From: Lewinella sp. IMCC34183 | GTDB taxonomy: Bacteria; Bacteroidota; Bacteroidia; Chitinophagales; Saprospiraceae | Length of the DNA stretch: 64,000 bases | Reading direction: 5' to 3' | Assembly (NCBI RefSeq): GCF_003390915.1 | Contig: NZ_QMEM01000007.1 | Coordinates: 124,001 to 188,000 of the forward strand | Shown here: positions 1-64,000 of the stretch, piece by piece | Layout of the letters: the number at the start of each line of letters is the position of its first letter | Numbering within the stretch: position 1 is the stretch's first letter | Program-made: the position numbers and the translations under genes | The notes under the pieces: generated by a model | Databases searched by the model: none | Told to the model about the DNA's origin: nothing | Seen by the model: only the letters and a program-made list of their open reading frames with translations

Positions 1-3000
1 GGTGCAGCTCTACCCGCCCCCCCATGGCCTCAAGTCGGGGCTTTGGGGCCATAGCCTGGACGGTCAGTCCGGCCAAATTGCTCAGGTCGACGGATTTCAG
101 CATCAGGTAGGCGCCCGACTGTCCGATGATGACCAGTTTGTTGCCGCCGAACTCCACGGGCGTGATGTGCTCACCGCCGTCGTAGTCCTGCACGCCAACA
201 TTGGCGCTGCGCAGGGTCACCACGTCTTCCGAGCGCAGTGCGGGCAGCCCCTCCCCGCCCTTGTCGGTGTAGCCGGCGCGGATGAACAGCCGGCCCGCGC
301 CGGGATCGTTCTCGGGCAGTTCCGGTACGTAGTCACCCGCCAGCGGGGGGCGGTTCTCGTCCGACTGCCGGGCCAGGCCCAGAATGTAATCGACCATCAT
401 CCGGGCCTGCCCTTCCGGTAGATCGGGGTGGGCCGACATGACGTTCTCCCCCCATACGCCCCCGCCGCCGGAGATGATCTTGCCAACCAGGTAATCGCGG
501 GCGCCGGCCTTCCCGGCGTAGCGGGCGGCAACGGCGCGGTAGGTGGGCCCCACGGATTCCTTCTCGATGGCGTGACAGCTTACGCAGTCGTTCTCCTGGA
601 TAAGGCTTTCCCCCTGTCCGGCCACCGCGCCCGCGTCGGCCTGCCGGTGGCCACGGGCGATCTCGACCTGGTCGAAGCCCTCGGCGAGGTAATCCATAGT
701 CAGGGCTACCTGCTGCTCGTCGATACCCGCACCTACGGTGCCGTCCTCCGCATCCTCGATCTCCACTGCGTAGGCAATGGGCTGACCGGGCACAAAGAAA
801 CTGCGGTTTCCGCCGGGCAGGTCGAGCCGGACCCGCGGTACGGCGTTACCGGCGGAAATGGCGACGGAGGAGGAGGTCTGCCCGCCCTTTCCGTCGTCGA
901 CCGTCAGGGCGGCCTCGTAGCTACCGGCCTCCTCAAGCGTGAGTTCGGCTTCTTCCCCTTCGAGGGTCCGCTCAAAGCCGTTGTCTCCGGTGACGGTCCA
1001 TTGGTAGGACAATTCGTCCTCATCGGGATCCTTGACATCGACGGCCGACAGCTTCACCGTCAGGGGCAGCTTGCCACCGGCCTTGTCGACCGTGGCGACG
1101 GCCTCCGGCAGGCGGTTACCGGCGTTGAATTCGATACGCGACAGGCGGGCGTCGCGGTTCTGGGTGAACCACCCCTTGCCGTATTCGAGAAGGTAAAGGT
1201 CACCGTTATCGGCGAACTGCATATCCATCGGGTTGCTGAACTCGGCGTCGGGCAGGAAGCGCTCCATCCGGACGAAGTCACCTTCCTCGTTCATCGTGAC
1301 GGCCATGATCCAGCCGCGCATCCAGTCGTAGGCGAAAAACTTGCCGTCGTAGTAGGCGGGCCAGGCGCGCTCCGCACCCGCGAAGTCCTCACGGTAGAAG
1401 ACCGGGCCGGCCATCGCGTTGCGGCCGCCGTTGCCTACCAGGGGGAATTCCGGGGAGTTGCCGTAGGGGTACCAGATGAAGGCCTCCCGCGCCGGGGGCA
1501 GCTGCTCAAGGCCCGTATTGTTGGGAGAAGTATTGGCGGGGGATTCGGCGTCCCAGGCGGGACCGGAGGTTTCCGTGGCGAAGTCGTACTTCCGGTACGC
1601 CTTGTTGTCGCCTACGAAGTGGGGCCAACCGTAGTTGCCGGGCCCGCGGGCCTGCCCTACCTCGTCGTGGCCGGCCGGTCCGCGGAGGCTGTCGGGGTCG
1701 CCGGCGTCGGGTCCCACCTCACCCCAGTAGAGGTAGCCGGTGTGGGGATCGACGGAGATCCGGTAGGGGTTGCGGTGGCCCATGGTATAGATCTCGGGCC
1801 GGGTCTTGTCCGTGCCTTCGGGAAAGAGATTCCCCTCCGGGATGGTGTAGGTACCGTCGGGCTGCGGGGTGATGCGCAGGATCTTGCCGCGCAAGTCGTT
1901 GGTATTGGCCGAGCCGCGCTGGGCGTCCCAGGCCGAGCGACCGGGCCGCTCGTCGGTCGGGCTGTAGCCGTTGGAGGCGAAGGGGTTGGTATTGTCACCG
2001 GTGGAGAGGAAGAGGTTGCCGTTGCCGTCCCAGGCGATGGAGCCGCCGGTGTGGCAGCATTCCTGCCGCTGGGTGGCGACGAAGAGCAACTGCTTCTCGG
2101 AGTCCAGCAGCAGTTCGTCGCCATCCATCGTGAAGCGCGACAGCACGTTGGCGCTGGTATCGGGGTGGGAGTAGTACATGTAGATGTACTGGTTCTCCGC
2201 GAAGTTCGGATCCTTGTTGAGGCCGAGCAGGCCGTCCTCGGCGCGCGAGTTGGCGGGGTCCTCGTCGGTAGTGTAGGTCGTGCTAACGGGCAGGTTAGCG
2301 ATGGTCTCCAGCTGGCCGGTACTGTTTTTGTACAGCTTGACGGCCCCGTGGCGCTCGACGAAGAGGATGCGGTCGTCGTCCAGGACCGTCAGCTCGGTGG
2401 GCTCGTCGAGGTTGCTGGCCAGCACCACCTTGGTGAACCGGTTCTCCTCGGGGCGGGAGGCGGCGTAGTCCAGTTTCTGGGGGTCGTCCCCGCCCATAGC
2501 GTAGTGGATGCCGGCGTAGAGGTGGTCCAGGAACATTTGGTCGGAGAAGGCGGAGGGTACGTGCCCGAGAGCGGTGTAGAAGGCGCGGCCACCGTCGAAT
2601 TCCTGGTACCAGCTCATGGGGTGGAAGTCAGGATTCTTGCCGCCCTGGTAGCTGCTCTCGTCGATCGCCAGGACTGGATGAATGTTATCGGAGATGTTGC
2701 GGAAGTTGTAGAACTCGTCCGTCCAGTCGAATTCTGCGGGCAGCATTTCCGCGGCCCAGCTGTCGGCGTCGGTCACCTCGAAGTGGCCCTCCTGCACGTT
2801 GCTGGGGTCGCTGGGGTGATCGAGGAAGTAGGCCCCCGCCAGTTCGCCGTACCAGGGCCAGTCGTACTCGGTGTCGGTAGCGGAGTGGACGCCCACGTAG
2901 CCGCCGCCGGCCTGGATATAGCGCTCGAAGGCGCGCTGTTGCGCGTCGTCGAGCACGTCGCCGGTAGTATTCAGGAATACCACGGCTCCGTACTGCCGGA

Positions 3001-3226
3001 GGTTGTCCTCGGTGAAGGCCGCGGCGTCCTCGGTCACGTCCACCCGGAAATCTTTCTCCTTGGCCATCTTCTCCAGGGCCGCCTTACCCGCCTCGATTGA
3101 TTCGTGGCGGAAGCCGGCGGTTTTGCTGAAGACCAGCAGGGCAGGTTCCGGCCGTTCGGAACAGGCCGTGAACAGGCAGAGCCACAGGCAGAGGCATACG
3201 TACAGTAGAGAAGAGCGGTTGGGCAT
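1..3226 (-). CDS. ThuA / PQQ-type sugar dehydrogenase / PKD / cytochrome c fusion (3' end outside window)
   Basis: About 1,075 residues are visible and the frame is still open at the window edge, so the C-terminus is missing. The N-terminus MPNRSSLLYVCLCLWLCLFTACSE is a lipoprotein-type signal. It is followed by a ThuA-like domain (about 25-265, with GGYVGVHSATDTEYDW), a glucose/sorbosone dehydrogenase-like beta-propeller (about 275-690; VLDDDRILFVERHG, ECCHTGGSIAWDGNGNL, YWGEVGPDAG), a PKD-like domain (about 700-790) and a cytochrome c domain with haem motif CVSCH at 881-885. The last visible stretch (from about 975) resembles a CBM6-type carbohydrate-binding region. Such multidomain proteins are common in Bacteroidota; they probably oxidise a sugar in the periplasm or at the cell surface and pass electrons to the fused haem. 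The substrate is unknown. ATG at 3226 is supported by a -7 box 20 bases upstream. Confidence 0.88.
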   Translation of the reverse strand, partial: MPNRSSLLYVCLCLWLCLFTACSERPEPALLVFSKTAGFRHESIEAGKAALEKMAKEKDFRVDVTEDAAAFTEDNLRQYGAVVFLNTTGDVLDDAQQRAFERYIQAGGGYVGVHSATDTEYDWPWYGELAGAYFLDHPSDPSNVQEGHFEVTDADSWAAEMLPAEFDWTDEFYNFRNISDNIHPVLAIDESSYQGGKNPDFHPMSWYQEFDGGRAFYTALGHVPSAFSDQMFLDHLYAGIHYAMGGDDPQKLDYAASRPEENRFTKVVLASNLDEPTELTVLDDDRILFVERHGAVKLYKNSTGQLETIANLPVSTTYTTDEDPANSRAEDGLLGLNKDPNFAENQYIYMYYSHPDTSANVLSRFTMDGDELLLDSEKQLLFVATQRQECCHTGGSIAWDGNGNLFLSTGDNTNPFASNGYSPTDERPGRSAWDAQRGSANTNDLRGKILRITPQPDGTYTIPEGNLFPEGTDKTRPEIYTMGHRNPYRISVDPHTGYLYWGEVGPDAGDPDSLRGPAGHDEVGQARGPGNYGWPHFVGDNKAYRKYDFATETSGPAWDAESPANTSPNNTGLEQLPPAREAFIWYPYGNSPEFPLVGNGGRNAMAGPVFYREDFAGAERAWPAYYDGKFFAYDWMRGWIMAVTMNEEGDFVRMERFLPDAEFSNPMDMQFADNGDLYLLEYGKGWFTQNRDARLSRIEFNAGNRLPEAVATVDKAGGKLPLTVKLSAVDVKDPDEDELSYQWTVTGDNGFERTLEGEEAELTLEEAGSYEAALTVDDGKGGQTSSSVAISAGNAVPRVRLDLPGGNRSFFVPGQPIAYAVEIEDAEDGTVGAGIDEQQVALTMDYLAEGFDQVEIARGHRQADAGAVAGQGESLIQENDCVSCHAIEKESVGPTYRAVAARYAGKAGARDYLVGKIISGGGGVWGENVMSAHPDLPEGQARMMVDYILGLARQSDENRPPLAGDYVPELPENDPGAGRLFIRAGYTDKGGEGLPALRSEDVVTLRSANVGVQDYDGGEHITPVEFGGNKLVIIGQSGAYLMLKSVDLSNLAGLTVQAMAPKPRLEAMGGRVELH

Positions 3227-3246
3227 GGCACGATCGTTGGGACCGC

Positions 3247-3254
3247 TAAATGTA
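3247..3254 (-). promoter_or_regulatory. Putative -7 box of the ThuA/dehydrogenase gene
   Basis: TACATTTA on the minus strand, 20 bases before the ATG, fits the Bacteroidota -7 consensus TAnnTTTG at seven of eight positions. No clear -33 element was identified. Confidence 0.5.
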
Positions 3255-3307
3255 CGCGACCGCCGCCGCCCTACCAAGGGACTACCACCACGCAATCGAC
3301 CGCGGGC

Positions 3308-4306
<999 letters not shown>

Positions 4307-4353
4307 TTACCGGGTAAAACAGCCCCGGCGGGGGAATGATCGCGGGCTTCTGC

Positions 4354-4420
4354 GCTGCCGGAGGCAGCATTGTACTATCGCTGCCGGAGGCAGCATCTTA
4401 CTATCGCTGCCAGAGGCAGC
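4354..4420. repeat. Three tandem hairpin repeats (26-bp period)
   Basis: The 15-base palindrome-like core GCTGCCGGAGGCAGC occurs at 4354-4368 and 4380-4394 and, with one change, at 4406-4420, separated by 11-base AT-richer spacers (attgtactatc). Each core folds as a 6-bp stem with a 3-base loop. Read on the transcribed minus strand, the array begins six bases after the stop codon of the nucleoside hydrolase gene. A further copy follows the CBS-protein gene at 37871. Confidence 0.85.
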
Positions 4421-4426
4421 ATTGTA

Positions 4427-5332
4427 CTACGGGCGGTTCAGCAGGCGCTTCCAGAAGTCGCTTGCCATGGCGGCTTCGTCGATGTCTGTGTAGATCCATA
4501 CGTCCCGCGGGATATTCTCCGGCGGGGTGGTGACCTTCCGTTTGGAGGCCCATTCCGGGTGCAGGAAGGCCTGCAGCAGGGCCACGTCCCACATGGTCCA
4601 CACCTCTGCGTCGGGTCCGTGGTCGATCCAGCGTTGCTTAAGGTAGTCCCCGATGGGGCCGGCTTGGTCGAGGCGGGCGAAGGTGGTATCCCGTTGCCAC
4701 CGGTACTGCCCGGCCGTGGAGGTAGGCATGACGTGCAGTTCCAGGCCCTCCAGGTTCAGGAGGTAGTTGGCGGCGTTGAGGTCGCGGCGGATATTGAACT
4801 CGTCCTTGTTCCAGATTCCCCGGTCGGCATCGTACTGAAAGCCAAGCACGTAGGCCCGGATACTATGCTTGATGTCGGGGGCCAGCGCCAGAGCCGAGGC
4901 GAGGTTGGTCCCCGCCCCGATGCACATGACCACCAGCTTCTCCGCACCTGCGTCCGCGCGCCTGGCCTGCTCAATGATGAACCGGGCGGCGGGGCTGTTG
5001 CGCGGCTCGTAGCCGCCCCAGGGCATACCCATGATACTGTCGGCCCCCACGGGGTGCGGCAGGTCCGTGCGGCCGGCCAGCGCGAGCAGTTCTTCGTTGA
5101 GGCGCTGGCTTTGGTAGACGGTACTGTCGCCGGAGTACTGGTGAAACCACTGGGCGGAGGTGAGGCCGCGCCAGTCGATCGCCTCCTCGCCCAGCAGGTA
5201 GGCAATGGCGTAGAGGTCGTCGATCTCGTTGGCGGTGTCGGCGTCGAGGATGAGGGGTACACGGCCGGCCGGCTGGGCGGCAAGCGGCAGCGCCCCCGCG
5301 GCGAGGAGAAACAGGAAGATCGGACGAAGCAT
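4427..5332 (-). CDS. Secreted inosine-uridine nucleoside hydrolase-like protein
   Basis: 301 residues from the ATG at 5332. The frame is open further upstream, but the first 40 codons would be unlike a signal peptide, whereas MLRPIFLFLLAAGALPLAAQ (1-20) is one. The family calcium/ribose-binding signature appears as LILDADTANEIDD (27-39), followed by typical IUNH blocks (VVMCIGAGTNLASALALAPDI, WDVALLQAFLHPEWA). The family cleaves the N-glycosidic bond of ribonucleosides; here the enzyme would act in the periplasm or outside the cell. The -7 box sits only three bases before the ATG, suggesting a leaderless mRNA. Divergent from the PUL1 hydrolase at 5451. The 3' end abuts a hairpin-repeat array. 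Nucleosidase activity itself is inferred from family membership. Confidence 0.85.
   Translation of the reverse strand: MLRPIFLFLLAAGALPLAAQPAGRVPLILDADTANEIDDLYAIAYLLGEEAIDWRGLTSAQWFHQYSGDSTVYQSQRLNEELLALAGRTDLPHPVGADSIMGMPWGGYEPRNSPAARFIIEQARRADAGAEKLVVMCIGAGTNLASALALAPDIKHSIRAYVLGFQYDADRGIWNKDEFNIRRDLNAANYLLNLEGLELHVMPTSTAGQYRWQRDTTFARLDQAGPIGDYLKQRWIDHGPDAEVWTMWDVALLQAFLHPEWASKRKVTTPPENIPRDVWIYTDIDEAAMASDFWKRLLNRP
4944..4960 (+). repeat. Dispersed 17-mer, copy 1 (16/17)
   Basis: GCACCTGCGTCCGCGCG, differing at the last base from the consensus GCACCTGCGTCCGCGCC. It lies inside the coding region of the nucleoside hydrolase-like gene, antisense to it. Confidence 0.6.
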
Positions 5333-5335
5333 AAT

Positions 5336-5343
5336 CGAAGATA
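5336..5343 (-). promoter_or_regulatory. Putative -7 box of the nucleoside hydrolase-like gene
   Basis: TATCTTCG fits TAnnTTTG except at one base. Only three bases separate it from the chosen ATG, so transcription would start at or next to the start codon. Confidence 0.5.
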
Positions 5344-5421
5344 CGCCGGCGGCGACGGGCATGTTACGGAATCCCCCGCCGGCGGTTACGCACGGGGGCG
5401 GCGATGCCCTGCGCGCCCGGT

Positions 5422-5429
5422 TACCTTGT
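5422..5429 (+). promoter_or_regulatory. Putative -7 box of the PUL1 hydrolase gene
   Basis: TACCTTGT, 21 bases before the ATG at 5451; near match to TAnnTTTG. It helps choose 5451 over upstream in-frame starts. Confidence 0.45.
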
Positions 5430-5450
5430 CCCTCCCTCAGCCGACCCGCC

Positions 5451-7877
5451 ATGCGCCAGTTCGTTACCTTTCTGCTTCTCCTGACTCTCTGCCCGCTGCT
5501 CCCCCTCTCCTCCCAGTCCGGCCCGGCGATCGATTCCGTCGTTGCAGCGACCGTCCTGGTCGACCGTCACGGCAAGTTCGAGGCCGCCGTGTACACCCCT
5601 GCACGCTACGCCAACCCCTTTGATTACGACGAAGTGCGGGTGCGGGCGACCTTTTCGGGCCCCTCCGGGCAGGTGGTGGAAGTAGATGGCTACTACTACC
5701 AGCCCTTCGCGCTCGACCCCCGGACCGGCACGCTCACCTCCACCGCCGCTACCGGCAACTTCGGGGTCCGGTTTTCCCCGAACGCGACGGGACGGTGGAC
5801 GTACGCGGTCACGCTGACGGACGCCACCGGATCGAGCCCGCCCGTCGCGGGCGCCTTTGAGTGCCGCCGCAGCGCGGACCCCCGCAACCGGGGCTTCGTC
5901 CGCCGCAACGAAACCAACTACCTGAACTTTGACGACGGGCGGCAGTACATCCCCATCGGGGAGAACATCGCCTGGCCGCAGGCCAAGGTGGTACCCGACT
6001 ACCGCAAGTGGATCGACGGGGTCACCGACAACGGCGGGAACTTCCTGCGCCTCTGGAACGCCTACTGGGGCCTCGGCCTGGAGTGGCTGGCCGGCTACGA
6101 CGGCTTCGGCGGCCTGCGGCGGTACAAGCAGGCCAACGCCCGCTACCAGGACTGGCTGTACGACTACGCCGCCGAGCGCGGCCTCTACGTGATGCTGTGC
6201 CTGCAGTACCACGGACAGGTATCCACACAGGTCAACCCAGCCTGGGCCACCAATCCCTACAACGCCGCCAACGGCGGCCCCCTGGGGACCACCCGGGAGT
6301 TCTTCACCGACTCTACGGCCATCGCCCATACCAAGAACCGCTTCCGCTACATCGTGGCCCGCTGGGGCTACTCCCGCAATATCATGGCCTGGGAGCTCTT
6401 CAACGAGGTCGGTTGGACGGACGGCTACGAGGAAATCCAGGACGACGTAGCCGCGTGGCACGCCGAAATGGCCCGGTACCTAAAGGAGATCGACCCCTAC
6501 GGCCACCTCGTGACGACCAGCTTCGCGGACGAGAGCCACGGTGCCGCCGAATGGGCGGACCCCAACATCGACCTGACGCAGACCCACTTCTACGTCAACA
6601 ACGGCAACATCGAGCGGGCCCTCGTCGGCGGCGTACGGCGCTACCTCGACGACTACGGCCGGCCCACCCTGGTGGGGGAGTTCGGACTGGGGGCCGAACG
6701 CGACCTGGTGGCGACCGACCCCGAGGGCGTCTACGTGCACAACAGCCTGTGGGCGGGGCTCTTCGGTGGTGGCGCGGGCACGGCGATGAGCTGGTGGTGG
6801 GACAACTACGTACACCCCCGCAATCTCTACCGCTACTTCCGCGGCATTGCCGCCGTCTCGGCGTCCATCCCCTTCCTGGAGGGCGATATGGCGCCCACCC
6901 CGACCTACGTGGCGGGCGCTCCGGGTGACCTTATCCTCACCCCCACGCTGGGCTGGGCCTCGGTGGCCGACGATACGGTACGCGTGGCGCCCGACCGGCA
7001 GATCACTCCCCGCCTCAGCTACTTCCTGTACGGGACCACGTACAATACGGCCTACCGTTCCCCGCCCACCTTCGTGACCGACTTCCCCGTAGCGGCCGAC
7101 GTTACGGTGACGACCGGCGGGGAGTCGGGCACGTTTCCGCGCCTGTCCATCTCCGTCGATGGCGAGGAACGGCTCCGGTCCGCGGCCCTGCCCAATACTG
7201 CCTACACCGTGAGGGTACCCGCCGGCCGCCACCGGATCACGGTCGATAATCCCGGTACCGACTGGATCAGCATCCGGTCGTACACCATTGGTGGCGTCGG
7301 ATCGCGGGTCGATGCCTACATTCTCTCGACCATCGACGGGCGTACCGCCGCCGGGTGGGTATTCAACCACCGCTACAACCACGAATTCCTGGCGGAGAAC
7401 GGCGGCCCCCCGGACCCGGTAGCCGGGAGCGTGGTGGTCGTGCCGAACATGCTACCCGGCAGCTACCTGGTGAACTGGTACGACTGCCTGACCGGGCAGG
7501 TCGTCGATTCCGCACCGGCCGTAGCCGACGCCGGCGGACTGGTCTTTTCGGTGCCCGACTTCACCTGGGACCTGGCCTTCCGGATCTCCGCCAGCCCCGC
7601 CACCGCGGTCAGCGCCGCCCGGCCCGCCGGCCCCTACGCGGTCCGTTTCTACCCCAACCCCGCCGCCCCGGCCGGGCTGGTACGCCTGGAGCTGCCCCCT
7701 CCCGACCGGGCCGAAGTGCGGCTCTACGACCGGGCGGGCCGGCTACAGGCGTACTACCGCGACGTGACCGGCGACCGGGGCTTTCGCCTGCCCCAGACGC
7801 TGCTGCCGGGTACCTACTGGGTCAGCGTAGAGCAGAGCGGGATGCGGGTCACCGCGCCCCTGCAGGTGAACCGCTAA
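5451..7877 (+). CDS. Secreted glycoside hydrolase (DUF5060 / clan GH-A-like) with T9SS sorting domain
   Basis: 808 residues from ATG 5451, where MRQFVTFLLLLTLCPLLPLS begins a clear signal peptide; the frame is open 74 codons upstream without one. Domains: an N-terminal Ig-like DUF5060-type domain (about 30-140; NPFDYDEVRVRATFSGP), a TIM-barrel hydrolase (about 155-480), a region with a collagen-binding-like domain (about 630-710), and a C-terminal T9SS type A sorting domain (about 725-808; RFYPNP, VRLYDRAGRLQAYYRDV). Probable acid/base Glu319 in LFNEVGW and nucleophile Glu410 in LVGEFGLG, as in clan GH-A enzymes. Exported through the outer membrane by T9SS and probably the depolymerase of PUL1. 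The exact GH family and substrate are not resolved. The 3' end overlaps the convergent HTCS gene by four bases. Confidence 0.83.
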   Translation: MRQFVTFLLLLTLCPLLPLSSQSGPAIDSVVAATVLVDRHGKFEAAVYTPARYANPFDYDEVRVRATFSGPSGQVVEVDGYYYQPFALDPRTGTLTSTAATGNFGVRFSPNATGRWTYAVTLTDATGSSPPVAGAFECRRSADPRNRGFVRRNETNYLNFDDGRQYIPIGENIAWPQAKVVPDYRKWIDGVTDNGGNFLRLWNAYWGLGLEWLAGYDGFGGLRRYKQANARYQDWLYDYAAERGLYVMLCLQYHGQVSTQVNPAWATNPYNAANGGPLGTTREFFTDSTAIAHTKNRFRYIVARWGYSRNIMAWELFNEVGWTDGYEEIQDDVAAWHAEMARYLKEIDPYGHLVTTSFADESHGAAEWADPNIDLTQTHFYVNNGNIERALVGGVRRYLDDYGRPTLVGEFGLGAERDLVATDPEGVYVHNSLWAGLFGGGAGTAMSWWWDNYVHPRNLYRYFRGIAAVSASIPFLEGDMAPTPTYVAGAPGDLILTPTLGWASVADDTVRVAPDRQITPRLSYFLYGTTYNTAYRSPPTFVTDFPVAADVTVTTGGESGTFPRLSISVDGEERLRSAALPNTAYTVRVPAGRHRITVDNPGTDWISIRSYTIGGVGSRVDAYILSTIDGRTAAGWVFNHRYNHEFLAENGGPPDPVAGSVVVVPNMLPGSYLVNWYDCLTGQVVDSAPAVADAGGLVFSVPDFTWDLAFRISASPATAVSAARPAGPYAVRFYPNPAAPAGLVRLELPPPDRAEVRLYDRAGRLQAYYRDVTGDRGFRLPQTLLPGTYWVSVEQSGMRVTAPLQVNR

Positions 7878-10800
7878 TTCGCGTCGGGGAAGTGGGAGGG
7901 GCTCACGCCGAATTTCTTCTTGAACTGCGAGCGGAACGATTTCAGGTCGTTGTAGCCGACCATATAGGTCACGTCGGAGACGTTGTACTGCCGGGAGCGG
8001 AGCAACTGGGCGGCGCGTTCCAGACGAAAACTGCGGATGAGCTGGTTCGGCGTCTCGTCGGTCAGCGCCTTGATTTTCCGGTAGAGTTGCATCCGGCTCA
8101 TGAAAACGGCGTCGGCCAGCTGTTCCACGCCGAAGGCACTGTCGTCGATGTGCTTTTCTACGGATTCCTGGACCTGGCGGAGGAAATCTTCGTCCAGGGT
8201 ATTCAGCACCACCCCCTTAGGGCTGAGGGTGATGTTCTTCCCGAAGTGCTCCCGTAGTCGCTTCCGGTTACCAACGAGGCTTACGATCCGGGCCCGGAGA
8301 AGCTGCAGGTTAAAGGGTTTGGTGACGTAGTCGTCGGCCCCGGTCTGCAGGCCGTCGAGCTTGAACAGGAGGGAGGTGCGGGCGGTGAGGAGGATGACCG
8401 GTACGTGGCAGGTATGTATGCTGGACTTGAGCCTGCGGCACAGCTCGATACCGGTCATTTCCGGCATGGTAATGTCGGCCAGCACCACGTCGGGGAGCTC
8501 AGTTTCGGCCAGTTGCAGCCCCGCCACCCCGTTCTCGGCCTCGTATATGGTGTACTCCTTGCCCAGGTTCTCCCGCAGGTAGGCGCGGATGTCGGCGTTG
8601 TCTTCCACCACCAACACCTTCGTCGGGTTGCCCTCCACCGCCGGGGCCGCTTCCCGCTCGGCGTCGGTGGCGACGAGTTCGAGGTAGCGACTGATCTCTT
8701 CGCTGTCCCGGAAGTTCTGAATTTTTTGCTCCTCGTGGAAGTGCCCGTCGCCCCGGGGCAGAAAGACCGTGACCCGGGTCCCCTTCCCCGGTGTACTGCT
8801 CACCCCGATGGTACCGTGGTGGGCCTCGGTGATGGCCTTGGCCAGGGCGAGGCCGATGCCGGTGCCCCCGTCGGCCCCGTAGTCTTCCTCCGCCTGGTAG
8901 AAGCGGTCGAAAACGAAGGGCAGTTGCTCGGCGGGGATGCCCCGGCCCGTGTCGGTGACCGTAATGGCCGCGCAATCACGTCCGTCGGGGGAGGCCTCGG
9001 CGAGCGTTACGTCCACCGCGCCGCCGGCGGGGGTGAATTTCAGGCTGTTGGAGAGGACGTTATAGAAGACTTTTTCCAGTTGGTCGCGGTCATAGGTCAC
9101 GGGGAGGCGCGCGACGGCCGGGCGGTAGCTGAGCGCCACCCCCTTCTCCTGGGCCAGGCCATCGAAGGACAGCACGATCTCCTCCAGGAACCGGACGAGG
9201 TTGCCCTCCGCCACGCGCAGGCGGAGCAGGCCCGCGTCGTTCTTCTGCACGTCAAGTAGCTGGTTGATCATGTGGTGCAGCCGCCCCGCGTTGCGGTACA
9301 TGCGGGTATACATCCGGTAGATGCGCCCGTTGGTACGCTCCTCGCGCAGCAGTTGCTCGAGGGGGCTCAGGATGAGGGTCAGCGGCGTGCGCAACTCGTG
9401 ACTGATGTTGGTGAAGAAGCGCACCTTTAGCTCGTTGAGCTCTTCGGCCTTTTCCCGCTCCACCCGGGCCAGCTGCAGGCGGTGGCGCAGGCCGGCCCGC
9501 ATCTGTACGATGCGGATGACGAGCAGGAGCAGGCCGCCGGCCGCGAGCGCGTAGAGCAGGTAGGCCCAGCCGGTCTGCCAGAAGGGGGGGCGGATCTCCA
9601 GGTCCAGGCGCACGGGGTCGCTCCACACGCCGTCGTTATTGGCGGCCCTGACGGCGAAGGTGTAGCGTCCGGGTTGCAGGTTGGTGTAGTGGGCGACGCG
9701 CTCGTCGCTGTCGGTATAGATCCAGTCGTGAAAGCCCCCGAGGCGATAGGCGTAGCGGAGCAGCTGGCTCTCCCCGATCTTGAGGCCCACGAATTCGATG
9801 GAGATCATATTGTCCCGATGGCTCAGTTCCACGCGCCGGGTTTCGCCGATGGTTTTCGTCAGCAGGGTCCGGCCGTCGGCCATCTCCCCTACCGGTACCG
9901 ACTGGTTGGCTAGGCGCAGGTCCCGGATGGCCACCTGTGGGGCGACCGTATCGGTGAGCAGCTCGGGTACCCGCAGGTAGCTGAGGCCGAGCGAGCCGCC
10001 GAAGGCAAGCTGTCCCCCCGGAAGCTCCCGGGCGGCGTCGTCGTAGAAGAAGAGGTCCTGCAGTCCGCTGTTCGTCCCAAAATTCTTTACGGCGTAGCCC
10101 CGGGCGGTCGCCTGCACCCGCGAGATTCCCTGACGGGTGCTCAGCCAGAGGTCGCCGTTGCGGTCCTGGGTGACGGCCTGTACGAAGGCGTTGTCCAGGC
10201 CGTCGCTGCCGTCGAGGTGGTCAAAGCCACCGTCGTCGCGCAGGCGGTTGAGGCCGTTTTCGGTAGCTACCCAGAGCGCACCTTCCGCATCGACGAACAG
10301 GGCGTTGATGAAGTTGCTGCTCAGGCTGCTGCCCGCCGCCTCTCCGTAGCGGTAGTGAGCGACCAGGTCCAGTGCCCCCTCCTGCCGGTCGTGGCGCAGC
10401 TTCAGCAGTCCGTCCCCGCGGGTACCCACGTACAGGTACTCGGTGCCGGCTTCGGTCCGCAGCAACAGGTGAACGTTATTGCTGGCCCCGAGGTCGAGGT
10501 TGCGGTCGCGCGTCATCCGGTAGTTGACCAGCTGGTTGCTGTCTGGGTCGTAGTGGAAGAGCCCGCGGTCCCAGCCCCCCACCCACAGGTCGCCGGCGGC
10601 CCCCTCGGCCACCGACATCAGGTACAGCCCCTGGCTGCCGTCGGCGGCGGGGACCGGGGTGGCCAACAGCTCCTGCAGGCGATCGCCCCGCCGCACGCGC
10701 CCGATCAGGTCTGCTTCGCGGAAACCGAGCAGCCCCGTGCCCTGGGTGGCGATCCAGAGCGTGCCGGCCTGGTCTACCAGGGTGCTCGACGCGAACCCGG

Positions 10801-12151
10801 CCTTGCCGCCGCCGTCGCGGATCCGCAGGCGAAAGGTGGTGGCCGGCCGGTGGCGACCGGTCTCCGGGTCGAAGGGCTGGTAGTGCAGTCCGTCCCCGCG
10901 GGTGGCGAGCCACAGTGCGTTCTCCCCGGTGGCGGTGGTCAGGGCGGCAATTTTCCGGTCGTTGGTTCGCTCCGTGGCGGTGGGGTTGATGGTGGCGAAC
11001 AGGCGGGGCCGCCGGTCGATCCAGCTCAGGCCTCCCTCGGTACCGATCCAGAGGCGGCCGCCGGAGCCGCCGTAAAGCGAGGAGACCACGTTGTCGTTGA
11101 GGTGGCCGGGCTGGGCGGGGTAGGCCAGCAGGCGCTGGAAGGTGCCCGCCCCGACGTCCATGCGGTTCAGCCCGTTCTCGGTCGCTACCCACAGCTCGTC
11201 GGGGCGGTCCTGCCAAATGTGGGCGACCTCGTCGGTCGTCAGGCTTCGGGGGTCGTCCGCGCGGTGGTGGTAGCGCGTGAGGGTGAATCCGCCGGCGGCG
11301 CCGGTATCGGGCCGGAAGCGCTGCAGCCCCTGTTTGGTGCCCAGCCACAGGTGACCCGGGGCACCCATTACCCCCTCGATGCTGAGGATGAAGTTTTGCT
11401 GCAGCCGCCCGGCCCCGCCCTCGGCCAGCTCCGTCGGGGCCTGCGTCAGGTCGTACTGCACGAAGTAGTCCGGGCGGCCGTCCGGGCGGCGAACCAGCCG
11501 GCTGAGGCCGGACTCGGTCCCGATCCAGAGCGTGCCGTCCGGCGCTTCGTACAGGGTATTGACGAAGCTGTCGCTGATGGTGCGGCGATCGTTCGGAGCG
11601 TGCAGGTAGTGTACGAAGTCCCCGGTCTCGGGATCGAATCGGTTGAGGCCGTGCTCGGTGGCGAGCCACAGGTACCCGTAGCGGTCCTGTACAATGGACC
11701 AGACGTTGTCGTTGCTGAGGCTATTGGCCCGGCCGGGGTCGCGGCGGTAGGGTACGAGGCGATCCCGGGCGGGATCGTACCGGTAAAACCCGCCGTTGTG
11801 GGTGCCGACCCAGAGGCGGCGCTGCCGGTCTTCGAACAGGGTGGTGATCTTATTGGTGGCCAGCCCCCGGTCCGCCGTCCGCCCCTGCTGGTAGTGGCTG
11901 ATGGTGTGCCCGTCGTAACGGAGCAACCCCGACCAGGTGCCCACCCACAGGTGGCCGCTGTGGTCCTCGAGCAGACTGGTGATGGAGCTGCGCGACAGTA
12001 CGTTATCCACCGGGAAGCTCGAAATGAAGGGCGCCTCCTCCCCCTGGGCCCCGGCCGTGCCCGCGAACAGCAGGGCGACCGTCAGAAGCAGGAGGCCGGC
12101 GGGACGGAAATGGCAAAGGCAGTAGTGGGGCAAACGGATAAATGGGATCAA
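7874..12151 (-). CDS. Hybrid two-component system sensor/regulator (HTCS) of PUL1
   Basis: 1,425 residues. Signal peptide about 1-35; two seven-bladed Reg_prop-type propellers (about 45-740; repeated LWVGTxxGL blades); Y_Y_Y domain (about 770-850); membrane helix about 866-888 (LLYALAAGGLLLLVIRI); HisKA with phospho-acceptor His918 in FTNISHELRTPL; HATPase with NSLKFTPAGG and GTGIGLAL; receiver with Asp1226 in VLADITMPEM and Lys in YVTKPF; AraC-type HTH at about 1320-1425. It senses a glycan fragment in the periplasm and regulates PUL transcription from the membrane (known for the family). The start is TTG: no ATG lies between the upstream stop (12164-12166) and the signal peptide, and a -7 box lies 21 bases upstream. 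It stands between the hydrolase gene and susC, on the opposite strand to both. Confidence 0.95.
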   Translation of the reverse strand: MIPFIRLPHYCLCHFRPAGLLLLTVALLFAGTAGAQGEEAPFISSFPVDNVLSRSSITSLLEDHSGHLWVGTWSGLLRYDGHTISHYQQGRTADRGLATNKITTLFEDRQRRLWVGTHNGGFYRYDPARDRLVPYRRDPGRANSLSNDNVWSIVQDRYGYLWLATEHGLNRFDPETGDFVHYLHAPNDRRTISDSFVNTLYEAPDGTLWIGTESGLSRLVRRPDGRPDYFVQYDLTQAPTELAEGGAGRLQQNFILSIEGVMGAPGHLWLGTKQGLQRFRPDTGAAGGFTLTRYHHRADDPRSLTTDEVAHIWQDRPDELWVATENGLNRMDVGAGTFQRLLAYPAQPGHLNDNVVSSLYGGSGGRLWIGTEGGLSWIDRRPRLFATINPTATERTNDRKIAALTTATGENALWLATRGDGLHYQPFDPETGRHRPATTFRLRIRDGGGKAGFASSTLVDQAGTLWIATQGTGLLGFREADLIGRVRRGDRLQELLATPVPAADGSQGLYLMSVAEGAAGDLWVGGWDRGLFHYDPDSNQLVNYRMTRDRNLDLGASNNVHLLLRTEAGTEYLYVGTRGDGLLKLRHDRQEGALDLVAHYRYGEAAGSSLSSNFINALFVDAEGALWVATENGLNRLRDDGGFDHLDGSDGLDNAFVQAVTQDRNGDLWLSTRQGISRVQATARGYAVKNFGTNSGLQDLFFYDDAARELPGGQLAFGGSLGLSYLRVPELLTDTVAPQVAIRDLRLANQSVPVGEMADGRTLLTKTIGETRRVELSHRDNMISIEFVGLKIGESQLLRYAYRLGGFHDWIYTDSDERVAHYTNLQPGRYTFAVRAANNDGVWSDPVRLDLEIRPPFWQTGWAYLLYALAAGGLLLLVIRIVQMRAGLRHRLQLARVEREKAEELNELKVRFFTNISHELRTPLTLILSPLEQLLREERTNGRIYRMYTRMYRNAGRLHHMINQLLDVQKNDAGLLRLRVAEGNLVRFLEEIVLSFDGLAQEKGVALSYRPAVARLPVTYDRDQLEKVFYNVLSNSLKFTPAGGAVDVTLAEASPDGRDCAAITVTDTGRGIPAEQLPFVFDRFYQAEEDYGADGGTGIGLALAKAITEAHHGTIGVSSTPGKGTRVTVFLPRGDGHFHEEQKIQNFRDSEEISRYLELVATDAEREAAPAVEGNPTKVLVVEDNADIRAYLRENLGKEYTIYEAENGVAGLQLAETELPDVVLADITMPEMTGIELCRRLKSSIHTCHVPVILLTARTSLLFKLDGLQTGADDYVTKPFNLQLLRARIVSLVGNRKRLREHFGKNITLSPKGVVLNTLDEDFLRQVQESVEKHIDDSAFGVEQLADAVFMSRMQLYRKIKALTDETPNQLIRSFRLERAAQLLRSRQYNVSDVTYMVGYNDLKSFRSQFKKKFGVSPSHFPDAN

Positions 12152-12172
12152 ACGAACGGTGGGTTAAGCCAC

Positions 12173-12180
12173 CGAATATA
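12173..12180 (-). promoter_or_regulatory. Putative -7 box of the PUL1 HTCS gene
   Basis: TATATTCG on the minus strand, 21 bases before the TTG start; seven of eight positions match TAnnTTTG. Supports TTG at 12151 as the start. Confidence 0.45.
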
Positions 12181-12448
12181 CGCTTCGGCGCCCCGATCCT
12201 TTGTCGGCAGGGAGCCAGCCGAGCCAGGAAAACCGGGCCGTGCAACGAATACCCCCCCTTTTCGTTACGCGCCCCCCTGCTGGGCGGCGGGCACATTGGG
12301 GATATTTGAGCTCTTGCCCGGTGAAGGGGGTCCGGCTAGGTCCGTCGTACGCTACCGGTGCCCTTTTTATCCTGGATGTACTGTACGCAACCGACGATCA
12401 TGCACGGACAATACCTTTCCCCGGCCCGGGTACTTCCCGGGTGCCTTT

Positions 12449-12466
12449 GCACCCGCGCTCCGCGCC
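12449..12466 (+). repeat. Dispersed 17-mer, degenerate copy
   Basis: GCACCCGCGCTCCGCGCC: consensus GCACCTGCGTCCGCGCC with one change and one inserted base; intergenic. Confidence 0.45.
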
Positions 12467-12633
12467 CGGAGGGAGATCAACCGGAGGGTTACGCCAGGAG
12501 TCGGAAGACCGCGGTCGTACGTCTTTCGGGATCCTTGCTACGGTGCGCTGGCGTCCGGAAACGGGTCAAGACGCCGATCCATGATCCCTTGGGGTAAACC
12601 CTCACCACCCCCGACCGCGCTAGGCGGTCGCTG

Positions 12634-12641
12634 TACATTTC
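12634..12641 (+). promoter_or_regulatory. Possible -7 box of susC (PUL1)
   Basis: TACATTTC, 17 bases before the ATG at 12659. Confidence 0.35.
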
Positions 12642-12658
12642 CGCCAGAGAAACTTACG

Positions 12659-15600
12659 ATGTATATGAAGATTCCTATTTGTGCTTCCCCGTCCCCCGGT
12701 CGCCGCCACTTCTCCCTCAGTCTGGTCCTCTTGTTTGCCAGCCTGTGCATTGGTGCGAACTTGTCTGCCCAGCGGACCGTCGTCATCGGAACCGTGACCG
12801 ACGAAACCGGCACTTCGCTGCCGGGGGTCACGATAATGGTCGAGGGTACCACGAGCGGTTCTACGACCGACCTGGACGGAAACTACCAGATCACCACTAC
12901 CTCGGACGGACAGCTCACCTTTTCCTACCTGGGATACCAGCGCCAAACGCTGGAGGTGAACGGCAGATCGCGGATCGACGTGACGATGAGCGAGGCGATC
13001 TCGCAGCTGGATGAGGTGGTCGTCACCGGCTACGCCACGATCAAACGATCCGACCTGGTTACGGCCCATACCTCACTGGATGCCGAGGACTTGGAGCGGA
13101 CCGTCAACCCGACCCTGGAACAGGCCCTGCAGGGCCGGGCCGCGGGGGTTCAGGTAACCCAGAATACCGGTCAGCCCGGTGGTGGCATTTCCGTTAACAT
13201 CAGGGGCATCAGTACAATCAACGGCAACACCCAACCGCTCTACGTAGTGGACGGTGTGCAAATCCAGGTCGACCAGATACAGCTCGGCGCCCAGAGCGCC
13301 GCCAACCCCCTGGCGGGCATCAACCCCTCGGACATCGCCTCGATTGAGGTGCTGACCGGGCCGGTGGCGGCCTCCCTCTACGGCTCGCGGGCCACGAACG
13401 GCGTGGTGGTAATCACCACCAAGAGCGGGCAGGCGGGCCGCACGAACATCAAGTATGACTTCGCCTTCAGCCAGCAGGCCCGGCCGGAGTACCTGGACGT
13501 CATGGACCTCAGCGAATACGCCGCCATGGCAAAGGAGTACGTCGCGATCGAGGGGGGAACCCTCCCGGGGGAGTTTGAGGATCCCTCCCTTCTGGGGGCG
13601 GGAACCAACTGGCAGGAAGAACTCTTCAACGACGCCAGTATGTTCAAGCACAACCTGAGCGTCAGCGGAGGAAACGATAAGACGACCTACTACATCTCCG
13701 GCGAAGTGTTCGACCAGGAAGGGGTGGCGGTCGGCTCTGGCTTCCAGCGGTACAGCGGGCTCGTGAAGGTGGACAACCAACTGACGGACCGGCTGAAGCT
13801 GAGCTCGAAAGTGAACCTCAGCCAGACGGAAACGCGGCTAATTACCGGACAGGAAAACATCGTTTCCACCGCGCTGCAGATGACATCCAATATTCCCGTG
13901 CGGGACTTCGACGGCACGTTCGGGGGCGGGGACACGGAGACGTCGGCCTCCCAGCAATTCCTCCCCCCCAACCCGATCGGTCTGGCCGAAATCACCACGA
14001 ACAACCTGATGAAACGGCAAGCCCTGCTGGGGCTCAATGCCAGCTACGACCTCGGGCGCGGCCTGACGCTATCCGCTGCGGTAAACGCCGATATTTCCAA
14101 TTCCGAGGCCCGGTATTTCCAGCCCCAGTACAAATTCGGCTTTCAGGAAAGAACGACCGCTACCCTGGCCGAGCGGTCCCAAAGCAGTACGTACTGGAAC
14201 TTTCAGCAGATCCTGTCGTACTACAAGCAATTCGGTACCCGGCATACCCTCAACGTGATGGGCGTGCACGAAGCCCAGCGCAGCAATTGGCGTAACCTGG
14301 CGGGCGGAATCTCCGATTTCGTCTCCGAGGAAGTCATCGACCTGAACCTGGGCAATACCGAAACGGCAACGGTCGACGGCGGTCGGGGCTCGTGGGCGCA
14401 GGAATCCTGGCTGGGCCGGTTGAATTACAACTTCGCGGAACGCTACTACGTGATGGCTACCGCCCGCGCAGACGGGTCCTCTAATTTCGGCGCCAACAAT
14501 AAGTGGGGGATCTTTCCGTCCGCTTCCTTGGCCTGGAGGATTTCCAACGAGCCGTTCTTCACCATCGGAGCCATCAGCGAATTGCGGTTGCGCTTCGAAA
14601 CCGGCCTTACCGGCAACCAGGGCGGCGGGGGCTTCATCTACGGCACGCTCGGGGCGTGGACGACGCCCTGGGGTACCGGCTTTGCCCTGAATCGCTACGC
14701 CAACCCCAACCTGCAGTGGGAAGCCACCCAGACGAATAATTTCGGGCTCGACCTGGCCTTCCTGGAAGACCGTATTCAGCTGGAATTCGATTACTACACC
14801 AGAAACACGGACGAGCTGTTGACCGAGGCCGCCAACCCCGACTACCTCGGCGTAACCGGGAGCGGAAGCATTGCCAACCCGTTCGTAAACGCGGGCTCGC
14901 TCCGAAACGAGGGCTGGACGGTGCGGCTACAAACCAGGAACATCAACACCCCCAACTTCACCTGGTCTACGGATTTCAACTTTTCCGTAGTCGACTCCAA
15001 AATCCTGTCGCTCAATACCTCTTCCGGGTTTTTCGACCGTACCTCGTGGTGGATGGACAACTGGACCCAGCGGTCCGCGATCGGGCAAGCCCCCTGGCTG
15101 TTCTACGGGTTCGAGGCGGACGGCCTGTACGAATCGCTGGAGGACATCAACAACAGCCCCCTGCCGGTGGACAACGACGGCAATCCGCTGCCCGTATCCC
15201 CCGATGGCATCTGGGTTGGCGACGTTAAGTACCGTGACATCAGCGGCCCGGACGGGGAGCCCGACGGGGTCATCGACTCCTACGACCAGACCTACATCGG
15301 CAACCCGAACGCCCGACAGTCGCTGGGACTGACGAATACATTCACCTACAAGTCAGTTGATCTGAGCGTACTGTTCACCGGCTCCTTCAACTACGACGTC
15401 TACAACTACACCGCCTACGCGGCGACCAACCCCAACAACATCAACCTGAGCCGGAACCTGCTCAACCGGGCGTACGATTTTGCGCGGGTAGCGCTGGATG
15501 CGGAAGAACAGCCCTACATCGTCAACGCCGGTACCGACGTTCCCAGGATCAACGCCACCGATCTGAACGGTAACTACTCCCGCCATTCCAGCCGTTTCGT

Positions 15601-15871
15601 AGAGGATGGCTCCTTCCTGCGCCTGAAGAACGTGACCCTGGCCTACAATCTGCCCGCAGCCACCGTATCCCGTCTCGGATTCATTCAATCCTTGCGGGTC
15701 GCAGTTTCCGCCCAGAACCTGGCGACCTTCACCAACTACACCGGCTACGATCCGGAAATCGGAGCGTACGTGGGCCGCAACTCCGACGCCGGCAACCAGG
15801 CGGTCGGGGTCGACAACGGAAGGTATCCTTCCGTTCCCCTGTACACCGTGAGCGTTGGCGTACAATTTTGA
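12659..15871 (+). CDS. SusC/RagA-family TonB-dependent outer membrane transporter (PUL1)
   Basis: 1,070 residues from ATG 12659 (MYMKIPIC); the frame is open far upstream over the antisense HTCS gene, but this is where a signal peptide (SLSLVLLFASLCIGANLSAQ) begins. A carboxypeptidase-regulatory-like domain follows (about 40-115; GTVTDETGTSLPGVTIMVEG), then the plug (DEVVVTGYATIKRSD; LYVVDGVQIQ; ASLYGSRATNGVVVITTKSG) and a large beta-barrel ending in VSVGVQF with the terminal aromatic typical of outer-membrane barrels. It imports oligosaccharides with energy from TonB/ExbBD, capped by the SusD protein encoded 26 bases downstream. Presumably controlled by the divergent HTCS. Confidence 0.96.
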   Translation: MYMKIPICASPSPGRRHFSLSLVLLFASLCIGANLSAQRTVVIGTVTDETGTSLPGVTIMVEGTTSGSTTDLDGNYQITTTSDGQLTFSYLGYQRQTLEVNGRSRIDVTMSEAISQLDEVVVTGYATIKRSDLVTAHTSLDAEDLERTVNPTLEQALQGRAAGVQVTQNTGQPGGGISVNIRGISTINGNTQPLYVVDGVQIQVDQIQLGAQSAANPLAGINPSDIASIEVLTGPVAASLYGSRATNGVVVITTKSGQAGRTNIKYDFAFSQQARPEYLDVMDLSEYAAMAKEYVAIEGGTLPGEFEDPSLLGAGTNWQEELFNDASMFKHNLSVSGGNDKTTYYISGEVFDQEGVAVGSGFQRYSGLVKVDNQLTDRLKLSSKVNLSQTETRLITGQENIVSTALQMTSNIPVRDFDGTFGGGDTETSASQQFLPPNPIGLAEITTNNLMKRQALLGLNASYDLGRGLTLSAAVNADISNSEARYFQPQYKFGFQERTTATLAERSQSSTYWNFQQILSYYKQFGTRHTLNVMGVHEAQRSNWRNLAGGISDFVSEEVIDLNLGNTETATVDGGRGSWAQESWLGRLNYNFAERYYVMATARADGSSNFGANNKWGIFPSASLAWRISNEPFFTIGAISELRLRFETGLTGNQGGGGFIYGTLGAWTTPWGTGFALNRYANPNLQWEATQTNNFGLDLAFLEDRIQLEFDYYTRNTDELLTEAANPDYLGVTGSGSIANPFVNAGSLRNEGWTVRLQTRNINTPNFTWSTDFNFSVVDSKILSLNTSSGFFDRTSWWMDNWTQRSAIGQAPWLFYGFEADGLYESLEDINNSPLPVDNDGNPLPVSPDGIWVGDVKYRDISGPDGEPDGVIDSYDQTYIGNPNARQSLGLTNTFTYKSVDLSVLFTGSFNYDVYNYTAYAATNPNNINLSRNLLNRAYDFARVALDAEEQPYIVNAGTDVPRINATDLNGNYSRHSSRFVEDGSFLRLKNVTLAYNLPAATVSRLGFIQSLRVAVSAQNLATFTNYTGYDPEIGAYVGRNSDAGNQAVGVDNGRYPSVPLYTVSVGVQF

Positions 15872-15897
15872 TCACGCAGCTGTAAACGATAGAAACT

Positions 15898-17580
15898 ATG
15901 CACGCTATACTAAGAACGACGCTGGCCCTCGGTCTGCTTTCCGGACTAACGTTCAGTTGCTCCGAGGAATTTCTCAACGTTCCACCGGAAGACAGCCTGA
16001 CCGACGGTTCGTTCTACACCAATGACGCCCAGCTAATGTCCGCTACGGCCACGCTGTACAATCTGGTGTGGTTCGACTACAACGATAAAGCCTCCTACAA
16101 CATCGGAGACTTCCGGGGCGGTACCACCCTGGACGCCTGGAATGACCGGGACAACGTGGAGTTCAAAACGACGGAAAGCACCATCGATAACGGAGTGGCG
16201 TGGCGAGCCTTCTTCAACGTTATCGGGCAGGCCAACACGACCATGCTGAATATTCGCCAGAGCGAATCGGCGGAACTGTCGGAGGAAGCACGCCGGATCG
16301 CCATCGCCGAATGCCGCTTTATGCGGGCGGCGGCCTACGAGCACCTGGTCATGAACTGGGGCCCCGTTCCGATCATCACCAACAACATCGATTTGCTGGA
16401 AGATCCGCTGTCGATCCGCCGCCATACCGTTGAATCGGTGTGGAGGTTCATTACCCAGGATTACCTGGCCGCGGTCCGGGACCTGCCCGAATCACGTTCC
16501 CAGGAAGGCCGGGTGACGAGTTGGTCGGCGGAGGGCATGCTTTCCCGAACCTACCTGACCCGTGCCGGGGTAGTCGGAGCAGCCGGAAACCGGGACCAAA
16601 CCTACCTGGACAGCGCTAAGTACTACGCACAGCGGGTGATCGAATCCAGCGGCGCTTCCCTCCTGCCCGATTATGCGGACCTCTTCACCGTACCTTACGA
16701 TAACAACGCAGAATCCCTGTTCTCCCTACAGTGGGCCTTCGCTTCCGGTGAGTGGGGCAGCAACAACAGCGTACCGGCTTACCTTACCCCGGTTAATGAA
16801 CTCGGCAACGGCGATGGCTGGGGCGGAGCCAAAGGCGCCACCTTCTGGCTGCTGGGCCTGTACGACGGCTTCGAGCAAATTGACGATATAACCCTGCAGG
16901 GCAGAACGGTGGACACCCGGCTGCACGCTACGTTCATGCTGCCCGGAGCGTACTATCCGGAATTGCCCTACGCTGACGGCAACGGCGATATCGCCGTGGG
17001 CTACACCGTCCCCGAGCTAGGTGGAGATCTGGCTACGACCGTGGATTTTGCCGCCTACAAGAAGTACGTCGTCGGTCGCCTGACCCCGACCCAGGCTATC
17101 TCCCAGCACTACAGTCACGACACCTATATGCTGCGGCTGGCGGAGGTGTACCTGAACTACGTAGACGCCGCCATCGGTAGCGATGACGTTACGACCGATC
17201 CCGTGGCCATCGACTACTTCAATGCGGTCCACGAGCGGGCTACCAACCAAACGGTTGAGGATGAGGTCTCTCAATTAGACCTGCTTGAAGAACGGGCCAA
17301 GGAATTCGCGGGCGAGTCACGCTTCTGGTATGACCTGGTACGCATTCACTATTACGATCCGGAATTTGCCTACGAGGTGATCAGCAATCAGGACCGCGGG
17401 CTGTATTCTATCGAACCGGACAACCCCACCGATCCTACCCAGTGGACCATCCAGCAAATCAGCTGGGACGCAAACCGCTTCTTCAATGCTTCCTCGGCCA
17501 ACTTCCGGTTGCCCCTACCCATCAACGAGATCAGTTCGGCCCCCAATTTGCTGGAGGAGCCGGTGGACTACGAATTCTAA
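15898..17580 (+). CDS. SusD/RagB-family surface lipoprotein (PUL1)
   Basis: 560 residues. Lipobox LTFSCSEEF with Cys21, then the SusD N-terminal segment FLNVPPEDSLTDGSFYTN and the usual TPR-rich body (CRFMRAAAYEHLVMNWGPVPI; SAEGMLSRTYLTRAG). The C-terminal part has RFWYDLVRIHYYD and the closing LPLPINEISSAPNL block seen in the family. It acts as hinged lid and glycan-binding subunit on the SusC barrel. Starts 26 bases after susC and is followed 18 bases later by the first surface glycan-binding protein, so the four genes form one operon. Confidence 0.96.
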   Translation: MHAILRTTLALGLLSGLTFSCSEEFLNVPPEDSLTDGSFYTNDAQLMSATATLYNLVWFDYNDKASYNIGDFRGGTTLDAWNDRDNVEFKTTESTIDNGVAWRAFFNVIGQANTTMLNIRQSESAELSEEARRIAIAECRFMRAAAYEHLVMNWGPVPIITNNIDLLEDPLSIRRHTVESVWRFITQDYLAAVRDLPESRSQEGRVTSWSAEGMLSRTYLTRAGVVGAAGNRDQTYLDSAKYYAQRVIESSGASLLPDYADLFTVPYDNNAESLFSLQWAFASGEWGSNNSVPAYLTPVNELGNGDGWGGAKGATFWLLGLYDGFEQIDDITLQGRTVDTRLHATFMLPGAYYPELPYADGNGDIAVGYTVPELGGDLATTVDFAAYKKYVVGRLTPTQAISQHYSHDTYMLRLAEVYLNYVDAAIGSDDVTTDPVAIDYFNAVHERATNQTVEDEVSQLDLLEERAKEFAGESRFWYDLVRIHYYDPEFAYEVISNQDRGLYSIEPDNPTDPTQWTIQQISWDANRFFNASSANFRLPLPINEISSAPNLLEEPVDYEF

Positions 17581-17598
17581 GCGACAAAAGATCAGAAC

Positions 17599-18768
17599 AT
17601 GAAGTTCCTTCCCAACAGGACACTAATTTTAGTAGCTGCCTTTCTATCGGTTGCCGTATTTCTGGGCTGCGAAAAAGACGATCTCATCGACGGAGGTCGG
17701 CCCAGTATTGATTACGTACGGGTCACTACTCCCGAAGCGTCGGATTCTCTGCTGGTTTCCGCCTTTCAGGGCAGCCTGATCGCCATCGTGGGCAACAACC
17801 TGGGCGGTACCGTGGAAATATGGTTCAACGACCTTATGGCGGACCTCAACCCCGTGTACGTCACCGACCAGTCCATTCTCGTTTCCGTACCCAGTGACGT
17901 GCCCACGGAGGTCAACAATCAGATCCGGCTCGAATTCGCCAACGGGGACAATCTGACCTACGCTTTCGAGGTGGACATCTCCGAGCCCGAAATCAATTCG
18001 ATGAAGTCCGAATACGTTTTCGACGGCGAGGTGGCCACGATCTACGGCAACTACTTCTACGAGCCCGTTACCGTCACCTTTTCGGGTGGCCTGGATGGGG
18101 AGGTCCTGCCCGCAACTTCGGAGGACGGGCAAACCCTCCGGGTGGTCGTACCCGAAGGCGCGCAGGCCGGGCCCATCACCGTTTCCACTAATTTCGGGAC
18201 GACCGAATCCGACTTCTGGTTCCGCGACGACCGGAACATCATCCTGAGCAGCGATCCCTTTACGGGATGGTGGAACGTCGACTACGTAGTGGAACCATCC
18301 GAGGTAGGTCCCGGTGACCCCGCCTCCATCAACGGCAATTACATCCGGGTAAATAAGATGATCGGCGCCTGGGAGTGGACCGAAGTCGCCGGCGGCGCAG
18401 CAGATGCCGTGGGAGAGGTGTCCCGTAATTTTCCGGACGATGCTATTCAGAACCCCCGGGACTACTACCTCAAATTCGAGGTAAATACGATTAAGCCGTA
18501 CAACAACAATACCGTGCGCTTCAACTTCGGCCTGCCATCCGAGGTCAACGAGGCGTACTTCTGGCAGCCCCCCTACGATAGTGAGGGGGAGTGGGAAACG
18601 GTCGCGATTCCCCTGGAGCAGGTGTTCAAGGCCTATTCCGATCAGGGCGTCACCCCCGTGGTGATTGACCAAGGATACTGGACCCGTATTCTCATCTTCG
18701 GCGGGAATGCGCTGGATGCTGACATCTCGTTCGATAATTTCCGCATCGTACCCAAAACGCTGGATTAG
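17599..18768 (+). CDS. Surface glycan-binding lipoprotein with IPT/TIG-like domains and C-terminal binding domain
   Basis: 389 residues. Lipobox VFLGCEKDD with Cys24; the acidic residues right after the cysteine resemble the lipoprotein surface-export signal of Bacteroidota. Two Ig-like IPT/TIG modules (about 35-125 and 127-212; the second with VATIYGNYFYEPVTVTFSG) precede a C-terminal domain (about 220-389) with many exposed aromatics (GWWNVDYVV, WEWTEVAGG, EAYFWQPPYD) like the SGBP-B/xyloglucan-binding-type domains. It probably captures the polysaccharide at the cell surface for SusC/SusD. The ligand is not known. There is no catalytic domain. Confidence 0.85.
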   Translation: MKFLPNRTLILVAAFLSVAVFLGCEKDDLIDGGRPSIDYVRVTTPEASDSLLVSAFQGSLIAIVGNNLGGTVEIWFNDLMADLNPVYVTDQSILVSVPSDVPTEVNNQIRLEFANGDNLTYAFEVDISEPEINSMKSEYVFDGEVATIYGNYFYEPVTVTFSGGLDGEVLPATSEDGQTLRVVVPEGAQAGPITVSTNFGTTESDFWFRDDRNIILSSDPFTGWWNVDYVVEPSEVGPGDPASINGNYIRVNKMIGAWEWTEVAGGAADAVGEVSRNFPDDAIQNPRDYYLKFEVNTIKPYNNNTVRFNFGLPSEVNEAYFWQPPYDSEGEWETVAIPLEQVFKAYSDQGVTPVVIDQGYWTRILIFGGNALDADISFDNFRIVPKTLD

Positions 18769-18920
18769 GGCTCCGGCTAAGCCATCACAATCGGCCCGTA
18801 CCCGGCAACGGCTATACCCCGCGCTGGCTACCCCCGACTTACCCAACTACCGCTGCTTTTCGATCCGCCTCCGGGACGTGATGCAGATGGCAACCCTCCT
18901 CAACCGAAGCTTAACGCGCT

Positions 18921-20483
18921 ATGTCTAGATTAACCAACCCACTTCTCCTGGCGATCATCACCCTGACCCTGACGGGGATCCTGTCGTGTGAGGACGATGG
19001 AGTGATGCAGAGCACGGAGACGACCCTGATCAGCTTCGGTCCTTCGGGCGCGATGCACGGAGACTCGATCCTGATCATCGGGGAAAACCTGATGCGCGTG
19101 AATGCGGTGGAGTTCGCCCCGGCGGAAATGGTCCCGGAAAGCGAGTTCCTGATGCGGACAGACGACCGCTTTATGGTGATCGTACCACCGACCGCAGAAG
19201 CCGGACCGATCAAACTACATACCGACGACGAGGTAATCGAGTCCAAGACCCAATTGAACTTCTCGGTGGCCTATTCCATCACGAACGTTACGGATGAAGC
19301 CCGGCCGGGTTCTGAGATCACCATTACCGGCAACTTCCTGAACTGGATCGAATCCATCACCTTCAGCGACAATCTGGTAGTAACGGAGTTCGTCAGCCAG
19401 ACGCAGACCGAAATCACAGTGATGGTCCCCCGGGAAGCCAGCACGGGTCCCCTCGTATTTCAGGGGGGAGGCTTCGAGCCGCTTACCGTGGAGACCGAGG
19501 AAAGCCTGACGGTGACGCTTCCGGCCGTCACGTCCGTCACGCCCCGATCGGTCCGCCATACGGAGGAGATTACCCTGACGGGTACCGACCTCGATCTCGT
19601 TAAGGAGATCATCTTTCCCGATGGCTCGGTGGTCCCCAGCCGGGATTCTCTATCCGAGGCCAACCAAACTACCATTGTAGTTGATGTTCCCGCTACGGCG
19701 GTAGCTGGACAGATCATTCTGGTGGCCTATTCCGACGTTCAAGTTACCGTGGAGGAGCCGATCTCCATCATCCTCCCCGTGGAAACTTCGCTTGCTCCCA
19801 CGCCGGTTCCCGTAGGGGAAGAACTGACCATCACCGGCAGTGACCTGGACTTGGTGGGGAGCCTGGTATTTCCCGGTGTGGCGGACCCCGTAACGGAATT
19901 CGTGAGTCAGTCGGCGACGGAGATAAAAGTCGTGGTTCCGGAAGGCGCCATTTCCGGCTTCATGAAATTTATCACCATTCACGGCTACACGGTGAATCTT
20001 GCCACATCCCTGAAATTACCGGGTGAGGGCCCTGCTCCCCTGGCCCTGACCATCTTCAACGATACGTTCGAAAACGGCTGGGAGAACTGGGGATGGGTAC
20101 AGGTAGATGCGGCGAGCGGCGAGCAGGTCTTCGACGGCTCCGCCTCGCTGAAGCTGCTATTCAGCTCGACCGGCGGCGCCTGGGAAGGGATGCAGATGGG
20201 CAACGGTACGCCGGTGGATGTCTCCGGGTACACGAATCTGGTGCTTTACGTGTACGGAGGCCCAGGATCGAATGGCAGTCAGGTGATGATCAAGGTCAAT
20301 GACGCCGGCAACGACCCCGCGCAGACCATCAACGTGGTGGAGGGCAAATGGACCGAATACAGCTTTCCCGTCAGCGAACTGAACGCGAATTCCGGCACCG
20401 GTACCACCTGGAACCTGATACTCCTGCAGGAGGTGGACCAAGCCGGCGGAGACGTGTACATCGACTACGTGGGCTTCCAGTAG
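18921..20483 (+). CDS. IPT/TIG-repeat surface lipoprotein with C-terminal carbohydrate-binding-like domain
   Basis: 520 residues. Lipobox ILSCEDDG with Cys23. Four tandem IPT/TIG modules follow (about 32-110, 112-195, 197-280 and 282-365), each with a version of the pattern LTITGxxLxxVxxIxFxxG, e.g. ITLTGTDLDLVKEIIFPDG and LTITGSDLDLVGSLVFPG. The last 150 residues (IFNDTFENGWENWGW to DVYIDYVGFQ) look like a beta-sandwich carbohydrate-binding module of the CBM11/galactose-binding type. The TIG modules likely act as a rigid spacer holding the binding module away from the membrane. Separated by 152 bases from the previous gene; it is the last gene of PUL1 and is followed by a convergent P450 gene. 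Confidence 0.82.
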   Translation: MSRLTNPLLLAIITLTLTGILSCEDDGVMQSTETTLISFGPSGAMHGDSILIIGENLMRVNAVEFAPAEMVPESEFLMRTDDRFMVIVPPTAEAGPIKLHTDDEVIESKTQLNFSVAYSITNVTDEARPGSEITITGNFLNWIESITFSDNLVVTEFVSQTQTEITVMVPREASTGPLVFQGGGFEPLTVETEESLTVTLPAVTSVTPRSVRHTEEITLTGTDLDLVKEIIFPDGSVVPSRDSLSEANQTTIVVDVPATAVAGQIILVAYSDVQVTVEEPISIILPVETSLAPTPVPVGEELTITGSDLDLVGSLVFPGVADPVTEFVSQSATEIKVVVPEGAISGFMKFITIHGYTVNLATSLKLPGEGPAPLALTIFNDTFENGWENWGWVQVDAASGEQVFDGSASLKLLFSSTGGAWEGMQMGNGTPVDVSGYTNLVLYVYGGPGSNGSQVMIKVNDAGNDPAQTINVVEGKWTEYSFPVSELNANSGTGTTWNLILLQEVDQAGGDVYIDYVGFQ

Positions 20484-20494
20484 CGGACTTCGCC

Positions 20495-20511
20495 GCACCC
20501 GCGTCCGCGCC
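20495..20511 (+). repeat. Dispersed 17-mer, copy in the PUL1/P450 gap (16/17)
   Basis: GCACCCGCGTCCGCGCC in the 55-bp gap between the convergent PUL1 and P450 genes. Confidence 0.6.
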
Positions 20512-20538
20512 CCGGCCCTGCTCGATGATGCGCGCGCC

Positions 20539-21837
20539 TCACTGCTCGCTGCGGAGCCGCACCGGCACGATCCGGTCCTGGTGCAGCGTGATGAACGGCT
20601 TGGGTATCGGTTCCGGTAGTTCCCCCACGCTTTCCAGCCGGTAGGTATCGATCAGGTGGCGCAGCAGCAGCTGCATTTCCAGCATCGCGAAATGGTTGCC
20701 GATACACTGCCGGGGCCCGCCGCCGAAGGGCAAAAAACTGAAGGGGTGCCGCTCCCGTTTGCGGTCGGGGTGCATGCGGTCGGGGCGGAAGGTCTCCGGG
20801 TCGTCGTAGTAGGCCGGGTTGTGGTGGATGCCGTAGATGAACAGCCCCATTGTCATACCCTCGTCGATAGTAAAGCCGCCGGCCTCGTCGGGACCGAGGG
20901 CCATGCGATCCGTGATCCACGCGGGCGGGTAGAGGCGCATGCTCTCCTCGATCACCTGAATGAGGTAGGTGGGATCTGGGCTATCGCGGAGTTTGCGGAG
21001 CTCTTCCGGGTGCTTGAGCAGGAGCCAGAGTGTCCAAGCCAGGGCGTTGGCACTGGTCTCGTACCCGGCGGCAAAGAGGATGAGCACCTCGTCAATGAGC
21101 TGCTCGTCGTCCATCGGCTCGCCCGTGTCTTCGTAGCGGGTGTCCACCAGCATTTGCAGCAGGTCGTCGGGGGCGGGTCCGCGGGTGCCGCGCCGTTCTT
21201 GCAATTGGACGCGGACCAGGTTCCGGGCCTCATGCGCCAGTTTCAGGTGGCGGCCTTCCTGGCCGGTCCAGCGCAGGGGTCCCCGCAGGAAGGGCAGGCG
21301 AATGGGGTAGATCACGAAGGCCTGCAGCTCGTCCAGAATGTAGTGCAGCCGTTTGGTATCCGCCGTGCCGAACCCCCTCGTAAAAATGGCCCGCACGATG
21401 ATGCGGAACGCTACCTCGCGGGTGAAGCGGAAGAGGTCGAAGGAGGGCTGCTCCGCCGCGCCGGCGCATTCGTCATCGATCACGGCCTGCATTTCCGCCT
21501 GCAGCGCCTCGATGCGCCGGCGGTGGAATCCGGGCTGGATCAGCCGGCGTTGCCGCAGCCAGCTGTCGCCGGCGTTCGTCAGCAGGCCGCGGCCGAGGTA
21601 CTTGCCCATCTCGCCGGTCTGGATCTCGCTCTTCTCGTAGTTGCGGTGGTTGCGTTGCAGCACGTGGCGGGCCACCTCGGCGTCGCGGGTGAAGTGGGTC
21701 ACCCGGGCTTCGCTGATCGACAGAATGAAGTTGTCCCCGTAGCGGTCGAGGTACTCCGTAAACACCGGGATCGGCCGGCGCGCGAGACGGAACAGGTTGC
21801 GCAGGGTCACGGAGCGGGGGATGCGGGGGGCGTGCAC
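20539..21837 (-). CDS. Cytochrome P450
   Basis: 432 residues, normal length for a soluble bacterial P450 without signal peptide. The haem-binding loop is FLPFGGGPRQCIGNHFA with ligand Cys378; the I-helix shows FAAGYETSANAL, the K-helix EESMRLYPPAW (ExxR) and the PERF-like region DPETFRPDRM. A haem monooxygenase; the electron donor and substrate are not encoded nearby. The start is GTG at 21837, supported by a -7 box 23 bases upstream; no ATG is available near the conserved N-terminus. Convergent to PUL1 and not obviously part of it. No fused reductase. Confidence 0.95.
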   Translation of the reverse strand: MHAPRIPRSVTLRNLFRLARRPIPVFTEYLDRYGDNFILSISEARVTHFTRDAEVARHVLQRNHRNYEKSEIQTGEMGKYLGRGLLTNAGDSWLRQRRLIQPGFHRRRIEALQAEMQAVIDDECAGAAEQPSFDLFRFTREVAFRIIVRAIFTRGFGTADTKRLHYILDELQAFVIYPIRLPFLRGPLRWTGQEGRHLKLAHEARNLVRVQLQERRGTRGPAPDDLLQMLVDTRYEDTGEPMDDEQLIDEVLILFAAGYETSANALAWTLWLLLKHPEELRKLRDSPDPTYLIQVIEESMRLYPPAWITDRMALGPDEAGGFTIDEGMTMGLFIYGIHHNPAYYDDPETFRPDRMHPDRKRERHPFSFLPFGGGPRQCIGNHFAMLEMQLLLRHLIDTYRLESVGELPEPIPKPFITLHQDRIVPVRLRSEQ

Positions 21838-21860
21838 GGTAGGGCGTTGGGGTGGCTGAT

Positions 21861-21868
21861 GAAGGTAC
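21861..21868 (-). promoter_or_regulatory. Putative -7 box of the P450 gene
   Basis: TACCTTCA on the minus strand, 23 bases before the GTG start. Confidence 0.4.
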
Positions 21869-21875
21869 GGCTTGG

Positions 21876-21930
21876 GGGCACACCCGAGCGCAGCGAGGGG
21901 TAAACGCCTGCGGGCAAACCCAACAACCCC
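21876..21930 (+). repeat. 55-bp direct repeat, copy A
   Basis: Begins GGGCACACCCGAGCGCAGCG and ends in an AACCCAACAACCC tract; matches copy B at 22079 in about 53 of 55 bases. The 312-bp gap between P450 and epimerase genes holds both copies and no credible gene. Between them (about 21960-22010) is a stretch with GCGGATTGTACGGATTCG and GGCACGGATTTTC, itself internally repetitive. Confidence 0.85.
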
Positions 21931-22078
21931 TCAACCCAAGAACCCACAGCCCCACGCACCGCGGATTGTACGGATTCGTTCTCGCGGGTCAGGCACGGAT
22001 TTTCTACACGCCCCCCCCGCTGGCCGCGCTTGCGTAGGATCGGACCGGAGGTCCTCAACCCGGGCCCTTCCCGTTTGC

Positions 22079-22133
22079 GGGCACACCCGAGCGCAGCGAG
22101 GGGTAAATGCCTGCGGGTAAACCCAACAACCCA
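22079..22133 (+). repeat. 55-bp direct repeat, copy B
   Basis: Second copy, 203 bases after copy A, with two C-to-T differences; its CAACAACCC tail is extended as a short tandem repeat that runs to the stop codon of the epimerase gene. Confidence 0.85.
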
Positions 22134-22149
22134 ACAACCCAACAATCCC

Positions 22150-23058
22150 CTAAGCATACGGTGGCGAAACATACTTCTTCCAATTATGCCGTTCCTCGAA
22201 GCCAAGCACCCGCCGGATCTTTAGGTTGGAGTACAGCCCCTCGTCAGCTTCCAGCTCGCGGGTGAACGGGACGCCGGGGAAGAAGCGCTCCGCCAGTTCC
22301 CGGCTGCTGATATCGGGGGCGTTGCCGTTGTTGGCGGCATTGAAGATTTCAAACCCAAGTCCGTCCTTGCCGATGCACAGGTCTACCATCTGCCCCAGGT
22401 CGCGGGCGTCGACGTAGTTGAAGGTATTTCGGCGGCGTACCTCGGGGTGTTTGATGAAGTCCGGGAACAGCTCGGCATATTCGTGGGGCTCGATCACGTT
22501 CCCGATGCGCAGGGCGTAGATATCGGCGCCCGACCGCCGCTGAAAACTGCGGGCCGTTCGTTCGTTGATCACCTTCGACATGCCGTAGGAGTCCATGGGG
22601 TCCACGTCGTAATCTTCCTCGAGGGGTAAGCAGTGCGGATCGGCCTGACCGTCGGCGAAACAGGTTCCGTAGGTCGTCTCCGAGGAAGCGATGATGATCT
22701 TCCGGACGCCCAGTTTGACCGCTGCTTCGAGTACGTTGTAGGTACCTATCGTATTGATGCGGAAGGTTTCATTGTCCGGCTTGATCAGTATCCGGGGGAT
22801 GGCGGCAAAATGCACCACGGCGTCGAACGGGAGTACCCCGGTGCCCGCCTCCAGTTCATCCAGGCCGGCGTACGAGCTCATGGCGTTGAATACCTGTCCG
22901 GAGTCGGTGACGTCGGTGATCAGGTTGTCTACGCCCGGGTGGTCGAGGGGTTTTAGGTCGACGTTCAACACCCGGTGGCCCTGGTCTAGCAGATAGGGGA
23001 TCACATGCTTGCCGGCCTTGCCGGTCCCGCCCGTAAAGAGTATTCGCTTGTTCTTCAT
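22150..23058 (-). CDS. NAD-dependent epimerase/dehydratase (extended SDR)
   Basis: 302 residues. N-terminal Rossmann motif TGGTGKAG (9-16) after MKNKRILF, acidic Asp34 for NAD ribose binding (NVDLKP), active-site Ser126 region IIASSETTYG and catalytic Tyr158/Lys162 in DSYGMSKVI. It belongs to the UDP-glucose 4-epimerase-like extended SDR family, although uronate dehydrogenase-like enzymes share this form, so the exact reaction is open. Cytoplasmic. It is divergent from the protease gene and separated from the P450 gene by a repeat region, so it is probably monocistronic. Confidence 0.88.
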   Translation of the reverse strand: MKNKRILFTGGTGKAGKHVIPYLLDQGHRVLNVDLKPLDHPGVDNLITDVTDSGQVFNAMSSYAGLDELEAGTGVLPFDAVVHFAAIPRILIKPDNETFRINTIGTYNVLEAAVKLGVRKIIIASSETTYGTCFADGQADPHCLPLEEDYDVDPMDSYGMSKVINERTARSFQRRSGADIYALRIGNVIEPHEYAELFPDFIKHPEVRRRNTFNYVDARDLGQMVDLCIGKDGLGFEIFNAANNGNAPDISSRELAERFFPGVPFTRELEADEGLYSNLKIRRVLGFEERHNWKKYVSPPYA

Positions 23059-23185
23059 TATTGGTTTACTGTTTTAGTTCCGCGCCGCGGATGCCCATTT
23101 AGTCAGGTAAGTGATGCATAAAGCTACCGTAACAGGGTCCTGCGCCGGTTTGTGCCACCCGGAATAATCGCCCCGGGCTTTGTCC

Positions 23186-23193
23186 TATCTTGC
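23186..23193 (+). promoter_or_regulatory. Putative -7 box of the zinc protease gene
   Basis: TATCTTGC, 21 bases before ATG 23215. The leader also carries CATAAGCTACCGTA, repeated with one extra A at 23117. Confidence 0.45.
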
Positions 23194-23214
23194 GAGTCAT
23201 AAGCTACCGTACCT

Positions 23215-25650
23215 ATGCGCCCACTACTCTGCCTGCTGTTCGTCCTCTTCTTACTGCCCCTCTCCGCCCAGGACGACGCCAAGAAAAAGACCCCCTCCAT
23301 CGCCGACAAGACCGAGGATATGGAACTGACCGAAGGCTACTTCGACTACTACTGGAGCGACGAGGAGGGCAAAGTCTACCTGGCTATCGACCGCTGGAAC
23401 GAAGACTTCCTCTACGTCAACAGCCTCGCCGCCGGCCTGGGCAGCAACGACATCGGCCTGGACCGCAACCAGCTCGGCGATACCCGCGTGGTCTTCTTCC
23501 GCCGCGTGGGGCCCAAGGTCATGCTACAGCAGCGCAACCTCGACTACCGCGCCGTCTCCGACAACCCCGCCGAGGCCGCCAGCGTGGAGGAGGCCTTCGC
23601 GCAGTCGGTACTTGCCGGCTTCAAGGTGGTCGCGAAGACCGACGACCGCGTACTAATCGACCTCAGCGACCTGCTGCTCAGCGACGCCCACGGCGTGGCG
23701 GCCCGCCTCAAGCGCGCCAAGGAGGGCGCCTATAAGGTGGATGCCGAGCGCAGCGCCGTCTACCCCGAAAACACGAAGAACTTCCCGAAGAACACCGAAT
23801 TCGAGGCCACCATCACCTTCACCGGCGAGCCGAGCGGCCGCAACGTCCGCAGCGTAGCCCCCAACGCCGAAAGCTTCACCCTGCGGATGCACCACAGCTT
23901 CGTAGAGCTGCCCGACGATAACTACGAGCCGCGGGAATTCGATCCCCGCAGCGGTTACTACGCGACTTCCTACGCCGACTACGCCACCCCCATCGACCAG
24001 CCGCTCACAAAGCGCTTCATCACCCGCCACCGCCTGGAGAAGAAGAATCCCGGCGCGGCCATGAGCGAGCCCGTCGAGCCGATCATCTACTACCTCGACC
24101 GCGGCGCGCCGGAACCCGTGAAGACGGCCCTCATCGAGGGCGCCCGCTGGTGGAACCAGGCCTACGAGGCCGCCGGCTACACCAATGCCTTCCGCGTGGA
24201 GGTGCTGCCCGAGGACGCCGACCCGCTCGACGTCCGGTACAACGTCATCAACTGGGTCCACCGCAGCACCCGCGGCTGGAGCTACGGCAGCTCGGTCACC
24301 GATCCCCGTACCGGGGAGATCATCAAGGGGCACGTACTGCTCGGCAGCCTGCGCGTGCGGCAGGACTTCCTCATCGCCCAGGGACTGGTCGAGGCCTACG
24401 GCGCCGACGGCACCACGCCCGATCCCCGCCTGGAAGAACTCGCCCTGGACCGCCTGCGGCAGCTCAGCGCCCACGAAGTCGGCCACACCCTCGGACTGGC
24501 CCACAACTTCGCCGCCTCCACCAACGACCGGGCCTCGGTGATGGACTATCCCGCCCCCTACGTCACCCTCAGCAACGACGGCACCGTGGACTTCAGCGAA
24601 GCCTACGATACCGGCATCGGCGAGTGGGACAAACAGGCGATCCGCTACGGCTACACCGACTTCGCCCCCGGCACGGACGAGCATGAGGCCCTGCAGGAGA
24701 TTCTCGCCGAGAACGAAGAGATGGGCCTGCACTACATCAGCGACCCCGACGCCCGCCCCCAGGGCAGCAGCCAGCCCGCGGGGCACCTCTGGGATAACGG
24801 CAGCGAGCCCGTAGCGGAGATGGACCGCCTGCTCAAGCTGCGGCGTGCGGCGCTGAACCGCTTCAGCGAGAAGAACATCCCCGTCGGCATGCCGCTCTCC
24901 GAACTGGAGAGCGTACTGGTACCCGTCTACCTCATGCACCGCTACCAGGTGGAGGCGGTGGCCAAGGTGATCGGCGGCTACGCATACGACTACGGCGTGC
25001 GGCAGGCGGGCGTGACGCCCGATTACCAGCCCGTGGCGGCGGACCGCCAGAAACGCGCGCGGGAAGCCCTCCTGGCCACCCTCAACCCGACTACCCTCCG
25101 CCTCCCCGAAAACATCTACTCCCTCATCCCGCCGCCCGCCATGGGCTACGGCCGCAACCGCGAGCTGTTCACCACCCAGAACGGCGGGGGGCTGGATCCG
25201 CTGGCGATGGCCCAGTCGGCAGCCGACAATTCGCTCTCCTTCCTGCTCAACCCGGACCGGCTCGCGCGGGTAGTCGAGCAGCACGCGCTCTTTGGCGAGG
25301 ATATGCCCACCCTCAAGGACTACCTCGACGAAGTAAGGAACACCATCTCCCAACCGGTGCGCGGCGGCAACCGGTCGGACTACGGGGAAGAAATCGCCCG
25401 CATGGTCGAGCGCCGGCTGGTGCACCACCTCATCGGCTTGGCGGCGGATAAGGACATCAGCGAAGCCGTCAGTGCCGGTGCCCTGGCGCAGGCCATGAAG
25501 TACCGCGCACTCAGCGATACCTACGTCGACCTGGACGAGCACAAGCTCTACCTGAGCCAACTGGTGAACGGCTACCTCGCCAACCCCGAAAACTACGAAC
25601 CCGCCCCGGTACCCGATCTGCCGGACGGCTCGCCGATCGGAGGCCGGTAG
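23215..25650 (+). CDS. Zinc-dependent metalloprotease (DUF5117/DUF4953 type)
   Basis: 811 residues. Signal peptide MRPLLCLLFVLFLLPLSAQ (1-19). An N-terminal DUF5117-like region (about 40-230; YLAIDRWNEDFLYVNSLAAG, QRNLDYRA) leads to the catalytic DUF4953-like domain with HEVGHTLGLAH (His420, Glu421, His424, His430), the extended metzincin motif HExxHxxGxxH, and a Met-turn SVMDYP. The C-terminal part is helical. Known Bacteroidota family of large secreted or periplasmic proteases; physiological substrates are unknown. The gene is monocistronic and ends at a strong bidirectional hairpin shared with the convergent gene. Confidence 0.92.
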   Translation: MRPLLCLLFVLFLLPLSAQDDAKKKTPSIADKTEDMELTEGYFDYYWSDEEGKVYLAIDRWNEDFLYVNSLAAGLGSNDIGLDRNQLGDTRVVFFRRVGPKVMLQQRNLDYRAVSDNPAEAASVEEAFAQSVLAGFKVVAKTDDRVLIDLSDLLLSDAHGVAARLKRAKEGAYKVDAERSAVYPENTKNFPKNTEFEATITFTGEPSGRNVRSVAPNAESFTLRMHHSFVELPDDNYEPREFDPRSGYYATSYADYATPIDQPLTKRFITRHRLEKKNPGAAMSEPVEPIIYYLDRGAPEPVKTALIEGARWWNQAYEAAGYTNAFRVEVLPEDADPLDVRYNVINWVHRSTRGWSYGSSVTDPRTGEIIKGHVLLGSLRVRQDFLIAQGLVEAYGADGTTPDPRLEELALDRLRQLSAHEVGHTLGLAHNFAASTNDRASVMDYPAPYVTLSNDGTVDFSEAYDTGIGEWDKQAIRYGYTDFAPGTDEHEALQEILAENEEMGLHYISDPDARPQGSSQPAGHLWDNGSEPVAEMDRLLKLRRAALNRFSEKNIPVGMPLSELESVLVPVYLMHRYQVEAVAKVIGGYAYDYGVRQAGVTPDYQPVAADRQKRAREALLATLNPTTLRLPENIYSLIPPPAMGYGRNRELFTTQNGGGLDPLAMAQSAADNSLSFLLNPDRLARVVEQHALFGEDMPTLKDYLDEVRNTISQPVRGGNRSDYGEEIARMVERRLVHHLIGLAADKDISEAVSAGALAQAMKYRALSDTYVDLDEHKLYLSQLVNGYLANPENYEPAPVPDLPDGSPIGGR

Positions 25651-25680
25651 CCGTCGGACGGTTTTAAATCGTCCGACGGC
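25650..25680. terminator. Bidirectional hairpin terminator
   Basis: Perfect 11-bp stem (GCCGTCGGACG at 25650-25660, CGTCCGACGGC at 25670-25680) with a loop of GTTTTAAAT. It starts at the last base of the protease stop codon and lies in the 43-bp gap between convergent genes. Confidence 0.75.
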
Positions 25681-25693
25681 TGACCTGGCCAGA

Positions 25694-27031
25694 CTACCTG
25701 ATCCGCAGCGACGCGTTGCTGCCGCTAACTTCGATGAGAGGGCTGGCCTCCGTAGCGTTTTTGGTCAGGTAGTACTTTTCGATTTGGCTGTTCCTTTCCT
25801 CGTCCACCCGTACGGTCATGCCGTCCGGTACTTCGACCTTTCCGAACGTCAGCTTAGCCCGGGCCCGGAAGGGGACCGCATCCGCCAGCCGGAGATCCAC
25901 GTCGAAGAAGCTTCCCTCGACCCGGATGCCGGTAAAGGACGGGGCCAGCCGATCAACCTGCAGCTCACCGTTCGTGAGGCGCAGGTCGGCGCTGCCCGTC
26001 AGCTCGTCTACCCTGACGTCGGTGAAGCTCCCCTGGCCCCGCACCTCGCCCAGGCGGTCGGCCCGGTAGGTGCAGTTGGCGTTACCTTCTAGGACTAGGC
26101 TGGTCGCTTCACCGAAGGTGATGTTGGTGAAGCGGCCGTTGACGGTGTAGTCCCCGCCGCGCTCCACGGTGTAGTCGCCGTTCGTGCTGGTGATGTCGGC
26201 CCGGCCGGTTGTCCCCAGCCGGTAGCGGCCGAAGCGCTCGTTCAGCTGCAGGTGGCCCCGCACGGTATCAATGGCTACCTTATCGTTGGTGGAGACGAGG
26301 TCTACGTTCCGCATCGGTCCGAGTTCAAGTTCGGAGAAGCGGGTGTTGAGGCGCAGGTCGCCGCCGCCCCGCCGCAGTTCCAGGCGGTTATTGGTCATTT
26401 CACCCGTAATACTGCCGGCGGCGCTCACCAGCTGAATGCTGCCGAAGAGGGCGTTGACGTGCAGGTTACCCCCCACCGCGCCACCGTACAGTTTGGTGTT
26501 GTTCAGTTCGAGGCGCAGGTCGGTCAGATCGACCTGGTGGTCGATGGCGACGTCGCTGAAGCGCATCGCCAGTTCCAACGACCGGGTAGGCGGCACATAC
26601 AGTACGGCCCGAACGTCGAAGTTGCGCACCCCCCGTATCCGCTCGCCGTCGGCAAATTTGACTTCCGACCGGTTGCCGGTGGTCTTCCAGGAGGTTACCC
26701 GGTTCAGGTCCAGGCGCAGCTGCAGCAGGGTGGAAGAGGCCGTAGCCCGCAGGTCCATACGCTCCAGGAAGCGCCGCGCGTCCGCCTCCTCGCTGGCATC
26801 GATGCTGATGTGGGCTACGAAGCGGATCTGACCGTCCGTAGCGGGCCGCACCTCGAGGTGGCCGTTGTCCTGCGCAAAGATCACCACCGGTACGGCGGCA
26901 AAGGTTCGGTCGATCGTTTTGGTGTACGGATCGGCCGCCCGCAGGGTAGTGGCTGCGAGTAGGAGCAGGAGCAGCGGACTAAATAGACTGATCCTGCCGC
27001 TGCCGGCGCTTCTGTTGTTCGTGTAGTTCAT
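25694..27031 (-). CDS. DUF4097-like beta-helical secreted protein in an ECF sigma operon
   Basis: 445 residues. An N-terminal signal segment (about 14-33, LFSPLLLLLLAATTLRA) precedes a body built of short repeated beta units of the DUF4097 / adhesin-head type: LRLELNNTKLYGGAVGGNLH, GDLRLNTRFSELELGP, GHLQLNERFGRYRLG, DYTVNGRFTNITFG. No catalytic motif is visible. Its start overlaps the anti-sigma-like gene by 53 bases and it is the last gene of the sigma/anti-sigma operon. A role as envelope sensor or output of that system is inference only. Confidence 0.75.
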   Translation of the reverse strand: MNYTNNRSAGSGRISLFSPLLLLLLAATTLRAADPYTKTIDRTFAAVPVVIFAQDNGHLEVRPATDGQIRFVAHISIDASEEADARRFLERMDLRATASSTLLQLRLDLNRVTSWKTTGNRSEVKFADGERIRGVRNFDVRAVLYVPPTRSLELAMRFSDVAIDHQVDLTDLRLELNNTKLYGGAVGGNLHVNALFGSIQLVSAAGSITGEMTNNRLELRRGGGDLRLNTRFSELELGPMRNVDLVSTNDKVAIDTVRGHLQLNERFGRYRLGTTGRADITSTNGDYTVERGGDYTVNGRFTNITFGEATSLVLEGNANCTYRADRLGEVRGQGSFTDVRVDELTGSADLRLTNGELQVDRLAPSFTGIRVEGSFFDVDLRLADAVPFRARAKLTFGKVEVPDGMTVRVDEERNSQIEKYYLTKNATEASPLIEVSGSNASLRIR

Positions 27032-27530
27032 CTTCGAGACGTTCGAGTAGTTGAAGTTTGATGTGGTAGTAGCGGATCAGGGCCCGTAGCGAGCGGTCGT
27101 TGACCCCCACTTGCGGCAGCCCTTCCAGGTCGCTGCGCTGCAGGGAGTCGATAAGGCGCAGTTCCTCCAGGAAGGGGGCAAAAAGGGTGGTATCTACCCG
27201 CTCCAGGTCCAGGCCCGCCTGCTTTTCCTCGATGCTGGCCAGGTACCGTCTTTCCTCGGCGTAGAGTTCCGGGGCGTAATCGCTGACGAGGGGCGAATTC
27301 TCCAACCCACCGCTACCCGGTTTCGTCGCGGTCCACCACCAGGATGCGGCCACCAGCAGGAGCAAACTCGCTACGGCCCCCAGACTCCAGCGCAACCTCC
27401 GTACCCGGGTTTCCGCCCGCCGCTTCCCGAGCTGGGTCTGCAGGGAAGCCCAGCCCCGGTCGGCGTTCGGTGATTCCACTGTATCGAGGGCGCTGCGGTG
27501 TTCGCCGATCAGGCGTTCGAGGTCATCCAT
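26979..27530 (-). CDS. Membrane protein, probable anti-sigma factor
   Basis: 183 residues. A cytoplasmic N-terminus (MDDLERLIGEHRSALD...) of about 45 residues, one membrane helix at about 48-66 (WSLGAVASLLLLVAASWWW) and a periplasmic part that is mainly helical with charged coiled-coil-like segments (ELYAEERRYLASIEEK; LLERLEDELHEQQKRRQ). Start overlaps the sigma gene by eight bases and the end overlaps the DUF4097-like gene by 53 bases, so translation of all three is coupled. Anti-sigma function is inferred from this topology and position; no zinc-binding HxxxCxxC motif is present. Confidence 0.68.
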   Translation of the reverse strand: MDDLERLIGEHRSALDTVESPNADRGWASLQTQLGKRRAETRVRRLRWSLGAVASLLLLVAASWWWTATKPGSGGLENSPLVSDYAPELYAEERRYLASIEEKQAGLDLERVDTTLFAPFLEELRLIDSLQRSDLEGLPQVGVNDRSLRALIRYYHIKLQLLERLEDELHEQQKRRQRQDQSI

Positions 27531-28071
27531 TGGCGTAGCGTTTGTCGTGGAGCGCCGCCCGTAGCAGTTGCTTGGCGCGCCAGAGCTGTGATTTAGAGGT
27601 GGATACCGATATGCCCAGGTGTTCGGCCACCTCGGCGTGGGGGTAGCCCTCCAGCAGGTGCAGGGTCAGCACCAGGCGGCAGCCCTGCGGCAGGGCGGCG
27701 ATCGCCGCGTGCAGGGCGGGTGGGTCAATCCCTTCGGTGGGCAGGGGCCGCGGGTCGGGTGCCAGGTGTTGCTCTTCGACGGGCACGATCGGCAACCGCT
27801 GCTGCCGCTTCAGGTGGTGCATCGTCAGGTTAATGGCGATGCGTTTGATCCAGGTGCGCAAACCGGCCTCCCCCCGGAAGGTGTGCAGTTGGGTAAACAC
27901 CCGCAGGAAACACTCCTGGGTCAGGTCCTCACTGTCGGCCGGGTCGCCCGTTAGCCGCAGAATGAGGTTGTACGTGGGGGGCAGCTCCCGCCGGTACAGT
28001 TCCCGTTGCGCATCCGCCCGCCCCCGGAGGCAGCGGCGGATCAGTTCCTTCTCGTCGGCGCGGTGAGACAT
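27523..28071 (-). CDS. ECF RNA polymerase sigma factor
   Basis: 182 residues. Region 2 is readable in YNLILRLTGDPADSEDLTQE and CFLRVFTQLHTFRGEAGLRT, ending in WIKRIAINLTMHHLKRQ; region 4 in LPQGCRLVLTLHLLEGYPHA followed by the helix-turn-helix EVAEHLGISVSTSKSQLWRA. Length and lack of region 3 are typical of extracytoplasmic function sigma factors. First gene of a three-gene overlapping operon with its putative anti-sigma factor. Divergent from parC; the 220-bp gap between them contains both promoters. The target regulon is unknown and may include its own operon. Confidence 0.93.
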   Translation of the reverse strand: MSHRADEKELIRRCLRGRADAQRELYRRELPPTYNLILRLTGDPADSEDLTQECFLRVFTQLHTFRGEAGLRTWIKRIAINLTMHHLKRQQRLPIVPVEEQHLAPDPRPLPTEGIDPPALHAAIAALPQGCRLVLTLHLLEGYPHAEVAEHLGISVSTSKSQLWRAKQLLRAALHDKRYANG

Positions 28072-28170
28072 ACGGTGAACGTGGGTGCTACTGGCTTAGA
28101 GCCCCCGTATTCCCGAAGGTTGGAAAATGCTTCGATTATTTCCGGAAAGTATGGTGGTGATAATCAAACA

Positions 28171-28202
28171 TTTTGTTTCTTTATTAAAATTCATTACCTT
28201 CG
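28171..28202 (+). promoter_or_regulatory. parC promoter
   Basis: In an AT-rich island, TTTTG (28171-28175) and TACCTTCG (28195-28202) are 19 bases apart, matching the Bacteroidota -33/-7 promoter layout. The leader to the ATG at 28292 is about 85 bases. Confidence 0.6.
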
Positions 28203-28291
28203 TGCGCGGTTCCGGCGGAGGTATGCGGCGGGGCGCGGGTGCCGGGCTCGTACAATAACCGTTGCGGCCCCTGGTTTTAGCAAGACAGCAG

Positions 28292-30913
<2,622 letters not shown>

Positions 30914-30925
30914 TCCCTCTGCCCG

Positions 30926-30933
30926 TACCTTTA
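30926..30933 (+). promoter_or_regulatory. Putative -7 box directly before the small membrane protein gene
   Basis: TACCTTTA ends four bases before the ATG at 30938; initiation here would give a leaderless transcript. Confidence 0.4.
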
Positions 30934-30937
30934 GACC

Positions 30938-31105
30938 ATGGGAAGACAGTCCACCCGCCATCGCTACCGCACCCGCCGGGAGAAGAACCAGTCCGTCTGG
31001 CGGGCGGTACGCATCATCTCCGGAATGCTGCTCGTCCTGTTCATCTTCCTGCTGATCAAGAACTGGCGGGAGTGGTGGAACTACTGGAAGTTTTATTTCT
31101 ACTAA
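30938..31105 (+). CDS. Small single-pass membrane protein
   Basis: 55 residues. A strongly basic N-terminus (MGRQSTRHRYRTRREKNQ) is followed by one membrane helix (about 24-40, IISGMLLVLFIFLLI) and an aromatic-rich tail with five tryptophan or tyrosine pairs (KNWREWWNYWKFYFY). The positive N-terminus predicts it inside and the aromatic tail at the outer face of the inner membrane. It follows parC by 24 bases and precedes the 97-bp repeat array. I do not recognise the family. That it is real is suggested by the coherent topology and by a -7 box just before the ATG. Confidence 0.6.
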   Translation: MGRQSTRHRYRTRREKNQSVWRAVRIISGMLLVLFIFLLIKNWREWWNYWKFYFY

Positions 31106-31775
31106 GGCACCCCCGGGTTGAAGGCCTTCGGCCTGATAGGTAATCATCGGGCTGCAAGCCCTCAACCCATGCCTAAACCCCCGGGCTGAGGGCCTCTGGC
31201 CCGATTGCCTATTTAGATATAAGGCGCTCCGCTCAGGTAATCATCAGGCTGCAAGCCCTCAACCAAAGCCAGACCCCCGGGTTGAGGGCCTCCGGCCCGA
31301 TTGCTTACTTAGATATCACGCGCTTCGTTCAGATAGTTATCGGGCTGCAAGCCCTCAACCCATGCCTAAACCCCCGGGTTGAGGGCCTCCGGCCCGATTG
31401 CTTATTTAGATATCAGGCGCTGCGCTCAGGTAATCATCGGGCTGTAAGCCCTCAACCCATGCCTAAACCCCCGGGCTGAGGGCCTCCGGCCCGATTGCCT
31501 ATTTAGATATCAGGCGCTCCGCTCAGGTAATCATCGGACTGCAAGCCCTCAACCCATGCCTAAACCCCCGGGTTGTGGGCCTCCGGCCCGATTGCTTATT
31601 TAGATATCAGGCGCTCCGCTCAGGTAATCATCGGGCTGCAAGCCCTCAACCCATGCCTAAACCCCCGGGCTGAGGCCCCCGGCCCGATTGCTTACGTTCA
31701 TTCCGCTCGCGTGATTATCGGGCTGGAAGCCCTCAACCCATACCTGAACCCTCAGATTGAGCACCTCCGGGGCGG
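31106..31775. repeat. Tandem array of 97-bp hairpin-forming repeats
   Basis: Eight units, anchored on CCCGGG(T/C)TGAGGGCCTC at about 31113, 31181, 31277, 31374, 31471, 31568, 31665 and a degenerate one near 31751. The central spacings are 96-97 bases; the first (68) and last (86) are shortened. In each unit GGGTTGAGGGC...GCCCGAT is answered by an inverted ATCGGGC...GCCCTCAACCC about 37 bases later (for example 31376-31398 with 31436-31458), so each unit can form a long imperfect hairpin. The loop carries TTTAGATATCAGGCGCTCCG. It fills the 670-bp convergent gap between the small membrane protein gene and the thymidine kinase gene; the small open frames within it change with the repeats and are not genes. 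Confidence 0.95.
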
Positions 31776-32369
31776 TCACTTCGCAGGCCTCAGCGCCAGC
31801 ATATTCCCCATCCGGAAGCAGGTCCGGCAGCGGGCTTCGTACAGGTCTTTCTCACCCAGCACCACGGTATCCTGGTCGGGGGTGAGGCGGTAGGAGTGGG
31901 TGGCCAGGTTGCCGCAGTGGGAGCAGATGGCGTGCACCTTGGTGATGTACTCCGCTACGGCGAGCAGGTCGCCCATCGGGCCGAAGGGCTTGCCGCGGAA
32001 GTCCATGTCCAGTCCGGCGATGATGACGCGTTTGCCGCGGTGGGCCAGGTCCTGAGTGAAGCGAACGATGTCGGCATCGAAGAACTGCGCCTCGTCGAGG
32101 CCGACCACCGTGACGTCGTCCGGCACGTGCTGCAACTCCGCCGAGCGGGTCAGCGGACGGGCCACGAAGGAGTTGCTGTCGTGGGAGACCACGTTGGCCT
32201 CCGCGTAACGGGTATCGATGGCGGGCTTAAAGACGGTGACCTCCTGACCGGCGATCCGGGCGCGCTTGAGGCGGCGGATAAGCTCTTCGGTCTTACCCGA
32301 AAACATCGAACCGCAAATAACTTCCAGCCAGCCACTGCGTTGACCGCTGAAGTGAGGTTCTAAAAACAT
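31776..32369 (-). CDS. tdk: Thymidine kinase (type II)
   Basis: 197 residues from the ATG at 32369; the longer open frame upstream is the antisense of the neighbouring gene. P-loop GSMFSGKTEEL (20-30), the DEAQFF motif (Walker B and catalytic base), and a zinc-binding region with CSHCG and CRTC. The thymidine-contact region YEARCR-type and VVLGEKDLYEARC fits the family. It phosphorylates thymidine to dTMP in the salvage pathway, in the cytoplasm. Promoter box TACCTTCG lies 23 bases upstream, face to face with the promoter of the divergent gene. Its 3' end borders the 97-bp repeat array. Confidence 0.97.
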   Translation of the reverse strand: MFLEPHFSGQRSGWLEVICGSMFSGKTEELIRRLKRARIAGQEVTVFKPAIDTRYAEANVVSHDSNSFVARPLTRSAELQHVPDDVTVVGLDEAQFFDADIVRFTQDLAHRGKRVIIAGLDMDFRGKPFGPMGDLLAVAEYITKVHAICSHCGNLATHSYRLTPDQDTVVLGEKDLYEARCRTCFRMGNMLALRPAK

Positions 32370-32380
32370 AAGCGCCGCCG

Positions 32381-32400
32381 TATTTTGGCGGCCGAAGGTA
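32381..32400. promoter_or_regulatory. Interlocked divergent -7 boxes (tdk and proline-rich protein)
   Basis: TATTTTGG on the plus strand (32381-32388, 29 bases before ATG 32418) and TACCTTCG on the minus strand (32400-32393, 23 bases before ATG 32369) face each other within 20 bases, so RNA polymerase could hardly occupy both at once. Confidence 0.5.
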
Positions 32401-32417
32401 TCAAAAATCCAGCACCC

Positions 32418-33179
32418 ATGTCCCAGACCAAGGCCGACAAACTCCTCAGCCGCATCACTGCCCTGCACCGCAGCTTGCAGTTGGACGACGAAGACGACGC
32501 GCCCTCCCGCCTGGAGCGCGACCTGATGCTCGGGTACCTGCGCGACCTGTACGCCGTCTACCTGGACGCGGGCACCGACGCCCCGCGCAAGCCGACGCCC
32601 GCCGAGCTTCCCGATCCGAAGCCCGCCCCGCCATCGCCCAAGCCCGCACCGACCCACCCGTCGCCGGCGCCCGAAGTGCCCGCGCCGAAGCCGGAACCAC
32701 CGGCCCCTGCCCCCCGCCCGGAGGCCCCCGCACCCGCGTCCCCGCCCGAGGCTCCCGACGTACCGGTGCCCCCGCCGCCTGCTCCCCCCGTGGCTGAGCA
32801 TACCGCGAAGATCAACCCCGAATTCAAGCGCCCGGCCCCCAATCCGCCCCAGCCGTCGCCCGCTCCGAACACCGGCCCGGGCGTGCAGAAGCTCTTTCAG
32901 GATACCGACGACGGCGGACTCGCCAACCGCCTGATGCGGCAGCGGGTCACTGACCTGACCCGCTCCCTGAGCATCAACAACCGGGTGCTCTTTTCCAAGA
33001 AATTATTCCGCGACAACGAGGAACTCAACGCCGCCCTGAAGGAGCTCAACCTGCGGGGTAGCTTCGACAACGCCAAGCCCCTGCTGGTCGACCTGGCCCA
33101 GGAGCACCGCTGGGCGGAGGAGGAGCGGGAGGAAACCGCCAAAGAGTTTATTGACCTGGTACGGCGGCGGTATGCGTAA
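32418..33179 (+). CDS. Hypothetical protein with long proline-rich linker and conserved C-terminal domain
   Basis: 253 residues from ATG 32418. An N-terminal helical segment (1-55; LLSRITALHRSLQLDDEDD, LMLGYLRDLYAVYLDAG) is joined by an almost uninterrupted Pro/Ala/Glu/Lys linker (about 57-155) to a C-terminal helical domain (about 165-253; LTRSLSINNRVLFSKKLF, ELNLRGSFDNAKPLLVDL, EFIDLVRRRYA). I recall similar C-terminal domains in uncharacterised Bacteroidota proteins. There is no signal peptide or membrane helix, so it appears cytoplasmic. It overlaps the PhoD-DUF1499 gene by eight bases, implying translational coupling. Function unknown. Confidence 0.8.
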   Translation: MSQTKADKLLSRITALHRSLQLDDEDDAPSRLERDLMLGYLRDLYAVYLDAGTDAPRKPTPAELPDPKPAPPSPKPAPTHPSPAPEVPAPKPEPPAPAPRPEAPAPASPPEAPDVPVPPPPAPPVAEHTAKINPEFKRPAPNPPQPSPAPNTGPGVQKLFQDTDDGGLANRLMRQRVTDLTRSLSINNRVLFSKKLFRDNEELNAALKELNLRGSFDNAKPLLVDLAQEHRWAEEEREETAKEFIDLVRRRYA

Positions 33180-34632
33180 GAAACGCTTCCTGCTGACGGG
33201 GCTGCTGGCCTCCGTTTTTCTGATCTACCTCTGCGCGAAAGCCTATACCTCGTGGCGCCCCCCGGTGTCCACCGATCAGCGCAGCCTGGAAGTGGCGGAC
33301 CGCGGCGTCACGATCGCCTTCGGCAGTTGCAACCGCGAGGACGAGGACCAAACCTACTGGAATACCATCGCCCGACACCATCCGGCGGCCTGGCTCTGGC
33401 TCGGTGACAACGTCTACGCCGATACCGACGATATGGAGGAAATGGCCCGCGCCTTCTCCCGCCAACAGCGCGCGCCAGAATACGCGGCCTTCGTCCGGCA
33501 AACCCCCGTCGTCTACGGGACCTGGGACGATCACGACTACGGCCGCAACGACGCTGGCCAAGAATGGCCGGTGAAGGATGCGGCAAAGGCCCTGCTACTT
33601 GACTTTCTGCGGGTACCGGACGCCGCCGACGTGCGCAACCGCGACGGCGTATACCAGGCGTACCGCGTGGGTGATGTGAAGGTCATTCTCCTCGATACCC
33701 GTTATTTCCGGGATGCGCTGCCCCCCGGCTCCCGCCCCGGTGACCGGTACGGCGCCAACCCGACCGGGGACATCCTGGGCGAAGCGCAGTGGGCCTGGCT
33801 GCGCGATGAACTGACCGACAGCGACGCCGCCGCCCACCTCATAGCAAGCAGCATTCAGGTACTGCCAACGGACCACGGGTACGAGAAGTGGGCCAACTTC
33901 CCCGCCGCCCGCACCCGGCTGCTAAACCTCCTGGCCGAAACCCGCCCCGCCCTTCCCCTGCTGTTGAGCGGCGACCGTCACCTGGCGGAGTTCATGTCGG
34001 ATACGGTGGATGGCTACCGGATCTACGAAATGACCTCGAGCGGCCTTACCCACGCCTATTCGGGCAGCGACGAGCCCAACGATAAGCGCCTCGGGCCTCT
34101 GGTCACCGAGCGCAATTACGGCCTGCTGCATTTCCTCCCCGACGAAGCCGGGAACCTGCAGTTACTGGCGGAAATACGGGGCCTGCCCGGTGGTAGCGTC
34201 CGGAGCAGCCTGGCGCTGCCCGCCCCGGCCACGAACAAAGCAGCGCTGCGGGCGCTTGTCTACCCAAACGACACCATGACGCGCCAGCTGAAACCCTGCC
34301 CCGAATCTCCCAACTGCGTCAGTACCCAAAGTACCCAGGCGAAGAAGAAGCGCGATCCACTGCCCTTCACCGGCAGCCCGGAGCAAGCCCTGGAGAAACT
34401 CAAGCGGACCATCGCGGACATGTCCCGGACCACCCTCATCGAGGAGGACGGCTACTACCTGCATTACACCTTTCAGACCTGGCCGATCCCCTACATTGAC
34501 GACGTGGAGTTCATCCTCGACCCCGAGGCCCAGGTGATCCACTACCGCAGCGCCAGCCGGGTGGGCCACAGCGACCTGGGCGTGAATAGCCGGCGAATGA
34601 AGAAGATCGCGGCGGCCTTCGCCGGGGAGTGA
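33172..34632 (+). CDS. PhoD-like metallophosphoesterase fused to a DUF1499 domain
   Basis: 486 residues from ATG 33172, inside the end of the previous gene (shared ATGCGTAA). An N-terminal membrane anchor or uncleaved signal (1-22, KKRFLLTGLLASVFLIYL) is followed by the PhoD/metallophosphatase domain (about 40-340) with metal-binding motifs FGSCN, LWLGDNVYAD, GTWDDHDYGRND and LLSGDRHLAEF. From Met369 the sequence becomes a DUF1499 domain (LKPCPESPNCVSTQ, PYIDDVEFILD, YRSASRVGHSDLGVNSRRM). The phosphatase part would act outside the cytoplasmic membrane on phosphate esters or diesters. DUF1499 has no known function. The junction lacks a stop codon, so it is one protein as sequenced. Confidence 0.85.
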   Translation: MRKKRFLLTGLLASVFLIYLCAKAYTSWRPPVSTDQRSLEVADRGVTIAFGSCNREDEDQTYWNTIARHHPAAWLWLGDNVYADTDDMEEMARAFSRQQRAPEYAAFVRQTPVVYGTWDDHDYGRNDAGQEWPVKDAAKALLLDFLRVPDAADVRNRDGVYQAYRVGDVKVILLDTRYFRDALPPGSRPGDRYGANPTGDILGEAQWAWLRDELTDSDAAAHLIASSIQVLPTDHGYEKWANFPAARTRLLNLLAETRPALPLLLSGDRHLAEFMSDTVDGYRIYEMTSSGLTHAYSGSDEPNDKRLGPLVTERNYGLLHFLPDEAGNLQLLAEIRGLPGGSVRSSLALPAPATNKAALRALVYPNDTMTRQLKPCPESPNCVSTQSTQAKKKRDPLPFTGSPEQALEKLKRTIADMSRTTLIEEDGYYLHYTFQTWPIPYIDDVEFILDPEAQVIHYRSASRVGHSDLGVNSRRMKKIAAAFAGE

Positions 34633-34690
34633 TTGGCAATGTAGAGTCGGAGCGCTAAAATTTGGGGTTGACCGCGGATGTAGGGGTTTC

Positions 34691-34705
34691 ACCACGGAGG
34701 CACAG
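34691..34705 (+). repeat. ACCACGGAGG repeat flanking the GxxExxY remnant (left)
   Basis: ACCACGGAGGCACAG; inverted relatives (…CTCTGTGGT) lie on the other side of the pseudogene at 35195-35213 and 35244-35270. Confidence 0.6.
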
Positions 34706-34736
34706 CGGGGTACGGAGTCGACCTCGCTGCGCTCGG

Positions 34737-35108
34737 TCAGAGAATGTACCGGCGAATTCCGTCCTTCATTTCGGCGACATTGAAGTTCATCAGTAGCCCC
34801 AATCCGATTTAGCTCAATTTCATGTATGTCAGCAGCTGAGCTGCGTCGGTAGGTGTCAGTTGTTTAGCGGCTTTAAGCTCAACGATCAGCCGGTTATCAA
34901 CTACCAAATCCAGCAGATAGCCGATCTTCAGGTCAATTCCATCGTAATGAACAGGAAGTACTCTTTGTCGCTCTACGTGCATTCCTTGCTTTGTCAATTC
35001 GCGGGCCAGACATATCTCCTATACAGATTCGAAAAGCCCGGGCCCCAAGAGGCTATGCACTCGAAAAGCTGCACCGCGGACGCGGTACGTGAGGTCATTC
35101 AATTCCAT
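34737..35108 (-). pseudogene. GxxExxY-family gene with two internal stop codons
   Basis: Read from ATG 35108, the frame gives MELNDLTYRVRGAAFRVHSL, LGPGLFESV, a TAG, then EICLARELTKQGMHVERQRV, LPVHYDGIDLKIGYLLDLVV, DNRLIVELKAAKQLTPTDAA, QLLTYMKLS, a TAA, and finally IGLGLLMNFNVAEMKDGIRR before the terminal TGA at 34737. This is a whole GxxExxY protein (about 123 residues, the normal family length) in one frame with two nonsense codons. The first replaces the tyrosine that gives the family its name (GLFESV-stop). The central VELK matches the PD-(D/E)xK-like core. The surrounding DNA is visibly less GC-rich than the neighbours. The function of the family is unknown; this copy is most likely dead. 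Confidence 0.85.
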
Positions 35109-35194
35109 TTCTCTAAGCGGTTACAACACCAAAGAAATGCAAAGTTTTTTTAAACAACAAATTGTTTTATATTCAGACTACGCAGCACTCTATC

Positions 35195-35270
35195 CTCTGT
35201 GCTTCTCTGTGGTCCAATTAGCTAAAACTGCGAAGCAGTCCCCCTCTGTGCTTCTCCGTGCCTCTGTGGT
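35195..35270 (-). repeat. CTCTGTGCTTCTC(C/T)GTG repeats flanking the GxxExxY remnant (right)
   Basis: Two related copies at 35195-35213 and 35244-35270, ending in CTCTGTGGT, inverted with respect to 34691. Each is followed or preceded by short ACTGCGAAGCAG segments (35228, 35286). The rest of 35109-35377 contains no credible gene. Confidence 0.7.
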
Positions 35271-35377
35271 CAAATTGAATCCAAGACTGCGAAGCAGGCG
35301 AAGTAAGTGATCCCCAGTGCCTCCATGTTTAACAAAAAGCGAGGACGGCGAAGCACTCAAACCACAAGCCCGGTAGC

Positions 35378-36424
<1,047 letters not shown>

Positions 36425-36475
36425 AGGGTAATGACCAAAGGTAACGGTCGACGGGCGTACGGCGGTTCCGCGTGC

Positions 36476-37303
36476 CTACCCCACCGCGGGCAGCCGCAAT
36501 GGGAACAGGGCCAGGATCGCCGCGAACCGCTCGGGGTGATGGGCGGCGAAGGTGGGGGCGTGACTGTGGAACACCGTGAGGGTGATGGCTGCCGGATCCA
36601 GGTCCTCCAGTCCGATGAAGCCCTGTAGTGCCGTTTCCGAAAACCCGGTGAGCCGGTATACCTCATCGGGGGAAAGCAGGTGGTCTTCCAGGGCCCTGCG
36701 CACGGCGGGGTCGGCGTGGAAAAGGGCGCGGCCGTACTCGTAAAAGCCCAGCTGAAGGTACTTGTCGGGTTCCACCACGGAGCGGACGAAGTAGGTCAGC
36801 GTCCAGATGATGACGCCATCCTCGGGGTACATCTCCGAGGCGTGCAGCACCTCGTGTTCGGGGGTCGGAAAGAGGTGGGGGTAGAAGATCACGTTCTCGA
36901 AGGCCGGCACCAGGAACTCTTCCCGGTAGAAGGTGACGGTAGCCGCGGAGGCCGCCACCATCAGGCGCACATCGGCGGGGATGGTTTCGATGGCCATGCC
37001 CTGAAAATCGGTGGCCTCCCGGATCAGGAAGGTGCGACGGCGGAAGTCGCGCTTGCCCTCCAGGTCGAGGGCACGGTAGAGGGGAAAGCGATCCAGCAGC
37101 GGGGCCAGCTCCACGGGCAGGTCGGGGGGGTTCTTCTTCCAGTACCACCAGCGCAGCTGGGGGGCCAGGGTATAGGCACCGGCCGCCGCGATGAGGGGCA
37201 GCAGCAACAGCTCGGACTGGACGTCGCCCGTCTGCCAGGTAAGGACCGCCCCGAGGAGGATCAGACAGAGGGCGGCAAGGTAGATAGCGCGGACGGGGTC
37301 CAT
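36476..37303 (-). CDS. MtfA-like (M90) membrane protein lacking the zinc motif
   Basis: 275 residues from ATG 37303; the frame is open 219 codons further upstream, opposite the CBS gene. Two N-terminal membrane helices (about 5-21 and 30-46). The rest follows MtfA blocks: RFPLYRALDLEGKRDFRRRT, FLIREATDFQGMAIETIPAD, VRLMVAASAATVTF, FENVIFYPHLF and DGVIIWTL. At the position of the family's HExxH helix (NVVLHEFAH in typical members) it reads LQLGFYEYGRALF, so both histidines are gone and only the glutamate is kept. It is therefore probably not a metallopeptidase. Family assignment is by my reading of motif order and is moderately certain. Confidence 0.65.
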   Translation of the reverse strand: MDPVRAIYLAALCLILLGAVLTWQTGDVQSELLLLPLIAAAGAYTLAPQLRWWYWKKNPPDLPVELAPLLDRFPLYRALDLEGKRDFRRRTFLIREATDFQGMAIETIPADVRLMVAASAATVTFYREEFLVPAFENVIFYPHLFPTPEHEVLHASEMYPEDGVIIWTLTYFVRSVVEPDKYLQLGFYEYGRALFHADPAVRRALEDHLLSPDEVYRLTGFSETALQGFIGLEDLDPAAITLTVFHSHAPTFAAHHPERFAAILALFPLRLPAVG

Positions 37304-37394
37304 GGATGGGGTAGGCGGAGGAGTTACCGAAGGTACGCAAGCGCCGGCGGGAAAGTTGGCGGTTGCGGGAGGGTAAGTTGCGGCAAAAATCCCG

Positions 37395-37402
37395 TACCTT
37401 AT
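37395..37402 (+). promoter_or_regulatory. Possible -7 box of the CBS-protein gene
   Basis: TACCTTAT, 39 bases before ATG 37442. Confidence 0.35.
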
Positions 37403-37441
37403 ACATCCGATAGCCCCGAGAAGCCGCAAACGCCAATTCCC

Positions 37442-37867
37442 ATGATGAATGAAGCCGTGCGGACGATCATGACCACGGAGGTCGTAACCGCCTACCCCGA
37501 ACAAACCGTTGGTGACGTGGCCCGCCTCCTGCTTCGCGAGCAGCTGCAGCAACTGCCCGTCGTCGATGCGACCGGCAAGCTCGTCGGCCTCATTACGTCC
37601 TACGATCTCTGGCGCGACTGCCGCGAGAACCCCGGCAGCGAATCCCGCCCGGTAGCGGAGGTCATGAATACCCACGTGGTCAAGCTGGCCCCCACCGACA
37701 AAGTCGGTACCGCCGCCGAGCTCTTCATGGACAAACGGTTCAAGACTATTCCGGTCGTCAACCGGGACGGCCTCCTGCGGGGGGTAATCACGGCCTTCGA
37801 CGTGATCCGCTATACCCTGCGCAAGGAGTACCGGGAGCCCATCCTCTACCGCGAGGAACTGCTGTAG
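37442..37867 (+). CDS. Tandem CBS-domain protein
   Basis: 141 residues (ATG 37442 or 37445). Two CBS domains and nothing else: the first at about 8-65 (IMTTEVVTAYPEQTVGDVAR, QLPVVDATGKLVGLITSYDL) and the second at about 74-132 (VMNTHVVKLAPTDKVGTAAE, TIPVVNRDGLLRGVITAFDV). Such pairs bind adenine nucleotides and regulate partner proteins; no partner domain is fused. It is divergent from the MtfA-like gene. A 15-base hairpin repeat starts three bases after the stop codon. Confidence 0.93.
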   Translation: MMNEAVRTIMTTEVVTAYPEQTVGDVARLLLREQLQQLPVVDATGKLVGLITSYDLWRDCRENPGSESRPVAEVMNTHVVKLAPTDKVGTAAELFMDKRFKTIPVVNRDGLLRGVITAFDVIRYTLRKEYREPILYREELL

Positions 37868-37870
37868 GAG

Positions 37871-37896
37871 GCTGCCTCCGGCAGCGGAAGTACACT
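37871..37896 (+). repeat. Post-stop hairpin repeat, second locus
   Basis: GCTGCCTCCGGCAGC (37871-37885) followed by GGAAGTACACT. The reverse complement of the array at 4354-4420 reads GCTGCCTCCGGCAGC followed by GATAGTACAAT, so core and downstream tail are shared. It begins three bases after the CBS-protein stop codon. Confidence 0.75.
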
Positions 37897-38048
37897 GCGC
37901 CCTCCGAGCGCGCAGGGGGCGGTCACACGGGTCGCCCGCGGCACAGGCGCGGCCGGCCACAGAGCGGATACGTAATTCGCGGATGTAGCCAGCCCCCCGG
38001 TCCGGCCCCCCGTGGTGAACCTGTCCGGCTATATCCCGGGCATTCCCG

Positions 38049-38056
38049 TAGCTTGG
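38049..38056 (+). promoter_or_regulatory. Putative -7 box of the esterase gene
   Basis: TAGCTTGG, 24 bases before ATG 38081. The 37897-38048 stretch shows no gene. Confidence 0.35.
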
Positions 38057-38080
38057 CTACCCTAAGCCACGCTTCCTGCC

Positions 38081-39787
38081 ATGCGAACCCGCCTGCTCTT
38101 CGTCCTCGTCGTTGCCCTCTGCACCTGCGTCCGCGCCCAGACTGCCTTCTCCGTCCTGCTGCCGGAAAGCCTCGCCGATAGCGCCCTCGATGGCAGGCTT
38201 ATGGTGATGCTGTCCACGGACACGAGCGCCGAGCCCCGCTTCCAGATCTCCGACGGGCCGGAAACGCAGTTACTTTTCGCCCAGAACGCGGACGGTTGGC
38301 AACCCGGCAGCCGGGTGACCGTCGACGCCGCCACCGCCTACGGCTATCCCGTCGCCTCCCTGGCCGACCTGCCCAACGGGACCTATCAGGCCCAGGCCCT
38401 GCTGCACCGCTACGAAACCTTCCGGCGCGCCGACGGCCACACGGTCAAATTGCCCATGGACCGCGGCGAGGGGCAGCAATGGAACCTGGCACCCGGCAAT
38501 CTGCTGAGTACCCCGGTGCAGGTGACGATCACCGACGGGCGCGCCGGGCCGATCGAACTGACCCTTGACCACGCCATTCCGGAGATCGAGCAACCGGAGG
38601 ATACGGAGTACGTCAAGCACATTCGTATCCGCTCGGAACTCCTGAGTGAATTCTGGGGCCGCGATATGTACCTCGGCGCCCACGTGTTGCTGCCGGAAGG
38701 CTGGGCCGACCACCCCAACGTGGCGTATCCCCTGGCGATCATGCACGGCCACTTTCCGAGCGACTTCGGCGGCTGGCGCACCACCCCGCCCGACACGACG
38801 CAGCCCTGCGTCTACAGTGCCCGCTTCGGACTCGACTGCTACAACCGCACCGTGGAGCAGGAGGCATACGATTTTTACCGGCTGTGGACGGGCCCCGACT
38901 TCCCCCGCGTCATCGCCGTCGAGATCCAGCACGCCAATCCCTACTACGACGACAGCTACGCCGTCAACTCCGAGAACCTGGGGCCCTACGGGGACGCCAT
39001 CACCTACGAGCTGATCCCCGAGATCGAGCGGCGCTTCCGCGGCATCGGTGAGGGCTGGGCGCGCTTCGTCTACGGCGGCAGTACCGGCGGCTGGGAGGCG
39101 CTGGCCGTGCAGGTAAAGTACCCCGACGAATACGGCACCTGCTACGCCGCCTGCCCCGACCCCATCGACTTCCGGGCCTACACCGTCGTCAACCTCTACG
39201 AGGACGCCAACGCCTACTACCTCGACAGCCGCTTTAAGCACACCGAGCGGCCGGGCCACCGCGACAGCCTGGGCCACGTGTCGAGCAGCCTGCGCGAGAT
39301 GAACCAGCGGGAGCTGGTCCTCGGCGACCGCAGCCGCAGCGGACAGCAGTGGGATATCTGGGAGGCGGTCTACAGTCCAGTGGGGCCAGACGGCTACCCG
39401 CGGCGGATCTGGGACAAGGTCTCCGGGCAGATCGACCCTGAAGTAGCCGAATACTGGCGGGAGAACTACGACCTCACCCACATCCTCCAGCGCGACTGGG
39501 CCGAACTGGGTCCGAAGCTCCGCGGCAAGCTTAACATCTACGTGGGCGACATGGACAACTACTACCTCAACAACGCCGTCTACCTGGCCGAGGACTTCCT
39601 CCGCCGCGTCGACTTCGGCGGGGAGATCACCTACGGCGACCGCGCCGAGCACTGCTGGAACGGCGATCCCACGCAGCCCAACGCGATCAGCCGGCTGCGG
39701 TACCACCGGATGTTCATTCCGAAGTGGGCGGGTAAGGTATCGGAGCTGGCGCCGGCGGGGGCGGACCTCACTTCCTGGCGGTACTGA
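38081..39787 (+). CDS. Secreted esterase-like alpha/beta hydrolase
   Basis: 568 residues. Signal peptide MRTRLLFVLVVALCTCVRAQ (1-20). An N-terminal beta-rich domain (about 22-180) is followed by an esterase D-like alpha/beta-hydrolase domain (about 190-560). The probable nucleophile is Ser334 in FVYGGSTGGWEA; candidate acid Asp in NIYVGDMDNYYL and His in AEHCWNGDP. YPLAIMHGHFPSDFGG marks the oxyanion-side strand. It probably acts on an ester in the periplasm or outside; no substrate can be named. Monocistronic, with a CG-rich spacer before and the pgm promoter after. The dispersed 17-mer occurs within its signal-peptide coding sequence. Confidence 0.82.
   Translation: MRTRLLFVLVVALCTCVRAQTAFSVLLPESLADSALDGRLMVMLSTDTSAEPRFQISDGPETQLLFAQNADGWQPGSRVTVDAATAYGYPVASLADLPNGTYQAQALLHRYETFRRADGHTVKLPMDRGEGQQWNLAPGNLLSTPVQVTITDGRAGPIELTLDHAIPEIEQPEDTEYVKHIRIRSELLSEFWGRDMYLGAHVLLPEGWADHPNVAYPLAIMHGHFPSDFGGWRTTPPDTTQPCVYSARFGLDCYNRTVEQEAYDFYRLWTGPDFPRVIAVEIQHANPYYDDSYAVNSENLGPYGDAITYELIPEIERRFRGIGEGWARFVYGGSTGGWEALAVQVKYPDEYGTCYAACPDPIDFRAYTVVNLYEDANAYYLDSRFKHTERPGHRDSLGHVSSSLREMNQRELVLGDRSRSGQQWDIWEAVYSPVGPDGYPRRIWDKVSGQIDPEVAEYWRENYDLTHILQRDWAELGPKLRGKLNIYVGDMDNYYLNNAVYLAEDFLRRVDFGGEITYGDRAEHCWNGDPTQPNAISRLRYHRMFIPKWAGKVSELAPAGADLTSWRY
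38121..38137 (+). repeat. Dispersed 17-mer, exact copy
   Basis: GCACCTGCGTCCGCGCC, identical to the copy at 61172; here inside the coding sequence for the signal peptide of the esterase. Confidence 0.65.
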
Positions 39788-39841
39788 TCAGGTATTACCG
39801 ACGACGGCCGGCAGGGCTGGCGGCTATTGCGGTAGAAACCC

Positions 39842-39849
39842 TATTTTCG
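39842..39849 (+). promoter_or_regulatory. Putative -7 box of the phosphoglucomutase gene
   Basis: TATTTTCG, with TTG (39827-39829) upstream; the leader to ATG 39960 would be about 105 bases. Confidence 0.45.
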
Positions 39850-39903
39850 CCAACCCTGGAAGTCAGGTTACCGTACCGGGTACGCCGGGACTCACTCCGA
39901 AGC

Positions 39904-39925
39904 ATTCGTTTACGTAAGAACGAAT
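39904..39925. promoter_or_regulatory. Inverted repeat in the phosphoglucomutase leader
   Basis: ATTCGTT and AACGAAT (7-bp arms) enclose TACGTAAG, whose overlap with the arms gives the palindrome TTACGTAA. Could be an operator or an mRNA hairpin; it lies 34 bases before the ATG. Confidence 0.5.
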
Positions 39926-39959
39926 CCCAACCATCCTACTCGCTTTAAACCACGCACGC

Positions 39960-41708
39960 ATGAATCTTGACCCGAAAATAAAGAGTAAAGTAAACAACTG
40001 GCTGGAAGGCGATTACGATGAACAGACGAAATCTACCCTCCGGGAACTCGTAGCGCAGGAGAAAACGAACGAACTGACCGATGCCTTTTACAAGGACCTC
40101 GAATTCGGTACGGGCGGTCTCCGCGGCATCATGGGCGTCGGCTCCAACCGCATCAACAAGTACACCATCGGCTCGGCCACCCAGGGCCTGAGCAACTACC
40201 TGAAAAAGCAGTTTCCCGACGAGCAGATCAAGGTAGCCATCGCCCACGACAACCGGAACAACGCGGAATTCTTTGCCCAGACCGCGGCGGATATCTTCTC
40301 CGCAAACGGTATTCACGTCTATTTCTTCGAAGGCCTTCGCCCTACGCCCGAGCTCTCTTTCGCGATCCGGGAACTGGGCTGCCAAAGCGGCATTATGCTT
40401 ACTGCCTCCCACAATCCGAAGGAATACAGTGGCTATAAGGTGTACTGGTCCGACGGCGGCCAGGTAGTGACCCCCCACGACAAGGGCATCATCGCCGAGG
40501 TAAATGCCATCCAGTCGAACGACGCCATCAAGTTTGAAGGGAATCCCGGGTTGATCGAAAGTATCGGCGAGAAGATCGATAAGCTGTTTATAGAAAGCGT
40601 CCTGGCGGCGAGCATCAATCCCGGGGTGGTCAAGCAGGAGAAGGACCTGAAAATCGTCTATTCGCCCATCCACGGCGCCGGTGTCGACCTGGTGCCCCGG
40701 GCGCTGAAGGAGCTGGGCTTCACCAACGTAAGCCTGGTCAAGGAGCAATTGGTCACGAGCGGTGATTTCCCGACAGTGGTTTACCCCAATCCGGAAGAGA
40801 AGGAGGCCCTTACCCTGGCCCTGAAACTAGCCAAGGAAAAGGACGCCGATCTCGTGATGGCCACCGATCCCGACGCCGACCGGGTAGGCATTGCCGTAAA
40901 GAACAACGAGGGCGAGCACGTACTCCTCAACGGAAACCAGACCGGTACCCTCATCTTCAATTACCTGATCGGGCAGTGGAAGGAGCAGGGAAAACTTGAC
41001 GGTAACGAGTACATCGCCAAGACCATCGTAACGACCAACCTCATCGACGAGATCGCCGAGGCCAACGGGGTAACCTGCTACAACCTGCTGACCGGCTTCA
41101 AGTACATCGGTGCCCTCATGACCAAACTCGAAGGAAAGGAGACCTACATCGCGGGGGCCGAGGAAAGCTACGGCTACCTGATCGGCGACCACGTACGCGA
41201 CAAGGACGCGGTAGTGGCCTGTAACATCATCGCCGAGATGGCGGCTTACTACAAGCACGAGGGCAAAACCCTCTACCAGACCCTCCAGGAGATCTACGTC
41301 AAGTACGGATTCTACAAGGAAGAACTGATCTCACTGACGAAGGGCGGCAAAAAGGGAGCCGAGGAAATCAGCGAGCTGATGCAGGGCTACCGGGAAAATC
41401 CCCCGCAGGAGCTCGGCGGCAAGAAAATCGTCCGGGTCAAGGACTACCAGACTTCCAAGGCCTACTCCTTCGACGGGAAAGCGGAAACCACCATTGACCT
41501 GCCCAAGTCGAACGTGATGCAATTCCTTACCGAGGAAGGCTACGTCATCACCGCCCGGCCGTCGGGCACCGAGCCGAAGATCAAGTACTACATCAGCGTC
41601 AATACGGAACTGGACAGTGTGGACAACTTCGTCGCCAAGGACGCCGAACTGAATGCTTTGATCGACGATCTCAGCAAGAGCCTGCTGGGGTCTGACGACC
41701 CGGGCTAA
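39960..41708 (+). CDS. Phosphoglucomutase/phosphomannomutase (alpha-D-phosphohexomutase)
   Basis: 582 residues, the long (PGM2/PgcA-like) form of the phosphohexomutase superfamily. Active-site Ser150 in LTASHNPKEYSGYK, metal-binding DPDADR (303-308), sugar-binding loop AGAEESYGYL and phosphate-binding loop RPSGTEPKIKYY are all intact, and the N-terminal FGTGGLRGIMGVGSNRIN is typical. Converts hexose 1-phosphate and 6-phosphate, linking glycogen or cell-wall sugar nucleotides to glycolysis; cytoplasmic. Less extreme codon use than its neighbours (more AAG/AAA, GAA) fits a highly expressed housekeeping gene. It ends before a strong hairpin terminator. Confidence 0.96.
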   Translation: MNLDPKIKSKVNNWLEGDYDEQTKSTLRELVAQEKTNELTDAFYKDLEFGTGGLRGIMGVGSNRINKYTIGSATQGLSNYLKKQFPDEQIKVAIAHDNRNNAEFFAQTAADIFSANGIHVYFFEGLRPTPELSFAIRELGCQSGIMLTASHNPKEYSGYKVYWSDGGQVVTPHDKGIIAEVNAIQSNDAIKFEGNPGLIESIGEKIDKLFIESVLAASINPGVVKQEKDLKIVYSPIHGAGVDLVPRALKELGFTNVSLVKEQLVTSGDFPTVVYPNPEEKEALTLALKLAKEKDADLVMATDPDADRVGIAVKNNEGEHVLLNGNQTGTLIFNYLIGQWKEQGKLDGNEYIAKTIVTTNLIDEIAEANGVTCYNLLTGFKYIGALMTKLEGKETYIAGAEESYGYLIGDHVRDKDAVVACNIIAEMAAYYKHEGKTLYQTLQEIYVKYGFYKEELISLTKGGKKGAEEISELMQGYRENPPQELGGKKIVRVKDYQTSKAYSFDGKAETTIDLPKSNVMQFLTEEGYVITARPSGTEPKIKYYISVNTELDSVDNFVAKDAELNALIDDLSKSLLGSDDPG

Positions 41709-41732
41709 AGGAAGGCGTAACCGCTAAAAGAG

Positions 41733-41770
41733 AGAAGGGGTCCCGTGGCAAACGCCGCGGGACCCCTTCT
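41733..41770. terminator. Bidirectional hairpin terminator (pgm / spt-like)
   Basis: A 13-bp perfect stem (AGAAGGGGTCCCG at 41733-41745 with CGGGACCCCTTCT at 41758-41770) and a 12-base loop in the 83-bp gap between convergent genes. Confidence 0.8.
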
Positions 41771-41791
41771 TCGTAGGTCGAAATTGCTGAC

Positions 41792-43057
41792 TTACACCAC
41801 GTTGATCTCCCCGGCCCGGAACATCTCCCCCATCTTGTCATACGTACCGTCCTCCAGCTTGGAGCGGACGGCCTTGAAGGCGTCGATGGTGGTCTGGATG
41901 TCCTCCTCCGAGTGCTCGGCGGTGGGGATGAGGCGCAGGATCAGCTGGCCCTTCGGGATGACGGGCGGCAGCACCACGGAGCAGAAGATGCCGTAGGTCT
42001 CGCGCATGTCATAGATCAGCGCGCCGGCCTCGTAGGGCGAGCCCTTCATGAAGACGGGCGTCACGCAGGCACCGGTGTTGCCGATGTCGAAGCCGGCCTC
42101 GCGGAGGCCGTTCTGCAGGTGGTGGACGTTCTTCCACAGTTTCTCGCGCAGTTCGGGCTGCTCACGCAGGAGCTTGAGGCGGGCCAGGGCACCCTTCACC
42201 ATCGGCATGCAGAGGCTCTTGGCGAAGACCTGGCTGCGCAGGTTGTAGCGCATGAACTCGATGATGTCACGGTCGGCGCTCACGAAGGCGCCGAAGCCGG
42301 ACATGGCTTTGGCGAAGGTCGAGAAGTAGACGTCGATCTGGTCCTGTACGCCCTGCTCCTCGCCGGCGCCGGCGCCGGTGGCGCCCATGGTACCGAAGCC
42401 GTGGGCGTCGTCGACCAGCAGGCGGAAGCCGTACTTCTCCTTGTACTGGCAGATCTCCTTCAGGATGCCCTGCTCGCCGCGCATACCGAAGACACCCTCG
42501 GTGATGACGAGGATGCCGGAATTGCGCTTCTCCGCCTCCTTCTTGGCCTGCTCCATGCGGACCAGGAAGTGGTCGATATCGTTGTGGGTGAAGGCGTACT
42601 TGGGGCCCAGGTGCATCCGGATACCGTCCATGATGCAGGCGTGGTCGTCGCGGTCGTAGACCACCACGTCGTGGCGGGTCAGCAGCGCGTCGACGATCGA
42701 CATGATGCCCTGGTAGCCAAAGTTGAGCAGCAGCGCCGCTTCCTTCTGGGTAAACTCGGCGAGCTCCTCCTCCAGCTGGATGTGGGCGTCGGTCTCGCCG
42801 CTCATGATACGCGCACCCATTGGGTAGGCCATGCCGTACTCGGCGGCGGCCTCGGCGTCGGCCTTGCGTACGTCGGGGTGGTTGGTGATGCCGAGGTAGG
42901 AGTTGATGCTCCAGATGATGCACTCCTTGCCGCGGAAGGTCATACGGGGACCCAGCTCACCTTCCAGTTTGGGGAAGGAGAAGTAGCCGTGGGCCACGTC
43001 CTGGTACTGGCCAAGGGGGCCCTTGAATTCGCGGAACTTGTCGAAAAGATCTTTCAT
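41792..43057 (-). CDS. PLP-dependent alpha-oxoamine synthase, probably serine palmitoyltransferase
   Basis: 421 residues. Alpha-oxoamine synthase fold: NSYLGITNHPDV near the N-terminus, GARIMSGETDAHIQLEEELA, the cofactor-contacting VDDAHGFGTMG and the Schiff-base Lys250 in FSTFAKAMSGFGAFVS. The N-terminal YFSFPKLEGELGPRMTFRGK and the STFAKAMSGFGAF form of the lysine loop look like the Bacteroidota serine palmitoyltransferase group, which makes 3-ketosphinganine for sphingolipids, rather than KBL or BioF. These paralogues are close, so KBL-like activity remains possible. Cytoplasmic or membrane-associated. A perfect TATCTTTG box lies 19 bases upstream of the ATG. Confidence 0.85.
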   Translation of the reverse strand: MKDLFDKFREFKGPLGQYQDVAHGYFSFPKLEGELGPRMTFRGKECIIWSINSYLGITNHPDVRKADAEAAAEYGMAYPMGARIMSGETDAHIQLEEELAEFTQKEAALLLNFGYQGIMSIVDALLTRHDVVVYDRDDHACIMDGIRMHLGPKYAFTHNDIDHFLVRMEQAKKEAEKRNSGILVITEGVFGMRGEQGILKEICQYKEKYGFRLLVDDAHGFGTMGATGAGAGEEQGVQDQIDVYFSTFAKAMSGFGAFVSADRDIIEFMRYNLRSQVFAKSLCMPMVKGALARLKLLREQPELREKLWKNVHHLQNGLREAGFDIGNTGACVTPVFMKGSPYEAGALIYDMRETYGIFCSVVLPPVIPKGQLILRLIPTAEHSEEDIQTTIDAFKAVRSKLEDGTYDKMGEMFRAGEINVV

Positions 43058-43076
43058 GGTGGCGAGTTTCGGGGGG

Positions 43077-43084
43077 CAAAGATA
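43077..43084 (-). promoter_or_regulatory. -7 box of the serine palmitoyltransferase-like gene
   Basis: TATCTTTG on the minus strand, an exact match to TAnnTTTG, 19 bases before the ATG. Confidence 0.7.
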
Positions 43085-43239
43085 CGGTACTTCTCATTTG
43101 GTGCGGTAGCGCACTCTTTTCTGCTATCCGGGAAATTTCCGACGCTACGCAATCGATTTTCCAGCAATCAGAGTGACAAAAAATAAAGGTCAAAACGACA
43201 ATTTTTAATTTACGCGCCGTATTTTCCCTATCGTTGTCA

Positions 43240-43268
43240 GGTCACCTGTACCGTTGTACATGGTTACC
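43240..43268. promoter_or_regulatory. Inverted repeat upstream of the PUL2 HTCS gene
   Basis: GGTCACCTGTAC and GTACATGGTTACC pair over about eleven positions with one bulge around a CGTT loop. It lies in the 327-bp divergent gap (43058-43384) that otherwise holds an AT-rich stretch (43175-43235) with TATTTTCC and no credible gene. Confidence 0.5.
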
Positions 43269-43384
43269 AGGCGATTTAACCCGCTTTTATACACTCACCG
43301 CAACATGTTTTACGCCGCCCTGCCGCCAGCCTTAGTTGTCCCCCGTTGCCGTCCGTGTTTGCTCGCCGGTGTCAGCTTCGGGGC

Positions 43385-46300
43385 ATGAACGTAAGCCACT
43401 CCCTCCTTACCGTCGTAGTGTACCTGTGTCTGCAGACTGCCCTCAGCGGTCAGGACCTCTTTACGCAACGCCGCTTCCACCGGCTTGCGGGTGAGCAGGG
43501 CTTTCCCACCATTCCGGTGTCCGACTTCCTGCAGGACAGCCTGGGGCAAATTTGGGTGGGCACCACCGAGGGGGTCTACCGGTACCAGGGAGACGAATTT
43601 GAAAGCTTCGCCCGCGGACAGGGAGGCAACCGGTACCTGCCGAATACCTTCGTTGACGATCTCTACCTGGATGCCGAAAACCAGGTCTGGATCATCACCG
43701 ATGGCGGAGTAAGTTACTACAGCTACGCCACCGACCGCATCGTGGAATATCGCCCGGACGAGCTTACCGGCAGCATCAGTTCGATGGCCGTAAGCGCTAC
43801 GGGTACCCGGTACTTTGCTACCTACAAGAATGGTATCCTCAAAGTGGAGGGGGACAGCCTGTCGCTCCTACAGCTCTTTTCCGCGGGCGACAGCCGCGGC
43901 GGCGGGCAGCAGCCCATCTACGACATCGTAATTGCCGGTCGCTACCTCTGGGGGTCGCTGGGAAACCTAGGGGTCTTACGCTACGACCTGGAAGACGGGG
44001 AAACGGATTACCTGAGTGCTGAGGCCATCTGCGGGGAATCTTCCCTGGCCGTCCTCGACCTCTACGTGGTAGACGAAGACAGCGCCTGGATCGCCACGAG
44101 CAAAGGGGTGTATCACCTCGCCTTCGACGGCAGCGGCGGCAAGCGGGTCGACGCAAGTGTCAACCGGCTCCTTCCGCCCGACGGTTACCTGGCGGTAATT
44201 CCGGACGCCAATGGTGAACTCTGGATCGGTTCCCGGGCGAACGGCCTGTTTCAAGTGACCGACACCGGCGAGGGTTACCGGCTGGTGAACCACTTCCCTT
44301 CGAGTGAGGACGTATACGGTCCGTCGGACCATACGGTGAGTAACCTATTTCAGGACCGCAACCGCCAAATCTGGGTAGGCACCCACCGGGGAGGAGTCAA
44401 CGTCTTCGACCCGGCCGGAGAAACCGTGCGCACCATCATCGAACGCTCCGTTCTCGCCGCCAATTCGCTGAATTACCCGATCGCCTGGGGACTGGAAACC
44501 GCCAGCACCACCGACCTTTGGGTAGGGACCGACGGCGGGGGGCTGAGCCGGCTGGACGTGAGTACCGGTCGGGTGACCAACAACGCGATACCGGAACTTG
44601 ACGGCCAGGCCATACTCTGTATCACCAATACGTCTACCGGCCTCTGGTTCGGCACCTACAGCGCGGGACTCTTTCACCGCGATACCGTAAGGGGAACGAC
44701 CCGGCAATACGCCGTAGGATCTGCAGGATCGGAGCTGGTGGTGAACGACATCCGCTGCATTTTCGAGGCACCCGACCGAACGGTGTATTTCGGCACCAAC
44801 CGCGGGGGCCTCTACCGCTACGATGCCCCTACCGAAACCGTTCGCCGGGTGGATGCCATCACCGACATTGATATTCGCGCCATCCGGTCGGGCGACGGCG
44901 GTGTCCTGTGGATGGGCACCTACGGGGAGGGGCTCCTGAAATTCAACCCGGCAGCGAACCGCCTGGAAGAGTCGCCGTGGAGCCGGGACCCCGCCCACCG
45001 GGACGACGTGATCCACGATTTGCTGCAGCGGGGCGATACCCTCTGGGTAGCTTCCCGCAACCACGGGGTGGTCCCCTTCAATACCCGTACCGGTACTTTC
45101 CTACCTGACCCCGTCCTGGCCCGGATGAGCGACCGATCCATTTCCGCCGTAACGATGGACGGGGCGCACAACCTCTGGATCACCACCAACCAAAACGTCA
45201 TCCACTACGACAGGTCCACCAACCGCCTGCAATCGTTCGGGACCGAGGACGGTATCCTGGAAGGGCCCCACAATTTCGGCTCCGCGATCTACGTGCCCGG
45301 GCTGGATTACGTGGCCATTGGCGGGATGAACGGACTCAGCCTCTTCCCGCCCGGCCCACTAGCGGAGCCGCCCGCCGTGCGGCCCATCATCATCAACCAG
45401 CTCACCGTGCTGGGCGAGGCGGTGTACCCGGATAGCTCCGGAATATTGCCGGAGGGAGAAAGCATCTATACCGCCGGGGAGGTCCGGCTGACCCATAACC
45501 AGGACATCTTTTCCCTCCGGTTCTCCCGCCCCGGATATACGCGCACCAACTTTAGCGGTATCGAATACCGCCTGGCGGGCTACGAGGATGACTGGCAGCT
45601 GGCCGGGCCGCTGAATACCGCCGTCTACCGCAAGGTACCGCCGGGCCGCTACGTATTTCAGGTACGGCGGGCGGGCGGCGGCGCGGAACGGCGGTTGCCC
45701 ATTATTATCAGTCCGCCCCTGTGGAAGACGTGGCCGGCCTACCTGCTCTACACCGCCCTGATTCTGCTGGTCGGCTGGCGGCTGATCCGCGCCAATAACA
45801 ACCGCATTGCCCTCCGCCAAAAACTGCAGTACGAACAGGAGACGAGCCAGCGAGAGCGGGAGCTCGCGGACGAGAAACTCCGCTTCTACACCAACTTCTC
45901 CCACGAGCTCAAGACCCCCCTTACCCTGATTCGTGGCCCGGTCCAGGATTTACTGCTGCTCGCGGACGACCCCACGGAGCGCCAACTGCTCCAGCTCGTG
46001 CGCAGGAATACGGATATTCTTACGAAGTTCATCGAGCGCATGCTCCAGTTCCGTCGCACGGAACTCAACAAAATGCCGCTGAACGCGGAAAAGCTCGACC
46101 TAGGCAGGGTGGGCCGGGAAGCCGTCGACCGATTCCGCTACCTGGCCGCCGACCGCGAAGTGACCCTTACGCTAACCTGTGCGGGCGACCTGCACGTCTG
46201 GGCCGACCGCGAACAACTACAGATCGTTATCGACAACCTCCTGTCCAACGCGCTCAAATTTACCCCGCGGACGCAGGGGGTGGAGATCATATTGCAAGAA

Positions 46301-47395
46301 GCGGAGACCGAGGTCGTGGTAGCGATCAGCGACCGGGGAGTGGGAATCGCCGCCGAAGAGATCGAGAATATCTTTCAGCCCTTCTTCCAGGCCAGCAATT
46401 CGGTGGCCACGGGCGGCACGGGCATCGGCCTTTCCCTGTCAAAGAGCTTCGTCGAACTCCACGAGGGAACGATTTCGGTCCGGAGCGAAGCGGGCCACGG
46501 CACCACCTTCACCTTCCGGCTCCCGCGGGGCAGGGCGCACCTGGAACGCCTCCCCTACGTACGCTTCGTGGAATCACGCCCGGAGATAGCAGACGCCGAA
46601 GCGCAGGTGCCAAGGGATGCTCCCGGCAAAGTAACCCTAGATGGTAGCGAACCCCTGCTCCTCGTAATCGACGACCAGGTGGACATCTGCGACTACCTGG
46701 CGGGGCTCTTCTCCCCCGATTTCGAAGTGCTGACGGCCCACAACGGAGCCTCCGGCTACGCCCTGGCCGTGGCCAACGCTCCGGACATCATCATCTCGGA
46801 CGTCATGATGCCCGGGATGGATGGTCGGGAGTTCTGCACCCGCATCAAGACCCAGCCTTCTACCAGCCACATTCCGGTGATTATGCTCACGGCACTAGAC
46901 TCCCAGGCCAACGAGATAGAGGGCTACGAGGTCGGCGCCGATGCCTACCTGACCAAGCCATTCGACCCGGATGTCCTGCGGGCCCGGGTACACAACCTGC
47001 TCGCCAACCGCGCCCGGTTGCAACCCCCCGGGGAAGAGGACGACTGCCTGGAAGACCGGGAACGGGAGCACCCCCGTGAAGCGGCCTTCCTGCGGGAGGC
47101 GGAGGCCAAACTGCTGGAACTGACCGAGCAGTCCGCTTTCTCCGTGCCGGACCTGTGCCGGGAACTGGGCATGAGCCAGAGCGTGCTCTACCGTAAGCTC
47201 AAACTGCTTACCGATGAGTCCATTCAGGCCTTTGCCAAACGGGTGCGCCTGCAGGCGGCCGCGCGCCAGCTGATCGACACCGACCGCACCATCACCGAGA
47301 TCGCCTACACCTACGGCTTCACCGACCTGAAGTACTTCCGGAAATGCTTCCGGGACCGGTTCGAAACCACCCCCTCCAGCTACCGGAAACGGTGA
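43385..47395 (+). CDS. Hybrid two-component system sensor/regulator (HTCS) of PUL2
   Basis: 1,336 residues from ATG 43385 (MNVSHSLLTVVVYLCLQTAL, a signal peptide); the open frame starts 13 codons earlier. Propeller blades fill about 25-680 (QIWVGTTEGVYRY, QIWVGTHRGGVNVFD), then a Y_Y_Y domain (about 695-765), a membrane helix about 780-800 (LLYTALILLVGWRLI), HisKA with His840 in TNFSHELKTPL, HATPase with NALKFTP and GTGIGLSL, a receiver with Asp1139 in IIISDVMMPGMDG and the lysine in YLTKPF, and an AraC-type HTH (about 1235-1336). It should sense the PUL2 glycan and activate the downstream susC operon, which begins 551 bases later on the same strand. Confidence 0.95.
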   Translation: MNVSHSLLTVVVYLCLQTALSGQDLFTQRRFHRLAGEQGFPTIPVSDFLQDSLGQIWVGTTEGVYRYQGDEFESFARGQGGNRYLPNTFVDDLYLDAENQVWIITDGGVSYYSYATDRIVEYRPDELTGSISSMAVSATGTRYFATYKNGILKVEGDSLSLLQLFSAGDSRGGGQQPIYDIVIAGRYLWGSLGNLGVLRYDLEDGETDYLSAEAICGESSLAVLDLYVVDEDSAWIATSKGVYHLAFDGSGGKRVDASVNRLLPPDGYLAVIPDANGELWIGSRANGLFQVTDTGEGYRLVNHFPSSEDVYGPSDHTVSNLFQDRNRQIWVGTHRGGVNVFDPAGETVRTIIERSVLAANSLNYPIAWGLETASTTDLWVGTDGGGLSRLDVSTGRVTNNAIPELDGQAILCITNTSTGLWFGTYSAGLFHRDTVRGTTRQYAVGSAGSELVVNDIRCIFEAPDRTVYFGTNRGGLYRYDAPTETVRRVDAITDIDIRAIRSGDGGVLWMGTYGEGLLKFNPAANRLEESPWSRDPAHRDDVIHDLLQRGDTLWVASRNHGVVPFNTRTGTFLPDPVLARMSDRSISAVTMDGAHNLWITTNQNVIHYDRSTNRLQSFGTEDGILEGPHNFGSAIYVPGLDYVAIGGMNGLSLFPPGPLAEPPAVRPIIINQLTVLGEAVYPDSSGILPEGESIYTAGEVRLTHNQDIFSLRFSRPGYTRTNFSGIEYRLAGYEDDWQLAGPLNTAVYRKVPPGRYVFQVRRAGGGAERRLPIIISPPLWKTWPAYLLYTALILLVGWRLIRANNNRIALRQKLQYEQETSQRERELADEKLRFYTNFSHELKTPLTLIRGPVQDLLLLADDPTERQLLQLVRRNTDILTKFIERMLQFRRTELNKMPLNAEKLDLGRVGREAVDRFRYLAADREVTLTLTCAGDLHVWADREQLQIVIDNLLSNALKFTPRTQGVEIILQEAETEVVVAISDRGVGIAAEEIENIFQPFFQASNSVATGGTGIGLSLSKSFVELHEGTISVRSEAGHGTTFTFRLPRGRAHLERLPYVRFVESRPEIADAEAQVPRDAPGKVTLDGSEPLLLVIDDQVDICDYLAGLFSPDFEVLTAHNGASGYALAVANAPDIIISDVMMPGMDGREFCTRIKTQPSTSHIPVIMLTALDSQANEIEGYEVGADAYLTKPFDPDVLRARVHNLLANRARLQPPGEEDDCLEDREREHPREAAFLREAEAKLLELTEQSAFSVPDLCRELGMSQSVLYRKLKLLTDESIQAFAKRVRLQAAARQLIDTDRTITEIAYTYGFTDLKYFRKCFRDRFETTPSSYRKR

Positions 47396-47946
47396 GCGCG
47401 GGAAGACTGAATGACCGGTATTCAGCGCCCACTCACGCATTGGCAGCGATCAATGCGGCTGCGGGAAGCAAGAGAGGGTTTAAACACGGAAATAAAATAT
47501 AATACTTACCTAATACACTGATAATTAGCACGTTGGTGAATCAACCCCCTCTTTTTGACGAATTTTACCCCCATCATGCCACGCGCTTATATCGTCATTG
47601 TGAATCTATTCGGAAGGAAACGGGCTGCGGCTCGCCTTCTCTCTTTTCTCCCCGGCGGAGGTTTTGTGCCCCGTCCGGATCATGCAAAATCAGTCTCATG
47701 CAAATTCTCTACTCCCTGACGCCGCCCCCCCCCGGGCGAGCGGGCACCTCGCCCCCCGAAGCGGTCCGACCAGCGGCCGGCACCGGGAGCTGATGCCCCA
47801 CCGGCTTCTACCCCCCGGCCTGCTGCTCTTGACGCCTCGCTGACGCACTGCTACTAGCGGGTGCGCTACCCCTAATCTCTATCCCGTCCGGGAGAGGGAC
47901 TGCGACAGCTATGTCCACGGTCGGCCGGCCACCCTACACTCCACAT
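47396..47946. other. Intergenic regulatory region before susC of PUL2
   Basis: 551 bases without a credible gene. An AT-rich block (about 47480-47600, with AATAAAATATAATACTTACC) stands out sharply from the GC-rich surroundings and likely contains the operon promoter; a paired CATGCAAA follows at 47681 and a C-run at about 47727-47738. A small open frame at 47533-47793 looks like non-coding leader. Confidence 0.6.
47681..47704 (+). promoter_or_regulatory. CATGCAAA direct repeat, candidate HTCS operator
   Basis: CATGCAAA at 47681-47688 and 47697-47704, 16 bases apart start to start, upstream of susC. AraC-type regulators commonly bind direct repeats; the assignment to the HTCS is inference. 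Confidence 0.4.
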
Positions 47947-50900
47947 ATGAAATCTCAACTCCCCCAATTGAAATCCATGGGACTATTAAAATTACGCGCT
48001 TTCCCGGCACCTGCGGGTACCCGCCTCACGGTACTCCTGCTGTTGTGTGCGCTGCTGAGCGGCACCGGATTGTACGCCGCGAAAACCGCTTTCCAACAAA
48101 CTCCCGCCGCCCGCACCGTGACCGGTGTCATCAAGGACGGTACCGGAATGCCGCTGATCGGAGCGACCGTCCTGGCGAATAAGTCGCAGGAAGGAACGAT
48201 CACCAACGTCGACGGCGAATTCACCCTGCCGGTAACCCCGGCCGATGATAGCCTGTACGTCACCTATATTGGTTACGAACCCACCCGGCTTGCTCTCTCT
48301 AACAAGTCTGTCTTCACGGTCATCATGAACGAGAGCGCCAACGCCCTCGAGGAGGTGGTCGTGGTCGGCTTCGGCACTCAGAAGAAGGAAAGCCTGGTGA
48401 GTTCCATCACCTCCATCGCGCCGGACGAGATCAAGGGGCCTACCGGCAACCTGACCAATATGATGGCGGGCCGCGTGTCGGGTATGATCGCCTTCCAGCG
48501 CAGCGGGGAGCCCGGGGCAAACAATTCGGACTTTTTCATCCGGGGACTGAGCTCTTTCGGATCCGGCAAGGTGAACCCGCTGATCCTGATCGACGGCGTG
48601 GAGTCCACCACCACGGATATGGCCCGTCTGCAGCCGGACGATATCGCCAGCTTCTCGGTACTTAAGGATGCGGCGGCTTCGGCGGTCTACGGTGCTCGGG
48701 GTGCCAACGGGGTAGTACTGATCAAGACCAAGATGGGCCGCGCCGGGGAAACCAAGTTTCACTACCGCCTGGAGACGAACCTGTCGGCCAACACCCAAAA
48801 TTTTGCCCTGGCCGACAACATCACGTACATGCAGCTGGCCAACGAGGCCGCGCTGACGCGCAACCCCAATGCCGTCCTGCCCTACAGCCAGAACAAGATC
48901 GACCGCACGGCGGCCGGGGGCGATCCGCTGCTCTACCCCAGCAATAACTGGATCGACGACCTGGTCAAGGACTACGCCGTCAACTTCCGGAACAACCTGG
49001 CCGCCAGCGGCGGCGGGGAAAAAGTGACCTACCACCTTTCCGGCACCTACAACGTGGACAACGGCGTGCTGGACGTGGACGGCATCAACAACTTCAACAA
49101 CAACATCAAACTGCGCAACTACTCCCTGCGCAGCAACGTAGAGCTGAACCTGACCCCTTCCACGGAGGCAATTGTGCGCGTCTACGGGCAGTTTGACGAC
49201 TACAACGGACCGGTCGGCGGCGGCGGCAGGATCTTCAACTACGCGCTCTGGAGCAATCCGGTACAGTTTCCGGCCGTCTACCCCACCGAAAGCCTGCCCT
49301 TCATCGAGCACCCGCTTTTCGGCGGCGCACCGGCGGCGGGCGGCCGTACCCTCCTCGTCAATCCCTACGCCCAGATGGTGCGGGGCTACCAGGACAACAA
49401 GGCCTCTACGGTGCAGGCCCAGGTGCAGCTGACGCAGGACCTCAGTTCCATCACGGAGGGCCTGAGTCTGCGGTCCATGGGTTACGTCCGGCGCTATTCC
49501 TACTACGAGGTGTCGCGGCGGTACAATCCATTTTACTACCAGGGCGCCCTCAGCCCGATCGACAACAGCCTGGGCCTGAACGTGCTCAATGGCGGCTTTG
49601 AGGGCAGCATCGGTCTGCCCGGGCAGGAGTTCCTCAACTACAACGAGGGGCAGAAAAATCTGGACTCGCGCATCTACAACGAAACCGCGCTGAACTACAA
49701 CCGCACCTTCGGTCGTCACGCCGTTTCGGGTATGCTGCTTAACCTCATCTCCAGCTTCGAGACGGGCAACTCCGGTACCGTCCAGAGTTCGCTACCGACC
49801 CGAAACCACGGCATCTCCGGCCGCTTTACCTACGGCTTCGACAACCGCTACCTCCTGGAGCTCAACTTCGGCTATAACGGCTCCGAGCGTTTCGCCTTGG
49901 GCAACCGCTACGGCTTTTTCCCCTCCTTCGGGCTGGGCTACCGCATCTCCAACGAACGCTTCTGGGAGCCCCTGGCCCAGGTCGTATCCAACCTCAAACT
50001 GCGGCTCACGTACGGTCTGGTGGGCAACGACCAGATCGGCGACGTGGACGATCGGTTCTTCTACCTGTCCAACGTCAACCTGAATGACCTTGGCTACGGA
50101 GCAAACTTCGGCCTGGACTTCGGCTACGGCCGGCCCGGCATCTTCAACGCCCGCTACGCCAACTACAACATCGGCTGGGAAACCTCCGAGCAGATCAACG
50201 TGGGCTTCGACCTGGAGCTGTTCAACTCGCTCGGCATCATCGTGGACGTGTTCCGGCAGCGGCGCGAAAATATCCTCCAGGAACGTACCAATATCGGATC
50301 CACCGTGGGCCTGACGGCCATTCCGTCTACGAACTTCGGCAAGGTGGAGAGCAGCGGATTCGACGGTTCAGCCACGTACAATAAACAACTGGGTCGCAAC
50401 TGGTACACGCAGCTGCGGGGCAACTTCACCTATGCCACCAACAAAATCCTGGAGTACGATGAGGTGTCCTACCCGAGCGAGTTGTCCTACCGCTCCGTGA
50501 TCGGGCAGAACGTAAGCCAGCAGTACGGCTACATCGCGGAGCGCCTCTTCGTCGACCACGAGGAGACCCTGAACTCCCCCCAGCAGATTGGCGAATACAC
50601 CGGTGGCGACATCAAGTACCGCGACGTGAACGGCGACGGACGCATCAACCAGAACGATATGGTCCCCATCGGCCACCCCACCGTGCCGGAGATCGTCTAC
50701 GGCTTTGGCGGTACCGTCGGTTTCAAAAACTTCGACTTCAGCCTCTTTTTCCAGGGCGTAGCCCGCACGTCGATCTTCATCAGCCCCTGGAACATTGCGC
50801 CCTTCGTCACGAACGTGATCGATCAACTGGATAACAACACCCTGAGTGCGCAGAACGGACTGCTGCAGATCGTGGCCGACGACTACTGGTCGGAAGCCGA

Positions 50901-51201
50901 CCGCGACTCCTACGCTTTCTGGCCCCGACTCAGCGACCAGTTCGTGGAAAACAACAACCAAAATTCCACCTGGTGGATGCGCGATGGGGCCTTCCTGCGC
51001 CTCAAGTCCATCGAGGCGGGCTACAACCTGCCGGACGGCCTGCTGTCGCGGATCGGCATCGAATCCATGCGGGTGTACGGCAGTGCCTTCAATCTCGGCG
51101 TGTGGAGCCGCTTCAAGCTCTGGGACCCGGAAATGGGCGGCAACGGACTGGGCTACCCCATCCAGGTCGCCTATAACCTCGGCATCAGCACCAATTTCTA
51201 A
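47947..51201 (+). CDS. SusC/RagA-family TonB-dependent outer membrane transporter (PUL2)
   Basis: 1,084 residues from ATG 47947 (MKSQLPQLKSMGLLKL); the frame opens 12 codons earlier. Signal segment LTVLLLLCALLSGTGLYAAK, carboxypeptidase-regulatory-like domain (about 60-130; GVIKDGTGMPLIGATVL), TonB-box region EEVVVVGFGTQKKESL, plug with LILIDGVES and SAVYGARGANGVVLIKTKMG, and a barrel ending AYNLGISTNF. It imports oligosaccharides released at the cell surface. Divergent in detail from the PUL1 SusC (different plug hallmark LILIDG instead of LYVVDG), so the two PULs are not recent duplicates. SusD follows 19 bases later. Confidence 0.96.
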   Translation: MKSQLPQLKSMGLLKLRAFPAPAGTRLTVLLLLCALLSGTGLYAAKTAFQQTPAARTVTGVIKDGTGMPLIGATVLANKSQEGTITNVDGEFTLPVTPADDSLYVTYIGYEPTRLALSNKSVFTVIMNESANALEEVVVVGFGTQKKESLVSSITSIAPDEIKGPTGNLTNMMAGRVSGMIAFQRSGEPGANNSDFFIRGLSSFGSGKVNPLILIDGVESTTTDMARLQPDDIASFSVLKDAAASAVYGARGANGVVLIKTKMGRAGETKFHYRLETNLSANTQNFALADNITYMQLANEAALTRNPNAVLPYSQNKIDRTAAGGDPLLYPSNNWIDDLVKDYAVNFRNNLAASGGGEKVTYHLSGTYNVDNGVLDVDGINNFNNNIKLRNYSLRSNVELNLTPSTEAIVRVYGQFDDYNGPVGGGGRIFNYALWSNPVQFPAVYPTESLPFIEHPLFGGAPAAGGRTLLVNPYAQMVRGYQDNKASTVQAQVQLTQDLSSITEGLSLRSMGYVRRYSYYEVSRRYNPFYYQGALSPIDNSLGLNVLNGGFEGSIGLPGQEFLNYNEGQKNLDSRIYNETALNYNRTFGRHAVSGMLLNLISSFETGNSGTVQSSLPTRNHGISGRFTYGFDNRYLLELNFGYNGSERFALGNRYGFFPSFGLGYRISNERFWEPLAQVVSNLKLRLTYGLVGNDQIGDVDDRFFYLSNVNLNDLGYGANFGLDFGYGRPGIFNARYANYNIGWETSEQINVGFDLELFNSLGIIVDVFRQRRENILQERTNIGSTVGLTAIPSTNFGKVESSGFDGSATYNKQLGRNWYTQLRGNFTYATNKILEYDEVSYPSELSYRSVIGQNVSQQYGYIAERLFVDHEETLNSPQQIGEYTGGDIKYRDVNGDGRINQNDMVPIGHPTVPEIVYGFGGTVGFKNFDFSLFFQGVARTSIFISPWNIAPFVTNVIDQLDNNTLSAQNGLLQIVADDYWSEADRDSYAFWPRLSDQFVENNNQNSTWWMRDGAFLRLKSIEAGYNLPDGLLSRIGIESMRVYGSAFNLGVWSRFKLWDPEMGGNGLGYPIQVAYNLGISTNF

Positions 51202-51220
51202 GACAATTCCCCCTCAGATC

Positions 51221-53179
51221 ATGATAAATCATACTAACCCTACCTACCGCCGGCGGGTACGCAGGTACCTGAAGTTGCTGGTGGTCTTGCCGGTTCTTCT
51301 GGTCCTGGCATCCTGCGAAAAGACCCTACTCGACGTGGTCCCCGATAACGTGGCTACCCTCGACCGTGCCTTTTCGCTACGCAACGAGGCGGAGAAGTAC
51401 CTTTTCACCTGCTATTCCTACCTGCCCGAAAACGGGAATCCGGAGTTCAACATCGCCATGTTGAGCGGCGACGAGATCTGGATCCCGCCGCAGGATGCCT
51501 CCTTCAACAGCTTCGGCTTCGACATCGCGCGCGGACTGCAGCGCGACTTCGATACCTACCTCGACGCCTGGGAGGGACGCTACCAGGGCGGCGGGCCGGG
51601 CGACCGGTATCCGATGTGGGACGGTATCCGGCACTGCAACATCTTTCTGGAGAACATCTCCGACGAGGGTAAGGTCCCGGACCTCTCCGCCGCGGAGCGG
51701 CTGCGCTGGATCGCGGAGGTCAAATTCCTCAAGGCCTACTACCATTACTACCTGATGCGGATGTACGGCCCCGTACCGATTATGGACCGCGCCATCCCGG
51801 TGGACGCGCCGGAGGAGGAGCTGCTGGTCTCCCGCCAGCCGGTGGACGAGGTGGTGGAGTACGTGGTCGGCCTGCTCGATGAGGCCTTCGAGAATTTACC
51901 CCAGGTGATCACCGAGAACCAGACCGAACTGGGGCGGATCAACAAATCCATCGCCGCGGCCGTCAAGGCCGAGGTGCTGCTGACCGCCGCCAGCCCTTTG
52001 TTCAACGGGAACACCGACTTTGCCGGCTTCCGCACCCCGGAGGGCACCCCCTTCTTCAACCAGACGGTGCAACCCGAGAAGTGGCAGCGGGCCGCGGAAG
52101 CGGCACTGGCCGCCATCGAAACGGCCGAAGCGAGCGGCCACGGCCTCTATACTTTCAACGCGGGAGCCTTCGACATCAGCGATACCACGCGCACCAAGCT
52201 TTCGGTATCCCAGGCACTGACCGACCGCACCAGCGAGGAGGTCATCTGGCGGAATACGCAGAGTACGACCGACTACCTGCAGCGGCTGGCCGGCTGGCCG
52301 ATCCGGGCGGAGCACGGCCACGGGGACGGCCGTAAGTCGCTTTCCCCCCCGCTAGAAATGGCTAAGCTTTTCTACACCAAGAATGGCGTACCGATCACGG
52401 AGGACAAGACGCTGGACTTCTCCGATATCGACAAGCTACGCATCGCGGACGAAGACGACCGCTACCTCATCGCCGAGGGATTCCGCACCGCCCGCCTGAA
52501 CTTCGACCGGGAACCCCGCTTCTACGCCAACCTAGGTTTCGACGGGGCCATCGTGTACCTGGAAAGCAGCGGAGCGAACGAGACCCAGTACACCATCCGC
52601 GCCAAATTCAGCGACTTTGCCGGCAGCAGCGACGTCTTCAACTACAACGTGACCGGCTACTACCTCAAGAAGCTGGTCGACTACCGCTACAACTACACCA
52701 CCTTCATGACGATCCGGAACTACGCCTGGCCGGAAATCCGCCTCGCGGAGCTCTACCTCGCCTACGCCGAAGCCCTCAACGAGTGGCAGGGGCCGACGGA
52801 TGAAGTACTTGCCTACCTGGACCCGATCCGGGAGCGGGCCGGCCTGGATGGCGTACAGGCATCCTGGGACAACTACTCCGTCAATCCCCTGAAGTACACC
52901 ACCAAGGAAGGCATGCGGGAGATCATCCGCCAGGAGCGAAAGATCGAGCTGGCCTTCGAGGCCAAGCGGTACTGGGACATCCGCCGCTGGAAAGAGGCCA
53001 CCCGGGAATTCAACGAGCCCATACAGGGCTGGAACGTCTTCGGCGACGACGACGACAGTTACTACCAGATCGTCACCCTGTTCCAGCAACGCTTCTCGGC
53101 CCCCCGCGATTACTTCTGGCCCCTCAGCGAAGGTACCCGTCTTCAGAACCCCAACCTGGTACAAAACCCCGGCTGGTAA
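51221..53179 (+). CDS. SusD/RagB-family surface lipoprotein (PUL2)
   Basis: 652 residues from ATG 51221; the open frame reaches back into susC but only here does a basic n-region and lipobox appear (LVLASCEKT, Cys32). SusD features: LLDVVPDNVATLDRAF, WDGIRHCNIFLENI, EVKFLKAYYHYYLMRMYGPV and a C-terminal RQERKIELAFEAKRYWDIRR block, ending GTRLQNPNLVQNPGW. Longer than the PUL1 SusD and clearly of another subgroup. Works as lid and binding protein of the SusC barrel. Second gene of the operon that continues with two surface lipoproteins. Confidence 0.96.
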   Translation: MINHTNPTYRRRVRRYLKLLVVLPVLLVLASCEKTLLDVVPDNVATLDRAFSLRNEAEKYLFTCYSYLPENGNPEFNIAMLSGDEIWIPPQDASFNSFGFDIARGLQRDFDTYLDAWEGRYQGGGPGDRYPMWDGIRHCNIFLENISDEGKVPDLSAAERLRWIAEVKFLKAYYHYYLMRMYGPVPIMDRAIPVDAPEEELLVSRQPVDEVVEYVVGLLDEAFENLPQVITENQTELGRINKSIAAAVKAEVLLTAASPLFNGNTDFAGFRTPEGTPFFNQTVQPEKWQRAAEAALAAIETAEASGHGLYTFNAGAFDISDTTRTKLSVSQALTDRTSEEVIWRNTQSTTDYLQRLAGWPIRAEHGHGDGRKSLSPPLEMAKLFYTKNGVPITEDKTLDFSDIDKLRIADEDDRYLIAEGFRTARLNFDREPRFYANLGFDGAIVYLESSGANETQYTIRAKFSDFAGSSDVFNYNVTGYYLKKLVDYRYNYTTFMTIRNYAWPEIRLAELYLAYAEALNEWQGPTDEVLAYLDPIRERAGLDGVQASWDNYSVNPLKYTTKEGMREIIRQERKIELAFEAKRYWDIRRWKEATREFNEPIQGWNVFGDDDDSYYQIVTLFQQRFSAPRDYFWPLSEGTRLQNPNLVQNPGW

Positions 53180-53191
53180 ACATAAAGAATC

Positions 53192-54403
53192 ATGAAATCA
53201 CTAGCAATTTTCCGACTGGCGGTACTGCTTCTTCTGTCAGCGGTGATCCTATCCTGCGAACCCGAAGAAGGCCCGATGCCGCTGACCGCGGATCCGACGC
53301 CCCCGGGCCCGATCACCAACGTGGAAGTAAACAATATGCCCGGGCGGGTGGAGCTGCGTTATACCCTACCGAGCAGTGAGAACCTGCTCTACGTACGTGC
53401 GAACTACACCCTGGAGAGCGGCAGGGAAATGGAAGTGAAGGCTTCCTACTACAACAATTCAATGGTGCTGGAAGGCTTCCGCGGCGGCGAACAGGCGGTG
53501 CCGGTGCAGGTAAGCACCGTCAACCGCAGCGAAGTGGCCTCGGAGCCAATCGAAGTCATGGTGTCGCCGGCCCCGGCGCCGATCTTCGACGTCAAGGAAT
53601 CCCTCTCCCTTACGCCGGACTTCGGAGGCCTGCGCGTACAGGCTGAGAACCCTACGGGAACCGACGTGGCTATCCTGATCATGATCCGCGACGACGCAGG
53701 CGACTGGGAACCCATCCCCAATAGCATTTACACCAGCCAGGACACCGTCAACCAAGCCATCCGGGGGTACGACACGACGGCACTCGATCTGGCCATCGTG
53801 GTGCGGGACCGGTGGCTGAACAACACCGATACGCTGTTTCAGACCATACAGCCCCTGTTCGAGACGCTCATCCCGACCAGCGGCTACCGACCCATCAAGC
53901 TGGCCAACGACCCGCCACCCTTCTCCTACCACCAGATCGAGGACCTGTGGGACGGCCTGCTCACCTGGCCCGACGTGTACCTCACCCTGCGGGACAACCC
54001 CGCCGAAAACCATACGGTGACCATGGATATGGGCACCGTAGCGAAGCTGAGCCGGGTCAAGATGTGGCAGTTCCCGGAGCCCATCGGGGGCATCCAGACC
54101 TACTATTACCTCGGCGTAATGAAGCACTTCAAGATCTGGGGCCGGACCGACCAGCCAGACCCTTCAGGATCGTGGGACGGCTGGATCGAGCTCGGCGAGT
54201 ACATCGTGGAGAAGCCCTCCGGGCTGCCCTACGGACAGCAGAGCAACGAGGACGTACTGAAGGGGCAGTCAGGGGAAGACTTCCAGATCCCCCTGGATGC
54301 CCCGCCGGTCCGCTTCATCCGTATTCAGAACCTCGAGAATTGGGCTGGCCGCGAGTCGCTCGCCATTTCCGAAATGCTGCTCTACGGCGACCCCAACCAA
54401 TAA
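53192..54403 (+). CDS. Surface lipoprotein, DUF4959/DUF5126/DUF5000 type
   Basis: 403 residues. Lipobox VILSCEPEE with Cys22. N-terminal fibronectin-like DUF4959 region (about 35-130; PGPITNVEVNNMPGRVELRY), a second sandwich domain of DUF5126 type (about 135-225) and a C-terminal discoidin-like DUF5000 domain (about 240-400; VTMDMGTVAKLSRVKMWQF, HFKIWGRTDQP, VRFIRIQNLENWAGRESLAI) with the jelly-roll character of F5/8-type carbohydrate-binding modules. Encoded 13 bases after susD, as usual for this family. Probably a surface glycan-binding protein; no catalytic motif. Confidence 0.87.
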   Translation: MKSLAIFRLAVLLLLSAVILSCEPEEGPMPLTADPTPPGPITNVEVNNMPGRVELRYTLPSSENLLYVRANYTLESGREMEVKASYYNNSMVLEGFRGGEQAVPVQVSTVNRSEVASEPIEVMVSPAPAPIFDVKESLSLTPDFGGLRVQAENPTGTDVAILIMIRDDAGDWEPIPNSIYTSQDTVNQAIRGYDTTALDLAIVVRDRWLNNTDTLFQTIQPLFETLIPTSGYRPIKLANDPPPFSYHQIEDLWDGLLTWPDVYLTLRDNPAENHTVTMDMGTVAKLSRVKMWQFPEPIGGIQTYYYLGVMKHFKIWGRTDQPDPSGSWDGWIELGEYIVEKPSGLPYGQQSNEDVLKGQSGEDFQIPLDAPPVRFIRIQNLENWAGRESLAISEMLLYGDPNQ

Positions 54404-54430
54404 CTGACCCTGTCAACAAGAATAGCGACT

Positions 54431-55639
54431 ATGAAAAATTTCCTCTACCACCCCCTTACCTGGCTCTTCGCCCTGGTCATTTTCGGGTGCTCTCAGGACA
54501 GCGAATACTACAAGACCTTCGTCGACGGGGGCGAGATACCCTATACCGGCAAGATTGACTCGGTAGAGGTCTTCTCGGGCCTCAATCGGGTACGCGTACA
54601 CGGGATCATCGATTCGGATCCGAAGGTCGAGGAACTGAGGATCTACTGGAACCTGCGCAACGATTCCGTTTCGGTACCCGTCGCCAGGAACTCGGGTACG
54701 AATACCATATCTGTTATGATCGACGACCTGCCCGAAAATATTTACACCTTCGAATTCGTGACCTTCGACGGAAAGGGTAACCCCTCGGTATCCCAGTCGG
54801 TCACGACCGAAGTCTACGGAGAGCGGTACACCAGCACCCTGTTCAACCGGCCGCTGTCCGGCAATGACCTTACGGAGGATACCCTCACGGTGACCTTCGC
54901 CAACATGGACCGCAGTACCGGAGTGATCGGCACCGAGATTGCCTACACCAGTACCGCGGGCACCGAGGAGACGACCTTTGTGGACATCGACGACGAGCAA
55001 GTGGTCATCACGAACTTCGAAAGCGGCAGTACCTACCGCTACCGCACCGCCTTCGTGCCGAACGCAACGGCCATCGATACCGCCTATACCGCGTACCAGT
55101 CGGTAACCCCGATCGCCGTACCCAAACTCGGTAACGCCGAGATTCCCTTCGTGGCCGCCGCGACCGACGGGGGCCGGTGGGGCAACCTCGCCGAGCCCTG
55201 GAAAACCAACCAGGCCGCCCAGAACCACAATGGCTACGGCGGCTGGGACGGCGGCTGCTGCGGGGTGCCGGCTCCGAACTTCAATATCGAATCGGGGTGG
55301 GGTGCGCCTGCGGTCGTGGACGGTAAAATCTACCAGAGCGTGGATGCTCCCCCCGCTACCTACGAGCTGATCGTCGACGTGATCGACACCAACCACAGCC
55401 TCGACGACGAAGGCGGTGCCTATTTCGTGGTGACGACGAGTGATACCCTGCCTAACGTAAGCGACCTTGCCACCTCGCCGGACGTACTAAACTTCAGCCG
55501 TATCAACGGGGTACGCCTCTACGTGGTGCAGTTTACGCTGGAGGAAATGTCTAACATCACGGTGGGTCAGCTGACCACCCAGGGTGATCAGGGTCGCTTT
55601 GCCAATATCCGTTCCTTCGAGCTGGAGATCGTAGACTGA
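54431..55639 (+). CDS. Surface lipoprotein, DUF4998-type with C-terminal DUF5013-like domain
   Basis: 402 residues. Lipobox FGCSQDS with Cys20. A DUF4998-like region (about 30-230; YTGKIDSVEVFSGLNRVRVH, SGSTYRYRTAFVPNATAIDT) precedes a C-terminal sandwich domain (about 240-402) with an aromatic- and glycine-rich patch (NGYGGWDGGCCGVPAPNF) and the end VGQLTTQGDQGRFANIRSFE, resembling DUF5013. Probably binds glycan at the cell surface; the two adjacent cysteines in GGCCG are unusual for a surface lipoprotein. Last gene of the susC operon before a terminator-like hairpin. Confidence 0.83.
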   Translation: MKNFLYHPLTWLFALVIFGCSQDSEYYKTFVDGGEIPYTGKIDSVEVFSGLNRVRVHGIIDSDPKVEELRIYWNLRNDSVSVPVARNSGTNTISVMIDDLPENIYTFEFVTFDGKGNPSVSQSVTTEVYGERYTSTLFNRPLSGNDLTEDTLTVTFANMDRSTGVIGTEIAYTSTAGTEETTFVDIDDEQVVITNFESGSTYRYRTAFVPNATAIDTAYTAYQSVTPIAVPKLGNAEIPFVAAATDGGRWGNLAEPWKTNQAAQNHNGYGGWDGGCCGVPAPNFNIESGWGAPAVVDGKIYQSVDAPPATYELIVDVIDTNHSLDDEGGAYFVVTTSDTLPNVSDLATSPDVLNFSRINGVRLYVVQFTLEEMSNITVGQLTTQGDQGRFANIRSFELEIVD

Positions 55640-55683
55640 TTTAGCGCCCGCAAGTAGGGCGTACCTACAGTATCTGATGTCAG

Positions 55684-55719
55684 CGGGGCGGTAGGGATAT
55701 CCTGTCGCCCCGTTCTTTG
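55684..55719 (+). terminator. Intrinsic terminator after the PUL2 lipoprotein operon
   Basis: CGGGGCG (55684-55690) pairs with CGCCCCG (55706-55712); an inner AGG/CCT helix closes a GATAT loop, and TTCTTTGT follows. It would separate the susC operon from the UnbV/GH30 genes. Confidence 0.65.
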
Positions 55720-55759
55720 TACTCCCGCCGGGACCGGCACTCCTTCGGTGGTATTCTCC

Positions 55760-55776
55760 GCACCTGCGGCCGCGCC
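55760..55776 (+). repeat. Dispersed 17-mer, copy before the UnbV gene (16/17)
   Basis: GCACCTGCGGCCGCGCC in the 167-bp gap upstream of the UnbV lipoprotein gene; one change from consensus. Confidence 0.6.
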
Positions 55777-55789
55777 CCGGCCGGAACAC

Positions 55790-55797
55790 TAAATTTT
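55790..55797 (+). promoter_or_regulatory. Possible -7 box of the UnbV lipoprotein gene
   Basis: TAAATTTT in a short AT-rich patch nine bases before ATG 55807. Confidence 0.3.
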
Positions 55798-55806
55798 TTG
55801 CCACCT

Positions 55807-58800
55807 ATGCTGTTCATGCACCGCCAGTATGGAGGTCCTCCGGCGCTTCGCGCCCCGGGACCCGGGGGGGCCGTGGTGGCTACGCTCCTCCTGTGCACCC
55901 TGGGGCTGGTCGGGTGTGGCGACAGTAGCCCGCGATTTACGTCCCTGCCCGCATCCCGGACGGGTATCGGCTTCACCAACCAAATAGAGGAAACCAACGA
56001 CAACAACCTCTTTACCTACCAGTACATGTATAACGGGGCCGGCGTGGGATTGGGCGACTTGGACGGCGACGGTAGCACGGATGTGTTTCTGGTGGGCAGT
56101 ACCGTAGCCAACGGGCTGTACCTGAACCGGGGCAACTGGGAGTTTGAAGACGTGGCCGGGGCCGCGGGCGTGCGGGGCCGCGCCGGAGACTGGCGGACCG
56201 GGGTAGCCCTGGCCGACTTCAACGGCGACGGGCGGCTGGACATTTACCTCTGCTATTCGGGCAACACGGCGGGCGAGGGGGTCGGTGTGCCCGTACAGGA
56301 GGACCGGCCGGAGCGGGCCAACGAACTGTACGTGAACAACGGCCCCGGCCCGGACGGCATCCCCACCTTTACCGAACGGGCCGCGGAGCTCGGACTGGAC
56401 GCCCGCGGTACCTTTTCTTCCCAGGCGTACGTATTCGATTACGATCGCGACGGCGACCTCGACCTGTTCCTGGTCAACCACGCGAATATGTTCAACGCCC
56501 CCTCCTTTAACCTGTCCACCCTACGCAACCAGCGCCACCCCTACTTCGGCAACCGCCTGTACCGTAACGACGGGGGGCGGTTTACGGACGTGAGCGACGC
56601 GGCGGGCATCCACGGCAGCGCCCTGAACTACGGGCTCAGCGCGAGCATCACCGATTTTGACGGGGACGGTTGGCCGGACGTGTTCGTCACCAACGACTAC
56701 GACGAGCAGGATTTCCTCTACCTCAACCGGGGAGACGGGACCTTCCGGGAAGTTTCCCACACCTCCTTCGGTCACTTGTCCAAGAACTCGATGGGCTCGG
56801 ACGTAGCCGATATCAATAACGACGGGCGACCGGACCTCTTCGTGGCGGATATGCTGCCCGCGGACAACCGACGCCAAAAATTGCTGCGGGGGCCCGATAA
56901 GTACGACAAGTACCAGCTGGCGGTCGACAGTGGCTTCCACCACCAGAACATGCGCAACGTGCTCCAGCTCAACGAAGGCACGGGGCCGGACGGACTGCCG
57001 CGCTTCCGGGAGATAGGGCAGCTTGCCGGGGTGGCCACGACGGACTGGAGCTGGGCAACCCTGTTTGCCGACTTTGACAACGATACCCGGCTCGATCTCT
57101 ACGTTACGAACGGTTACCTGCGCGATTACACCAACATGGACTTCCTGCGCTACGCACAGGACCGAATGGGGCAGCCCATATCCTCGAGCCAGGAGAGTAG
57201 GAATAAACTCATCAATCTTGTGAGGGAGATGCCGGAAACGCGGCTAGCGAACTACCTCTTCACCGGGACCGAAGGCCCGGGCTTTACCAACCGGACGAAA
57301 GAGTGGCAGCTGGACGAAAAAACGGTTTCCAACGGCGCGGCCTACGGCGACCTCGACGGCGACGGCGACCTCGACCTGGTCGTCAACAACCTCAACCAAC
57401 CGGTTTCCGTCTGGCGCAACGACCTGGGGAACGCCGGCCGCCACCACCTGCGGGTGAAGCTGGAGGGGCGCTTTCCTAACTCCGGTGCGGTCGGAACGGT
57501 AGCCGAGGCGGCGGTAGGGGGCACCACGCTGCGCCGGGAGGCCTACTACGTACGCGGCTATCAGTCCTCAGTGGAGCCCGTGCTTACCTTCGGGCTGGGC
57601 GAGGCGGAGCAAGTGGACGAGCTGCGGATCACGTGGCCGGATCAAACCGTGACGGTGCTGACCGACGTCGCCGTCGACCAGACCCTGACCGTAACACAGG
57701 AGGAGGCCACCACCTCGCCTCCCCCGCCTTCCGTGGCCGCGGCAGCGCCGGAATTCGAGGCGATCGGGCCCGCGCGGGGCATCGACTTCGTCCACCGCGA
57801 GAACGACTTCATCGATTTCAAGGTGCAGCGGTTGATCCCCTACCAGCCCTCGCGGCTGGGTGGAACGACCGCCGCCGCCGACGTGAACGGCGACGGCCGC
57901 GACGACATCTACTTCGGGGGCGCCCTGCGGCAGGCCGGAAGGCTTTATCTCTCGACGGGGGCGGAAGGCTACCGTCCGGCGGCAGCAGCCACGTGGGAAG
58001 CGGATGCGCAGTACGAGGATATGGGCTCCACCTTCTTCGACGCGGACGGCGACGGTGATCTCGACCTATACGTGGTGAGCGGCGGTAACGAGCGCGCGCC
58101 GCAGAGCAAAAAGTACCAGGACCGGCTGTACCTCAACGACGGGACGGGGGAATTCCGGAAAACGGAAGGTGTCTTGCCAACGGGGGAGACCGGCAGCGGA
58201 GGGCGGGTGATCGCGACCGACTACGACCGCGATGGCGATACGGACCTCTTCGTAGCGGGTCGGGTGGAGCCGCAGACCTACCCCCTGCCGCCCCGGAGCT
58301 ACCTGCTGCGCAACGAGAGCGGCCCCGGGGGGCCACACTTCGTGGACGTCGCTGCGGAAGCGGCCCCCGGCCTGTCGCGAGGGGGTATGGTAACCGACGC
58401 CACCTGGACGGACCTGAACGGCGACGGCTGGGAAGATCTCCTGCTGGTGGGGGAATGGATGCCGGTCACGGTATACCTGAACGACGGGGGCGGGGGGTTC
58501 CGGGACGCTACGGAAGCGTATGGCTTGGCGGATTCGTTCGGCTGGTGGAGTTCGCTTGCCGCTACGGACGTCGACGGAGACGGCGATACCGACTACTTGC
58601 TGGGAAACGCGGGAACGAACCACCAGTACGCGGCCAGCCGGGAAGAACCGCTGGAGTATTTCATTCAGGACCTGAACGGCGACGCGTACCCCGACCCCGT
58701 CATGAGCTACTACCTCCAGGGTAAGCGATATCCGGTGCCCAGTTACGATGAGATGGCCGACCAGATGGCCTCCTTCCGCAAACGGTTTGGGACCTATACC

Positions 58801-59283
58801 TCCTACGCGGAAGCCGGCACCGACGAAGTACTCGCCCTCGGGGGGGACGTACCATTCGTCCGCTACCGCATCAACGAACTGCGTTCCGGTTGGCTGGAAC
58901 GGTCCGGGGATTCCCTGCTGTTTCACCCTTTGCCCGCCGCGGCCCAGGTTTCCGTGATCAACGCCTTTCCGGTGGCCGATTTCGACGGGGACGGGCGGGA
59001 AGAAATTCTCGCCGTGGGAAATTTTTATCCCTACCGCGTCGAGTGGGGCCCGTCCGATGCCCTGCGTGGTGCGTTCTTTACTTTCCGTGACGGCCAGCTT
59101 GTTACCAGTCCGGTCGAATCCCCACTTCCGTTCTCGGGAGATATTCGGGACGCCCGGATACTGGACCCGGACAGTGCTTATCCAACCCTCCTGGTCACCC
59201 GCAACGACGGGCCCGCAGCTCTCTACGGATTCCGCCGGAAGGTGGGCGCGTCGGATGGCGCTGCCGAAACTCCGGGCCGGTGA
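55807..59283 (+). CDS. Large FG-GAP (VCBS-type) and ASPIC/UnbV repeat lipoprotein
   Basis: 1,158 residues from ATG 55807 (30 codons into the open frame). Lipobox LGLVGCGDS with Cys37. Two FG-GAP propellers, each made of calcium-loop repeats such as LGDLDGDGSTDVFLVG, ITDFDGDGWPDVFVTNDYD and AADVNGDGRDDIYFGG, occupy about 75-560 and 650-1040. Between them (about 560-630) lies an ASPIC/UnbV domain (LTFGLGEAEQVDELRITWPD). Surface-exposed by lipidation; such proteins often sit in Bacteroidota PULs, but their role (binding or scaffold) is not established. The next gene, a GH30 hydrolase, begins 59 bases later and is likely co-expressed. Confidence 0.9.
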   Translation: MLFMHRQYGGPPALRAPGPGGAVVATLLLCTLGLVGCGDSSPRFTSLPASRTGIGFTNQIEETNDNNLFTYQYMYNGAGVGLGDLDGDGSTDVFLVGSTVANGLYLNRGNWEFEDVAGAAGVRGRAGDWRTGVALADFNGDGRLDIYLCYSGNTAGEGVGVPVQEDRPERANELYVNNGPGPDGIPTFTERAAELGLDARGTFSSQAYVFDYDRDGDLDLFLVNHANMFNAPSFNLSTLRNQRHPYFGNRLYRNDGGRFTDVSDAAGIHGSALNYGLSASITDFDGDGWPDVFVTNDYDEQDFLYLNRGDGTFREVSHTSFGHLSKNSMGSDVADINNDGRPDLFVADMLPADNRRQKLLRGPDKYDKYQLAVDSGFHHQNMRNVLQLNEGTGPDGLPRFREIGQLAGVATTDWSWATLFADFDNDTRLDLYVTNGYLRDYTNMDFLRYAQDRMGQPISSSQESRNKLINLVREMPETRLANYLFTGTEGPGFTNRTKEWQLDEKTVSNGAAYGDLDGDGDLDLVVNNLNQPVSVWRNDLGNAGRHHLRVKLEGRFPNSGAVGTVAEAAVGGTTLRREAYYVRGYQSSVEPVLTFGLGEAEQVDELRITWPDQTVTVLTDVAVDQTLTVTQEEATTSPPPPSVAAAAPEFEAIGPARGIDFVHRENDFIDFKVQRLIPYQPSRLGGTTAAADVNGDGRDDIYFGGALRQAGRLYLSTGAEGYRPAAAATWEADAQYEDMGSTFFDADGDGDLDLYVVSGGNERAPQSKKYQDRLYLNDGTGEFRKTEGVLPTGETGSGGRVIATDYDRDGDTDLFVAGRVEPQTYPLPPRSYLLRNESGPGGPHFVDVAAEAAPGLSRGGMVTDATWTDLNGDGWEDLLLVGEWMPVTVYLNDGGGGFRDATEAYGLADSFGWWSSLAATDVDGDGDTDYLLGNAGTNHQYAASREEPLEYFIQDLNGDAYPDPVMSYYLQGKRYPVPSYDEMADQMASFRKRFGTYTSYAEAGTDEVLALGGDVPFVRYRINELRSGWLERSGDSLLFHPLPAAAQVSVINAFPVADFDGDGREEILAVGNFYPYRVEWGPSDALRGAFFTFRDGQLVTSPVESPLPFSGDIRDARILDPDSAYPTLLVTRNDGPAALYGFRRKVGASDGAAETPGR

Positions 59284-59342
59284 CCAGTAAATCATCCTGC
59301 ACCCGTGTCGGTCATCTACCGAAAAACCTAGCATTTTATTCC

Positions 59343-60926
59343 ATGAATTTCCGCTTCGCCTTCTGCTTCCTTATAGCCGCCTCCTGGCTGGCGGGCTGCA
59401 CTTCCGCCAGTTTCGGTAGCGAACGCACCGACGACGCCACCGACGCGATCGCCTACACCGTCGATCCCGCCACCCGCTACCAGACCGTCCACAACTTCGG
59501 CGCCTCCGACGCCTGGACGATCCAGTACGTGGGTGCGAACTGGCCCCTGGAGCAGCGCAACGCGATCGCCGATCTCCTCTTCAGTACCGAAAGCGACGCC
59601 ACGGGCAATCCGCGGGGCATCGGCCTTTCGGCGTGGCGCTTCAACATCGGGGCGGGCAGCGCCGCCCAGGGCGACAGCAGCGGCATCAGGAGCGATTGGC
59701 GGCGCGCCGAATCCTTCGGTAACCCCGACGGCACCTACGACTGGTCGCGTCACGCCGGCCAGCGGTGGATGCTGCAGGCCGCCCGGGACCGGGGCGTGGA
59801 GACCTTCATCGGTTTCGTCAACAGTCCGCCGGTGTGGATGACCCGCAACGGCAAGGCCTGGTCGGCGGACGGGAAGGAATCCAACCTGAAGCCGGAGCAC
59901 TACGGGGACTACGCCGACTACCTGGTAGAGGTTGTGCAGGGGGTGGAGCGCACCACCGGCATCCGCTTCGACGTGCTGAGCCCCTTCAACGAGCCGCAGT
60001 GGGAATGGATGTGCTGCAAGCAGGAAGGCACCCCCTACGACAACGACGAATTGGCCGCAGCTACCCGGGCCATCAATAGCGCCTTTGCGGAATCGGGGGT
60101 GGAAGAGGTCGAAATCGGGATCCCGGAAACCGCACAGGTCGACTACCTCTACAACCCCGAAAAGGGACCCCGGCAGCGGGCCGGCCAGCTGGAGGCGTTC
60201 TTTACGCCGGAATCGGAACTGTACCTGGGTGATCTGGAACACCTGGCCGAGGAAGTATCCGTCCACGACTACTTCTCCACCTGGCCGGTGGAAAACCTGA
60301 TCGCTACCCGTAAGCGGGCCTGGGAGAAGATCCAGTCCATCGACCCCGACCTGGAGTACATGGCCAGCGAGTACTGCCTGCTGGAGGACAACGCGGAGGT
60401 CAAGGGGCCGGGCCGGGACCTCGGCATCGACCCCGCTCTGTACCTGGCCCGGGTGATGCAGGCCGACTTCCTCTTCGCCAACTCCAGCTCGTGGCAGTGG
60501 TGGCTCGGCGTGAGCAATGGCGACTACAAGGACGGCCTGGTCTACACCGACGACAACCAACAGACCGGACAGGTCTACGACTCCAAGCTGCTCTGGGTGG
60601 TGGGCAACTTCTCCCGCTTCGTACGTCCCGGCGCTACCCGCATTTCTATCGAGCGGACCGACGGGACCGCCGCCGAGGAGGGCTTTGCCGCCGGGACCAT
60701 CGCCTCCGCCTTTGAAAACGGGGACGGGAGCCGGGTGATGGTCTTCGTCAATCAGGGCGAAGCGCCGCAGGCGGTACAGGTGAACGGCCTGTCCGGCGGG
60801 GAAGTCAACGCCTACGTCACCAGCGGCAAGGAGGGGGACGATCTGCGCCCGGCCAAACGCTTTGCCGCCCGGGAGCCGTATACCCTGCCGGCCCGTTCGG
60901 TAGTGACTTTCGTTGTTGGCCCGTAG
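59343..60926 (+). CDS. Glycoside hydrolase family 30 lipoprotein
   Basis: 527 residues from ATG 59343. Lipobox WLAGCTSAS with Cys19. TIM-barrel of GH30 (about 40-420; YQTVHNFGASDAWTIQYVGA, AWRFNIGAGS) with acid/base Glu217 in SPFNEPQWEW and nucleophile Glu343 in YMASEYCLLED, followed by the beta-sandwich side domain (about 425-527; RVMVFVNQGEAPQAVQVNG). GH30 enzymes cleave beta-linked glycans, including beta-1,6-glucans, beta-1,6-galactans and xylans. The GFGASD-type opening and NIGAGS fit the group that includes beta-1,6-galactanases, but the subfamily is not certain. It is the only hydrolase in PUL2 and defines its likely substrate class. Confidence 0.9.
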   Translation: MNFRFAFCFLIAASWLAGCTSASFGSERTDDATDAIAYTVDPATRYQTVHNFGASDAWTIQYVGANWPLEQRNAIADLLFSTESDATGNPRGIGLSAWRFNIGAGSAAQGDSSGIRSDWRRAESFGNPDGTYDWSRHAGQRWMLQAARDRGVETFIGFVNSPPVWMTRNGKAWSADGKESNLKPEHYGDYADYLVEVVQGVERTTGIRFDVLSPFNEPQWEWMCCKQEGTPYDNDELAAATRAINSAFAESGVEEVEIGIPETAQVDYLYNPEKGPRQRAGQLEAFFTPESELYLGDLEHLAEEVSVHDYFSTWPVENLIATRKRAWEKIQSIDPDLEYMASEYCLLEDNAEVKGPGRDLGIDPALYLARVMQADFLFANSSSWQWWLGVSNGDYKDGLVYTDDNQQTGQVYDSKLLWVVGNFSRFVRPGATRISIERTDGTAAEEGFAAGTIASAFENGDGSRVMVFVNQGEAPQAVQVNGLSGGEVNAYVTSGKEGDDLRPAKRFAAREPYTLPARSVVTFVVGP

Positions 60927-61171
60927 TCCTCCGGACGGCTTGTCCCTCAGGAGGCTGTGCCGTGCGCGTGCTTTTTCCGGTACGGTACTTTATGTGGACA
61001 AAACCCTACTTGCCGAGTATGAGACTCCTCCCGATCGGTTGTAGCCAGACCTCCCAATGGTGGGCTTCCACGGGGAATTGGAACGATGATACCGTTGCCA
61101 CCCGAAGGGTGATCCACCTCGAGTTTACCGATTGGCCGCTCCCGCCGGGCTTGGCGTGGGCGGAAAGCATC

Positions 61172-61188
61172 GCACCTGCGTCCGCGCC
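61172..61188 (+). repeat. Dispersed 17-mer, exact copy
   Basis: GCACCTGCGTCCGCGCC, identical to the copy at 38121, intergenic. Confidence 0.65.
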
Positions 61189-61368
61189 GAGCGCCTAGGA
61201 ATCGCCGGAGTCATGTACTGCCCGTCGGGGAAATGTTGGACACCTTCCGGAGGTGGGTGCCGCCGAGGTAGATCCGCCAGCGTAGAGGAGCTTTGGGTAA
61301 CTGTTAAGGGGGCAATCAGCCCGGCGGGGCGGGGGTTTTACTTCAGGCTACCGGAAAGTATTCGGTAA

Positions 61369-61376
61369 TACCTTTT
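61369..61376 (+). promoter_or_regulatory. Putative -7 box of the DUF805 gene
   Basis: TACCTTTT, 19 bases before ATG 61396. Confidence 0.5.
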
Positions 61377-61395
61377 CACCCCACACTCACCCTGT

Positions 61396-61755
61396 ATGTT
61401 CCAGAATCCTTTCTCCCTCACGGGACGCATCCGCCGCCTCGAGTACGGCCTCACGCAAATCATCATCTTTGTCGGCCAGATTATTATCGGGGTGATGGCC
61501 GAGTTGGTGCCCGAAAGCTTTGTCATCCCGATCCTGGTCGTACCGTACATCGGCCTTTCCGTACTCGGTATCTTTCAGGGAGCGAAACGGTGCCACGACC
61601 GCGGCCACAGCGGCTGGTACCAGCTGATCCCCTTCTACGTATTCTGGATGCTGTTCGCGGACGGTGAACCCGGTGCCAATGCCTACGGACCGAACCCCAA
61701 AACGGGGAGCCTGGCTACCGACGAATCAATCCTCGACGGCGGCGAATTCGTGTAG
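61396..61755 (+). CDS. DUF805 membrane protein
   Basis: 119 residues. The N-terminal signature MFQNPFSLTGRIRRLEYGLT is that of DUF805 proteins, followed by three membrane helices (about 16-36, 42-62 and 75-92) and the family motif KRCHDRGHSGWYQLIPFY. The C-terminus ends GANAYGPNPKTGS with a short acidic tail. Small inner-membrane proteins of unknown function, common in bacteria. Preceded by a -7 box; the next gene begins about 250 bases later and there is no operon partner. Confidence 0.93.
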   Translation: MFQNPFSLTGRIRRLEYGLTQIIIFVGQIIIGVMAELVPESFVIPILVVPYIGLSVLGIFQGAKRCHDRGHSGWYQLIPFYVFWMLFADGEPGANAYGPNPKTGSLATDESILDGGEFV

Positions 61756-61787
61756 CCGGACAGCACGGAGGCCGGTTCATCCCCCCG

Positions 61788-61807
61788 GCACCCGCGCTCC
61801 CGCCCCG
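61788..61807 (+). repeat. Dispersed 17-mer, degenerate copy
   Basis: GCACCCGCGCTCCCGCCCCG; weak relative of the motif in the gap after the DUF805 gene, same strand. Confidence 0.35.
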
Positions 61808-61979
61808 AAAAAGCAGGTCCGCTACTTAAGCGCCTTTATCTGAAATATTGGAACTGCGGGCTCCGTTATACATTGACTTCTAAGTGTTTACCGGAGCGCC
61901 ACCTGTGTCGGAGCCGTGGTTGGAGTGATTTTTCGCCCAGCCCGTCGCCTCCAGACCCCCGCCGGCCCCGCCCATCCAA

Positions 61980-61987
61980 TACTTTCA
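61980..61987 (+). promoter_or_regulatory. Putative -7 box of the 62004 gene
   Basis: TACTTTCA, 16 bases before ATG 62004. The remaining stretch 61756-61979 shows no gene. Confidence 0.4.
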
Positions 61988-62003
61988 TTCGATCCATCTA
62001 TTG

Positions 62004-64000
62004 ATGAAGCGTTACCTGCTGCCCCTAACCTTCCTGCTGCCGCTATTCCTGGCCGCGCAGGCCATTCCCCATACCGTCGACCTGCTGGATGTACAACCCG
62101 AGGGCGAAGACAAGGCTATTCTGGAACTGGCCGCCTTCGCCGGCAAGCTGTACTGGGCGGCCGAGGGCGACATCAACTACTTCTCCGCCGGCACGGTGGA
62201 GTCCACCATCAGCTTCCCCGGCGGGGTGGGCATGCGCAACGGCCTTGAGGAGCTCGGCAGTGTTGGCCACCTCCACTACTTCTTTTACCCCCATAACGGT
62301 AAGGGCTACTACATCGAGGCGGACACCCGCCTGCCCGCGCCCCGCCTGCTGGAGTTCCCCCTCGCCAACGCGGCCGGCTTTACCTACTCCAATCCGGTCA
62401 TGATCGACGGGAAGATCTACCTGCTCCGCGAATCCCGGACCACCGCTCCGGCCCGGCACGTCGTGCAGGTCGTGGAACTGACGCCGGCGGACGAAAGCGG
62501 GGCCTTAGTGTACCGCGATACCCTCGCCGCCGTTGACCGGCCCCTGTCGGGTACCGTCGCCGCCCACGACGGCCGCCTGTTCTTCAGCCACTTCCAGGGC
62601 GGCGGCTCCGGCCCGGCGGTCTACGACCCGGCCAGCGGAGCGGTCACCGCACTCGGAGCTCTCTCCTCCTCGGGATCCATCGATTACCACAGCACCGGCG
62701 ATCACCTGCTGATCCGCTACCTCGCTCCCAATGAGCAGCCGGTCAGCCGCTTTCTTACCGACGCCGGCTACGGACCCGAGCACGGGGCCGCCGTGGAGGC
62801 CGCCGATGCAGCGGAACTCAGCGCGGGACTGGTCGCCCGGGGCCACGACGGAGACTTGTACCGCATTGACTACGCCAACGGCGCAGCCACCCACCTGGTC
62901 AGCGGCGGCGGTACCGGCGCGGGGCTATTCCAAGTGAACGGCACCGACGTGCTCTACAGCCGGCCCGACGGGGCGGGCAACTGGTGGCTGGGCCGTACGG
63001 ACGGCACCGTGGCCGGCACCCGCGACGTGGCGACCATCCCCGCGGCCGGTGCCCACGGCCCGGAGGAGTTTGCCCGCTTCGGCGGCTACGTGGCCTTCCA
63101 GGCCGCCCACAAGCCGCTGTACCTCTTCGACCTGGTCGGTGAGGCGCTGCAGGAGGTGGGCGCCGACCGCTCGACGTCCGCCGCCGCCCCGGGCCTGGCC
63201 ACCATCGGTGACCGGCTGTACTTCGCGGCCGCCGATGCGAGCGCCGGGCGGGAGATCCACTACGTCACCGTAGACGGGCAGACCACCGTCTCCGGCCTGG
63301 CCTTCCTCGACGCCAACGGCAACGGTGCGCAGGACCCCGGAGAAAAGCCCGCCATCAATATCGCGGTCGACATCACCGGAGGCGAAGACCGCCGTGTCTA
63401 CACCGACGCGCTGGGTGCCTTCCGCTTCGTGGCCGAAGACGGGGCCGACTATACCGTGACCACCGCCCCCGACTGCTACACGCGCTCGACCGCCCCGGCT
63501 ACCTACTCCTTCACCTACCACATGGCCAGTCCGCCGGACCTCCGGTTCGGGTTCCAGCCCACCGGCAACGCGGCCAGCCTGCGCACCCACCTCAATGCCG
63601 GCCGCGTCCGGTGCAATACCGACGCCCCCTACTGGCTGACGGTGCAGAACGACGGCTGCTTGCCGGTCAGGGGTACGGCTACCGTGACCCTGCCCGCCGG
63701 CGTCACCCTGACCGAGGCCAGCCCCGCCACCACCACGCAGTCGGGACAGGAGCTGACCTTCGCCTTCGATACGCTGCAGTCCGGCGAGAGCTTTTACGTC
63801 CTCCTCGACCTGGCCATGCCCGACGAAACCTTCGCCGGTACCGAGATCGCCGTGACGGCCGCAGCTACCGCCCGTACCGCCGACGCCACGCCCGCCTCCG
63901 ACGATACCACCTACGCCACCGAACTGCGCTGCGCCGTGGACCCCAACGACCTCCAGGTGAGCCCCTACCGCGAAGATCCTACCCTGAGCAACTACACCCA
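62004..64000 (+). CDS. Secreted multidomain protein with ELWxxDGT-like, SdrD_B and DUF7619-type regions (3' end outside window)
   Basis: 665 residues are visible and the frame continues past the window. Signal peptide MKRYLLPLTFLLPLFLAAQA. A propeller-like region of short blades (about 25-430) contains WWLGRTDGTVAGTRDVA, an ELWxxDGT-type repeat. Next comes an SdrD_B/dockerin-like calcium-binding module (about 430-490; AFLDANGNGAQDPGEKP), a DUF11-like sandwich (about 525-640; TVTLPAGVTLTEASPATTTQ) and the beginning DPNDLQVSPY of the DUF7619 module that usually precedes a T9SS sorting domain in such proteins. A T9SS C-terminus is therefore expected beyond the window. Probably a cell-surface or released protein; the function is unknown. 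Confidence 0.85.
   Translation, partial: MKRYLLPLTFLLPLFLAAQAIPHTVDLLDVQPEGEDKAILELAAFAGKLYWAAEGDINYFSAGTVESTISFPGGVGMRNGLEELGSVGHLHYFFYPHNGKGYYIEADTRLPAPRLLEFPLANAAGFTYSNPVMIDGKIYLLRESRTTAPARHVVQVVELTPADESGALVYRDTLAAVDRPLSGTVAAHDGRLFFSHFQGGGSGPAVYDPASGAVTALGALSSSGSIDYHSTGDHLLIRYLAPNEQPVSRFLTDAGYGPEHGAAVEAADAAELSAGLVARGHDGDLYRIDYANGAATHLVSGGGTGAGLFQVNGTDVLYSRPDGAGNWWLGRTDGTVAGTRDVATIPAAGAHGPEEFARFGGYVAFQAAHKPLYLFDLVGEALQEVGADRSTSAAAPGLATIGDRLYFAAADASAGREIHYVTVDGQTTVSGLAFLDANGNGAQDPGEKPAINIAVDITGGEDRRVYTDALGAFRFVAEDGADYTVTTAPDCYTRSTAPATYSFTYHMASPPDLRFGFQPTGNAASLRTHLNAGRVRCNTDAPYWLTVQNDGCLPVRGTATVTLPAGVTLTEASPATTTQSGQELTFAFDTLQSGESFYVLLDLAMPDETFAGTEIAVTAAATARTADATPASDDTTYATELRCAVDPNDLQVSPYREDPTLSNYT

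Follow-up and report, generated by a model that had tools for sequence, protein, structure and literature searches.

A tandem REPIN array in the parC-tdk gap of a Lewinella genome and its probable cognate RAYT

Why is the short gap between two convergent genes of Lewinella sp. IMCC34183, the small neighbour of parC and tdk, filled with copies of a long imperfect hairpin? We asked this of the 64-kb stretch of DNA that carries the locus (64,000 nucleotides, hereafter the window), of the rest of the genome and of related genomes, keeping parC and tdk as labels from the first reading of the sequence. The gap (31115-31776) between a 55-aa ORF that follows parC and tdk consists almost entirely of repeats, and its two neighbours converge, the ORF (+), which has matches adjoining parC in 4 relatives at 44-71% identity, facing tdk (-). 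TRF reported a tandem array at 31138-31694 with a period of 97, 5.8 copies and 90% matches, and the arms resolved into seven inverted pairs, with one further, degenerate arm. The left arms begin at 31115, 31183, 31279, 31376, 31473, 31570, 31667 and 31754 (spacings of 68, 96, 97, 97, 97, 97 and 87), and right arms, in the inverse orientation, at 31147, 31244, 31340, 31437, 31534, 31631 and 31718 (Table 1). A sequence-only reading had placed eight 97-bp units between parC's small neighbour and tdk. The position was right, since the array fills that gap, and there are indeed eight left arms, but only five units have the full spacing of 96-97 bp. The same reading had set CRISPR aside, and the repeat layout agrees, because the stretches between the arms are themselves repeated and there are no unique spacers. 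Within the 64-kb window, no Rfam family reached its gathering score and a tRNA/tmRNA search returned none.

Table 1. Coordinates of the array, its borders and the related features in the window and elsewhere in the genome
Feature	Position	Strand	Basis or remark
Three head-to-tail 26-bp hairpins, second REP-like family	4353..4429	+	TRF and pattern search
Single REP of the array's family, compensated stem GGACC/GGTCC	22040..22062	-	Pattern match
55-aa ORF, left border of the array	30938..31105	+	3' of parC; translation
REPIN 1, short, most of the loop absent	31115..31169	.	Arms 31115(+), 31147(-)
REPIN unit 2, mutated second arm	31183..31266	.	Arm scan
REPIN unit 3	31279..31362	.	Arm scan
REPIN unit 4, folded as DNA and RNA	31376..31459	.	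Mostly within DNA query 31382-31480
REPIN unit 5	31473..31556	.	Arm scan
REPIN unit 6	31570..31653	.	Arm scan
REPIN unit 7, shortened loop	31667..31740	.	Left arm 1 base shorter; right arm 31718(-)
Degenerate eighth left arm, no partner	31754..31776	+	Touches the tdk stop codon
tdk, right border of the array	31776..32369	-	Stop 31776-31778; G000:C55:155779-156369 minus strand plus stop codon
RAYT1, 229 aa	C34:1244319-1244600 (match)		PF01797
RAYT2	C50:477764-478030 (match)		PF01797

Each arm is itself a 22-23-bp hairpin of the form GGGTTGA-GGGCC-TCC-GGCCC-GAT. With one mismatch allowed, this motif had 18 matches in the window (2.37 expected), 13 of them within 31115-31739, and 0 of 100 shuffles reached that number. 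The two sub-hairpins that had been proposed to lie within the arms, GGGCC-TCC-GGCCC and GGGCT-GCA-AGCCC, are both present, and the one unit that was folded (31376-31459) gave the single long hairpin with paired arms that had been claimed for every unit, with z scores of -3.75 as DNA and -4.92 as RNA and with 0 of 200 shuffles equally stable. So strong an RNA hairpin, together with four terminator-like matches in 30900-31900 (0.8 expected) and a junction between convergent genes, would suit an array retained for a function at this junction, be it termination or insulation, protection of mRNA 3' ends, or binding of gyrase or a nucleoid protein. We nonetheless consider that reading unlikely, as the family is also found between divergent and tandem genes, and the sequence, number and layout of the hairpins at the junction vary between species.

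The arm is far more widespread than the array. The 22-mer GGGTTGAGGGCCTCCGGCCCGA had 151 copies in the genome at three or fewer mismatches, against 0 for the reversed control pattern. The stretches of DNA fetched around the clusters held 155 copies at four or fewer mismatches, in 30 clusters; 144 of these had three or fewer, compared with 151 genome-wide, so both counts are lower bounds, a few copies lying outside the fetched stretches. The element, 22-23 bp long and present in at least 30 clusters, thus agrees with the palindromic hairpins of 20-40 bp in many copies that define REP families. Its palindrome is kept by complementary changes: among copies picked by similarity to a reference alone, with pairing ignored, stems with two changes were compensatory in 48 of 56 copies (chance, 1 in 27), or in 19 of 26 distinct sequences, the latter being the fairer count because copies within one array are related, although even these are not independent events. 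Where there was a single stem change, a G-T pair was retained in 5 of 11 copies, and full pairing was absent from all 5 copies whose stems carried at least three changes. These observations bear on whether the array might be a plain tandem repeat that arose by slippage from a chance palindrome, with no transposase involved. Such an origin would account for units that are alike within the array and for a whole unit that occurs nowhere else, but an arm common to at least 30 clusters and to the flanks of a transposase-like gene (RAYT1, below), with compensated stems, makes slippage alone insufficient, and we regard it as very improbable. Slippage may still have been the amplification step.

Searching the genome for the whole unit had been suggested as a check, and it gave a divided answer: the unit is not found elsewhere, whereas its arms recur in other clusters. 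The query returned the parC-tdk array and one weak place. That place is a separate array, with 18 arms and units of ~111 bp; its arms are identical in kind, and its loop and spacer differ in part. The repeated element is the arm and not the whole unit. Units of the other arrays were ~70-77% alike over 66-85 bp, and 12 consensus units (for one cluster a 20-bp row stood in for its 115-bp unit) gave 37 pairs that matched one another, over up to 195 bp at 71%, so that loops and spacers appear to be partly related between arrays. Because the parC-tdk unit has no close copy elsewhere and other arrays are only ~70-77% alike, the comparison speaks for local amplification of this array, as opposed to recent movement. 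Across 60 genomes (this one and 59 others), the sole match to the whole unit outside this genome, in G050, was a 33-bp stretch with no surrounding array, and we took it as chance.

Neighbouring copies of the family were arranged as +- pairs in 52 cases (median gap, 39 bp), as -+ in 37, as -- in 23 and as ++ in 13. The 52 +- pairs and the folded unit conform to a REPIN or BIME, in which inverted REPs form one hairpin, and the tandem repetition of the inverted unit together with its flanks conforms to BIME-2; the earlier suggestion of a BIME-like repeat can accordingly be narrowed to a REPIN array that probably has a cognate RAYT. TRF found a tandem array in 12 of the 30 clusters, of which those on contigs C2 and C14 are maybe one array split by the assembly. 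REP clusters lie at the contig ends C2:116323, C14:1, C5:102157 and C55:1 (loci L088, L089, L092 and L093), and the C2 and C14 units are ~95% alike; the assembly therefore seems to break within these arrays, and copy numbers may be underestimated.

The family is mostly extragenic: by a rough gene call from codon usage, in which both tdk and RAYT1 were missed, 26 of the 30 clusters overlapped no called ORF and 4 did, two of these four adjoining RAYT1. We looked for a preference for convergent junctions and found no support for one, the 30 clusters comprising 13 tandem, 6 convergent, 5 divergent and 6 unassigned, compared with 20 tandem, 6 convergent and 7 divergent among the neighbouring genes called in the window; the parC-tdk cluster is listed here as tandem and is truly convergent, the caller having missed tdk. 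Because at least 29 other clusters contain copies, with no clear orientation preference by this rough gene call, a role as mRNA stabiliser or as nucleoid or topoisomerase site near parC is not needed to explain the array.

What, then, could have spread the arm? The PF01797 (Y1_Tnp) profile matched two genes in the genome, which we call RAYT1 and RAYT2. The nearest named relatives of the RAYT are from Neolewinella and Lewinella, in support of a Lewinella-type genome. RAYT1 is flanked on both sides by clusters of the array's own REP family (L011/L076), an arrangement expected of a RAYT gene. For both proteins the top NCBIfam family was the REP-associated tyrosine transposase (NF047646), with scores of 61.1 (RAYT1) and 49.1 (RAYT2) that fall below the curated cut-off of 80 bits. 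Among PDB sequences the sole match of RAYT1 was TnpArep, 4er8, and it was weak (E 0.0056); a profile of 21 RAYT relatives matched 4er8 at E 1e-06. A Neolewinella aurantiaca relative was modelled with a pLDDT of 91.8, and Foldseek ranked 4er8 first for this model, followed by IS200/IS605 transposases, with modest TM-scores of 0.49 and 0.63; E. coli TnpA-REP is thus the best match of the RAYT1 relatives in both sequence and fold. NHVH, a tyrosine and NP were invariant in 21 of 21 aligned relatives, the catalytic tyrosine being assigned through the alignment with 4er8. With alignment and model both taken from its relatives, RAYT1 is predicted to have the HuH motif, the tyrosine and the TnpA-REP fold, and on motifs, flanks and the modelled fold of a relative RAYT1 and RAYT2 appear to be divergent, RAYT-like proteins. 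The modelled relative (L218 2501-3145) also has two long helices (residues 27-85) between the first strand and the helix at 93-109. Gammaproteobacterial RAYTs differ from the model in this respect, as far as the sources on record go, and the portion of a subclass table on record gives, for a single subclass, no more than a 10-residue insertion there (PMC6006769).

RAYT2 is accompanied by hairpins of a second type, GTACAA(T/C)-GCTGCC...GGCAGC, the 24-mer of which had 91 copies in the genome at three or fewer mismatches, three of them within the window. An array of the first family lies ~5 kb from RAYT2 (L082 7389-7883), the hairpins that flank RAYT2 itself belonging to the second family. The embedding of RAYT1 in the same repeats as the array also tells against a MITE of a different (DDE) transposase, which would likewise be short and intergenic with inverted ends, and which we hold to be extremely improbable.

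Our explanation is accordingly that the parC-tdk array is, very probably, a REPIN cluster of the BIME-2 type, spread by its probable cognate RAYT1 and amplified locally; that is, it is probably a local cluster of small hairpins that are scattered through the genome by their own transposase-like protein. By homology with known systems, RAYT1 (HuH/Y1, contig C34) would recognise the REP as a single-stranded hairpin, cleave beside it and copy or move the REPIN into intergenic sites, where the landed REPIN and its flanks could be amplified into tandem units through slippage, unequal recombination or a RAYT-driven reaction.

A weak point of this explanation is the tag next to the hairpin. Among the 155 copies the tag was GTTG in 87, GTGG in 25, GTAG in 15, GCTG in 13, GATG in 8 and something else in 7, so that GTNG was present in 128, and the two arms had one and the same tag in 9 of the 52 +- pairs. 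The family lacks the strict GTAG tag, and we do not file it in the GTAG REP superfamily although its layout is related. In the portions of the published work on record, the tag helps choose the cleavage site; its change to GTTG or GTAC abolished cleavage in the Stenotrophomonas maltophilia system, whereas changes were tolerated in a Marinomonas system, with a shift of the cleavage site (PMC8266576). Given these effects and the varied tags found here, either RAYT1 is not strict about the tag or many of the copies are inert. Inspection of the copies by eye showed no fixed link between the tag base and a cleavage dinucleotide.

We then considered the genus as a whole, in which Y1_Tnp matches numbered 70 and occurred in 20 of 21 genomes. 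We read 42 of the 70 loci, setting aside the 22 strongest together with 6 more. At 17 of the 42 there were at least two hairpins with the head GG[TCA]NGA (the first type), with the RAYT2 locus counted over its first 4.3 kb only because the first-type array lies ~5 kb further on. Two or more second-type hairpins were present at 4, by a count that sums two overlapping patterns, so that one hairpin may count twice, and the remaining 21 had neither type at that number. A search with no prescribed head found repeated hairpins at 32 of the 42 loci, and at the same 17 a repeated hairpin had the GG[TCA]NGA head in two or more of its copies. As a control, each pattern had 2 matches in the window outside the array: for the first type, one was the true single REP at 22040, and for the second type both fell in the true copies at 4353-4429. 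Many RAYT loci differ from one another in the stem but have similar heads and tails. On the RAYT tree, in which locus L168 is cut by a contig start and four end branches are very long, the four second-type RAYTs group in a single clade (support 98/90), the first hairpin type requires 9 changes and is scattered, and the sister of RAYT1 (from genome G017; support 98/95) is accompanied by GGGTTGAG...GAT hairpins with other stems. In two relatives the RAYT frames are short (L174 and L166, of 117 and 178 aa), but both genes still have first-type hairpins on their flanks. Beside wider RAYT relatives (31 of 80 loci, including one from the genus) the hairpins were mixed, with GTAG-like tags beside several (e.g. 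L239, L243, L246, L252 and L258) and none beside others.

We compared four array-bearing junctions within the genus, measuring each gap as the distance between the BLAST matches of the flanking genes; apart from parC-tdk, these lie beside genes that we take from their sequences to be ppk, xdhC, rarA and rsmI. The ppk/xdhC gap is 985 bp here, with 13 pattern matches; in 8 of 8 syntenic relatives it is 6-84 bp and has no match. At rarA (545 bp here) 10 of 10 relatives, with gaps of 60-1102 bp, had no REP, and at rsmI (735 bp here) 1 of 9 relatives had a match, which looks like chance. The absence of the arrays from many relatives, and above all of any REP at ppk/xdhC in 8 of 8, points to gain specific to this lineage, with loss elsewhere also possible on such a comparison of sequences.

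The parC-tdk gap behaved differently. Other REP-like hairpins were present there in 4 of 4 syntenic relatives, none of which had the array itself; in the other 16 of 20 relatives the 55-aa ORF was not beside tdk in the fetched stretch, which makes them uninformative. In G013 the gap holds two first-type hairpins, separated by 117 bp and with a stem unlike that of the array, in which TRF found no tandem repeat. G017 has one first-type hairpin, also with a stem unlike that of the array, beside a 2.4-copy array of 244 bp that held no further match to the hairpin patterns, and in both G012 and G009 there is a single second-type hairpin. Set against 1 of 27 at the three other junctions, 4 of 4 gives a Fisher p of 1.6e-4, a value that covers just three comparison junctions and non-independent relatives and scores single hairpins by two hairpin patterns. 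This recurrence favours a job for hairpins at the junction, as discussed above, but recurrent landing would give the same pattern. It is conceivable, if rather doubtful, that parC-tdk is a preferred landing site for different REP-like hairpins in each species, and, in addition, that the RAYTs of this genus read a relaxed guide tag, its variable positions often being unlike in the two arms of one unit. A preference of this sort might come from single-stranded DNA exposed at parC-tdk, or a hairpin between these convergent genes might be useful and replaceable.

How closely does this REPIN cluster resemble known systems? In the passages on record for Stenotrophomonas, Pseudomonas and E. coli, REPs form inverted pairs and tandem clusters that include flanks, RAYT genes lie inside such clusters and stem changes are complementary (PMC2817692, PMC3116915); gyrase binding of BIME-2, as well as Rho-dependent termination, is also cited there for E. 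coli (PMC2817692, PMC3116915). As far as these passages go, the Lewinella family shares with gammaproteobacterial REPINs, BIMEs and RAYTs the short tagged hairpin, the inverted pairs, the tandem clusters with flanks, the RAYT gene within clusters, the complementary stem changes and a mostly extragenic position (PMC2817692, PMC3116915), and it differs in its Bacteroidota host, in its relaxed tag (mostly GTTG) and in how seldom the two arms share one tag. Like GTAG REP families 1 and 2, as described in the part of the survey on record, its tag is separated from the stem by unpaired bases, and the stem is followed by a 3-base tail (PMC3733652). Degenerate tags are given there for some GTAG families (GYAG, GYRG, GTRG and GTMG, with GTGG in one), and the GTTG that dominates here is, unlike these, none of the listed variants (PMC3733652). 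The same part assigns GTAG repeats to Proteobacteria, Cyanobacteria, Chloroflexi and PVC, and CGTC repeats to Bacteroidetes among others (PMC3733652).

A similar mixture holds for the protein. In the available portion of the TnpAY1 classification, NHVH and Y-x-x-NNP motifs are shared with subclasses 2.4, 2.6 and 2.7 (PMC6006769). Subclass 2.6 is mostly from Bacteroidetes and has 'atypical' flanking structures, and subclass 2.7 is similar in median length (213 aa), [ND]HVH and YI[LR][NQ]NP (PMC6006769). Unlike those subclasses, again as far as that portion goes, the aligned relatives mostly carry WA, WE or WN in place of WQ as their W motif, and their Y motif is for the most part YVLNNP. Because the strict GTAG tag is missing and the RAYT scores under the curated cut-off, we regard the array as a divergent example of an already known class of repeat, here in bacteria that have been little studied, and not as a new type of system. 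In the body of literature searched, nothing paired repetitive extragenic palindromes with Lewinella or Saprospir, and REPIN with Bacteroidota gave only papers that were unrelated by title.

Thus, the array between parC and tdk has been identified and tied to a transposase-like gene of the same genome. Published case studies of REPs and RAYTs are, in the passages on record, mostly gammaproteobacterial. Here a genus of Bacteroidota offers many RAYTs beside hairpins with stems of their own, sites that are absent from sister species and a relaxed tag, and it is therefore a useful test bed for how a RAYT chooses its REPs and for whether REP clusters recur at a site by chance or by use.
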